From NCBI GenBank assembly GCA_029778615.1, contig JAKOPZ010000147.1, positions 1 to 39,970 of the forward strand: a stretch of DNA of 39,970 nucleotides, read 5' to 3'. Source of the DNA: Chloroflexota bacterium (lineage in GTDB: Bacteria > Chloroflexota > Anaerolineae > UBA4142 > SHND01). Within the stretch, counting starts at the first letter, position 1. Each line of letters begins with the position of its first letter. The position numbers and the translations under genes are program-made. Of this stretch, positions 1 to 39,970 are shown one piece after another. Under the pieces are notes generated by a model, which saw only the letters and a list, made by a program, of their open reading frames with translations, was not told the DNA's origin and made no database searches.

Positions 1-205
1 CTTAGAATGGATTCGAGTACTGATAACCTATTGTTACGCATAGGACATGTGGGCTATACTCGCGCTGTTCCATTTTCCCCTTTGGCGCGCGCACGAAAAT
101 TCTCTTGATTCGCCACATGCGTTATACTTGATTGGCGTTGATTTTTATTGTCATTTAGCGTCCGTTTGTCTCCGGCAAGACAATACGGTCAAGGAGAAAG
201 CAAGC

Positions 206-589
206 ATGCCCCCAGTCGCAGCGGCGACGCATACGGCAGAAATTCTGTTTGTAGATGATGATGCGGATATTTTGTCTGCCGCACAAAGTTTGTTGACCGC
301 GCTGGGCAATCGAGTTGTCACAGCGCGCACACGCGCAGAAGCCGAAGACCGCATTCGCAGTGGACATTATCGAGTGTTGATGACGGATTTGACGATGCCC
401 GATTGTTCGGGCTGGGATTTGGCGCGGCGTTCCAAAGAGTTGCATCCGGACCGCCCGGTGATTCTGGTGACGGGATGGGGACTTGCGCCCGAACCGGAGC
501 AGATGCGTTCGGGGTTAATCAACGGCGTTTTATCCAAACCATTTACGCTCGATGAATTACAGCGCGCGCTCAATTCGATTACGCGTTAG
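206..589 (+). CDS. Stand-alone response-regulator receiver protein (CheY-like)
   Basis: A 127-residue single receiver domain with no output domain. The acidic pocket is the Asp run at residues 17-19, the phospho-acceptor is D61 (context LMTDLTMPD), the conserved Thr is T89 (VTGWG) and the conserved Lys is K111 (LSKPF). It would accept phosphate from a histidine kinase not present in this window and act by protein contact rather than DNA binding. The reading frame is open further upstream to about position 47, but those residues are not receiver-like. The ATG at 206 has AAGGAG at 191-196 with good spacing and starts just before the first beta strand, so I choose it. A terminator follows at 639-668. 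The partner is unknown. Confidence 0.9.
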   Translation: MPPVAAATHTAEILFVDDDADILSAAQSLLTALGNRVVTARTRAEAEDRIRSGHYRVLMTDLTMPDCSGWDLARRSKELHPDRPVILVTGWGLAPEPEQMRSGLINGVLSKPFTLDELQRALNSITR

Positions 590-638
590 CGGATGCTCAA
601 CCGCCGCGTGAAATTTGGTGTCGTGTGCGAGGACAGAA

Positions 639-668
639 ATCCCGGACGGTTCCCGTTCGGGATTTTTT
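639..668 (+). terminator. Rho-independent terminator after the receiver gene
   Basis: ATCCCGGACGG at 639-649 pairs with CCGTTCGGGAT at 653-663 (one G-T pair), followed by a T tract. It lies about 50 bases after the stop codon of the receiver gene. Confidence 0.8.
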
Positions 669-870
669 GTTGGTACAACACCAAAGACGCGCGTTCCCGC
701 AAACGCGCGCCTTGGCAGGAAAAGGTGGAAATGAGAAACAGTCGAAACTCGACCCGCATGTCTTGTGTTCGCCGTTTCTACCATCTATTACCAGCCCGTT
801 CGGGAAACGGATCCCTCGCGCGCAGAATTTTTTCCGCGCGCGCCGGATAAAGTAACTCGCTGCGTTTTAT
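669..870. other. Non-coding interval between receiver terminator and tRNA promoter
   Basis: No convincing gene. Short open frames here have no ribosome-binding site and no recognisable composition. A GC-rich pairing GCGCGC...GCGCGC lies near 820-840. This interval plus the flanking terminator and promoter accounts for the stretch without protein genes from 590 to 911. Confidence 0.5.
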
Positions 871-899
871 TTGCGCGTCCCTGCGAGTAATGCTAAAAT
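871..899 (+). promoter_or_regulatory. Promoter of tRNA-Gln
   Basis: TTGCGC at 871-876 and TAAAAT at 894-899 with a 17-base spacer. The predicted start, about 906, is a few bases before the mature tRNA 5' end at 912. Confidence 0.6.
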
Positions 900-911
900 C
901 CTTTTCGTCAA

Positions 912-982
912 TGCGGGCTCGTCTAATGGCAGGACGCGACACTCTGGATGTCGTTGTGGTGGTTCAAATCCATCGCCCGCAG
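912..982 (+). tRNA. tRNA-Gln (anticodon CTG)
   Basis: Full cloverleaf: acceptor TGCGGGC (912-918) pairs with GCCCGCA (975-981), discriminator G982. Anticodon stem CGACA/TGTCG encloses the loop CTCTGGA, with anticodon CTG at 944-946 reading CAG. The T arm is GGTGG-TTCAAAT-CCATC. The CCA end is not encoded. It is transcribed from its own promoter and followed by a hairpin plus T tract at 992-1035. Confidence 0.95.
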
Positions 983-991
983 TCTGGAAGC

Positions 992-1035
992 AACCCCGAC
1001 CATGTCAGCGCAACTGGCGTGCGGGGTTTTTCTTT
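992..1035 (+). terminator. Terminator of tRNA-Gln, overlapping the converging gene's stop
   Basis: AACCCCG at 992-998 pairs with CGGGGTT at 1022-1028 followed by TTTTCTTTT. The stop codon of the minus-strand membrane-protein gene (1005-1007) lies in the loop. Confidence 0.75.
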
Positions 1036-1748
1036 TGTCGTTGCTTGTCGGCGCGAACGCGATTGAATGCGACCGCTGCCAGCCACCCCAGCGTATTGGA
1101 AAGAATATCGAAAAGCGTATCTTGGGCGCTCCACACCAAATTGATTTTGTTCACGTCTCCGCCCGTCTCGCGCATTTCCTCTTCGTGAATCGCATACTCG
1201 CCACTTTCATAAAGTAAACTTGCGCCTGCCAGAAATGCTCCCGCGAGCATTTCCGATTGTGCCCCGGCGCGTTGTGCGAGCGCGCGCCATGAAGCATTCA
1301 CGGGCGTGTGGCGTCGAAAGGCGGTCAGCGTTTCCATCAGCAGCAGCGTGAACGTGAATGCAGTAGACGAATGCGGAAGCGCGTCAAGACCAAAACCAAA
1401 AAAGCGAATCTTGCCAAGTTCGCCTTTGTAAATATTAAAGTGGGGGTGCGACACGATATAAGCAAGCGCGACCGGCGCGACGTACAACGCGTAATTTGGA
1501 TTTTGGACAACCACTTCTTGGATGGTCGCGTGCGCGGTGGAAATGAAATCGCGCCGCTCTTGTGCGCGCGCGTCGAGCTGCAAAATTTTATTTGTCCCCG
1601 CCACAATTTCGGGCAGGAATAAAATAAATGAATTGAGTGTGAGATGAATCACCCACGTGGTCGGCAGTCCAAAAAATTTGCGATTGGCATTGGCAGTGTA
1701 CAAAACACCAAGCCACAAAATGTAACGTAACAGGTCAGTTGATTTCAT
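1005..1748 (-). CDS. Multi-pass membrane protein, distantly DUF2238/YjdF-like
   Basis: A 247-residue protein with about six hydrophobic segments (residues near 7-23, 30-50, 88-103, 124-140, 165-180 and 215-232) and a basic C-terminal tail. The segment FGFGLDALPHSSTAF and a late Asp/Gln motif before the last helix (WSAQDTLFDILSNTLG) have the layout of the DUF2238/YjdF family, which has no established function; this match is tentative. The frame is open upstream, but the ATG at 1746-1748 has GGAG (minus strand of 1756-1759) seven bases ahead, and the upstream translation is Cys/Arg-rich and unconvincing. It diverges from the AIM24-like gene, sharing the intergenic region with a palindromic -10. 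Its stop lies inside the tRNA-Gln terminator. Confidence 0.7.
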   Translation of the reverse strand: MKSTDLLRYILWLGVLYTANANRKFFGLPTTWVIHLTLNSFILFLPEIVAGTNKILQLDARAQERRDFISTAHATIQEVVVQNPNYALYVAPVALAYIVSHPHFNIYKGELGKIRFFGFGLDALPHSSTAFTFTLLLMETLTAFRRHTPVNASWRALAQRAGAQSEMLAGAFLAGASLLYESGEYAIHEEEMRETGGDVNKINLVWSAQDTLFDILSNTLGWLAAVAFNRVRADKQRQKKNPARQLR

Positions 1749-1790
1749 CCAAATACTCCGGCGCGCTAATTTTTCCTCGCAATCGCAGGG

Positions 1791-1798
1791 ATTATAAT
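1791..1798. promoter_or_regulatory. Palindromic -10 element shared by divergent genes
   Basis: ATTATAAT reads TATAAT on the plus strand (1793-1798) and TATAAT on the minus strand (complement of 1791-1796). It lies between the divergent starts at 1748 and 1843. -35 matches are weak on both strands. Confidence 0.5.
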
Positions 1799-1842
1799 AG
1801 CAGTCGCGTAGATTCAGAGAACGGTTTAAGGAGGAATTGAAA

Positions 1843-2553
1843 ATGCAATACGACGTACAACATCGCCCCGCGTATGCGTTAGCCATCGTCACGCTCGGCG
1901 CGGGGGAAAAAATTCAAGCCGAACCCGGCGCGATGGTGAGCATGAGCGCGGGCGTTCAAATCGAAACCGGCGTGCAAGGCGGAATCATGGCAGGTCTAAA
2001 ACGTTCGCTGCTCGGTGGCGAAGGATTTTTTATGAATACCCTCACCGCACCACAGGGCGGACAGGTCACGCTCGCGCCCGCACTGCCCGGCGACATTACC
2101 GTTCTCGATTTGAACAATCAATCCTACATGGTGCAATCGGGCGCGTATCTTGCCTCCGCGCTTTCGGTTGCCATTGATACGAAATGGGGCGGCGCAAAAA
2201 CGTTTTTCGCAAGCGAAGGTTTGATTATGCTCAAGTGCAGCGGCAGCGGTCCGTTGATTTTGTCGAGTTACGGCGCGATTCATCAGGTGGACATTCCCGC
2301 CGGACAAAACTATATCATTGATTCGGGACACCTTGTCGCGTTTCCCGAAGGCATGAGTTTCAATGTTCAAAAAGCCGGCAACTGGACTTCGACGATTCTC
2401 GGCGGCGAAGGTCTGGTTGTCAATCTCACAGGTCCCGGCACCGTGCTGTTGCAAACGCGTTCCGAAGATTCTTTTCTGCAATGGCTCTTGCCAAAAATCC
2501 CGCGCGACAATTCGGGCAACAATCGCGGGTTCAGTGTAAATTTGGGTTCCTGA
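1843..2553 (+). CDS. AIM24/TIGR00266 family protein
   Basis: A 236-residue soluble protein typical of the AIM24 (TIGR00266) family: an early GEKIQAEPGAMVSMS segment, a Gly-rich turn with GGIMAGLKRSLLGGEGFFMN, and repeated beta-rich segments ending near GEGLVVNLTGPGTVLLQTR. The family forms a beta-prism-like fold; the bacterial function is unknown. The ATG at 1843 follows AAGGAGGA (1828-1835) at ideal spacing; an in-frame TTG two codons earlier is less likely. The gene is transcribed from the palindromic -10 at 1791-1798, divergent from the membrane-protein gene. Confidence 0.9.
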   Translation: MQYDVQHRPAYALAIVTLGAGEKIQAEPGAMVSMSAGVQIETGVQGGIMAGLKRSLLGGEGFFMNTLTAPQGGQVTLAPALPGDITVLDLNNQSYMVQSGAYLASALSVAIDTKWGGAKTFFASEGLIMLKCSGSGPLILSSYGAIHQVDIPAGQNYIIDSGHLVAFPEGMSFNVQKAGNWTSTILGGEGLVVNLTGPGTVLLQTRSEDSFLQWLLPKIPRDNSGNNRGFSVNLGS

Positions 2554-2557
2554 CCCA

Positions 2558-2585
2558 TTGTCATTCCATCTGTTTTGTATAGAAT
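2558..2585 (+). promoter_or_regulatory. Promoter of the beta-helix protein gene
   Basis: TTGTCA at 2558-2563 and TAGAAT at 2580-2585 with a 16-base spacer; predicted start near 2592, 21 bases before the ATG. Confidence 0.5.
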
Positions 2586-2612
2586 GATGCGACGTTATGC
2601 AAAAGGTGTCCC

Positions 2613-3824
2613 ATGCAAAATCGCAAACTGCTGCTTTTCATTCCCTTTTTCCTAATTCTCGCGTGTCTCGTCTATTTGGTTTTGCCGGCAGGGCAGGATG
2701 GACCGACGGGCAGCGCACAGGCGCGCGAAGACCGCACGCCAACATGCGCGGTGGAAAATCAACCCGTCGTCACGGACCCCAAAACAATCACCGTGAACGC
2801 GGGCGAAAAAATTCAAGCCGCGATAGATGCCGCGCGTCCCGGTGATACCATTCTCATCTTGCCCGGTACCTACAACGAAGGTGTTGTCGTCAAGCGCAAC
2901 AATATTACTCTGCGCGGACAATTGGACGGGACGACGCGTCCGATTCTCGACGGACAAAAACAAATCGGCAACGGTGTCATCGCGTGCGGCGATAACTTTA
3001 CGATTGAGAATTTGCACATTAAAAATTATCAGGCGAACGGCGTCGTCGCGAACGGACCCGACGGGGTGACGATGCGAAACATTTTTGCAGAGGATACGGG
3101 CGAGTACGGACTGTTTCCCGTTCATTCCAAAAATGTGCTGCTCGAAAACAATATCGTCACGGGTTCGAGCGACGCCGCGTTGTATGTGGGACAATCAGAA
3201 AATGTGGTGATGCGGAACAACGAAGCGTACGGCAACGTCACCGGACTCGAAATCGAAAATACGTCCAACGCGCTCGCCGAGAACAATTATTTGCACGACA
3301 ATGCGGGCGGCTTGCTCGTTTTCATCTTGCCCGATTTGGCGCGCAAAGAGACCAATAACAATCAGGTGCGCCACAATCGCATCATCGGCAACAATCATGA
3401 AAATTTTGGAAAACCGGGCAGCACTGTTTCGCGCGTGCCGCCCGGCGTGGGCATGGTGCTGCTCGGTCCTGACCATACCGAAATCACCGGCAACGAAATT
3501 CGCGACAATCGTTCCGCCGCCCTCGCGTTGGTTTCGCTTCGCATCTTTTTTGGCGACCGCAATGATTTTGATGTGGGCACCGAACCGGAAGGCAATCGGA
3601 TTTACGGCAACACGCTGAGCCACAACGCGTATGACCCGCATCCCGCCGCGAAAGAATTTGGGTTTCCGGCTGCGGATATTATTTGGGATGGCTCCGGCGC
3701 GGACAACACCTTTGACCAACCCGACGCGACGACGTTTCCCCCAATGCTGCCCACGTCGAATTGGTCGCCGCTCGTGTCCAACGCATACGGTAAAGTGTTG
3801 GGCGTCCTACGGAGATTTTTATAA
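2613..3824 (+). CDS. Exported parallel beta-helix repeat protein
   Basis: A 403-residue protein. Residues 1-27 form a hydrophobic export or anchor segment; ILAC at 15-18 could be a lipobox but the hydrophobic stretch continues past it. After a short disordered part comes KTITVNAGEKIQAAIDAARPGDTILILPGTY, the usual opening of right-handed beta-helix proteins of the NosD/TIGR03805 kind, followed by many 20-25-residue coils rich in Asn (for example LLENNIV, VMRNNEAYGN, ITGNEIRDN, NRIYGNTLSHN). Such proteins bind or act on surface polysaccharide or are structural; the substrate is not readable. AAAAGGTG at 2601-2608 precedes the ATG. The nested hairpin repeat lies directly downstream. Confidence 0.85.
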   Translation: MQNRKLLLFIPFFLILACLVYLVLPAGQDGPTGSAQAREDRTPTCAVENQPVVTDPKTITVNAGEKIQAAIDAARPGDTILILPGTYNEGVVVKRNNITLRGQLDGTTRPILDGQKQIGNGVIACGDNFTIENLHIKNYQANGVVANGPDGVTMRNIFAEDTGEYGLFPVHSKNVLLENNIVTGSSDAALYVGQSENVVMRNNEAYGNVTGLEIENTSNALAENNYLHDNAGGLLVFILPDLARKETNNNQVRHNRIIGNNHENFGKPGSTVSRVPPGVGMVLLGPDHTEITGNEIRDNRSAALALVSLRIFFGDRNDFDVGTEPEGNRIYGNTLSHNAYDPHPAAKEFGFPAADIIWDGSGADNTFDQPDATTFPPMLPTSNWSPLVSNAYGKVLGVLRRFL

Positions 3825-3828
3825 CTCA

Positions 3829-3962
3829 ATGTGCAACTCTTTCGCGGGACAAATGTCATTTCGAGCCGTTCCCTCAATGCTTCGGGACAAGTTTTGCGAG
3901 AAATCTCATTCGCGCCTTGCGAGATTTCTCGCTCCGCTCGAAATGACAAAAGTGTTGCACAT
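3829..3962. repeat. Nested hairpin repeat, copy 1
   Basis: Core 3854-3948: TGTCATTTCGAGC (3854-3866) is perfectly inverted as GCTCGAAATGACA (3936-3948), and GCGAGAAATCTC (3896-3907) as GAGATTTCTCGC (3921-3932). The flanks add a further, unrelated pair: ATGTGCAACTCTTT (3829-3842) with AAAGTGTTGCACAT (3949-3962), one mismatch. A T-rich run follows at 3966-3970. Related to the copy at 35396-35540. No open reading frame. Confidence 0.85.
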
Positions 3963-3974
3963 TAGGTTTTTATC

Positions 3975-5759
3975 ATGTCACTTGTACACTGGGACGTTTC
4001 CGAAATTTATCCCGCGCTCGATTCACCCGAATTCGAGCAGGGCTTTGCCAACGTCGTCGCGCGGATTCACGCGCTGGAGATGATGTTCAATCAACACAAC
4101 ATCGCACGCATTGAGAATGCCGTTACCGACGCCGCAGCGGTCCAAACCTTTGACGCGGTGATTGCGGAATATAACGCGACGCTCGACGAGTTGAGCACAC
4201 TGTTTGCGTACATCAGTGCCTTTGTCTCTACGGATTCGCGCAATGCACTCGCGCAGGCAAAACTTTCCGCGCTGCAACAGCACAACATCACGCTGTCTAT
4301 ACTCGACACACGTTTTATCGCGTGGCTCGGTTCGCTCGATGTCGAACACTTGATTGAACATTCTGCGGCGGCGCGCGCACACGCATACGCACTGCGGCGC
4401 GCGAATATTGACGCGCAGCATCTCATGTCGCCCAAAGAAGAAGAACTCGCGGCCGAATTGAGCGTGACGGGCGGCATCGCGTGGGGAAGGTTGCACGGCG
4501 ATGTTTCTTCGCAAATTATGGTGCGCGTGGAACGCGACGGCGAAACGAAAACAATCCCGATGAGTACGGTACGCACGCTCGCGTACGAATCCGACCGCGC
4601 GCTGCGCGAACGCGCCCAACGCGCCGAACTGGACGCGTGGCAGGCGAATGCGGTGCCGCTCGCCGCCGCGTTGAACAGCATCAAGGGGCAAGTGAATACG
4701 CTGAGCAAACGACGCGGTTGGGATTCCGCGCTCGACGAAGCGATTCACGATGCGGCGATTGACCGCGCCACGCTCGAGGCGATGATGTTCGCCGCGCGCG
4801 AATCCTTTCCCGATTTTCGTCGTTACCTAAGAGCCAAAGCGCGCGCGTTGAAGGTGGAACAACTCGCGTTCTATGATATTTTTGCGCCGCTCGCGGAGGG
4901 AACGCGCGTGTGGGAGTTTGACGACGCGCGCGATTTTATTTTGACCCATTTCGGAACGTATTCGGAGAAAATGCGGGAATTGGCGCGCCGCGCGTTCGAC
5001 GAACGATGGATTGATGCCGAACCGCGCGCGGGCAAACGCGACGGCGCGTTTTGCATGTGGCTGCGGAACGGCGACTCGCGCGTGCTCTCGAATTACAAGC
5101 CCGCGTACGGCGGTATGAGCACGCTCGCGCACGAACTCGGACATGCGTACCACAATCTGGTGAAAAAAGAACGCACGGCGATTCAACGCAGTACGCCGAT
5201 GACGCTCGCCGAAACTGCAAGTATTTTTTGCGAAACGCTTGTGCGCGAGGCGGCACTCCAAGAAGCAAGCGGCGCGGAACGGGTCGCGATTCTCGAAGCG
5301 TCCCTGCAAGGTTCGTGTCAAGTGGTGGTGGATATTTCGAGTCGTTTTTTGTTTGAGCAAGATGTGTTTGACCAACGTCACGCGCGCGAATTGGCGGTGG
5401 AGGAATTGAACGCGTTGATGCTCGACGCGCAAAAAGCAACGTATGGTGACGGATTGGACGCGGACACGCTGCATCCGTTTATGTGGGCAGTCAAGCCGCA
5501 TTATTACAACGCGGGACGTTCCTTTTACAATTTTCCGTATATGTTCGGACTGCTGTTTGGTCTCGGGCTGTACGCGCGCTACCAAGCCGACCCGAACGAT
5601 TTCAAAAAGGGGTACGACGATTTATTATCGTCAACAGGAATGGCAGATGCGGCAACACTCGCCGCGCGTTTCGGCATTGAGATTCGCACACCGGAATTTT
5701 GGCGCGCGAGTTTGGATGTGATTCGGGGTGATATTGCGCGGTTTGAACAAGCGGTGTAA
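3975..5759 (+). CDS. pepF: M3 family oligoendopeptidase (PepF-like)
   Basis: A 594-residue thimet-type metallopeptidase, the usual length of M3B oligoendopeptidases. The zinc site HELGH is at residues 386-390 inside TLAHELGHAYHNLV, and the downstream Glu ligand lies in the ETASIFCE segment about 25 residues later. The C-terminus has HYYNAGRSFYNFPYMFGLLFGLGLYA, the conserved substrate-side block of the family. It has no signal peptide and should act in the cytosol on short peptides. The ATG at 3975 gives the expected N-terminus, though no ribosome-binding site is visible; the leader is the 3' end of the nested hairpin repeat. A strong terminator follows within 10 bases of the stop. Confidence 0.92.
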   Translation: MSLVHWDVSEIYPALDSPEFEQGFANVVARIHALEMMFNQHNIARIENAVTDAAAVQTFDAVIAEYNATLDELSTLFAYISAFVSTDSRNALAQAKLSALQQHNITLSILDTRFIAWLGSLDVEHLIEHSAAARAHAYALRRANIDAQHLMSPKEEELAAELSVTGGIAWGRLHGDVSSQIMVRVERDGETKTIPMSTVRTLAYESDRALRERAQRAELDAWQANAVPLAAALNSIKGQVNTLSKRRGWDSALDEAIHDAAIDRATLEAMMFAARESFPDFRRYLRAKARALKVEQLAFYDIFAPLAEGTRVWEFDDARDFILTHFGTYSEKMRELARRAFDERWIDAEPRAGKRDGAFCMWLRNGDSRVLSNYKPAYGGMSTLAHELGHAYHNLVKKERTAIQRSTPMTLAETASIFCETLVREAALQEASGAERVAILEASLQGSCQVVVDISSRFLFEQDVFDQRHARELAVEELNALMLDAQKATYGDGLDADTLHPFMWAVKPHYYNAGRSFYNFPYMFGLLFGLGLYARYQADPNDFKKGYDDLLSSTGMADAATLAARFGIEIRTPEFWRASLDVIRGDIARFEQAV

Positions 5760-5765
5760 ATGGAA

Positions 5766-5800
5766 ACGGACAGAGAAGTTTTCTCTGTCCGTTTTTTATT
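5766..5800. terminator. Bidirectional terminator between convergent genes
   Basis: ACGGACAGAGAA (5766-5777) pairs perfectly with TTCTCTGTCCGT (5781-5792), followed by T6. It serves the oligoendopeptidase gene on the plus strand and probably the long minus-strand gene run. Confidence 0.9.
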
Positions 5801-6353
5801 GCCCAAATTCCAGTGTCAAACTATTTTCGGTTGTCGAAAGCGTTTGCAGTTTCAGCCCGGTGCTGTTTTGCAGCACGATAAGTTGACCGTTCAAATCATT
5901 CTCTGTGTTTTGTTTCAGCTGTTGAATTTGCGGTTCAATCAAACTGCTCGGTACGCCGAAACCGCCGACGTTCACTTGCAGCACATTAATCACAATGCGT
6001 CCGTTCGCCGTGCCGAGTTGGAGCGAAATGTTTGGCGTCACGCGCAGCAGCGAATTTACTTGAACGGTCGCGGAAATGTTTGCGAGATTGTTGGCGTGCA
6101 AATCCATTTGTGTGTTAGACACTTGAGCATCCTGCGCTACGCCGCGCGCAAGCTGTTGATTCAAATAGCGTTCGCTCAACGTGACCGAAATGTCGGCGAC
6201 GTTGGATTGCGCGAGCGGTTTGAGCGGCGGCAACCCTTGCACATTTCTTTGTGGCGCGGTGATGGGGGAGGGGATGAGCCCGAGCGCGACGGCGCCCGCG
6301 CCAATTCCACACACCGCAAGCATTCCCAAAACAAGACCTGCAATAACTTTCAC
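5796..6353 (-). CDS. Membrane-anchored protein, YpmS/DUF2140- or DUF2993-like (A)
   Basis: A 185-residue protein: N-terminal membrane helix (about residues 3-26, VIAGLVLGMLAVCGIGAGAVALGL), then an exported domain starting with VTLSERYLNQQLARG, beta-rich, ending SLTLEFGQ. The block sE.yLNQQL followed by alternating strands resembles the YpmS/DUF2140 or LmeA/DUF2993 lipid-binding-like families; this is a tentative match. It is similar in plan to the next gene upstream (6421-7020). I prefer the GTG at 6351-6353, which has GGAGG (complement of 6358-6362) four bases ahead; a longer TTG start at 6404 gives a charged, unlikely leader. It is the last gene of the minus-strand run and ends at the terminator 5766-5800. 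Confidence 0.7.
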   Translation of the reverse strand: MKVIAGLVLGMLAVCGIGAGAVALGLIPSPITAPQRNVQGLPPLKPLAQSNVADISVTLSERYLNQQLARGVAQDAQVSNTQMDLHANNLANISATVQVNSLLRVTPNISLQLGTANGRIVINVLQVNVGGFGVPSSLIEPQIQQLKQNTENDLNGQLIVLQNSTGLKLQTLSTTENSLTLEFGQ

Positions 6354-6420
6354 GATACCTCCAGCACGAATTCGTTTTTCTCTAGCGCAGCCACGCGCAG
6401 TCAACTACACGGTTTGCCCG

Positions 6421-7020
6421 CTACGTCCCGCTCGCAAATTTCAAAATCATCAAGTCGTCGGTAGATTCCAGTTCTGCCAATTCGACCCGCGTGTCCTCCC
6501 GCAACTGCGCCAACGAGTGATTCATTTTTTCTTCGGCGGTTGCGACCACTTGATTTAGAAATGTGTCAATCAACGCGCGCGGGACAGTCACGCCATGCAC
6601 TTGTACGCGCCCAACCAAAATTTTCACGCGTCCGGCTTGCGCTAAAAATTCCAATTCTGCGACGGGGTTCAGCGTGACATTCAAATTCCATGCGTGCGCT
6701 GTAATCTGCGCGACAAAACGCGCGCGGCGTTCCGGTTGAACGTCCAGCGCGGCATTGTGCAGTTGGATGCGAAAGGGAGTGCGCGGGGCAGGGGCGGATG
6801 CGGAAACGGGTTCGGCGCGGTTTTGATTTGCCAGCGCGTCGCGCAGCTGCTGATTGAGAAACGATTCAACCAGCATGACCGTGACGACGGGCTGGGCGTT
6901 TTTCGCGGGAAGGGGTTGTGGCAGCGGCGAGGTATTGTCGCGCAGGAAAAAATACAGTGCGCCGGCGCCGGCGATGAGCGTGACCAAAATGCCGACGCCG
7001 AGTCCAATGAAAAAATCCAT
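6421..7020 (-). CDS. Membrane-anchored protein, similar in plan to its neighbour (B)
   Basis: A 199-residue protein with an N-terminal helix (residues 3-27), a Pro-rich linker and an exported domain opening with VTVMLVESFLNQQLRDALANQ, matching the SERYLNQQL block of the 5796-6353 protein. Both end with a strand that closes shortly before the stop. The pair is probably an ancient duplication; the function is unknown, possibly a YpmS- or LmeA-like envelope protein. The ATG is five bases after the argS stop codon, with no separate ribosome-binding site, so translation is probably coupled to argS. Confidence 0.7.
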   Translation of the reverse strand: MDFFIGLGVGILVTLIAGAGALYFFLRDNTSPLPQPLPAKNAQPVVTVMLVESFLNQQLRDALANQNRAEPVSASAPAPRTPFRIQLHNAALDVQPERRARFVAQITAHAWNLNVTLNPVAELEFLAQAGRVKILVGRVQVHGVTVPRALIDTFLNQVVATAEEKMNHSLAQLREDTRVELAELESTDDLMILKFASGT

Positions 7021-7025
7021 TGTTG

Positions 7026-8720
7026 CTACATGGACTCGGGCGCGCTCACGCCCATCAAATCCAACGCGCGCGCCAATACATTTTTTGTCGCCCGCGCCAA
7101 CTGCAAACGCGCGCGCGAAATCTCTGCGTCGTTCGCGTCAGACGAAAGCACGCGGCAGTGTTTGTAAAATTGATGGAACGCCGCGCCGAGGTCGTGGGCA
7201 TAGTGCGGGAGATGATGCGGTTCCATTTTCGTCGCCGCGAGTTCGACGACCTCTTCCAGTTTCAACATTTGCCGCACGAGGTCGAGTTCGGCGGGATGCG
7301 TCAAGAGCGCGAGATTTGCCTCCCCTGTCAAAAGGTCGGGCGCAGACTCGGCAGCGTTTCGCAGAATGCTCGCGATGCGCGCGTGCGCGTATTGCACGTA
7401 ATACACCGGATTTTCATTCGATTGCTGTACGGCGCGCTGCAAATCAAAATCCATCGCCACATCGGCAGAGCTTTCGATTAAAAGATAGCGCACCGCGTCC
7501 ACACCTACATCGTCCAACAAATCGTCGAGCGTATCAAATTCGCCCGCGCGTTTGGACATGCGAATTTTTTCGCCGCCGCGCGTGAGTCGCACGAGTTGAT
7601 ACACAATGATGTGAATGCGTTTCGGGTCAACGCCCAATGCTTCCGCGCCCGCGAGCACGCGCGGCACGTCGCCTTGATGGTCGGCGCCCCAAATGTAAAT
7701 CGCGCGGTCGAATCCGCGCACCACCAATTTATTCCACAAGTACGGCAAATCGGAGGCGAGATACGTTGGGCGCTCGTCGGGGTCGCTGATGACCTGAGCG
7801 GAGCGGACGAGCACCGCGTCTTTGTCCAGACCAAATTCGGTGGCTCGGAACCACAGCGCGCCGTCTTGGACGTACGTCACGCCGCGCGCCGCGAGCATTT
7901 TGAGAATTTCGTCCAACAGCCCCGAATCGCGCAAGCTCTGTTCCGAAAACCACGTATCGAATTCGACATGTGCGCGCGCGAGCGATGTTTTGAGTTGTTC
8001 GATGACCATCGCGACGCCGATGCGTTTCAATTCCCGAATCGCCGCGTCTTTTTCCAGCGCGAGATATTTGTCGCCGTCGCGCGCAATGATGGCGCGCGCC
8101 ATCTCGCCAATGTATTCGCCTTTGTAACCATCTTCGGGAAACGCTTCCGCCCGCCCCAACTCTTGCGCATAGCGCGCGTAAATGCTCGCGCCCAAATGGC
8201 GCACTTGCGAGCCCGCGTCATTCACATAGTATTCGCGCGCTACATCGTATCCCGCCGCCTCCAACACGCGCGCCAACGTATCGCCGATTGCCATGTTGCG
8301 CGCGGAACCGATGGTAAGCGGTCCGGTGGGATTCGCGCTCACAAATTCTACTTGGACGCGTTTTCCATCGCCCAGATTGACGTTGCCAAATTGCGCGCCC
8401 GCGTCGAGAATTGCCGCGACTTGATTTGCCAACCAGCGCGGCGCGAGTGTGAAATTCACATAGCCGGGCGCGGCGGTTTCAATTTTTCCAATCGCGTCGT
8501 GCGGCGGCACATGTTTGGCAATCGTTTGCGCGATGTGCATCGGCGGACGCTTGGCAAGTGACGCGAGCTTTAACGGCAGCGATGCAGAGTAATCGCCCAT
8601 TTCCGGTCTGGGCGGATGTGCCAATTCGACCGGCGGAATTTCAAACGCGGGCAAATCGCCATGCGCTTGCGCGTCCAGAATGGCTTGGCGTACGAGTTCG
8701 GTGAGGGTTTGGCGTATCAT
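7026..8720 (-). CDS. argS: Arginyl-tRNA synthetase
   Basis: A 564-residue class I synthetase that charges tRNA-Arg. It has the N-terminal add-1 domain, the catalytic signature VEFVSANPTGPLTIGSARN at residues 125-142, the KMSKS equivalent KIRMSKRAGEF, and the DALR anticodon-binding end (QYAHARIASILRNA). The HIGH motif reads TIGS (136-139), so the second His is replaced by Ser, which is unusual. The ATG at 8718-8720 starts at MIRQTL; a longer frame adds ten unlikely residues. A TATGCAT box seven bases ahead of the ATG may be a -10 for a near-leaderless mRNA. Genes B and A follow closely. Confidence 0.95.
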   Translation of the reverse strand: MIRQTLTELVRQAILDAQAHGDLPAFEIPPVELAHPPRPEMGDYSASLPLKLASLAKRPPMHIAQTIAKHVPPHDAIGKIETAAPGYVNFTLAPRWLANQVAAILDAGAQFGNVNLGDGKRVQVEFVSANPTGPLTIGSARNMAIGDTLARVLEAAGYDVAREYYVNDAGSQVRHLGASIYARYAQELGRAEAFPEDGYKGEYIGEMARAIIARDGDKYLALEKDAAIRELKRIGVAMVIEQLKTSLARAHVEFDTWFSEQSLRDSGLLDEILKMLAARGVTYVQDGALWFRATEFGLDKDAVLVRSAQVISDPDERPTYLASDLPYLWNKLVVRGFDRAIYIWGADHQGDVPRVLAGAEALGVDPKRIHIIVYQLVRLTRGGEKIRMSKRAGEFDTLDDLLDDVGVDAVRYLLIESSADVAMDFDLQRAVQQSNENPVYYVQYAHARIASILRNAAESAPDLLTGEANLALLTHPAELDLVRQMLKLEEVVELAATKMEPHHLPHYAHDLGAAFHQFYKHCRVLSSDANDAEISRARLQLARATKNVLARALDLMGVSAPESM

Positions 8721-8750
8721 GGATGATGCATAGTGGCAAAGCATTGACAC

Positions 8751-8774
8751 TCGCGAATGCGACTCGATTCGCGA
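8751..8774. promoter_or_regulatory. Inverted repeat upstream of argS
   Basis: TCGCGAAT (8751-8758) and ATTCGCGA (8767-8774) are a perfect 8-bp inverted repeat with an 8-base centre, 31 bases ahead of the argS start on the minus strand. It could be an operator or a small hairpin; nothing decides between them. Confidence 0.35.
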
Positions 8775-8797
8775 CCGCGTCGGTCAGTGCTTCGCCT

Positions 8798-10324
8798 TTA
8801 CCGCACGTTTGTAATTTTTGCGCCTTTCTTGTTTTGAAACATGGCGCGTGAATAGACAATAGATTGCGTGACCTGAAAATTTGCATTGAGTGTAAGCGAG
8901 GCAATGCTTTCGGCGGGCATGGAAAAATTCAGCCGCGCGAGCGAACCCCGGTCCATATAAATGCCGCCGTCTTTTTGTTCCTCGTTCGAGTTAAAGACGA
9001 TTTCAAAATCGGACGCGGCGGTCCCGCGATTGACCAAGACGACAACTGTTTTGTTGGTGCGCAAATCGAGCGACGCGTGCGCGGAAACATTTGGCACATG
9101 CGATGCGAGCGGAACAATGCGGTCGCCATAATTGGCAAAGAGACGCAGCGCGTAAAAAGTCGGACGGCGCACCAGCGTCCGGCTCTCGACGAGCCCGAGC
9201 GAATCGTCGCTGTGCGCGTTCCACACATTCACCATTGCAACGCCGCTGTCTGCCATTTCGCCTAACGTTTCTGCAAGCCACATGCTCGCGACAAAGCCCG
9301 CGCCGCTCCCTTCGCCGCCCATGCTCCAATCGTGCGACAAATTCATTTCCGTAAACGCGAGTGGAATGTCGCGTCCCGTTACATTTCGAATGTGTGCGCG
9401 CAGCGCGTTCACGCGGTCGGCAGTGTGCAGTGCGTCGCGCATTACAATGTCCGTGCGCCAAACCGTCCCGCCGTACGGATACCGATGCAGTGACACCACG
9501 TCCACAATGTCGCCGTTGGCTTGCAAAAATGGCGTGAGCCAATCTTGCGCGGGATTGTTCCAATCGTACTCGGTCGCGAGTTCGGGACCGAAAAGCATGA
9601 TGCGCGGGTCAACTGCTTTCATCGCATCGTGAAACGCGCGAAATCCTTGAATATAAGCGTCGCGCGAACCGGCGCGTAAATTTTTGTCCGGCTCGTTGCC
9701 GATAGACCAAAAGTGCACGTCATACTTTTTGACCACATTCACATACTGCACAATCGCGGCGGCGGACTCGGGGGTGCGATTCCAAAACGGCACCTGAATG
9801 AGTGGCTCGACATTGGCTTTGCGACAGTCTTCGATAAAACGGTCCAAATCCTTAAGGTTGATTTGTGTCTCTTGATAATTCTCTCCGCCCCAACGCATGA
9901 CGGTGAAATTCAATGGCGCGAGCGCTCGACGAATCGGACGGTTGAATATACCTTTCCAATAGTTGATGCTAAACAACGCGGGGCTAATCGTTCCCGGCGC
10001 GGGCACTGCCAAATTCAAAATGGCTTGGCGCGGCAAATTGCGCGAGTTGCCCAACACTGCGTCCATCTTGAAAATATCGCGCGTGGGACGTTTTGTGGGC
10101 GTGGCGGTGGCGGTGGGTGTGCCGGTCCGCGTCGTCGACGCGGTGCGAGTCGGCGTGGCTGTGTTTGTCTGCGTGCGCGTTGCGGTTGGCGCGTTTGTCG
10201 CCGGATTGAATGGGGCAAAAGCAGCCGTATGCGCTTGCGTTTGAAGCGTGGCAGTGGGGTCAGTTTGATTTTGTAAAGAGCAGGCACTCAATAAAAAAAT
10301 GGCTGACAGGAAAATAAGTTTCAT
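8798..10324 (-). CDS. Lipoprotein with clan-A (TIM-barrel) glycoside hydrolase-like domain
   Basis: A 508-residue protein. Residues 1-15 are a lipoprotein signal (LLSAC, Cys15), followed by a Thr/Pro/Arg-rich linker to about residue 85, then a barrel domain. WSIGNEPD places the acid/base Glu at E211, and LAFTEMNLS places the nucleophile Glu at E326, the strand-4 and strand-7 positions of clan GH-A. The C-terminal 100 residues form a beta-rich domain as in GH39, GH44, GH51 and GH79 enzymes. The family and substrate cannot be fixed from sequence alone. It would sit on the outer face of the cytoplasmic membrane. It follows the 10337-11098 gene by 12 bases. Confidence 0.75.
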   Translation of the reverse strand: MKLIFLSAIFLLSACSLQNQTDPTATLQTQAHTAAFAPFNPATNAPTATRTQTNTATPTRTASTTRTGTPTATATPTKRPTRDIFKMDAVLGNSRNLPRQAILNLAVPAPGTISPALFSINYWKGIFNRPIRRALAPLNFTVMRWGGENYQETQINLKDLDRFIEDCRKANVEPLIQVPFWNRTPESAAAIVQYVNVVKKYDVHFWSIGNEPDKNLRAGSRDAYIQGFRAFHDAMKAVDPRIMLFGPELATEYDWNNPAQDWLTPFLQANGDIVDVVSLHRYPYGGTVWRTDIVMRDALHTADRVNALRAHIRNVTGRDIPLAFTEMNLSHDWSMGGEGSGAGFVASMWLAETLGEMADSGVAMVNVWNAHSDDSLGLVESRTLVRRPTFYALRLFANYGDRIVPLASHVPNVSAHASLDLRTNKTVVVLVNRGTAASDFEIVFNSNEEQKDGGIYMDRGSLARLNFSMPAESIASLTLNANFQVTQSIVYSRAMFQNKKGAKITNVR

Positions 10325-10336
10325 ACGTTCGACCGT

Positions 10337-11098
10337 TCACTGCGGAGGGGTGCCGGACGTGAATTGCGTTTTGGCATGTTTCAAAAAATCATTGCGCGGT
10401 GACCAGACGGCGAATTGATGCAGACCGTACAATTGCGCGAGGCGGTACAACAATTCATCCGGCGCGCTGCTCGTCTGCAAACGCGCATCCGTCACTGCCA
10501 AGTGCATGGCAAGATTCCATTCGTGCACTCCTGAAACGTATTTTGCCAGTGTATTGTTCAATACGTTCAAGTCCACCAGACGGGCACAGCGCACGCGCAA
10601 AATTTCCTCGTGCACAGCGCGGAGGGTCAACACCCCTTCGCCGCCCAATTCTGCCAGCACCTGACGAATGGTCTTTTTCTCCGGTGAACCTTGTGCCAGT
10701 TTGGCAACAAAGTTTTCGGCGTCGAGTTTCGCGCCGGCAGGAATGCACCATTCCACAAACACGCCGCGCGCGTCGATGCCCACGGCAAGCCACGCGAGAG
10801 TGTCGTAGGTGACGACGCCGCCAAAATTTTTTTGCATCAAGCGCGCCACATATTCGGACTTGGTATAACGCAGGCGCAGCGCCGCGACCGACGGATGTTC
10901 CGCCGTCACTTGGGCGAGCGTGAGCGACCATTCGGGACGAAAATAAATATCCCAGCGCCGCGCGCGCATTTCGGCATAGATACGTTCGTGGAGCCACACC
11001 AACTGGTTGCGCGTGTGTTTGCGCGCAATGTCGTAGGCGGGGTCATTGGCGTGTTCCTCTTGCAGCGCTTTCAAGTCCGAGAGGGAAAACAAATTCAT
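10337..11098 (-). CDS. Unknown protein translationally coupled to polA
   Basis: A 253-residue soluble protein, not recognised. It starts MNLFSLSDLKALQEEHANDPAYD and has an even mix of helix- and strand-like segments, no Cys pairs, no signal peptide and no nucleotide-binding motif that I can see. WDIYFRPEWSLTLAQV and a central LAWLAVGIDARGVFVEWCIP look like a folded alpha/beta core. The ATG (11096-11098) overlaps the polA stop in the arrangement ATGA, so its translation is coupled to DNA polymerase I. It may be a partner in DNA metabolism, but that rests only on position. Confidence 0.75.
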   Translation of the reverse strand: MNLFSLSDLKALQEEHANDPAYDIARKHTRNQLVWLHERIYAEMRARRWDIYFRPEWSLTLAQVTAEHPSVAALRLRYTKSEYVARLMQKNFGGVVTYDTLAWLAVGIDARGVFVEWCIPAGAKLDAENFVAKLAQGSPEKKTIRQVLAELGGEGVLTLRAVHEEILRVRCARLVDLNVLNNTLAKYVSGVHEWNLAMHLAVTDARLQTSSAPDELLYRLAQLYGLHQFAVWSPRNDFLKHAKTQFTSGTPPQ

Positions 11099-13944
11099 GG
11101 TTCGACGACCTGCATGTCTTGCCAATTCTTTCCAATTTTCACTTCGACATCCAGCGGCGCATCGAGTTTGTAGGCGTCGCACATAATTTGTTTGACGACG
11201 CGCGCAATTTCATCCACTTCGCTCTTGACACATTCAAACAGCAACTCATCATGCACTTGGAGAATCATTTTGCTTTTGAATTTTTTTGCTTGAAACGCGT
11301 CGTGCAAACGCACCATTGCAATTTTGATAATGTCCGCCGCGCTCGCTTGAATCGGCATGTTGATGGCTTCGCGTTCGGCTTGATTTTTCTGCGCGATAGG
11401 CAAGCGGCGTCCCGAACCCAATTCGGGAAAATAGCGGCGGCGCCCCAACAGCGATTCGACGTAACCTTTTTCGCGCGCCATCGCTTTGGTGCGTTCCAGA
11501 TATTCGGTGATGCGCGGATATTTTGCGTAATAGTCGTTGATGAGCTTGCGCGATTCTTCGCGCGAAAGTTCGGTGCGCCCCGCGACGCCCCAATCGGAAA
11601 TGCCGTACACGACGCCAAAGTTGATGGTCTTGCCGAGTCGCCGCATGTCTTTGGTTACTTGTTCGAGCGGCACGTTGAACAACAACGCGGCGGTGCTCGC
11701 GTGAATGTCTTCGCCTTTGGCGAACGCTTCCAAAAACGCAGGGTCTTGCGAAACGTGCGCGAGAATCCGCAACTCGACTTGAGAATAATCGGCAGACAAC
11801 AGCACACTGCCTTTTGGCGCAATGAACGCGCCGCGCACGCGTCTGCCCAGTTCGGTTCGCACCGGTATATTTTGCAAATTCGGATTGGACGACGACAAAC
11901 GTCCCGTCACTGCGCCCGCCTGATTGAAACTCGTATGCACGCGTCCGTCCACCGGATTCACCAATTCCGGCAGCGCGTCCACATACGTGCCTTTGAGTTT
12001 GGACAATTCGCGGTGTTCGAGAATCAACGGAATAACGGGATGCTGTTCGCGCAAATTTTCCAACGCGCCCGCCGCCGTCGAAATTTTTCCGGTCGCGGTG
12101 CGTTCCATCCCCTGCGACGACAAACCCAATTTTTCAAATAATGCTTCGCTCAATTGCACGGGCGAATTGAGATTGAATTTCGCGCCGACCATTTCATACA
12201 CTTGCGTTTCGATTTCACTCAAGCGCGCGTTGATTTCAATTGACAATTCGTGGAGCAAGTCCAAATCCAACAACACGCCCGCGCGTTCCAAATCTACAAT
12301 CACGCGCACGAGCGGCATTTCAATTTCGTAAAATAATTTGTCCAGTCCGCGTTCCACCAACAGCGGTTTATATTTTTCGTACAAGCGATACGTGTAATCG
12401 GCATCGGCGGACGCGTACTGCGTCAATTTATCAATAGACACCTGCTCCATCGTAATTTGATTTTTGCCTTTGCCAATCAACGCCTCGATTTCGGTCATTT
12501 GCGCGCCGAAATGGGTGAATGCCAAATTTTTCAAACCAATCGCGTTCGCGTTCTGTTCGAGCAGATGCGCCGCAATCATCGTGTCGAATGCAAAACCGCT
12601 AATTTCAAAACCCGCGCGTTGGAGTACGCCCCAATCGTAACTCGCGTTGTGCGCGATTTTTTGAATTTTCGCGTCCGCGAACAACGCGCCCATTTTAGCG
12701 CGCACGACATCGAGCGAGAGTTTTGCAAAGGGGTGTGATTCATCGCTCGCGACTGGAATCGTCGGCGCCGCCACATCAAACAACGATGCTTGTTTTTGTT
12801 CTTTGACCGCTTTGGTTTTTTTCACCGGTTCGGCAATACGCGGCGCGTCGTGCGTGACGGGAATGTAATATGCTTCGCCGTTGCCAACCCCAATCGCAAT
12901 GCCGACGAGATTCGCGCGCTGCGGGTCAATGCTTGTCGTTTCCACATCTACGACGAACGCTTTATTTTTTTTGATACGTTTCACCAATGCGTCGAGGTCG
13001 GTTTCAGAAATGACGGCGCTGTACTTGGTCTCGATTTCTGCGGCGGTTGGTTCGCGCGGCTGCGTTTGTGTTTCTGCTTCACCTGTTGAACCGGGAATGC
13101 GCGCGAGCAGGGATTGAAAGCCGAGTTCGCGCATCAATTGAATCAACGTGTCGCGATTGTATTCGCCAAATTTTGCGGCGTCGAGGTCGAGCGTCACCGG
13201 CGCGTCGCGGTCAATCGTCACCAATGCTTTGTTCAAGCGCACTTGGTCGCGCGCGGTTTCAATTTTTTCGCGCATTTTGCCTTCGATGGAATCAATGTTT
13301 TTGTAAATGCCTTCGATGCTCGAAAAATCTTGAATCAATTTCGTCGCGGTCTTGTCGCCGACGCCCGCAATGCCGGGGATGTTGTCGGACGAATCGCCGC
13401 GCAATGCTTTGAAATCAATCAATTGCTGTGGCGCAAAACCGAAACGTTCTTGCACGGCAGCGGTGTCGTACATTTTGATTTCGCCCGTGTAGCCGATAAA
13501 CATCAACACGTTTGTTTTGTCGTCCACCAGTTGCAGCGTGTCGCGGTCGCCCGTCAAAATAATTGTGTCAAGATTTTTTTCTTTCGCCTGTTTCGACAAG
13601 GTGCCAATCAAATCGTCCGCTTCAAAACCTTGCAGCGCGAAAACGGGAATGTTGAGCGCGCGACAAAATTCTTGACAGCGCGCGAATTGCGAGCGCAAAT
13701 CGTCGGGCGTGGTTGGGCGATTCGCTTTGTATTCCGCAAATTGTTCGGAACGAAAACTTTTGCCCGCATCAAACGTAGCGACAACGTGCGTCGGTTCTTG
13801 GTCTTTGATGACTTTGAGGAGCGTTGACGCAAAACCGTACACCGCTTTCGTTGGCTCGCCCGTAATCGGCGAAGTCAACTCGCGTTCAATCGCATGATAG
13901 CTGCGATGAATGAGCGCGTGCGCGTCGATGAGCAATAGTTTCAT
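11095..13944 (-). CDS. polA: DNA polymerase I
   Basis: A 949-residue family A polymerase with three domains. Residues 1-290 are the 5'-3' exonuclease (MKLLLIDAHALIHRSYHA, DGDS-type metal sites around FEADDLIGTL and GDRDTLQLV). Residues about 310-540 are the 3'-5' exonuclease, and its catalytic motifs are kept: FVVDVETT, HNASYDWGVL and YASADADYTY, so proofreading may be active. The C-terminal polymerase has DYSQVELRILAHVSQD, KTINFGVVYGIS and QVHDELLFE. It excises primers and repairs DNA. The sequence just upstream of the start is a 7-bp periodic array with no ribosome-binding site. The stop overlaps the next gene's ATG. Confidence 0.97.
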   Translation of the reverse strand: MKLLLIDAHALIHRSYHAIERELTSPITGEPTKAVYGFASTLLKVIKDQEPTHVVATFDAGKSFRSEQFAEYKANRPTTPDDLRSQFARCQEFCRALNIPVFALQGFEADDLIGTLSKQAKEKNLDTIILTGDRDTLQLVDDKTNVLMFIGYTGEIKMYDTAAVQERFGFAPQQLIDFKALRGDSSDNIPGIAGVGDKTATKLIQDFSSIEGIYKNIDSIEGKMREKIETARDQVRLNKALVTIDRDAPVTLDLDAAKFGEYNRDTLIQLMRELGFQSLLARIPGSTGEAETQTQPREPTAAEIETKYSAVISETDLDALVKRIKKNKAFVVDVETTSIDPQRANLVGIAIGVGNGEAYYIPVTHDAPRIAEPVKKTKAVKEQKQASLFDVAAPTIPVASDESHPFAKLSLDVVRAKMGALFADAKIQKIAHNASYDWGVLQRAGFEISGFAFDTMIAAHLLEQNANAIGLKNLAFTHFGAQMTEIEALIGKGKNQITMEQVSIDKLTQYASADADYTYRLYEKYKPLLVERGLDKLFYEIEMPLVRVIVDLERAGVLLDLDLLHELSIEINARLSEIETQVYEMVGAKFNLNSPVQLSEALFEKLGLSSQGMERTATGKISTAAGALENLREQHPVIPLILEHRELSKLKGTYVDALPELVNPVDGRVHTSFNQAGAVTGRLSSSNPNLQNIPVRTELGRRVRGAFIAPKGSVLLSADYSQVELRILAHVSQDPAFLEAFAKGEDIHASTAALLFNVPLEQVTKDMRRLGKTINFGVVYGISDWGVAGRTELSREESRKLINDYYAKYPRITEYLERTKAMAREKGYVESLLGRRRYFPELGSGRRLPIAQKNQAEREAINMPIQASAADIIKIAMVRLHDAFQAKKFKSKMILQVHDELLFECVKSEVDEIARVVKQIMCDAYKLDAPLDVEVKIGKNWQDMQVVEP

Positions 13945-13948
13945 AGGT

Positions 13949-13990
13949 GGAGACTAGAGACTGGAGATTGGAGATTAGCAATTAGGGATT
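13949..13990. repeat. Heptad array H1, upstream of polA
   Basis: Six consecutive 7-base units close to GGAGATT (GGAGACT, AGAGACT, GGAGATT, GGAGATT, AGCAATT, AGGGATT), with the period persisting weakly to about 14032. It begins four bases from the polA start codon. Confidence 0.75.
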
Positions 13991-14152
13991 GAGTGCGGTG
14001 GTCGGGAATCAGTTGTCAGGGCACAGTCACCAATAATCCATGTCCGGTGATACGTGCCACGCGAGCGGCGATTTCCGATTCGCAAATTGCAAAAAAAATT
14101 TGCAAGCCGTTCCATCTTGTTCGGAGCGAACGACCTGCAAACTCAAATTGGC

Positions 14153-14215
14153 GTTTCTCGTTTCTCTGTTCTCGATTCACGATACGCGATATGCCATCTG
14201 CGATTCGCTATCTGC
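14153..14215. repeat. Heptad array H2, 3' of the 14225-14611 gene
   Basis: Nine consecutive 7-base units of the form GATWYGC or GTTTCTC (GTTTCTC twice, TGTTCTC, GATTCAC, GATACGC, GATATGC, CATCTGC, GATTCGC, TATCTGC). It ends ten bases before the stop of the minus-strand gene. The remaining sequence between H1 and H2 shows nothing I can name. Confidence 0.75.
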
Positions 14216-14224
14216 CCTTCGGCA

Positions 14225-14611
14225 TCAAGAAAGCCGTTCGAGGTCTGTGACTCCGCTTTTTTGTAATTCACTAAAACGTTCTTCGGGATTTTTGGCGCGC
14301 CATTCGACGACGACATCGCCTTGCGCGTTGCGATACCCGGCGGTCGCGCGATGTCCCAAGACGCGTTCAAATGCTTCGAGAATGTCTTTGTTGGGTTCTT
14401 GCATCGTGAGCGTGAAATAATCATTCGGCGCCCATTCCACCGCAAGCGGAATTGTACCTTCCCACAAACCGGCACATTTCACAGGGACTTCGGCTTGCGT
14501 ACAAGTGAAATACGTGTTGCCAAAACCGCGTGCCCAAAAGGCAAGCCGTATAGCGTTTTCGATGCCGTGCCGCGAAGCGGGTAATTTTTTCGAGAACCAA
14601 TAGGGTGTCAT
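14225..14611 (-). CDS. Small unknown protein
   Basis: A 128-residue soluble protein, not recognised. It begins MTPYWFSKKLPASRHGIENAIRLAFWARGFG and has a central AECTQAEVPVKCAG-like stretch with two Cys, a WAPNDYFTLTMQEPN segment, and a charged C-terminus. No motif assigns a role. It stands alone on the minus strand between heptad arrays H2 (3' side) and H3 (5' side). No good ribosome-binding site precedes the ATG at 14609-14611. Codon use is like its neighbours, which supports a real gene. Confidence 0.6.
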   Translation of the reverse strand: MTPYWFSKKLPASRHGIENAIRLAFWARGFGNTYFTCTQAEVPVKCAGLWEGTIPLAVEWAPNDYFTLTMQEPNKDILEAFERVLGHRATAGYRNAQGDVVVEWRAKNPEERFSELQKSGVTDLERLS

Positions 14612-14626
14612 GGAAAACTCCGAGTT

Positions 14627-14654
14627 GGAGATTAGAGATTAGAGACTAGAGATT
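14627..14654. repeat. Heptad array H3, upstream of the 14225-14611 gene
   Basis: Four 7-base units: GGAGATT, AGAGATT, AGAGACT, AGAGATT. Same unit family as H1 near polA. Confidence 0.7.
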
Positions 14655-14694
14655 ATTGTAGCATAGCCGTCGCGTCGCGCAAAATACCAAACGC

Positions 14695-14734
14695 CCAAAA
14701 CAAAAATTCGACGCCATTCCTGCCGTCGAATTTT
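14695..14734 (-). terminator. Terminator of the dihydrouridine synthase gene
   Basis: On the minus strand AAAATTCGACG (14734-14724) pairs with CGTCGAATTTT (14713-14703), an 11-bp stem with a 10-base loop, followed by TGTTTTGG. Confidence 0.85.
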
Positions 14735-15813
14735 CAAAGTGCCATCGAACGTTCACGCGCTTGGTCGGTTTCGCCCCTATCGTGTTCGCCCTGTTCATGC
14801 GCATCCACGCGTTCTTGAAATTGTCCGAGCAAGTCATCAAACTCTTGAACCGATTCCGCCGTCAACAACGGCACGCGCAAATGCGCGGCGCCGTACAAAC
14901 CGTTAATGTACTTGACCGCGTGTTTGCGAAACATGATGAGTCCGCCGCGCGGTCCGTAAAAATCCAAATTCAATGCGAGATGGCGCCGCAGCAATACGAT
15001 GCGTTCATCTACGGAAACGTCATCGCGGTCACGTCCCGAAAAAATCCAAGGGTTGCCAATCGCGCCGCGTCCAATCATCACGCCGTCAACGCCCGTATGA
15101 TTTTTCATGCGCGCAATGTCGGCAACCGTTTTCACATCGCCGTTGCCGAGTACGGGAATTTTTACCGTCTGTTTGATTTCCGCAATCGCGTCCCAATCCG
15201 CGTTCCCATGATACGCTTGCGCGCGCGTGCGCGCGTGAACGGCGATTAAACTCGCGCCATTGTCCTCGAGAATTTTTGCGATGGTCAAGTAATTGCGCGA
15301 GGCGTCATCCCACCCCAAACGAATTTTTCCCGTAACGGGAATCGGCAATTCTTTTGACGCGCGCGAAAAATAGCGTTCAATGCGTTCGGGAAAACGCAAC
15401 ATGCCTGAACCCGCGCCGCGTTCGGAAATATCTTTGACATAGCAGCCCATGTTGAGGTCAATGATGTCGGGTTCGAGTTCGAGTACGCGTTTTGCTGCGT
15501 CCACCAAACGGTCAGGGTCTTGATGATAAATTTGAAACGTCATCGGATTTTCCGACGCGTCAAATTTCAATCGCTGCGCGACGCTTTCGGGCAATTTTTT
15601 CTGCAAGATGCCGTCCGCGTTGGTAAATTCCGTGTACGACATTGCGGAACCGAGTTCGCGACAAATCAAGCGAAACGGCAAATCGGAAAACCCATCCATC
15701 GGCGCAAGAATCGCGTCGCCATAAATGGGAATCTCGCGCACGAAAAAACTCGGTTTCGGCGCGCGGTGCGAACGTACAAGCGCCACAATGGCGTTCGGAC
15801 TAGAAACAGACAT
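14734..15813 (-). CDS. dus: tRNA-dihydrouridine synthase
   Basis: A 359-residue FMN enzyme that reduces uridines in tRNA D-loops. The TIM barrel opens with AILAPMDGFSDLPFR. The catalytic Cys is in IDLNMGCYVKDISERGAGSGML (usual motif NMGCP, here with Tyr for Pro). TGKIRLGWD, IAVHARTRAQAYHG (the HGRT-like block) and VLGNGDVKT with GVMIGRGAIGNPWIF follow. I choose the ATG at 15811-15813: TATAAT lies on the minus strand at 15826-15821, so transcription should begin about one base before this codon, and the alternative ATG three codons earlier (15820-15822) falls inside that -10 box. A terminator overlaps the stop. Confidence 0.93.
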   Translation of the reverse strand: MSVSSPNAIVALVRSHRAPKPSFFVREIPIYGDAILAPMDGFSDLPFRLICRELGSAMSYTEFTNADGILQKKLPESVAQRLKFDASENPMTFQIYHQDPDRLVDAAKRVLELEPDIIDLNMGCYVKDISERGAGSGMLRFPERIERYFSRASKELPIPVTGKIRLGWDDASRNYLTIAKILEDNGASLIAVHARTRAQAYHGNADWDAIAEIKQTVKIPVLGNGDVKTVADIARMKNHTGVDGVMIGRGAIGNPWIFSGRDRDDVSVDERIVLLRRHLALNLDFYGPRGGLIMFRKHAVKYINGLYGAAHLRVPLLTAESVQEFDDLLGQFQERVDAHEQGEHDRGETDQARERSMAL

Positions 15814-15820
15814 GGCATTC

Positions 15821-15826
15821 ATTATA
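15821..15826 (-). promoter_or_regulatory. -10 element for a leaderless dus mRNA
   Basis: TATAAT on the minus strand with only seven bases between it and the ATG at 15813. No good -35 is seen. Confidence 0.5.
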
Positions 15827-15877
15827 CGCGACGCGTATCAAAACGGGAAACGCAAATCAATTGCTCGCGCGCGTACG

Positions 15878-15919
15878 CAAAAAAATACTGCGCCTTGAAT
15901 TTCGTTCAAAAGCGCAGTA
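15878..15919 (-). terminator. Terminator of the sigma/anti-sigma operon
   Basis: On the minus strand TACTGCGC (complement of 15912-15919) pairs with GCGCAGTA (complement of 15886-15893), with an inner TTGAA/TTCAA pair, followed by T7. Confidence 0.85.
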
Positions 15920-15927
15920 AAAAAAAT

Positions 15928-17094
15928 TTATTCAGCGGTAATCGTTTCGGTTGGTTCGGGCGTTGTGTCCCCTGCGGCGGTGTCCGGTGCCGGTGGTTGC
16001 TCCGGCGTTTCGGTCGGCGTCTCGGTCGGTGTTTCGGTGGGCGGCGCAAATGATTCCGGCGCTTGCAAAATCGGCAATGTGTTCAGCGGCGCTCGCGCAA
16101 TCACAAAACGCGCGCCGACCCAGCCGATACCCGTTTGCAGATTCTCCGGAAACTCAATGGCAAGCCACCCGTTGTTTGCATTTCGTCCAATGATGTTGAC
16201 ATGCTCATCGCGTTTCAAACCGCCGATAACTTGAAAAGCCGTTCCGGGTCCATAACGGACTTTGAGTTGTTCGGCGATGATGATGCCTTCGACCGCGCGT
16301 GCGCTCAGCGTACGGAGCGGCGGGGCTGCCTGTGTGACAGTTGCCGGAGCGGATTGACCTTCTGCCGAAGGCGCGGTGCCGCTCGCCGCGTTGGCATCAC
16401 TCGCGTTGGTGGTCGCGGTGGGCAAAGGCGTTGGCGGTACAAGTTCAACATTCGTTGATTTCGTCGGCGCCGGTTTCGTGCGCGTCGGAGCAACTTGGTC
16501 TTGCGCCACAATCGGCGCGTTTGTTGGTTGCGCTTTGGATGCGGCAGCAGGAAGCGTCGCCGGCGCGGGTTCTTCCGTCGGCGCCGGCGGTTCCACTGTC
16601 ACCATAAGCACGCTCGAAGTCGGCGGCTCATTGGTGGGGTTGGGTGTCAGCGTGATTGGAATTGGCGCGGCGGTTGGCGCAAGCGCAACGACAACGGAGG
16701 GTTGCGCGGGAGCTTGCGCGGCGGGCGCGTTCGCGGTCTCCGCGAGGTTGCCCGGTTGGCGCAGCAGCGTGCTCACCAACAAAATGACAAAGGCGGCTGT
16801 TGCGGCAACGCCGATACCGCGCAAACTCCACACCAACCAGCCGGACGAACGCGCCGGGGCGCGCACGGTGACGGGCAGTGTAAATTGACGCGGCAGTGCG
16901 GGCGCGGGCGTTTGCTTGAGCAGTTGGACGGTGTATTGCAAAGATTCCAACGCCGCGCGCGCGTCCGGATTTCCGGCTAGATAATTTTCAACAATGGCGC
17001 GGTCATCTGCCGAAAGCGTACCGTCAATATAGTCCGACAAACGCTCGTGGACATAGGCGTCAAGGTCTTGAATTCGATTCTTGCGATTAAACAT
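15928..17094 (-). CDS. Membrane-anchored anti-sigma factor with SH3b-like domain
   Basis: A 388-residue protein. Residues 1-65 form an anti-sigma-like helical domain (HERLSDYIDGTLSADDRAIVENYLAGNPDARAALES) without the zinc-binding HXXXCXXC, then a membrane helix at about 87-108, a long Pro/Thr/Ala linker (110-265), and a bacterial SH3 domain (about 268-330: EQLKVRYGPGTAFQVIGGLKRDEHVNIIGRN...GWLAIEF). The tail has PTET repeats. It would hold the sigma factor at the membrane and sense wall structure or an external ligand through the SH3 domain; this is inference from architecture. Its ATG overlaps the last codons of the sigma gene (17087-17094), so the two are coupled. Confidence 0.85.
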   Translation of the reverse strand: MFNRKNRIQDLDAYVHERLSDYIDGTLSADDRAIVENYLAGNPDARAALESLQYTVQLLKQTPAPALPRQFTLPVTVRAPARSSGWLVWSLRGIGVAATAAFVILLVSTLLRQPGNLAETANAPAAQAPAQPSVVVALAPTAAPIPITLTPNPTNEPPTSSVLMVTVEPPAPTEEPAPATLPAAASKAQPTNAPIVAQDQVAPTRTKPAPTKSTNVELVPPTPLPTATTNASDANAASGTAPSAEGQSAPATVTQAAPPLRTLSARAVEGIIIAEQLKVRYGPGTAFQVIGGLKRDEHVNIIGRNANNGWLAIEFPENLQTGIGWVGARFVIARAPLNTLPILQAPESFAPPTETPTETPTETPEQPPAPDTAAGDTTPEPTETITAE

Positions 17095-17719
17095 TTTCCA
17101 TACGGAGATTTTTGGTCTCCCCCATTCTGCTCTTTAGACGAAAAGTGTCAGGCAAAAGTTCCTGCTGTTTCAAGAGATAATCGCGCATGTGCGCGCGGGC
17201 GCGGGAAAGCCGCGACTTGACAGTCCCGACATTGGTGTTGGTGGCGACGGCAATTTCTTCGTACGCAAAACCATCAATGTCCGAGAGCACCAGTGTCATC
17301 CGCTGGTCGTACGGCAGAGTTTGCAAGCCCTGGTCAATCCAATACGCAAGTTCGGAGCGCTCTGCGTGTTCGTGCGGTGACTCTTCGCGCGCTTCGCCAA
17401 GTCCGGGTGCCGGATTGTCGGGGTCAATCAAGAGCGCGTCGAGGGATGCGGTCGGCTTGCGTTTCTTGGCGCGCAGCTGGTCATAACACGTATTTGTTAC
17501 AATCCGAAGCAGCCACGCTTTGAACGAGCCGCCGCGAAAAGAGCGAATATTTTTATACGCGTTCACGAACGCGTCTTGGGTCGCGTCGGACGCGGCATCG
17601 CCATCGCCCAACACACGATATGCTGTATGGTAGACGATGGTTTGGTATGCGCGCACCAGTTGATTGAAGGATGCGACATCGCCGTTTTGGGCGGCGGCAA
17701 TCATGTTGACTTCATTCAT
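17087..17719 (-). CDS. ECF-type RNA polymerase sigma factor
   Basis: A 210-residue sigma-70 family protein with region 2 (FNQLVRAYQTIVYHTAYRVLGDGDAASDATQDAFVNAYKNIRSF, then FKAWLLRIVTNTCYDQLR) and region 4 (LPYDQRMTLVLSDIDGFAYEEIAVATNTNVGTVKSRLSRARAHMRDYL), and no region 1 or 3. The start at MNEVNM (ATG 17717-17719) fits the family; a longer open frame adds 20 residues that look like leader. It overlaps the anti-sigma gene by eight bases. Targets and the autoregulatory promoter are not readable. Confidence 0.93.
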   Translation of the reverse strand: MNEVNMIAAAQNGDVASFNQLVRAYQTIVYHTAYRVLGDGDAASDATQDAFVNAYKNIRSFRGGSFKAWLLRIVTNTCYDQLRAKKRKPTASLDALLIDPDNPAPGLGEAREESPHEHAERSELAYWIDQGLQTLPYDQRMTLVLSDIDGFAYEEIAVATNTNVGTVKSRLSRARAHMRDYLLKQQELLPDTFRLKSRMGETKNLRMENV

Positions 17720-17816
17720 AAAGAACAGTGACCGCGCGAAAGGAAAGGGTTGCAAATTTCGAGTTGGATGCTTGGACAAAAACTGAATTCAAAATTCTCG
17801 ATGTGGGACAAAACAG

Positions 17817-17844
17817 TTGACAATTCATTTTTTCGCGATATAGT
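17817..17844 (+). promoter_or_regulatory. Promoter of tRNA-Leu
   Basis: TTGACA at 17817-17822 and TATAGT at 17839-17844 with a 16-base spacer, 13 bases before the tRNA. Confidence 0.8.
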
Positions 17845-17856
17845 AATGACGCTTAT

Positions 17857-17941
17857 GCCGAAGTGGCGGAACTGGCAGACGCGCACGACTCAAAATCGTG
17901 TGAGGTTACTCCTCTTGGGGGTTCGACTCCCCCCTTCGGCA
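17857..17941 (+). tRNA. tRNA-Leu (anticodon CAA)
   Basis: An 85-nt class II tRNA. Acceptor GCCGAAG (17857-17863) pairs with CTTCGGC (17934-17940), discriminator A17941. Anticodon stem CACGA/TCGTG with loop CTCAAAA, anticodon CAA at 17891-17893 reading TTG. The long variable arm is present and the T loop is GTTCGACTC-like. CCA is not encoded. It has its own consensus-like promoter. Confidence 0.95.
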
Positions 17942-18264
17942 CTCGAACGATTATAACGGTATCGGCACGTTACTCAAAAAGTATTGCGCGCATCATTTCC
18001 CACAGTGCGCGCGATGTATCCGCCACCGCCTTTTGTAACGCGCGTTCAAGCAGAGCTCGCGTTGAATTCGGTGGTCAAGGTCGGATGCAGAGGCAAGACG
18101 CCCCACGTCATCGCGGTTTCCCCACACGCCGCCTTATGGATGACGTTTTACGCCTGCGGTTCGTTTCGTACCGGCGCATGAATTCTCTGTTCTGATTATA
18201 CGTTCGCGTATTTCCTTTTCACCACAAACGAGCGTGTCGTCGAGCTGCATGATGGTGTATCCAC
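17942..18264 (+). other. Non-coding interval after tRNA-Leu with a nested stem
   Basis: No convincing protein gene. A nested pairing is visible at 17969-18039: GTTAC/GTAAC, AAAAG/CTTTT and GCGCGCA (17986-17992)/TGCGCGC (18006-18012), without a following T tract. The rest holds nothing I can name, and no clear promoter for the next gene. Confidence 0.4.
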
Positions 18265-19116
18265 TTGGATTCGGGTTTTCGTCCACTTGTACTGGCATGG
18301 CTCTTGGCGCTGGGCGCGGGCATTGGTCTCGGTCTCTTTTTGGCATGGTACGTTTTTCCGGTGAGTTATACCAACGCACAGCCCTACGACCTGAATCGTT
18401 CCGCCAAAGATGAGATGCTGCGTATGATTGCGTCTTCGTATGCGATGGAGAATTCGTTCGAGCTTGCAAATCAACGTCTCTATTATTTGCAGCTGCCGAA
18501 TGTGAAAGCGCGCCTGAACGAACTCGCGAACAGCGAACGCAATCCCTTGACCCAGCAAGCACTGGTGAAACTGCGTCTCGATTTGGACCAACCAAATATT
18601 GCGCGCGCACGACCAACCAGCACCGCACGTCCTACGCGCGATTTGACGCCCGCGCCGCGTGTTACAGTCATCGTCCTTGAACCCACCACGATTCCTTCGA
18701 CCTCGATTCCGGTTACACCTTTACCTACGCCCATTCCACCCACTTCGGAGCCCAATCCAAATGCCCCGCGTTTTGCATTGATTGAAAAGCGCGCGCTCGA
18801 CTGTTTGAGCGTTGGGGGGGGGGCAACAATTCAGGTTGAAGTGCAGGACGCGTCGGGCAAGGGACTGGCGGGTATTTTGGTCGAAGTCAATTCTGCGCTC
18901 GGAAATGAGCAGTTTTATACGGGGTTCAAGCCGGAACGAGGCAACGGGTTTGGTGACGTGACCCTGGTACCGGGCACATATTCCGTTCATTTGGTTGAAA
19001 ATGCCTCCAGTGAGGTGGTCGAGGATTTGCGGATAGACGCGAATGTTGTAGAATGTAGCTCCAACCCCGCAGCGACGCAGGGCTGGCGCCTGGTCTTCCG
19101 GCAACTCTCGAACTGA
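18265..19116 (+). CDS. Membrane-anchored surface protein with G10 tract
   Basis: A 283-residue protein: membrane helix (residues about 7-32), a helical extracellular segment with paired-helix character (35-110), a Pro/Thr-rich linker (112-170), and a beta-rich Ig-like C-terminal domain (about 178-283) beginning at CLSVGGGATIQVEVQD and ending near GWRLVFRQLSN. No family is recognised. Start is uncertain: no ATG or GTG is available in frame after the stop at 18250; TTG at 18265 is the best option with a weak GGTG ahead. The three Gly codons 184-186 lie in a run of ten G (18814-18823); loss or gain of one G would remove the Ig-like domain. Next to the cNMP protein gene. Confidence 0.7.
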   Translation: MDSGFRPLVLAWLLALGAGIGLGLFLAWYVFPVSYTNAQPYDLNRSAKDEMLRMIASSYAMENSFELANQRLYYLQLPNVKARLNELANSERNPLTQQALVKLRLDLDQPNIARARPTSTARPTRDLTPAPRVTVIVLEPTTIPSTSIPVTPLPTPIPPTSEPNPNAPRFALIEKRALDCLSVGGGATIQVEVQDASGKGLAGILVEVNSALGNEQFYTGFKPERGNGFGDVTLVPGTYSVHLVENASSEVVEDLRIDANVVECSSNPAATQGWRLVFRQLSN

Positions 19117-19163
19117 GGTCCTCTGACCTCCCAGGTTTGGGAACACTCAACGCGATGGTGCGT

Positions 19164-19193
19164 GGCGAATTTCGCAGCTTGAAATTCGTCGCC
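19164..19193 (+). promoter_or_regulatory. Leader hairpin before the cNMP-domain gene
   Basis: GGCGAATTTC (19164-19173) pairs with GAAATTCGTCGCC (19181-19193) allowing a three-base bulge. No T tract follows, so it is not a clear terminator. It lies 28 bases ahead of the GTG start. Confidence 0.4.
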
Positions 19194-19220
19194 GAGTTTC
19201 CTTAAGGATCAAGAAAGCAC

Positions 19221-22085
19221 GTGATACCACAACCGCTTGACCAAGTTCCGTTGTTCGCCCGTCTGTCTGAAGACGAACGCGAGCTAATCAGCAGTCGCCT
19301 CCGTCATCTCGAATACAACACCAACACCGTTATTTTTTCCGCGAACAAGCCCGCCGAGTTCCTCGCCGTGATTGTGCAGGGATGGGTCAAATTAGAAGGC
19401 GAAACGCCACAAGGACCTATCGCGCTCGCCAATCTCGGCGCAGGCAGTGTAGTCGGCGAAGTGGATATGTTGTTGAATCGTCCGTATTCCACTTCTGCAC
19501 GCGCGGCGACAACTTGTAGCTTGTTGGCTCTGCATCGGAACGACTTGCACGACCTCATTCTCGAATATCCCTCCATCGGTTTGAAATTCAGCGCGGCGCT
19601 CGGTACCCGCGTCGCCCATCTTGACGAATATCTTGTCACCCAACGTCTCTCGTCCAATCCCCTCTTGACCGCTCTTGCCGATTCGGAAGCGCGCGCGCTG
19701 GCGCGGCGTTTGCAGTTTCGCGCGTACGCGCGCGGCGAATCGTTGTTCGAAGCAGGGGACGCGCCGGATGCCGCGTTCTTGATTGAAAATGGTGTCGTGC
19801 GCGTGATTACCAACACGCGCGAAGGTGAAACGTACGAAGAATTGCAAGAAGGGGAACTCGTCGGACAAACCGCGTTGATTACCGGTAAACCGTTCCCCGC
19901 GACGGGATTCGCGGTAACGGATGTCAACGCGTGGGTGCTCGCGCGGAATGATTATCTCGACCTTATTAACGAACAGCCAACGTTAAAGCTCGCCTTTTCG
20001 CGCGCACTCGCGGAACGACTCGGCGTCCAGGACCAATCGCAAGCGGCGGAACGTTTGCACGCGATGCCATTGTTTCAGGATGCCACACCCGATGCGCTCA
20101 ACGCGATTGCCGAACGCCTCGTCCTGCGTCACTATCCCGCAGGTGAATTGGTCTATGCCGAAGGTACTCCCGGCGACGCGATGTATTTTTGCGAATCGGG
20201 ACGCGTCAAATTAGTTTCGGACGCGGCAACCGAAGCAGAATTATTGCATCGGGTCAGCTCCGGCGAATCGTTTGGCGAAATGGCGCTGCTTACGGGACGG
20301 ACGCGCGCCGAAGCCGCCAAGGCGATTGACGACACGACCCTTTGGGTTTTGTACAAAACCGAATATGACGATTTAATTGTCCAACATCCCGCGCTCTCGC
20401 TCGCGCTGTCGCGCGCGCTTTCGTCGCGTTTGGGCAATAATGAAGGCGACGCGGCGGAACGCCAATTACGGCAGTTGAATTTATTCAGCGGTCTCTCGCA
20501 AACCGAGCTCCGTCAAATTGCGCAATACGTACAGCCCCAACATTTTCGTTCGGGTGAGACCGTTTGCTTTGCGGGACAGCCCGCACAGTACGTGTACATC
20601 ATCGAGGCAGGCGAAGCGCGCGAAATTGCCCAAGGTCCAAACGGACAGACGATTGTGCTGGACTTGTTGGGACCTCAACAATCGTTTGGTGAACAGGCAG
20701 TCGTGCAAAACCGCGCGTATCCGGTGACCGTTCAAGCTGTCGGCGAGATTCAAGTCTGGGCGATTGCGAAAAACGATTTTGACCGAATGCTCGCGACGTA
20801 TCCTGCGTTGGCGTTGAGCGTCACGCGCCGCATGGCAGAAGAATTGGAACGCGCAACCCGCCGCGCCCCGCGTCCGCAGTCGCCTCAGCCAATGCGCCCC
20901 GCTGCGCCAAACTACGCGCAGCCGCGCGGCTATGCGCCGCAAGCGCCCCAGCAAGCGTACGCGCCGCGTCCCGGCAACGGTAATGGCGGACATTCTAATG
21001 GCGGTCATGCGGCGAATGGACGCAATCCGTATGCGCCGCGTCCCGCAATCCCACAGCCCCAAGCGCGCGCGCAAACAGCGCCGTTACCCGGAACAAGTGT
21101 GGGCGTTCGACCCGCACCGTCACGTCCGTGGGAACGTTCGGGGAACGTAATGCGCCCAATGCCTGCTGCTACGGCGCGCCCGGTCCAGAGAGCTGGCGCC
21201 GCGCACGCGGGAATGCCTGTGCGCAACCGTCGCCCCGGTGTCTTGACATGGTTTTCAAACTTGAGCGTGGGCAACAAGATTGCTACAGTTCTTGTCGGGG
21301 TCTTTGCCTTGTGGATTGTGGTCATGCTGCCCTTGTGGCTCATCTATGCCGTGCTGACTTCAGGGTTCGGCGGCAACAATAATAACAATTCCACGCCGGA
21401 ACAAGAGTTGCCCATTGCCGGCGCGGTCCGCCAACCCATTTTTGGAATCAAAATCGCGCAAGCAATTCATACACCCACGCCAACCCCGCTTCCGCCAACT
21501 CCCGTACCGCCAACGCCTGTTCCAACGAAAAAACCGGTTACAAAACCCGTCGTGCAAAAAATAGCTCCGACCGCCGTGCCGGAAGCAACGCAACAAGACG
21601 CAGCCGCGTTGGCAGCACCGGCGGCGCCTGCCAAACCTCTCCCGCCGCGTGAATGGGATGCGCGTCTCGGTGAAGGCGGCTTGCCGTTATTGCAGGGAAT
21701 TGACGTTCTCGATGCCCAAGTCCCCAGCGGTCAATCGTTCTGGCGTTTGATTCGCATGAAGTTTGAAGATGCGGGACAAGAGTCGGGCAATGACCACACG
21801 ATTTATGTGACACTGATTGACGAAGAAGGCAAGCGCGTTAATGACAAAGTAATCCAAGTTTCTTGGGACCAAAGCGGCGCGGTCGAAGTTCAACGGTTGA
21901 CTCTGGCGGACCAGAAACCCAAAGGCGATTACTGTGAGTGTAATTACAACTGGCCCATGTACGGCGCCGGTTATCGCGTCAAGGTGGATGATTCCATTCC
22001 CAGCGACCAGGCGCGCGGCATGATTATGCCCATGCACCGTCATGTCAACTACCGTCTCACCTTTCAACGCGTCGTCATGCCATGA
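19221..22085 (+). CDS. Single-pass membrane protein with four cyclic-nucleotide-binding domains
   Basis: A 954-residue protein. Four Crp-type cNMP folds lie at about 8-135, 145-265, 280-400 and 418-545, then a Pro/Gln/Gly/Asn-rich linker to 680, a membrane helix at about 686-713, a Thr/Pro linker, and an extracellular beta-rich domain at about 805-954 (starting near REWDARLGEGGLPLLQG). The phosphate-binding cassette is canonical only in domain 3 (GEMALLTGRTRAEAA, Glu and Arg kept); the equivalent Arg is Tyr, Phe and Tyr in domains 1, 2 and 4, and domain 2 lacks the Glu. No output domain (HTH, kinase, cyclase) is present. GTG start with AAGGA at 19204-19208. It may convert a cytoplasmic nucleotide signal to an extracellular state. 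Confidence 0.88.
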   Translation: MIPQPLDQVPLFARLSEDERELISSRLRHLEYNTNTVIFSANKPAEFLAVIVQGWVKLEGETPQGPIALANLGAGSVVGEVDMLLNRPYSTSARAATTCSLLALHRNDLHDLILEYPSIGLKFSAALGTRVAHLDEYLVTQRLSSNPLLTALADSEARALARRLQFRAYARGESLFEAGDAPDAAFLIENGVVRVITNTREGETYEELQEGELVGQTALITGKPFPATGFAVTDVNAWVLARNDYLDLINEQPTLKLAFSRALAERLGVQDQSQAAERLHAMPLFQDATPDALNAIAERLVLRHYPAGELVYAEGTPGDAMYFCESGRVKLVSDAATEAELLHRVSSGESFGEMALLTGRTRAEAAKAIDDTTLWVLYKTEYDDLIVQHPALSLALSRALSSRLGNNEGDAAERQLRQLNLFSGLSQTELRQIAQYVQPQHFRSGETVCFAGQPAQYVYIIEAGEAREIAQGPNGQTIVLDLLGPQQSFGEQAVVQNRAYPVTVQAVGEIQVWAIAKNDFDRMLATYPALALSVTRRMAEELERATRRAPRPQSPQPMRPAAPNYAQPRGYAPQAPQQAYAPRPGNGNGGHSNGGHAANGRNPYAPRPAIPQPQARAQTAPLPGTSVGVRPAPSRPWERSGNVMRPMPAATARPVQRAGAAHAGMPVRNRRPGVLTWFSNLSVGNKIATVLVGVFALWIVVMLPLWLIYAVLTSGFGGNNNNNSTPEQELPIAGAVRQPIFGIKIAQAIHTPTPTPLPPTPVPPTPVPTKKPVTKPVVQKIAPTAVPEATQQDAAALAAPAAPAKPLPPREWDARLGEGGLPLLQGIDVLDAQVPSGQSFWRLIRMKFEDAGQESGNDHTIYVTLIDEEGKRVNDKVIQVSWDQSGAVEVQRLTLADQKPKGDYCECNYNWPMYGAGYRVKVDDSIPSDQARGMIMPMHRHVNYRLTFQRVVMP

Positions 22086-22090
22086 ATTTC

Positions 22091-22124
22091 AGCAGAGCAA
22101 CAGTCCTTGTTGCTCTGCTTTTTG
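22091..22124 (+). terminator. Terminator of the cNMP-domain gene
   Basis: AGCAGAGCAACA (22091-22102) pairs perfectly with TGTTGCTCTGCT (22108-22119), loop of five, followed by T5. Confidence 0.9.
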
Positions 22125-22159
22125 TTATTTCTCGCTTTCCCAAATTCCCACTGCGAAGA

Positions 22160-22449
22160 GATGGCACGGTTCCTCAAGAGCGGTGTCATTGATTCAACCG
22201 TTCGTTGCCAAGTAAACGAGTCTCGGGCATACTCTTCTCTGATTCGGCAAGGCGCGTTCCGCCCCGCCAAGTCACAGGAGAGGACCACGTTGTCCCCCGT
22301 TGACGCTCAAGGTCGAGTCGTCAAACCACTCGCACCCTTTGTGGCGAACGGAAATCAGAGGCAGAATCAAAATTTTCTCGTTTGAGCAAATGGCGAATCT
22401 GCCTCTCCCATGTTTCATCTGCCGCACAGCAGACCTGTGCGGTTTTTTA
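22160..22449 (+). ncRNA. Candidate structured RNA of unknown class
   Basis: The interval lies between two intrinsic terminators and has no credible protein frame, yet holds several stems in order: TGGCACGGTT (22162-22171) with AACCG (22196-22200) and TGCCA (22206-22210); TTGACGCTC (22300-22308) with GAG (22315-22317) and CGTCAA (22319-22324); AGAGGCAGA (22357-22365) with TCTGCCTCT (22398-22406); and a final CCGCACAG/CTGTGCGG stem with T6. The 3' end would be about 22449. It does not match tmRNA, SRP RNA, RNase P RNA or a riboswitch I know; 6S RNA cannot be excluded. A promoter is not clear. It may instead be a cis element of rnz. Confidence 0.4.
22422..22449 (+). terminator. Terminator ending the candidate RNA locus
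   Basis: CCGCACAG (22422-22429) pairs with CTGTGCGG (22435-22442), followed by TTTTTTATTTT. There is no protein gene immediately upstream that it would serve. Confidence 0.85.
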
Positions 22450-22451
22450 TT

Positions 22452-22510
22452 TTGCCTGTGTACGTTTGTCGCTATAATGTTGGAGACCAATTTCAAAATG
22501 CGAAATTGGT
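22452..22510 (+). promoter_or_regulatory. rnz promoter and 5'-terminal hairpin
   Basis: TTGCCT (22452-22457) and TATAAT (22473-22478), 15-base spacer, predict a start near 22485. The transcript would open at once with ACCAATTTC (22486-22494) paired to GAAATTGGT (22502-22510), nine perfect pairs around a 7-base loop. The ATG follows seven bases later with no ribosome-binding site. Confidence 0.55.
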
Positions 22511-22517
22511 TTCCATT

Positions 22518-23453
22518 ATGTTTGAACTCGTTTTTCTTGGCACTTCGGCATCCGCGCCGAGCGCCGAACGCAATCTCACCTCGACGCTGTTGATTCACGA
22601 AGGCACGCGCTTTATGCTCGACTGCGCGGAAGGCACACAGCGACAGATTCTCAAGAGCGGCGTCGGGTTCAAAGACCTGCGCCGCATCTTTTTGACGCAC
22701 GGGCATCTCGACCACATTCTCGGCATCGGCGGACTCGCTTCGACGCTCGGGCAGTGGGATGTGCCGGTGGGTTCCAAATTGGAAATCTACGGCGGACGTT
22801 GGGCGCTGGACCGCGTGCGCGATTTGATGAAAGTGGTCATGCGCGGCAAAGAAGTGGAAATTGACATCGAGTTTATTGAAATCAAGCCCGGTGTGTTGGT
22901 GCAAGAGAAAAATTTAACCGTAAGCGCGTTCAATGTCCTGCATCGCGGCACCGGCAATTTTGGTTTTGTCTTTGAAGAAAAATCCAAACGCCCGTTCCTC
23001 GTGGAACGCGCTCAAACGCTGGGCATTCCGGTTGGACCCGAACGCAAAAAATTGGTCGCGGGCGAGAGCATTACGTTAGCAGATGGTAGTGTGATTCAAC
23101 CTGATGCCGTGTTGGGTGAATTGGTGCCCGGCACCAAGTTTGTGTATGTGGGCGATATTGCGCGCATTAACGAAGTGGTCGAACAGGCGCGCGATGCGGA
23201 TGGGCTGGTGATGGAAGCGACGTATCTCGACCAAGACCGCGAGATTGCGCGCAAACACGGACACATCACGGCGGCAGAAGCCGCCGCCGCCGCGCGCGAC
23301 GCCAATGTCAAACAGCTGTTTCTCACGCATATCTCGCGCCGTTATAGTGGTTATCTGGTGCATGCGGAAGCGAGCACGGTGTTTCCCAACACGATTGTGT
23401 GCAATGATTTAGACCGCTACATTGTCAAGCGCGAAAAAAACCAAGGCGACTGA
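22518..23453 (+). CDS. rnz: Ribonuclease Z (tRNA 3' endonuclease)
   Basis: A 311-residue metallo-beta-lactamase fold enzyme that removes 3' trailers from pre-tRNAs, needed here because neither tRNA encodes CCA. It begins MFELVFLGTSASAPSAERNLTS. The zinc motif is FLTHGHLDHILGIGGL. VLHRGTGNFGFVFEE is the loop that often carries the next His. VYVGDIAR supplies the bridging Asp, and FLTHISRRY the C-terminal His with the HxxRY block. The flexible arm region sits near residues 145-190. The start at 22518 follows the family; a longer frame adds 36 unlikely residues. The stop codon TGA is part of a terminator stem. Confidence 0.93.
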   Translation: MFELVFLGTSASAPSAERNLTSTLLIHEGTRFMLDCAEGTQRQILKSGVGFKDLRRIFLTHGHLDHILGIGGLASTLGQWDVPVGSKLEIYGGRWALDRVRDLMKVVMRGKEVEIDIEFIEIKPGVLVQEKNLTVSAFNVLHRGTGNFGFVFEEKSKRPFLVERAQTLGIPVGPERKKLVAGESITLADGSVIQPDAVLGELVPGTKFVYVGDIARINEVVEQARDADGLVMEATYLDQDREIARKHGHITAAEAAAAARDANVKQLFLTHISRRYSGYLVHAEASTVFPNTIVCNDLDRYIVKREKNQGD

Positions 23454-23472
23454 TTCCTCAGTCGCCTTTTTA
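23444..23472. terminator. Bidirectional terminator between rnz and the DUF4349 gene
   Basis: AGGCGACTGA (23444-23453) pairs perfectly with TCAGTCGCCT (23458-23467), loop TTCC, T5 following. The rnz stop codon is the top of the left arm. On the minus strand the stem is followed by TTGGTTTTTTT. Confidence 0.9.
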
Positions 23473-23475
23473 TTT

Positions 23476-24423
23476 CTAATTGGTCGCCGCTGCTTTTTTC
23501 GGCGCGCGTCTCTTCCACAACGCGCGCACGATAAAGAACAACACCACAAACGGCAAAAATATCACAAGCAGTACGGGCAAAACAAACAGCGCAAACGTGA
23601 TGGCGACATCGCCCAAACCTTGCATCGTCGCGACCAAACTGTCCAGTGCTTGACGCGCAGTGCGTCCGGGGTCCCAACCGGGCGTGCCTTCGACGACCAC
23701 TTCTTCAACCGGTACAAGTTCGATAGTGTACGTTGCGAGGGTACTCGTATTTTGTAAATAATTCTGGCGCCCCTTGATTTGTTCAATCTGTCCGCGCACT
23801 TCGGTTAATTGGTTGTAGACCGCGAGAATGTCTTCGGCTTTGCCTGTGCGTTCGCGCACCGTATCCAACAATTTTTGCAATTCCACTTCGTACGCTTCGA
23901 GATTTTTCCGCCGCGCGTCGAGGTCAACATACTCGGCGGTCACGTCGTTCGAGTCCGAACTCTCTTTGAGCACTTTGATGCCGAGCGCTTTGATTTGCGC
24001 GATAGTCGTCTCGAGTGCCGCAGCGGGAATCCGAATCGTGATGGTGCCGCGCAGTTTGTCCTTGCCGTACGCGACGAGCGATTTGTTGGCAATATAGCCA
24101 TTAACGCTCTTGAGTACGTCCTGAATTTTTGTGACCGTATCTGCGGTGTCATTGACCTGAAGTGAAAGCGCGCCCGTGTACACAATCATGCGCGCGTTGT
24201 CTTGGGCTTGCGCCTGGGTCTGGTCGTTTTCCCCACCCGAACGCGCGCCGGCGGGAAGTGACTTGCTTTGATTCGCCACGCCACCCGAAGCGTCATACGC
24301 TTCCGAGACGGGCGGGGCAGGGGCTTGAGCGGGTAAAGCATCCGGCACTGCGCGCGCGGCGGCACAGCCGATGCTCAACGCGACGGTGATGACGAGACAA
24401 GCGAATACAGTAATGCGTTTCAT
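23476..24423 (-). CDS. DUF4349 family lipoprotein
   Basis: A 315-residue protein. A lipoprotein signal (MKRITVFACLVITVALSIGCAAA, Cys20), a Pro/Ala linker to about 65, then the DUF4349 domain: MIVYTGALSLQVNDTADTVTKIQDVLKSVNGYIANKS, a strand block LRGTITIRIPAAALETTIAQIKALG, and a coiled coil (about 155-215, DLDARRKNLEAYEVELQKLL...IEQIKGRQNYLQN). A C-terminal membrane helix (about 275-300) and a basic tail follow. It is envelope-located, probably outside the cytoplasmic membrane with both ends anchored; the function of the family is unknown. The ATG at 24421-24423 has AGGAGGAG just ahead. It shares the terminator 23444-23472 with rnz. Confidence 0.9.
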   Translation of the reverse strand: MKRITVFACLVITVALSIGCAAARAVPDALPAQAPAPPVSEAYDASGGVANQSKSLPAGARSGGENDQTQAQAQDNARMIVYTGALSLQVNDTADTVTKIQDVLKSVNGYIANKSLVAYGKDKLRGTITIRIPAAALETTIAQIKALGIKVLKESSDSNDVTAEYVDLDARRKNLEAYEVELQKLLDTVRERTGKAEDILAVYNQLTEVRGQIEQIKGRQNYLQNTSTLATYTIELVPVEEVVVEGTPGWDPGRTARQALDSLVATMQGLGDVAITFALFVLPVLLVIFLPFVVLFFIVRALWKRRAPKKAAATN

Positions 24424-24549
24424 GGTTTCTCCTCCATGTGCGAGAACGATGTTTGCAGACGTGTTTGCAAAGATTTGTTCCAAGTTGGAAATACTCTTTA
24501 GCCAAGAGACGCAGCGCGAAAACAAAAAGTTCCGCTTCCAAAAAAAAAA

Positions 24550-25281
24550 TCACGCGCCCTGTGCCAGCCGCGCAATCAAGCGATGGGGCAGGTTCGCATT
24601 TGCCATCGCGCGCTGTACTGCCGCGATGTCGTATTCCATGCGGTAGGGTGTGATGAATTGAGTCTCGGTGTCAAAAAGCGCAAACGCCGCGCGCGGGTCG
24701 CCGTCGCGCGGTTGTCCCACACTGCCGGGATTGAGGAGCAATTTTGGTTCAAGCGGCAAGGGCTTGCTTTCGGGCAGAATCGCGGTGCGGAGAATTTTCT
24801 CTGTCTCACGCAGACGATAGGCAATCGGTTGATGCGTGTGTCCAAAAAAAGCCATGTCCGTTTCGAAATGCGGGAAATTTTCCGATGCCACGTGTTCATT
24901 CTCGATGTACTCCCACAGCGCATCGCGCGGGCTGGCGTGAACGAGCGTGAGATGATGTTCGGGCAGAATGCGTTTTGGCTCGAGCGCGGCGAGCCACGCT
25001 TTGCTTTCCGGCGTCAAGACGCGGCGCGTCCATTCGAGCGCCAAACGCGCGCCGGAGCGAAAGACCTCCAGCGGCGCGTTCCCGATGGCAGCAACATCGT
25101 GATTCCCCGCGAGCGTGAGCGCACCCAAGCCGCGCAGTCGCGCCACACATTCATTCGGCGCGGGTCCATAGCCCACGACATCGCCGAGACACCACACCGC
25201 GTCATACGCGGGCGTGCGGCGGAGGACTGCCTCCAGGGCGACGAGGTTGGCGTGAATATCCGAGAGCAACAGCACGCGCAT
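24550..25281 (-). CDS. Calcineurin-like metallophosphoesterase (YfcE/MJ0936 type)
   Basis: A 243-residue phosphoesterase with the five metal-binding motifs: SDIHAN (D8, H10), GDVVGYGP, GNHD, a His in LVHASP, and FFGHTHQP near the C-terminal third. This family cleaves phosphodiesters; the physiological substrate is not known from sequence. I choose the ATG at 25279-25281: TACAAT with an upstream TG (extended -10) lies on the minus strand at 25295-25290, eight bases before it, so the mRNA would be almost leaderless, and an ATG six codons upstream falls before the -10. The 126 bases between it and the DUF4349 gene hold only that gene's ribosome-binding site. Confidence 0.92.
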   Translation of the reverse strand: MRVLLLSDIHANLVALEAVLRRTPAYDAVWCLGDVVGYGPAPNECVARLRGLGALTLAGNHDVAAIGNAPLEVFRSGARLALEWTRRVLTPESKAWLAALEPKRILPEHHLTLVHASPRDALWEYIENEHVASENFPHFETDMAFFGHTHQPIAYRLRETEKILRTAILPESKPLPLEPKLLLNPGSVGQPRDGDPRAAFALFDTETQFITPYRMEYDIAAVQRAMANANLPHRLIARLAQGA

Positions 25282-25289
25282 CGCTAGCG

Positions 25290-25298
25290 ATTGTAGCA
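25290..25298 (-). promoter_or_regulatory. Extended -10 for a leaderless metallophosphoesterase mRNA
   Basis: TGCTACAAT on the minus strand (25298-25290), eight bases before the ATG at 25281. No -35 is visible, which fits the extended -10. Confidence 0.5.
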
Positions 25299-25350
25299 TA
25301 GAACAAATTGCGCGCGCCGCGAGCTGCGTAGCCGATTGCGAAAAAAGGGG

Positions 25351-25379
25351 TTGACACGGCGCGCAAAGTACGCTATGTT
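25351..25379 (+). promoter_or_regulatory. Promoter of the LacI-type regulator gene
   Basis: TTGACA (25351-25356), 17-base spacer, TATGTT (25374-25379). Predicted start about 25386, inside the first of three tandem palindromes. Confidence 0.8.
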
Positions 25380-25382
25380 ATG

Positions 25383-25416
25383 CGAACGTTCGCCCGAACG
25401 TTCGCCCGAACGTTCG
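25383..25416. promoter_or_regulatory. Three tandem palindromic operator-like sites
   Basis: CGAACGTTCG occurs at 25383-25392, 25395-25404 and 25407-25416, with a strict 12-bp period. Each is a perfect 10-bp palindrome with a central CG, as in LacI-family operators. They cover the predicted transcription start of the regulator gene, suggesting autorepression. Confidence 0.65.
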
Positions 25417-25452
25417 GCAAGCCCGGCAGCCCAATCTGGTTCGGGGAGGCGT

Positions 25453-26466
25453 ATGCCCCTTCGCGTCACCATCAAAGACGTCGCCGCGCAGGCAGACGTC
25501 AGCTATCAAACGGTTTCCAAAGTCCTCAATAACCAAGCGCAGGTCTCGCCCGAAACCAAAGCGCGCATCTGGCGCGCCGTCAAGAAACTTGGGTATGTCC
25601 CCAATCACCGCGCGCGCGATTTGCGCACGCAGCGCAGCCACATGCTCGGCTATTCGTGGCGTCCTGACCTGCCGCATCAGGTCAACCCCATCATGGATTT
25701 GTTCCTGCTGAGCATGGTCGAAGCCGCAGACGAAAAGGGTTATCACATTTTGCCCTTTCCCCATCCCGACCCCGAGAAAGATGTGGACGCGTACCGCGAC
25801 CTGATGCGAACCGGGAGGGTGGATGGATTTATTCTTTCCAGCATTGACTATAACGACCCGCGCATCAAATTTTTGCAAAGAGAAAATTTTCCTTTTGTCG
25901 CGTTCGGCGGCTTGCAAGCCGAGAGTGATTTGTTTGTAGATGTGGATGGCGCGCGCGGCTTGGAACTTGCCACGCGGCACTTGATTGCCCAAGGACACAA
26001 GAACATCGCGGTTCTCGCGTGGCCCAAGCACTCGCGCGTCGGGCAAAATCGGTTCGCGGGCTATGTTCAAGCAATGCGGGACGCGAAACTCGAAATGCGC
26101 GCCGCGTGGACCGCGCACGTCGAAGGCACATTTGAAATGGGCTATGCGACCACGCACAAGTGGCTTCGCGCCAAAACGCGTCCGACCGCGATTGTGGCGC
26201 TCACCGACCTGCTCGCGGTGGGCGCGATGCGCGCGATTCAAGAAAGTGGTTTGCGCGTCGGCGCAGATATCGCCGTCACAGGTTTCGACGATACGCCAAT
26301 GGCGCAATATCTTACGCCCGCCCTCACTTCGGTTCGACAGCCCATCTGGCAAGTCGGGCAGCGCGTCATTGATTTGCTGGTTCGTTCGTTAGAACAATTG
26401 CCGCTCACTGAAACGCAAATTGTTTTGTCCCCGGAATTAATTGTGCGTGAATCCTCTTTGAAATAG
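25453..26466 (+). CDS. LacI-family transcriptional regulator
   Basis: A 337-residue repressor. The N-terminal helix-turn-helix and hinge are VTIKDVAAQADVSYQTVSKVLNNQAQVSPETKARIWRAVKKLGYVPNHRARDLRTQRS, followed by a periplasmic-binding-protein-like sugar-binding domain (about 65-337) with VTGFDDTPMAQYLTPALTSVRQP near the end. The start at MPLRVTIKD (ATG 25453) has GGAGG three bases ahead and fits the family; an upstream in-frame extension would translate the operator repeats. It lies directly ahead of the sugar-import operon and likely controls it and itself. Confidence 0.95.
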   Translation: MPLRVTIKDVAAQADVSYQTVSKVLNNQAQVSPETKARIWRAVKKLGYVPNHRARDLRTQRSHMLGYSWRPDLPHQVNPIMDLFLLSMVEAADEKGYHILPFPHPDPEKDVDAYRDLMRTGRVDGFILSSIDYNDPRIKFLQRENFPFVAFGGLQAESDLFVDVDGARGLELATRHLIAQGHKNIAVLAWPKHSRVGQNRFAGYVQAMRDAKLEMRAAWTAHVEGTFEMGYATTHKWLRAKTRPTAIVALTDLLAVGAMRAIQESGLRVGADIAVTGFDDTPMAQYLTPALTSVRQPIWQVGQRVIDLLVRSLEQLPLTETQIVLSPELIVRESSLK

Positions 26467-26601
26467 GCGATTCGCAACGATTTGTCTTTTTCGCTTTTCC
26501 GCACTCATCGCGTACCAAACTCCAGTCTTTTTCAGAAAGGAGGTGTCCAAACCGTTTTTCACTGCCTTGACGAAATGTAACAGGATATGGCATGAAGCAA
26601 G

Positions 26602-26618
26602 TGACCCGTCACGGGTCA
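26602..26618. promoter_or_regulatory. 17-bp palindrome before the sugar-binding protein gene
   Basis: TGACCCGTCACGGGTCA is a perfect palindrome around a central C. It sits 16 bases ahead of the ATG, just before AGGAGGAG. It could be an operator or an mRNA hairpin that hides or frees the ribosome site. A TTGACG at 26567-26572 may be a -35, but no good -10 is seen. Confidence 0.5.
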
Positions 26619-26634
26619 AAAGAGGAGGAGAGAG

Positions 26635-27957
26635 ATGAAGAAACAGATTCTGTACGCAACTGCCGCGCTCTTGGTAGCAATTTTGGCAGTTACCGCGTGT
26701 GGCGGCGGAACGACTCCGACCGCCGCGCCGCCGCCGACGACGGCGACACAACCGACGACAGCTCCCGAAGCGACGACCGCCCCCGCGACCACCGCGCCGC
26801 AGGCGACGACCGCGCCTTCGGGCAGCGCGACCAAATTGCAGCTGCTCGGTTGGTCTTCGTCGGACGCCGAGAACAATTTGTTGAACACCATTGTGGACCA
26901 ATTCAACAAATCGCAAACGCAGTACACCGCGTCGTTCGACCCATCGCCGAATTATGACCAAGCTCTGCAGACCGCGCTCGCGGGCGGCGCGCCGCCCGAT
27001 GTGTTCTACGTTGACAGCTTGAAATTTCCCGACCTGATGAAGAACAATGTTCTCGCGACGCCGCCGGCGAACGCGATTCAAGACCCCGACGATTTTTATC
27101 CGTCTCTGAAAGCGGCGTTCACCGCGAACGGAACATTCTATTGCCCGCCGAAAGATTTTTCGACGCTTGCCTTGATTTACAACAAAAAGATGCTCGACGC
27201 GGCAGGTGTGAAACCCCCGACGACATGGGATGAACTCAAAGCCGCCGCCGAAAAATTGACCGATTCAAGCAAGGGCGTGTACGGCTTGGCGCTTTCGGCG
27301 GATGCCGCGCGCTGGGTCGCGTTCTTGTACCAAGCAGGCGGTACGGTGCTCGACGCGAATGGCAAAATGAACATTGACACGCCCGAAGCCAAAGTGGCGC
27401 TCGACTATTACACCGGACTGCTCGCCGCCGGCTACGCGGTGACGCCCGACAAAGTGGATTCGGGTTGGAATGGCGAAGCATTCGGCAAAGAAAAGGTGGC
27501 GATGGTGGTCGAAGGCAATTGGATGGTTCCGTTTTTGAAATCCGATTTTCCGAATGTGGAATACGATATTGCGGAATTGCCCGCAGGACCCAAAGGCAAA
27601 GCGACGATGGCGTTCACCGTTTGTTACGGCGTGCCGAAAAATGGCGCGCATCTTGACGGTTCGTGGCAGTTCGTGAACGCGCTGACGAACAAACAAGGCA
27701 TGAAAGAATGGACCGACTTGGGTCTCGCAATGCCCACGCGCAAATCCCTGCGCGACGGGTGGGTGCAAAAATTCCCGAACCTCAAAGTGTTCCTCGACGG
27801 CGCGGACTATTCGCATCCTTGGCAGTTCGGACCGGGCTTTACCGTTGTGACCGATGCAATTAACAAAGGCATTCAAGAAATCGCGGCGGGACAGGCGACG
27901 TCCGAGTCAGTACTCAAGACCGTACAAAAAGCGGGCGAAGATGTCCTCGCGCAATAG
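26635..27957 (+). CDS. ABC transporter sugar-binding lipoprotein (family 1)
   Basis: A 440-residue binding protein. The lipoprotein signal ends at LAVTAC (Cys22), followed by Gly and a Thr/Ala/Pro linker to about 65. The mature part has the MalE/family-1 pattern: LLGWSSSDAENNLLNTIVDQFNKSQTQ, PPDVFYVDSLKFPDLMKNNVL, GTFYCPPKDFSTLALIYNKKMLDAAGVKPPTTWDELKAAA, and KVAMVVEGNWMVPFLKSDFP. AGGAGGAG precedes the ATG. It captures an oligo- or disaccharide and delivers it to the two permeases downstream. A 7-bp periodic array begins at its stop codon. Confidence 0.95.
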   Translation: MKKQILYATAALLVAILAVTACGGGTTPTAAPPPTTATQPTTAPEATTAPATTAPQATTAPSGSATKLQLLGWSSSDAENNLLNTIVDQFNKSQTQYTASFDPSPNYDQALQTALAGGAPPDVFYVDSLKFPDLMKNNVLATPPANAIQDPDDFYPSLKAAFTANGTFYCPPKDFSTLALIYNKKMLDAAGVKPPTTWDELKAAAEKLTDSSKGVYGLALSADAARWVAFLYQAGGTVLDANGKMNIDTPEAKVALDYYTGLLAAGYAVTPDKVDSGWNGEAFGKEKVAMVVEGNWMVPFLKSDFPNVEYDIAELPAGPKGKATMAFTVCYGVPKNGAHLDGSWQFVNALTNKQGMKEWTDLGLAMPTRKSLRDGWVQKFPNLKVFLDGADYSHPWQFGPGFTVVTDAINKGIQEIAAGQATSESVLKTVQKAGEDVLAQ

Positions 27958-27990
27958 CGAGTAGCAAGTAGCGCGGAGCAGGTAGCAAGG
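27956..27990. repeat. Heptad array H4, at the stop of the binding-protein gene
   Basis: Five 7-base units: AGCGAGT, AGCAAGT, AGCGCGG, AGCAGGT, AGCAAGG. The first overlaps the stop codon TAG (27955-27957). Confidence 0.7.
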
Positions 27991-28014
27991 ATTTTCTTCT
28001 GCCTGCTCCGTTTT
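27974..28014 (+). terminator. Hairpin between binding-protein and permease genes
   Basis: CGGAGCAGG (27974-27982) pairs perfectly with CCTGCTCCG (28002-28010), then TTTT. Its left arm lies within heptad array H4. It probably acts as a partial terminator or 3'-end stabiliser so that the binding protein is made in excess over the permeases. Confidence 0.65.
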
Positions 28015-28031
28015 ACAGTCGGGAGCGTCTT

Positions 28032-29069
28032 ATGGCAACGACAAATATCGCGGGACAGCGACGTCAAGAATTGATTGCCGGTTATTCTTTTGTCGCGCCC
28101 GCGCTCATCATCCTCTTGGTCTTTTTGTTCATTCCGATGTTCTTTACCTTGTGGATGAGTTTTCGCGATTGGAGCGGCATCACGCCGCCGGCGGAATCGG
28201 GCGCCGTCGGTTTGCAATGGTACGAGCGTTTGCTCGTGCTGGACAATGTGCGCCGCACCGATTTTTTCACCGCGTTCAAAAACACCTTTTACTATGCTCT
28301 CGGCGTCGTGCCCACGCAAACCGTTCTCGCGCTTTTGCTCGCGGTGATTGCGAATCAACAGCTGCTGCGCTTTAAAGGTTTCTTTCGCACGACCTTTTAT
28401 TTTCCCTCCATCACGTCCTCTGTCGCCATCGGGCTCATCTTTTTGTGGATTTATCAAAGCGGCGGCATCTTGAATCAAGTCATCAAAGCCGTTAATCCCG
28501 CGTACAGAAATATCAGCTGGATGAATGACCCAACCGGCATCATTCACAATACGCTCGCGGTGTTCGGGCTCACCCTTCGTACCGCGCCCGCTTGGCTCAC
28601 CGAAACCAATGTCTTGGGCTTGACGTTGTGGCAGTGGCTTAGCGGTCCGAGTGTGACGATGACGGCGTTGATGATGCTCGTGATTTGGACGACGGCGGGC
28701 ACAATGATGCTCGTCTTTCTCGCCGCGCTTCAAGATATTCCGCGCCCCTTGTACGAAGCCGCGTCGGTAGACGGCGCGACGAGTGTTCAGCAATTCTTTA
28801 GCATCACCGTGCCGATGCTGCGTCCCACCATCTTTTTCGTCGTCACGCTCGGTTTGATTGGCACATTCCAGGTGTTCGACCAAATGTTTGTGATGACGTC
28901 GGGCGGACCTGCGGGAACGACAACCTCGCTCGCGTATCTCATCTATCGCGCGGGGTTCAACGATTCGCAAATGGGCTTGGCTTCGGCGATTTCGGTACTC
29001 TTGTTCCTCATCATTTTCACCGCCACGCTCATTCAACGCCGCATTTTCAGCGACCGCGCCGTCGCGTAG
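28032..29069 (+). CDS. ABC sugar permease, MalF type
   Basis: A 345-residue integral membrane subunit with about six helices, first at about 20-40 ([25 protein letters not shown]). The EAA loop that contacts the ATPase is [31 protein letters not shown] precedes the ATG. With the 29111-30013 protein it forms the channel. No ATPase gene is in this operon, so a shared MalK/MsmX-type ATPase elsewhere is expected. Confidence 0.95.
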
Positions 29070-29110
29070 CATAGCCCCTTGTGGGCGTCGTCAATCGAAA
29101 GAGGTACAAA

Positions 29111-30013
29111 ATGGCTCAACAAGCTCAAGCAATTCACGTTCCCGCCACGCGCGCGGCAGGCGGCGCGCCCGCGTGGCTCGTTTCGCTCGCGACAATTTTT
29201 CGCTATCTCATACTCTTTGCGTTCGCGCTGATTTTTCTCGCGCCGTTTATTTTCGCCATCGCGAATTCGTTCAAGACCGCGCCGCAAATCGCGCAGGACG
29301 CGCTGAATCTCATCCCCAATCCGTTCACGCTGGAAAACTATCTCAAACTCACGCGGGGCGCGGCGAACGTACCGTTATGGACGTTCAACAGTTTGCTCTT
29401 TGCGGGTGTGGTGACGGTGGGACGCGTCTTTTTGTGTTCGCTCGCCGGCTATGCGTTGGCGCGCATCAGTTTCCCCGGACGCAATATCGTGTTTCTCGCG
29501 GTGCTCGCGACGATGATGATTCCGGGCGTAGTGCTGCTCATTCCACGTTTCATCATTCTCAAGCAAATGAATTTGCTCGCGACGTACCCGGGCGGCATTC
29601 TCCCAATTCTTGTCGACGCGTTCGGCATTTTCCTGATGAAACAATTCTTTGAATCCCTGCCCGGTGAAGTCGAAGAAGCCGCGCGCATTGACGGCGCGAC
29701 GCCCTTTCAAATCTTTTGGCGCGTCTCGCTGCCGATGGCAACCGCGCCGCTCATCGCGCTTACCATTTTCGCCTTTCAAGGCACGTGGAATGAGCTGCAG
29801 CATTTTCTCATCGCGCTCGGTCCCACCGCGCGCGATTTGTGGCCCCTCACGCTGGGATTGGCGACCCTGCGCGGCGCGGGCGTCGGACAGCAGCTCGATT
29901 TCGGTCTCTTTCTAGCGGGTTCGATTTTGATGACGCTGCCGATGGCATTAATTTTTATCGTGTTCCAACGGTACTTTGTCGAAAGTTCGAGTCATTCGGC
30001 GGTGAAAGGTTAG
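29111..30013 (+). CDS. ABC sugar permease, MalG type
   Basis: A 300-residue membrane subunit with six helices. Its EAA loop is EEAARIDGATPFQIFWRVSLPMATAPL. It starts at MAQQAQAIHV: the ATG at 29111 has GAGG (29101-29104) at six bases; an upstream in-frame extension adds ten residues without a site. The stop is separated from the next start by one base, so it is coupled to the GH65 gene. Confidence 0.95.
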   Translation: MAQQAQAIHVPATRAAGGAPAWLVSLATIFRYLILFAFALIFLAPFIFAIANSFKTAPQIAQDALNLIPNPFTLENYLKLTRGAANVPLWTFNSLLFAGVVTVGRVFLCSLAGYALARISFPGRNIVFLAVLATMMIPGVVLLIPRFIILKQMNLLATYPGGILPILVDAFGIFLMKQFFESLPGEVEEAARIDGATPFQIFWRVSLPMATAPLIALTIFAFQGTWNELQHFLIALGPTARDLWPLTLGLATLRGAGVGQQLDFGLFLAGSILMTLPMALIFIVFQRYFVESSSHSAVKG

Positions 30014-30014
30014 C

Positions 30015-32264
30015 GTGGAGCAAACTCGTTTCCGCAGTCGAGAGCGGCTCTTACGCAATTCGTTTATGAACGGCTGGACAGTTGCACAGTCTGAATTGGA
30101 CGCGACGCGCCAACATCATCACGAGACGATTTTCACCATCGGCAACGGCTATCTCGCGACGCGCGGCGCGTTCGAAGAAGGATATCCCCAAGACCGCCGC
30201 ACGACGTTTTTGCACGGCGTGTTTGATGCCGCGCCGTTCGTCGTCACCGAATTGGCGAACGCGCCCGATTGGCTCGCGCTGGAAATTTTGCTGAACGGCG
30301 AACGGTTCGCGCTGTCGCGCGGCACCGTGATTTCGTTTGCGCGCGAGCTCGATTTGCGAAACGGCGTGCTGACGCGGCGCGTGGAATGGGAATCGCCGCG
30401 CGGCGACCGCGCGACCATTTTGGTGGAACGCTTTTGCTCGCTCGCCGCGCCGCATCTCGTATGCATGCGCGCGAGTATCACCGCCGCGCGGGCGAGCGAA
30501 ATCGAATTGCGCGCGAGCATCAACGGCAATCCCCTCAGCGAAGGCGCACAAGGCGAAAAATTGGCGCATTGGGAATTTCTCGCGCAAGGTTTATCCCGAG
30601 CGGCGTCGAGGGACGAGCGCGACGGCGATGTGTTTTTGCACACGCGCACGTTTCAATCGCGCATCGAACTCGGCGCGGCGATGCGCGTAATTGCCACACA
30701 CGGCAAAGAAACCGCGCGCGAATTTTGGGACGCGCGCAATGCGCCGACTTTTGTGCTGCGCGCGAACGCGAGCGCGGGCGAAACGGTGGTTGTGGAAAAA
30801 TATGTTTCGTACTTTACCTCGCGCGATGTGGACGCCGCGCGCGTGGTCGAAGCGGCGCTGCAGGAACTGAACGCGGTGACAAATTGGAATGACGCGTTCC
30901 GAGCCAACGCGGCGGCGTGGCAAGTGGAATGGGCACGCACCGATGTTGTCATCGAGGGCGATGAAGAAGCGCAGTTGGCAATTCGGTTCAATTTATTTCA
31001 AATGCTCATCGCCGCGCCGCGTCTTGACGACCGCGTGAACATTGGCGCGAAAACGCTGTCGGGCTTTGGCTATCGCGGACATGCGTTTTGGGACACGGAA
31101 ATTTTCATGCTGCCGTTGTTTATTTACACGGCGCCGCACATTGCAAAAAATTTATTGAATTATCGCTATCGTTTGTTGAACGCCGCGCGCGCCAAAGCGA
31201 AAGCGAATGGTTTCGAGGGCGCGCAGTTCCCCTGGGAAAGCGCGGATACAGGCGAAGAGGTGACGCCGACCTGGATTCCCTCGTATCTCGATCGTTCGCA
31301 GCTCATTCGCATTTGGACGGGCGATATCGAAATTCACATTTCGGCAGATATTGCCTACGCGGCACATCAGTATTGGGTGGCGACGGGCGATGATGAATGG
31401 TTGATGGACAAAGGCGCGGAACTCATTCTCGACACGGCGAAATTCTGGGCGGCGCGCGCGGAATGGAATGAAAAGGAAAAGCGGTACGAGTACAACGATG
31501 TGATTGGTCCTGACGAATATCACGACCACGTCAACAACAACTATTACACGAATCGTCTCGCACAGTGGAATTTGCAAACCGCGCTGGATGTTTTGGAATG
31601 GTTGAAATCGCACGCGCCGACCAAGTCACAGCAGCTCGTCGAACAACTCGACCTCTCGCCCGCGCGTTTGGAAAAATGGCGCGATGTAATTGCAAAAATC
31701 TATTTGCCCGCGCTGCCGAATGGGCTGCTTTTGCAGTTCCAAGATTATCTGGAACGCCAAGCGGTTGACCTTGCCGCGCTCGAACCGCGTACGATTTCGG
31801 TGCAAGCGCTATTAGGCATCGAAGGCGCGAATGAAACCCAAGTATTAAAGCAGCCCGACGTGCTGATGCTGATGTATCTGCTGCAAAACGAATTTTCGCG
31901 CGACCAAGTGCGCTTGAATTACGATTTCTATACACCGCGCACCGACCACACGTACGGTTCGTCGCTCGGTCCTTCGATTCAAACGATCATGGCATGCGCG
32001 GTCGGCAAGCCCGATGACGCGTACGAACACTTTATGCGCGCGCTGCGCGCGGATTTGTACGACGTACGCGGAAACGCCGACGACGGCATTCACGCAGCAT
32101 CGGCGGGCGGCACGTGGCAGGCGATTGCATTTGGCTTTGGCGGTTTACGCATCACGCGCGAGGGATGGACCATCGAGCCGCGCTTGCCACAGCATTGGAA
32201 ACGACTCGCATTCCGCTTTTTTTATCACGGCGAACAGCAGGTCGTGGACATCGGAGGCGAATGA
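30015..32264 (+). CDS. GH65 disaccharide phosphorylase (maltose/kojibiose/nigerose/trehalose type)
   Basis: A 749-residue inverting phosphorylase. N-terminal beta-sandwich (HHHETIFTIGNGYLATRGAFEEGYP), (alpha/alpha)6 barrel from about 320, and the catalytic acid E501 in NDVIGPDEYHDHVNNNYYTN. Phosphate-site residues lie in the C-terminal barrel (TDHTYGSSLGPSIQT, NADDGIHAASAGGTWQAIAFGFGG). It cleaves an alpha-linked glucosyl disaccharide with phosphate to beta-glucose-1-phosphate and glucose; linkage specificity cannot be read. The start is GTG one base after the permease stop with AAAGG ahead; an ATG at 30066 is an alternative. The next gene supplies the enzyme that uses its product. Confidence 0.93.
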   Translation: MEQTRFRSRERLLRNSFMNGWTVAQSELDATRQHHHETIFTIGNGYLATRGAFEEGYPQDRRTTFLHGVFDAAPFVVTELANAPDWLALEILLNGERFALSRGTVISFARELDLRNGVLTRRVEWESPRGDRATILVERFCSLAAPHLVCMRASITAARASEIELRASINGNPLSEGAQGEKLAHWEFLAQGLSRAASRDERDGDVFLHTRTFQSRIELGAAMRVIATHGKETAREFWDARNAPTFVLRANASAGETVVVEKYVSYFTSRDVDAARVVEAALQELNAVTNWNDAFRANAAAWQVEWARTDVVIEGDEEAQLAIRFNLFQMLIAAPRLDDRVNIGAKTLSGFGYRGHAFWDTEIFMLPLFIYTAPHIAKNLLNYRYRLLNAARAKAKANGFEGAQFPWESADTGEEVTPTWIPSYLDRSQLIRIWTGDIEIHISADIAYAAHQYWVATGDDEWLMDKGAELILDTAKFWAARAEWNEKEKRYEYNDVIGPDEYHDHVNNNYYTNRLAQWNLQTALDVLEWLKSHAPTKSQQLVEQLDLSPARLEKWRDVIAKIYLPALPNGLLLQFQDYLERQAVDLAALEPRTISVQALLGIEGANETQVLKQPDVLMLMYLLQNEFSRDQVRLNYDFYTPRTDHTYGSSLGPSIQTIMACAVGKPDDAYEHFMRALRADLYDVRGNADDGIHAASAGGTWQAIAFGFGGLRITREGWTIEPRLPQHWKRLAFRFFYHGEQQVVDIGGE

Positions 32265-32273
32265 CGAACGAAA

Positions 32274-32343
32274 CTGCCTACCGCTTAACGCTTACCGATC
32301 ACCGCTTACCGCTTACCGCTTACCGCTTCCCGACTCCTGACCC
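32274..32343. repeat. Heptad array H5, directly before the beta-phosphoglucomutase start
   Basis: Ten 7-base units, mostly CCGCTTA: CTGCCTA, CCGCTTA, ACGCTTA, CCGATCA, CCGCTTA three times, CCGCTTC, CCGACTC, CTGACCC. The last base is immediately before the ATG at 32344, so it replaces the usual ribosome-binding site. Confidence 0.85.
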
Positions 32344-32997
32344 ATGATCCTGCGCGGCTTTATCTTTGACCTCGACGGCGTTATCACCGACACGGCAGAA
32401 TATCACTTTCGCGGGTGGAAGCGGCTGGCGGACGAAAATGGATTTCCGTTTGACCGCGCGGCGAATGAAAAACTGCGCGGCGTCTCGCGGCGTGAATCCC
32501 TTTTGCGTCTGCTTGGCAAACGCGCGGCGGAATTTTCCGAAGCGCAATTGCAGGACATGATGACGCGCAAGAATGAATACTATTTGCAGTTCATTCAAGA
32601 AATCACGCCGCGCGATTTGCTGCCCGGCGCTAAAGAGCTGTTGCACGAACTGCGCGCGAACGGGTACAAAATCGCGCTCGGCTCGGCGAGCAAAAACGCG
32701 CGCCAAGTTTTGCAAGCGCTCGGAATTGAAAATCTATTCGATGCGATTGCCGACGGTTACAGCGTTCAGGAACAAAAGCCCGCGCCAGATTTGTTTCTGT
32801 TCGCCGCGCGCGAATTGGGCTTGCCGCCAAATGAATGTGTAGTGGTGGAGGACGCGGAAGCGGGAATCCAAGCGGCGAAAGCGGGCGGTTTCTTGGCGGT
32901 GGGCATCGGACCACCCGAACGCGTGCCCAACGCCGACGCCGTCTTTCCAAATCTTGACGGCGTACAGCTCCAAGATATTTTGACAGCGTTAGAGTAA
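32344..32997 (+). CDS. pgmB: Beta-phosphoglucomutase (HAD superfamily)
   Basis: A 217-residue HAD phosphatase-fold enzyme. Motif I FDLDGVITDT has nucleophile D9 and acid D11. Motif II is LGSASK, motif III the Lys in QEQKPAPD, motif IV VVEDAEAGIQAA. The helical cap (about 15-80) contains the substrate-side segment FHFRGWKRLADENG and RGVSRRESL. It converts beta-glucose-1-phosphate from the GH65 phosphorylase to glucose-6-phosphate. The start is ATG 32344, with heptad array H5 in place of a ribosome site. A strong terminator begins at the stop codon. Confidence 0.93.
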   Translation: MILRGFIFDLDGVITDTAEYHFRGWKRLADENGFPFDRAANEKLRGVSRRESLLRLLGKRAAEFSEAQLQDMMTRKNEYYLQFIQEITPRDLLPGAKELLHELRANGYKIALGSASKNARQVLQALGIENLFDAIADGYSVQEQKPAPDLFLFAARELGLPPNECVVVEDAEAGIQAAKAGGFLAVGIGPPERVPNADAVFPNLDGVQLQDILTALE

Positions 32998-33030
32998 AAC
33001 TGCCGAGCCGCGCGCGGCAGTTTTTTATTT
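32996..33030 (+). terminator. Terminator of the sugar operon
   Basis: AAAACTGCCG (32996-33005) pairs with CGGCAGTTTT (33015-33024), loop AGCCGCGCG, T6 following. Confidence 0.9.
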
Positions 33031-33049
33031 GCGCGCGGTGAATCGAACG

Positions 33050-33136
33050 CATCCGAAAACGTTCTTCCAACTTTGGAAACAACAGTCTTGAGCGCTGAGC
33101 GCAACAAAGCAAGTTGGATTTTAGGGTTTTCGGATG
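33050..33136. repeat. Long two-stage inverted repeat before tsaE
   Basis: CATCCGAAAAC (33050-33060) is inverted at 33126-33136 (11 of 11) and TCCAACTT (33066-33073) at 33111-33118 (8 of 8), with GCGC-TGA-GCGC near the apex. The right arm ends 10 bases before the tsaE -10 box. Confidence 0.75.
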
Positions 33137-33146
33137 TGTTCTAGTG

Positions 33147-33152
33147 TATAAT
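33147..33152 (+). promoter_or_regulatory. -10 element for a leaderless tsaE mRNA
   Basis: TATAAT at 33147-33152, with eight bases to the GTG start at 33161, so the predicted leader is about two bases. No good -35 is found. Confidence 0.55.
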
Positions 33153-33160
33153 TATTCGTC

Positions 33161-33649
33161 GTGACAATTCCTGCTTCAGTCCTCGAAATCGCCAGCCCGA
33201 GTGTGGAACAAACTCAAGAACTCGGCGCGCGTCTTGGCAAAATCGTGCAGGCGGGCGATGTCATCGCGCTGCAAGGCGATTTGGGCGCGGGGAAAACGAA
33301 TTTTGTGCAAGGACTGGCGCGCGGCTTGGGAATCACCGAAGATGTGAACTCGCCCACCTTCATTCTGGCGAACGAATATTATTCGGGACGATTGCCGTTG
33401 TTTCATATTGACGCGTATCGCGTTCGGGACGCGGCAGAGGCAGAAGGATTTGGGCTTGACGATTATTTGAATGGGAACGGCGTCACGGTGATTGAGTGGG
33501 CGGAACGCGTGCGCGACGCTCTGCCGCGCGATGTGCTGTGGATTCAATTCGAGTACGTGAGCGAAAACGCGCGCGGAATTCAATTAGACGCATTGGGTAA
33601 AGAATCTCGTGCGCGTTTGGACGAATTGGAAAATGCTGCTCGCGCTTGA
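33161..33649 (+). CDS. tsaE: tRNA threonylcarbamoyladenosine biosynthesis ATPase TsaE
   Basis: A 162-residue P-loop protein needed with TsaB and TsaD for t6A37 modification of ANN-decoding tRNAs. Walker A is GDLGAGKTN (residues 39-47). SPTFILANEYYSGRLPLFHIDAYRV is the conserved switch and DAYR segment, and VTVIEWAERV the C-terminal block. The start is GTG 33161, placed eight bases after TATAAT. It overlaps tsaB by 17 bases. Confidence 0.95.
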   Translation: MTIPASVLEIASPSVEQTQELGARLGKIVQAGDVIALQGDLGAGKTNFVQGLARGLGITEDVNSPTFILANEYYSGRLPLFHIDAYRVRDAAEAEGFGLDDYLNGNGVTVIEWAERVRDALPRDVLWIQFEYVSENARGIQLDALGKESRARLDELENAARA

Positions 33650-34319
33650 TACCTCCACCGCCGCGTCGTCCATCGCGCTGTATGATGAACGCGGCGTTCT
33701 CGCGGAACTCACCTGGCACACGCACGAAAATCACACGCGCAGTCTGCTGCCCGAAATCGTGCGCCTGATGGAACTGGTGGACTCGAACGCGCAACAAGTG
33801 CGCGCGATTGGCGTTGCAACGGGACCGGGTTCGTTTACGGGCTTGCGCATCGGCTTGAGCGCGGCGAAAGGTCTGGCCTTCAGTTTGAACGCGGCGTTGA
33901 TTGGGGTCCCGACGCTGGACATTACAGCGCACGCGCACGCGGATTCTGCATTGCCCGTGTGTGCGATTTTGCAAGCGGGACGCGGACGCTACGCGGCGGC
34001 GTTGTACGAAAAAGCAAACAACATGATGCAGCGCATGAGCGATTATTTTTTCGCGTCCACCGAAGCGTTCGCGGCAGAGCTGGAAAAATCGGCGCGCGCA
34101 AGGTCGGGAAAAATTTTGGCGGCGGGCGAAGCGGACCAAAATTTGCGTGCGGTGTTGGCGCGCGAATTGCCGGAAAAAATCGTATTTGTTTCGGAAGGGC
34201 TGAACGTTCGCCGCGCCGGTGTGCTTGGCGCGTGCGCGTGGACGCGCTGGCAAGCCGGACGCGCAGACGATTTGCAAACTCTCGCGCCCTATTACATTCC
34301 AACTGCGTCACTGGCGTAA
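33633..34319 (+). CDS. tsaB: tRNA threonylcarbamoyladenosine biosynthesis protein TsaB
   Basis: A 228-residue ASKHA-fold scaffold that pairs with TsaD. It begins MLLALDTSTAASSIALYDE. The GPGSFTGLRIGLSAAKGLA block is typical of TsaB, and the C-terminus is short compared with TsaD. ATG 33633 lies inside the end of tsaE, so the two are coupled. TsaD is not in the window. Confidence 0.95.
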   Translation: MLLALDTSTAASSIALYDERGVLAELTWHTHENHTRSLLPEIVRLMELVDSNAQQVRAIGVATGPGSFTGLRIGLSAAKGLAFSLNAALIGVPTLDITAHAHADSALPVCAILQAGRGRYAAALYEKANNMMQRMSDYFFASTEAFAAELEKSARARSGKILAAGEADQNLRAVLARELPEKIVFVSEGLNVRRAGVLGACAWTRWQAGRADDLQTLAPYYIPTASLA

Positions 34320-34350
34320 CGCGACTGACGCAGCGCATCGCACATTCGGA

Positions 34351-34380
34351 CGCGGATGAACGCAGATAAACGCGGAAATG
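34351..34380. repeat. Three 10-bp direct repeats between tsaB and the acetyltransferase gene
   Basis: CGCGGATGAA, CGCAGATAAA, CGCGGAAATG lie in tandem. Unlike the 7-bp arrays, the period is 10. Confidence 0.55.
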
Positions 34381-34427
34381 GCAGAGCCAGCGCGCACGCG
34401 TCGTAAACCTGTCCGGTCGAGTACTCG

Positions 34428-35081
34428 ATGATTGATTTTGACGGTCTACCCGTTTATGTGGAGCCGATGGCGGTTTCGGATTTGGCGGATGTGTTGAACA
34501 TTGAACGCATGTCCTTTCCGTCACCGTGGTCTTCGCGCGCATACGAATACGAACTGCGCTATAACGAAATGGCGCACTATTTTGTCGCCCGCATTGCAGG
34601 TTTGAGCAACGGCAATGGACACGGGTTAGTTGGCTGGTTAAAACAAAAATTCCAGCCGACTGCTGCCTTCAAGTCACCGGAGACCGTTGGGTATGTGGGT
34701 TATTGGTTGATGGCGGGCGAAGCACACATCAGTACGATTGCGGTGCGTCCTGACATGCGCAGACATTCGCTCGGCGAATTGCTTTTGGCGTACACGTTGA
34801 ACGACGCCGCCAAACACAGCGCGCACGTGGCAACCTTGGAAGTGCGCGTTTCCAATACGACCGCGCAGCAGTTGTATCTCAAATACGGATTTGACAAAGT
34901 GGGTTTGCGTAAAGCGTACTATTCCGATAACAACGAAGACGCGTTCGTCATGACGACGCCCACCTTGAACTCGGCGCCGTATCAACAGCGCCTTCAGCGC
35001 CTCTACACGGCACTGCGAATGCGTTTGCAAGAGAGCGCCTTTTTTCACGGCGCGCGTCATTTAACGCGCCCATCATCTTGA
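34428..35081 (+). CDS. rimI: GNAT N-acetyltransferase, RimI-like
   Basis: A 217-residue GNAT. VEPMAVSDLADVLNIERMSFPSPWSSRAYEYEL is the usual RimI opening. AHISTIAVRPDMRRHSLGELLL is the acetyl-CoA-binding motif A, with Ser in place of the first Gly. LEVRVSNTTAQQLYLKYGFDKVGLRKAYYSDNNEDAFVM is motif B. It is longer than RimI of E. coli because of an insertion at about 62-90 (SNGNGHGLVGWLKQKFQPT). It probably acetylates a ribosomal or other protein N-terminus, as implied by the tsaE-tsaB neighbourhood. No clear ribosome-binding site. Confidence 0.85.
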   Translation: MIDFDGLPVYVEPMAVSDLADVLNIERMSFPSPWSSRAYEYELRYNEMAHYFVARIAGLSNGNGHGLVGWLKQKFQPTAAFKSPETVGYVGYWLMAGEAHISTIAVRPDMRRHSLGELLLAYTLNDAAKHSAHVATLEVRVSNTTAQQLYLKYGFDKVGLRKAYYSDNNEDAFVMTTPTLNSAPYQQRLQRLYTALRMRLQESAFFHGARHLTRPSS

Positions 35082-35161
35082 CTTAACCTACCTTTTGGAA
35101 AATGGGTAGCGTCGCCGGAGACCAACGCGGCGGCGCCAACGTAGAGTAAAGGAGAACGCGT

Positions 35162-35392
35162 ATGGCTGTGAGTGTAGACCTATTGGAAATTTTGCGTTGC
35201 CCGAACTGTGTACGCAATGGACCGGCCGCGGGCATGTTGGATATGGTGCGCGCCGATACCGCCCTCCCGTTTTTGGTGTGCCGCGATTGTGCGCGCAAGT
35301 ATCCCATCAAAAATGATATTCCCATCATGTTGATTGAAGAAGGCGACAAATATCAAAGCATGACGGTGGAACAACTGCCGACGACGATTTAA
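35162..35392 (+). CDS. Trm112-like zinc ribbon protein
   Basis: A 76-residue protein with a four-Cys zinc ribbon (C13, C16, C40, C43) and the signature LLEILRCPNC, LPFLVCRDCARKYPIKNDIPIMLIEEG. Trm112/UPF0434 proteins activate methyltransferases; the partner here is not identified. AAAGGAG (35148-35154) precedes the ATG by seven bases. The second nested hairpin repeat begins four bases after its stop. Confidence 0.9.
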   Translation: MAVSVDLLEILRCPNCVRNGPAAGMLDMVRADTALPFLVCRDCARKYPIKNDIPIMLIEEGDKYQSMTVEQLPTTI

Positions 35393-35395
35393 GGC

Positions 35396-35540
35396 AGGAC
35401 TTTCGCTCAGATGTCATTTCGAGCCGTTCCCTCAGTGCTTCGGGACATGCTTTGCGAGAAATCTCAGTGGTACAGTGCAAGATTTCTCACAGAGTTTACC
35501 CCGAAGGATTGAGGGGTTCGAAATGACAAGCGCAAGTCCT
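35396..35540. repeat. Nested hairpin repeat, copy 2
   Basis: Core 35412-35528. TGTCATTTCGAGCC (35412-35425) is inverted as GGTTCGAAATGACA (35515-35528). The CCCTCAGTGCTTCGGG stretch pairs imperfectly with CCGAAGGATTGAGGG, and GAGAAATCTCAG with a GATTTCTC arm. The flanks form AGGACTTTCGCT (35396-35407) with AGCGCAAGTCCT (35529-35540), one mismatch. About 40 bases of the left half are almost identical to copy 1. Confidence 0.85.
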
Positions 35541-35639
35541 ATAAGGATACGGTGACAGGGACGCGAATCGAATTTACCAAGATTTGATTTCGGCTCCCGC
35601 GCGGTCCGCTTTCGCAACGCGGAACGCATGGAAAGCGTA

Positions 35640-37085
35640 ATGAAGAAAATTTTTTCCTTTGTGGCGGCGCTGTGCTTGTTTGCCCTTGCGCTGCCTGCTT
35701 TCGCGCAGAGCGCGATTACGGTAAAGAATCAAGACATCGCGTTTGATTTTCCTAAAAGCATGACGTTTTCGATTGACGCGTCGAGTGCGAGCGAGATTCA
35801 AACGATGACTCTCGTGGCGCGTTTTGAAAATGTCACGCGGCGCGTGCAGGCGAAAATTACGCCCGCCAAAGAGGTTAAAGCGCAGGTCAAATGGAATCTG
35901 GATACCGATTCGTCCGGCGCCGACGGCGGTTACTTGCCGCCCGGTGTTTCCGCGAATTATACGTGGGTCATTCAAGACGCGGCGGGCAATAAACTCGAAA
36001 CCGACCCGCAAACCTTCACGGTGGCGGACAATCGGATTGCGTGGCAGACCGTGGAAAATGATGACCTCGCGATTCATTGGTACGGCGCGGGCAAAGCATT
36101 TGGTCAAGACATTTTTGACGCGGGCATCGCAACCTTAAAAAAGGTGCGCGATGAATTGGGCGCGGGCACCGGCGGCAAAGTCCACATTTGGTTTTATACC
36201 GACAGCGAAGATTTTCGCACTTCGATGCCCGATATGAATGTGTGGACGGGCGGGCGGAGTTTTGGCGAATATCGTTCCATTATTTTGTTGACAACGCCGA
36301 CGGACCCGCAAGAAGCGATCGAAGGCGCGCGGCACGAACTGACGCATCAAGTTGTGTTCGATTCTTTAGGCGGGGGCTTTGCGCGACAGGCGTTCCCGCA
36401 TTGGTTCAACGAAGGGCTCGCGACGTACAATCAATTCAACGGCGGTTCGCTGCCCGGGTATCTGGCGACGCCGCTCAAGAATGCAATCAAAAACGACAAC
36501 TTGCCGCGCTTGAAATCGCGCGACGGGAACTTTCCCGCCGACCCAACCGAAGCCTTAATGTCCTACGCGCTCAGTTATTCGATTGTGGATTTGATGTTCA
36601 AACAATTCGGCGCGGACAAAGTGCATGACGTCTATGCGTTGTTCCAAAAGGGCACCGCTGCCGACGACGCGTTCAAGCAAGTGTTTGGCGTAGATACCGA
36701 CGGTTTGGACAATCTGTATCGCAAATCGGTTGGCTTGGCGGAACGCGATTATTCCGCGAGCGGAATTCCGACGCCGAAATCTATTCCAACCTTTGCGCTG
36801 TCCTCGGCGGAAACTCCGACCCAAAAAGGCGCCGCGACGCCGACGACACAATCTGTCGCCGTTGCCAATACGCCCGCGTCCGGCGCAGCGACGAATGTGC
36901 CGCAAAGCAGTAATGCCAACAACAACGGCGGCGCGACCACCGGTTTGTGCGGCGGTGTGCTGGGCGTATTTGCCTTTGCCATGCTTGGCGCGTACGTGAC
37001 CAGTCGTCGCACACGCCGCGCATCCGATGCCATGCTGCGCGACGACTTGGCATCGCGCAAGCGGCGCAAGCCGACACAGCACTAG
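35640..37085 (+). CDS. Exported metallopeptidase (peptidase MA type), twin 1
   Basis: A 481-residue gluzincin-like protein. Signal peptide (MKKIFSFVAALCLFALALPAFAQS), a beta-sandwich-like N-domain (about 25-135), and the catalytic domain with HELTH at 232-236 and the third ligand E258 in HWFNEGLATYN. A Thr/Ala/Asn-rich stalk (about 385-430) leads to TTGLCGGVLGVFAFAMLGAYVTSRRTRR: GLCGG, a membrane helix and a basic end. The start is ATG 35640, with GGAAAG ahead and a signal peptide immediately; an ATG four codons upstream is possible. It is a paralogue of the next gene. A long hairpin with T tract separates them. Confidence 0.9.
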   Translation: MKKIFSFVAALCLFALALPAFAQSAITVKNQDIAFDFPKSMTFSIDASSASEIQTMTLVARFENVTRRVQAKITPAKEVKAQVKWNLDTDSSGADGGYLPPGVSANYTWVIQDAAGNKLETDPQTFTVADNRIAWQTVENDDLAIHWYGAGKAFGQDIFDAGIATLKKVRDELGAGTGGKVHIWFYTDSEDFRTSMPDMNVWTGGRSFGEYRSIILLTTPTDPQEAIEGARHELTHQVVFDSLGGGFARQAFPHWFNEGLATYNQFNGGSLPGYLATPLKNAIKNDNLPRLKSRDGNFPADPTEALMSYALSYSIVDLMFKQFGADKVHDVYALFQKGTAADDAFKQVFGVDTDGLDNLYRKSVGLAERDYSASGIPTPKSIPTFALSSAETPTQKGAATPTTQSVAVANTPASGAATNVPQSSNANNNGGATTGLCGGVLGVFAFAMLGAYVTSRRTRRASDAMLRDDLASRKRRKPTQH

Positions 37086-37093
37086 ATTTGGTG

Positions 37094-37150
37094 GGGCAAA
37101 GAATTTTTCACCACGCGCGCGAGGCGGAAAATTCTTTGCCCTCTCTTTTT
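37094..37150 (+). terminator. Hairpin with T tract between the twin peptidase genes
   Basis: GGGCAAAGAATTTT (37094-37107) pairs with AAAATTCTTTGCCC (37128-37141), 14 perfect pairs, followed by TCTCTTTTT, which ends directly at the ATG of twin 2. Confidence 0.85.
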
Positions 37151-38548
37151 ATGCGATTACGAATTTTCTTGTTCGGTGCAGTAATCGCGCTGGCTCTGGT
37201 TTCACCTTCCGCGCTGGGCGCCCAATCGCCCATCGTCGTCAAATCCCAAACGCTCGACATGAATTTTCCGCGTGCGATGCGTTTTACCATTCAAGCCGAA
37301 AGCAGCGCGCCGCTTCAAGAATTGCGTTTGACCGTGTGGCAGCACGGCGTTGCGCTCGGCTCACGTTTCACCCCCCCCTTTACGCCCGCCAAAAATGTGC
37401 GCGCCACCTTTGAGTGGGATTTTCAATCCTTTTCGTCAGGCGGCTATTTGCCTCCCGGCACGCGCGGCGAATATACCTGGCACCTTGTGGACGCGGCAGG
37501 CAATGTCTTGGATACGCCGCGCACCAGTTATATTGTCAGCGACCCGACCCAAAAGTGGAGTGTTTTATCCAATGACGATTTGCGCGTGAGTTGGTACGTG
37601 GGCGATGCTGCCTTTGGTGCGGCAGTGTTTGAGCGCGCGATCTTGGCGCGCGAATTTTTGGCAAAGGATTTGGGAATTGAAAATGTAGACGCGCTCCAAG
37701 TTTTTATTTACGCGGACAAACAAGATTTTTTTGAATCTCTGCCGCCCTTTTCAGCAGAATGGACGGGCGGGCGAACGTTTCCCGAGTACGGCGTCATTAT
37801 GATAAATTTCGCGCCCGACAATTTGGATTGGGGTCTGCGCGCGACCAGTCACGAATTGAGTCACGCGATTTTGCACGCGAAAATTCGCGGGACGATTGGC
37901 GAGTTGTCCATTCCGCATTGGCTCGATGAAGGACTGGCGGTCTACAACGAAACCAACGACCACGCGCCGGATGCACAATTCGAGGAAGCATTTCAACCGG
38001 CGGTGCGGCACAACGCGTTGATTCCGCTCCGTTCCATGCAGCTCCGTTTTCCGGATGATTCGGGGCAGGCGCAGCTTGCGTACGGGCAGAGCTTTAGCGT
38101 CGTCAAGTTTATGATTGAAGAATACGGCAAGGAAAAATTCGCCGCGCTGTTGGACATTTACGAAAAAGGAAGTTCGCCGGACGAAGGTTTGACTGCTGTG
38201 TATGGAATGGACCAGGACGAATTGGAAAACGCGTGGCGCAAAAAAATTGGCGCGCCGCCGCGCGAATTTTCTTCCGCGCGTTTGCCGACCCTCGCGCCGC
38301 GCCCGACCTATGAATTTTCATCGCCGCTCGAAACGGTTACGGTTGCGGTGCCTCAGGCAACTTCGACGCCCGAAGCGACGCGCGCGGCGCTGCTCGCAAC
38401 ACCTCCGCCTGCCAGCGCGATTCCCGCGCAAGCGCCACAAATCCCCGTGAGTGGGTTGTGCGGGGGAGTCTTGATGTTGAGCGGCATCGTCGCGTTCACG
38501 TTGCGCCGTCCCAAGAATCAAATTCCGCGCAACACAAACCAGCACTAA
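37151..38548 (+). CDS. Exported metallopeptidase (peptidase MA type), twin 2
   Basis: A 465-residue paralogue of twin 1. Signal peptide (MRLRIFLFGAVIALALVSPSALGA), the same N-domain (IVVKSQTLDMNFPRAMRFTI; SSGGYLPPGTRGEYTWHLVDAAGN), HELSH at 234-238 and E260 in HWLDEGLAVYN. The spacing between HEXXH and Glu is the same in both twins. The C-terminus is VSGLCGGVLMLSGIVAFTLRRPKN, the GLCGG, helix and basic pattern again. The ATG at 37151 is directly after a terminator T tract with no ribosome-binding site. Confidence 0.9.
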   Translation: MRLRIFLFGAVIALALVSPSALGAQSPIVVKSQTLDMNFPRAMRFTIQAESSAPLQELRLTVWQHGVALGSRFTPPFTPAKNVRATFEWDFQSFSSGGYLPPGTRGEYTWHLVDAAGNVLDTPRTSYIVSDPTQKWSVLSNDDLRVSWYVGDAAFGAAVFERAILAREFLAKDLGIENVDALQVFIYADKQDFFESLPPFSAEWTGGRTFPEYGVIMINFAPDNLDWGLRATSHELSHAILHAKIRGTIGELSIPHWLDEGLAVYNETNDHAPDAQFEEAFQPAVRHNALIPLRSMQLRFPDDSGQAQLAYGQSFSVVKFMIEEYGKEKFAALLDIYEKGSSPDEGLTAVYGMDQDELENAWRKKIGAPPREFSSARLPTLAPRPTYEFSSPLETVTVAVPQATSTPEATRAALLATPPPASAIPAQAPQIPVSGLCGGVLMLSGIVAFTLRRPKNQIPRNTNQH

Positions 38549-38567
38549 TTCACCAACCATCCCGCGC

Positions 38568-39689
38568 ATGAATCTGAACCCTTTTCAACTCGAACGTTAT
38601 TTCGCCAAATATGAATTCAACGTCGAATATACGCTGTGCTCTTCGGACTGTGAAGCGATGACGATAGCCGATTTGCTCGCGCTGGAAGAGAATGCGCGCG
38701 CCAAGTTCGACGCGCAGTGGCTTGGTTATACTGAATCGCCCGGCGCGCCGTCGTTGCGTCAAGAAATCGCGCGCGTGTATGAAACGATTTCGCCCGAACA
38801 GGTCCTCGTGCACACAGGCGCCGAAGAGGCGATTTTTCTGTTTATGCACGCGGCGTTGAACGCGGGCGACCACATTATTGTGCATGCGCCGTGCTATCAA
38901 TCGTTGATGGAAGTTGCGCGGGGCATTGGCTGCGAGGTCACGCGCTGGAGTGCGCGGGAGGAAAATCGTTGGGCGTTGGATGTGGAGGAATTGCGCGCGT
39001 TGATTCGCCCCAACACGCGCGTCATCGTCATCAACACGCCGCACAATCCCACAGGGTATTTGATGCCACGCGCAGATTATTCGCGAGTCAATGATTTGGC
39101 GCGCGCACACAACATTATTTTGTTTTCGGATGAGGTGTATCGCGAGTCCGAGTACGACGCGACGACGCGGCTGCCCGCCGCGTGTGACGTGAACCGGAAC
39201 GCGGTTTCGCTCGGCGTCATGTCCAAAACATATGGACTGCCCGGTCTTCGCATCGGCTGGGTTGCGACGCACAACGCGAGTTTGTACGAACGCATGACGG
39301 CATTGAAAGATTACACGACGATATGCAACAGCGCGCCGAGTGAATTTCTCGCGGAACTTGCGCTGCGGCATCGCGCAAAATTGGCGGCGCGAAATGTGGA
39401 CATCATCGCTCGCAATTTGAATCTTTTGGATGAATTCTTTGCCGAGCACGCCGAGCAGTTTGAATGGCTTTGCCCGCGCGCCGGACCCATCGCGTTTCCA
39501 AAATTGAAACGCGCGAACGCGGAAAAATTCTGTCACGAACTTGTGACGCGCGCGGGCGTTTTGCTTTTGCCGGGCACATTGTTCGACGACGCGGGGAATC
39601 ATTTTCGCATCGGCTTTGGCAGAAAGAATCTGCCCGAAGCGCTGGCGCGCACGCGCACATTTTTGGCAGAAAACGCCGTCCTGTTTTGA
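38568..39689 (+). CDS. PLP-dependent aminotransferase, class I/II
   Basis: A 373-residue fold-type I enzyme. Cofactor sites: LVHTGAEEAIF, INTPHNPTGYL (Asn for the PLP ring O), FSDEVYRESEYD (Asp and Tyr), and Schiff-base K220 in VMSKTYGLPGLRIGW. The final Arg that binds the substrate carboxylate lies in HFRIGFGR. It resembles the capreomycidine synthase/VioD-like group of aminotransferases, but that is weak and the substrate is open. It starts 19 bases after the twin 2 stop, without a clear ribosome site, and is followed by a bidirectional terminator. Confidence 0.88.
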   Translation: MNLNPFQLERYFAKYEFNVEYTLCSSDCEAMTIADLLALEENARAKFDAQWLGYTESPGAPSLRQEIARVYETISPEQVLVHTGAEEAIFLFMHAALNAGDHIIVHAPCYQSLMEVARGIGCEVTRWSAREENRWALDVEELRALIRPNTRVIVINTPHNPTGYLMPRADYSRVNDLARAHNIILFSDEVYRESEYDATTRLPAACDVNRNAVSLGVMSKTYGLPGLRIGWVATHNASLYERMTALKDYTTICNSAPSEFLAELALRHRAKLAARNVDIIARNLNLLDEFFAEHAEQFEWLCPRAGPIAFPKLKRANAEKFCHELVTRAGVLLLPGTLFDDAGNHFRIGFGRKNLPEALARTRTFLAENAVLF

Positions 39690-39738
39690 CAAACTATTTG
39701 TCCGCGTTATACTTGCGCGAACTCGAGCGGTCATTTTT

Positions 39739-39797
39739 TATGGTCTGCGGCAAGGTTGCCTCGCCAAGAGGGAATCTCGCGCAGACCGTAATTTTTT
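39739..39797. terminator. Bidirectional terminator after the aminotransferase gene
   Basis: TATGGTCTGCG (39739-39749) pairs with CGCAGACCGTA (39780-39790), one G-T pair, with T-rich runs on both outer sides (39734-39739 and 39792-39797). Confidence 0.75.
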
Positions 39798-39835
39798 GTC
39801 GCGATAGTTCACTAATAAACGATTTTATCCAAAGT

Positions 39836-39906
39836 GTAGGGGCGAAGCATTCGCAGGCGCGCCCGCGACTTATTTGCCTCAGAGAATGCGAATGCTTCGC
39901 CCCTAC
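39836..39906. repeat. Hairpin element with perfect 20-bp inverted ends
   Basis: GTAGGGGCGAAGCATTCGCA (39836-39855) is perfectly inverted at 39887-39906, with a 31-base loop. A GTAGGGGCGAAGCATTCG-type hairpin is reminiscent of small dispersed elements seen in environmental bacterial genomes. A T run follows at 39924-39929. From 39907 to the window end there is nothing further I can name. Confidence 0.85.
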
Positions 39907-39970
39907 GACAAACGATGGCAACTATTTTTGTTCCAACTCCAATGCGTAAAGTGACCGGCGGACAAGGCAA

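Follow-up and report, generated by a model that had tools for sequence, protein, structure and literature searches.

Introduction

Inverted dimers of CGTC- or TGTC-tagged REPs, including dRS3 of Neisseria and RPE-4 and RPE-6 of Rickettsia, were described by Di Nocera et al. in 2013 (PMC3733652). These REPs have no dedicated transposase, and the means of their spread was left open. REP dimers were also found inside longer palindromes, which did not occur without the dimers and were treated as insertion targets. In BIMEs and REPINs, which are moved by RAYTs, REPs are arranged as inverted pairs with a spacer. The IS-derived bacterial MITEs, such as Nezha, Chunjie and QMITE (PMC10969869), are short, noncoding and mostly intergenic elements with IS-like TIRs, target duplications and a matching IS in the genus. 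Our literature search for REP-carrying MITEs yielded only the 2013 study as relevant, and a search by sequence motif gave no relevant match.

The elements analyzed here lie in a 39,970-nucleotide stretch of DNA (the window) from a Chloroflexota genome, a draft assembly of 6.0 Mb in 372 contigs (G000), and they combine traits of these systems. Their core resembles the dimers of PMC3733652 in its TGTC tag, the AT composition of the first two stem pairs, a stem of about 9 bp, a short tail, the inverted dimeric arrangement and the lack of a dedicated transposase, but differs from the published families in a tandem G.A step within the stem, a loop of 3 nt (4 to 5 nt there) and the tail CTC (mostly CCA there). 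The core shares the inverted REP pair and spacer with BIMEs and REPINs; unlike in those systems, however, none of the Y1/RAYT genes examined here, apart from a broken one beside a MITE, was flanked by this REP, and the best explanation for its dispersal is the action of DDE transposases on the outer TIRs. The features listed above for the IS-derived MITEs recur in our elements, with a matching IS in the genus for some of the TIRs, yet here MITE families whose TIRs are unrelated share a single interior, a REP dimer, and several interiors occur within one type of TIR. Finally, the outer palindromes that were regarded as insertion targets in PMC3733652 are, in our case, TIRs bordered by target duplications.

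Results

The first-pass annotation of the window had drawn two hairpin elements, at 3829-3962 and 35396-35540. Both cores were confirmed at these places, but the complete elements proved to be longer and to be enclosed by perfect direct repeats (Table 1). The reported pairing of the sequences flanking the cores was genuine, involving 14 of 15 bases in copy 1 (13 of 14 had been claimed) and, as claimed, 11 of 12 in copy 2, and single-strand folding of the two regions was much more stable than that of shuffled sequences (z scores of -7.7 and -9.9). Copy 1 is located between genes encoding a right-handed beta-helix protein and an M3 peptidase, and copy 2 at the stop codon of a Trm112p-like gene. 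Within the region 3810-3980, the copy 1 element contributes two bases to the stop codon of the upstream gene.

Table 1. Parts of the two elements in the window
Feature	Position	Strand	Evidence
Left target-site duplication of copy 1, TTTTAT	3817-3822		Identical to 3968-3973; single copy in the empty site of L111
Copy 1, complete 145-bp family A MITE	3823-3967	+	TIRs and core recur at 18 surveyed sites
Left TIR of family A, AACTCAATGTGCAACTCTTT	3823-3842	+	14/15 innermost bases pair with right TIR; recurs genome-wide
Core of copy 1, inverted dimer of TGTC-tagged REP-like units, TGTCATTTCGA...TCGAAATGACA	3854-3948	+	Stem compensation in 29 units
Right TIR of family A, AAAGTGTTGCACATTAGGT, adjoining the core	3949-3967	+	Pairs with left TIR; recurs in other copies
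Right target-site duplication of copy 1, TTTTAT	3968-3973		Identical to 3817-3822
Left target-site duplication of copy 2, TAAGG, containing the stop codon of the Trm112p-like gene	35390-35394		Identical to 35542-35546
Copy 2, complete 147-bp family D MITE	35395-35541	+	TIRs and core recur at 11 surveyed sites, of which 9 have exact duplications of 5 bp
Left TIR of family D, CAGGACTTTCGCT	35395-35407	+	11/12 pairing; same TIR in IS701-family element L290
Core of copy 2, REP-like dimer of the same type (TGTCATTTCGA...TCGAAATGACA)	35412-35528	+	Matches to the core motif
Right TIR of family D, AGCGCAAGTCCTA, adjoining the core	35529-35541	+	Pairs with left TIR
Right target-site duplication of copy 2, TAAGG	35542-35546		Identical to 35390-35394

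The location of both copies at gene 3′ ends, at stop codons, would suit an explanation in which a REP dimer was inserted into an intrinsic terminator or another hairpin that the host has at the ends of genes, the outer arms being what is left of that hairpin on either side. A precise empty site in a relative spoke against it. A contig of a Chloroflexi MAG (L111) carries both neighbor genes of copy 1, with 81 to 85% protein identity, and it could be aligned without gaps to the window sequence from which the element and one TTTTAT had been removed (64 of 79 bases identical; 34 in the next best placement). This site contains neither the hairpin nor any palindrome, and the upstream stop and downstream start codons overlap there as TAATG, which the insertion of copy 1 splits. 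The empty-site comparison, which the first-pass annotation had itself put forward, thus refutes at copy 1 the proposed insertion into a preexisting hairpin or terminator and shows that the inverted arms came with the element. Its other proposal, that the insertion creates the inverted flanks, was right insofar as the arms arrive with the insertion, but they are TIRs of MITE families with the duplications lying outside them, and not local DNA. Since the arms are in addition present in many copies and surrounded by target duplications, we regard a terminator origin as extremely improbable. The copy 2 element was absent downstream of the Trm112p-like gene in all four orthologues from the genus (L256-L259), whose spacers are too diverged for a base-exact comparison.

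To define the repeated unit, paired cores were read out together with their flanks in approximately 1.13 Mb of G000, in which only a few flank pairs recurred. At 77 sites, a short noncoding element was bounded by a full TIR pair around the core, and these sites were assigned to families A (18 sites), B (33), C (15) and D (11); the stretches were picked mostly around known copies, so the resulting copy densities are biased upward. The flanks are ACTCAATGTGCAACTCTTT / AAAGTGTTGCACATTAGGT in family A, which includes copy 1 of the window, ACTCAYGTTACGCA in family B, CAAGGCAACTGCAAAGTC in family C and AGGACTTNCGCT in family D, which includes copy 2. The whole genome contains 254 exact matches to TGTCATTTCGAG, 37 matches to the 24-nt left end of copy 1 and 14 exact matches to the TIR plus core of family D. 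Each family has a target duplication of fixed length, namely 6 bp in A (11 of 18 sites), 6 bp in B (22 of 33), 10 bp in C (13 of 15) and 5 bp in D (9 of 11), whereas only 0 to 0.5 duplications per family are expected by chance when the left and right flank partners are swapped between copies. The boundaries of the family A copy in the window are shifted by one base relative to the best-scoring register of the family. The identification of the window copies as MITEs, that is, as transposons with a REP dimer as interior, is therefore well supported. The flanks of the two copies do differ, as had been noted, since copies 1 and 2 are members of separate MITE families; the flanks are nevertheless not local sequence, and the ends recur in many other copies. 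The asymmetry ascribed to both copies, with one arm abutting the core and the other separated from it by a spacer, extends to families A, B and D here and in relatives but not to family C. In one contig (L059, 3640-3930), a family D MITE sits within a family C MITE, beside the TGTCAT end of the latter. In another (L108, 9628-9765), a family C TIR pair surrounds a REP dimer of a different class (TGTCATTGCGAG...GAAGCAATCTC), so that one MITE family carries two REP classes.

In its short form, each half of the core is 28 nt long and reads TGTC-ATTTC-GA-NN-NNN-NN-GA-GAAAT-CTC. It begins with a tag and ends with a tail, and the stem between them is interrupted by a conserved tandem G.A step. Among 29 distinct units, 98% of cells were paired, five of the seven pairs showed changes on both sides, and the covariation score was reached by none of 500 shuffles. 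These units had been gathered with fixed TGTCAT and ATCTC ends, and the tag and the outer two pairs are hence uninformative and provide no independent evidence. The 29 units display the unpaired CGTC/TGTC tag and the 8- to 9-bp stem starting with A-T and T-A pairs that characterize the CGTC-tagged REP superfamily. However, the 3-nt loop and the CTC tail depart from the loop of 4 to 5 nt and the CCA-like tail, and consequently the core was not placed in any of the four described families. A complete REP dimer in a related genome (L335, 380-500; G005) is preceded by tandem partial TGTCATTTCGAT units.

Mobilization of the core by a RAYT was considered and rejected: none of 34 Y1_Tnp loci in 13 genomes was flanked by the core, with the sole exception of a broken gene beside a family A MITE, where the only core pair is that of the MITE. 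At that locus (L196, 1767-1870; G000), a Y1 transposase gene fragment whose family match is incomplete directly adjoins the MITE.

Across 60 relatives, the core motif was abundant in the genus and the order and almost absent further out. In four sister species of the genus, the core was found within TIRs B, C, C2, D or E, or bare. As the first-pass annotation had suggested, flank pairing in collected copies was compared with shuffled controls. In a single test covering G000 and its relatives, strong pairing was detected in 62 of 145 distinct copies but in only 0.4% of shuffled flanks, which excludes chance, already considered unlikely in the first-pass annotation, as the cause; the score misses many short or imperfect B pairs, and the share of copies with TIRs is therefore understated. 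Bare cores devoid of TIRs were also present, and target duplications at these cores did not exceed the control. Their existence means that the core either has a further mode of dispersal or can shed its TIRs.

The bare cores are among the observations that could be accommodated if the core itself were mobile and preferred hairpin loops, so that REP dimers repeatedly entered coreless MITEs or TIR palindromes that were then amplified. The core of families A, B and D falls precisely on the 3′ edge of the loop that the TIRs would form as a hairpin, further palindromes are nested in the interiors, and target palindromes have been proposed for some REP dimers (Di Nocera et al., PMC3733652). On the other hand, TIR palindromes that have the same spacers but lack the core were not seen, almost all of the paired C TIRs in G000 had the single spacing of the core-bearing copies, and the fetched A pairs contained the core. 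Moreover, the bare cores lack target duplications, the core of family C is set off from the loop edge, and the Y1 transposase loci examined were, apart from the one MITE insertion, free of the core. We consider such a mobile core rather unlikely. At a deeper level, part of the earlier reading may still apply, in that REP dimers may once have entered TIR palindromes that were later amplified as units.

Autonomous transposons with matching ends were found, mostly in relatives, for the C-like TIR and for three of the others (B, D and E), but not for TIR A. A 1178-bp element with TIR B (L282) and an element with TIR D (L290) were both assigned to IS701 (NCBIfam), and the latter is bordered on both sides by ACTCG, as predicted by the 5-bp rule of family D. 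An element with TIR E (L274) matched ISH3 best, with a score under the cut-off of that model. An ISAs1 element of G000 (L266) has the C-like TIR of the MITEs of another genome (G004); TIR C is tied to ISAs1 only through its resemblance to this C-like TIR and through its 10-bp duplications. None of these four transposons contains the core. The partners of TIRs B, D and E reside in other species of the genus, L266 being the only match within G000, where end pairing over the surveyed 1.13 Mb disclosed no autonomous copies with TIRs A to D. For TIR A, ten relatives yielded only MITE-sized pairs or single ends and no full-length partner. These and all other sequences analyzed here come from fragmented draft assemblies. 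The similar ends of families A, B and D, and the IS701 affiliation common to B and D, may reflect kinship among the three, in which case the number of independent associations could drop to three.

The interiors were not confined to particular TIRs. Besides the REP dimer, B-type TIRs enclose an 84-bp AAATTT hairpin type as well as other interiors. Families B, C and D of G000 have an exact 50-nt module in common, and in another genome (G001), one element of B type (L303) and one of A type (L373) share a 144-nt interior stretch with 97% identity. Two elements have mixed ends, C/B in L058 and E/B in L252, which is the outcome expected from recombination inside the core. The sequences further suggest, as a weak trend, that core similarity is better predicted by genome than by TIR type (mean identity of 0.669 versus 0.627; p = 0.08).

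Descent from a single ancestral MITE that already carried the core, with the TIRs diverging alongside their transposases into the present families, would agree with the membership of the B and D transposons in one IS family and with the orientation and junction of the core, which across species are usually the same in B and D. It accounts poorly for families C, with its 10-bp duplications and ISAs1-like TIR, and E, with its ISH3-like end, which belong to other transposase families, and for the quite different interiors that also occur in B-type TIRs. The near-identical interior shared by A and B TIRs within G001 points instead to a recent transfer. Common descent of all families thus seems improbable to us.

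Discussion

Our results make it very probable that REP dimers ride on IS transposases as interiors of MITEs, and the dimers may be exchanged between MITE families by recombination in the core. The riding on IS transposases is well supported, while transposition itself is what we infer; taken together, the comparisons argue strongly for dissemination of the REPs by these enzymes. Each MITE consists of an IS-type TIR pair around a shared interior, in which two TGTC-tagged REP-like hairpins form an inverted dimer. With a transposase provided in trans, the TIRs would be cut and the whole unit inserted, with duplication of 5 to 10 bp of the target, a step supported by the duplications, the one empty site and the autonomous IS elements with ends B, D, E and C-like. 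The REP dimer would thereby multiply as the interior of several MITE families with no need for a transposase of its own, a pattern that is directly visible in the distribution of the elements.

Recombination or template switching within the core could then swap the TIRs, as every interior starts and ends with the same REP arms. Based on the two mixed-end elements and the near-identical interiors in different TIRs, we give this swap an even chance. One dimer could have come to reside in TIRs that are unrelated to each other through recombinational exchange, through insertion into TIR loops on several occasions or, as far as families A, B and D are concerned, through descent from a common ancestor. 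By extension, REPs without a transposase may generally persist as an exchangeable MITE interior, with ends and interiors reassorted in the REP arms and hitching on whichever IS is active, and the published dimers "inserted in palindromes" may represent the same arrangement; this generalization could as readily prove wrong as right.

The recognition of the outer palindromes as IS ends with duplications offers a testable route for the spread of REPs, namely hitchhiking on IS701, ISAs1 and ISH3-like transposases, and it may explain how a repeat family that lacks its own transposase spreads through genomes. The nearest published cases, in Halothiobacillus neapolitanus and Anabaena variabilis, are open to re-examination for target duplications.

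Some of the elements collected along the way have more elaborate or simpler interiors. The long interiors of L303 (1501-1898) and L373 (1499-1838) in G001 contain several nested palindromic repeats, ATATCGA-type REPs and GCGATG repeats, common to B and A TIRs. In G004, three contigs (L295, L310 and L320) harbor coreless B-TIR MITEs of 83 to 84 bp that are built on the GGCAAATTTNAAATTTGCC palindrome.
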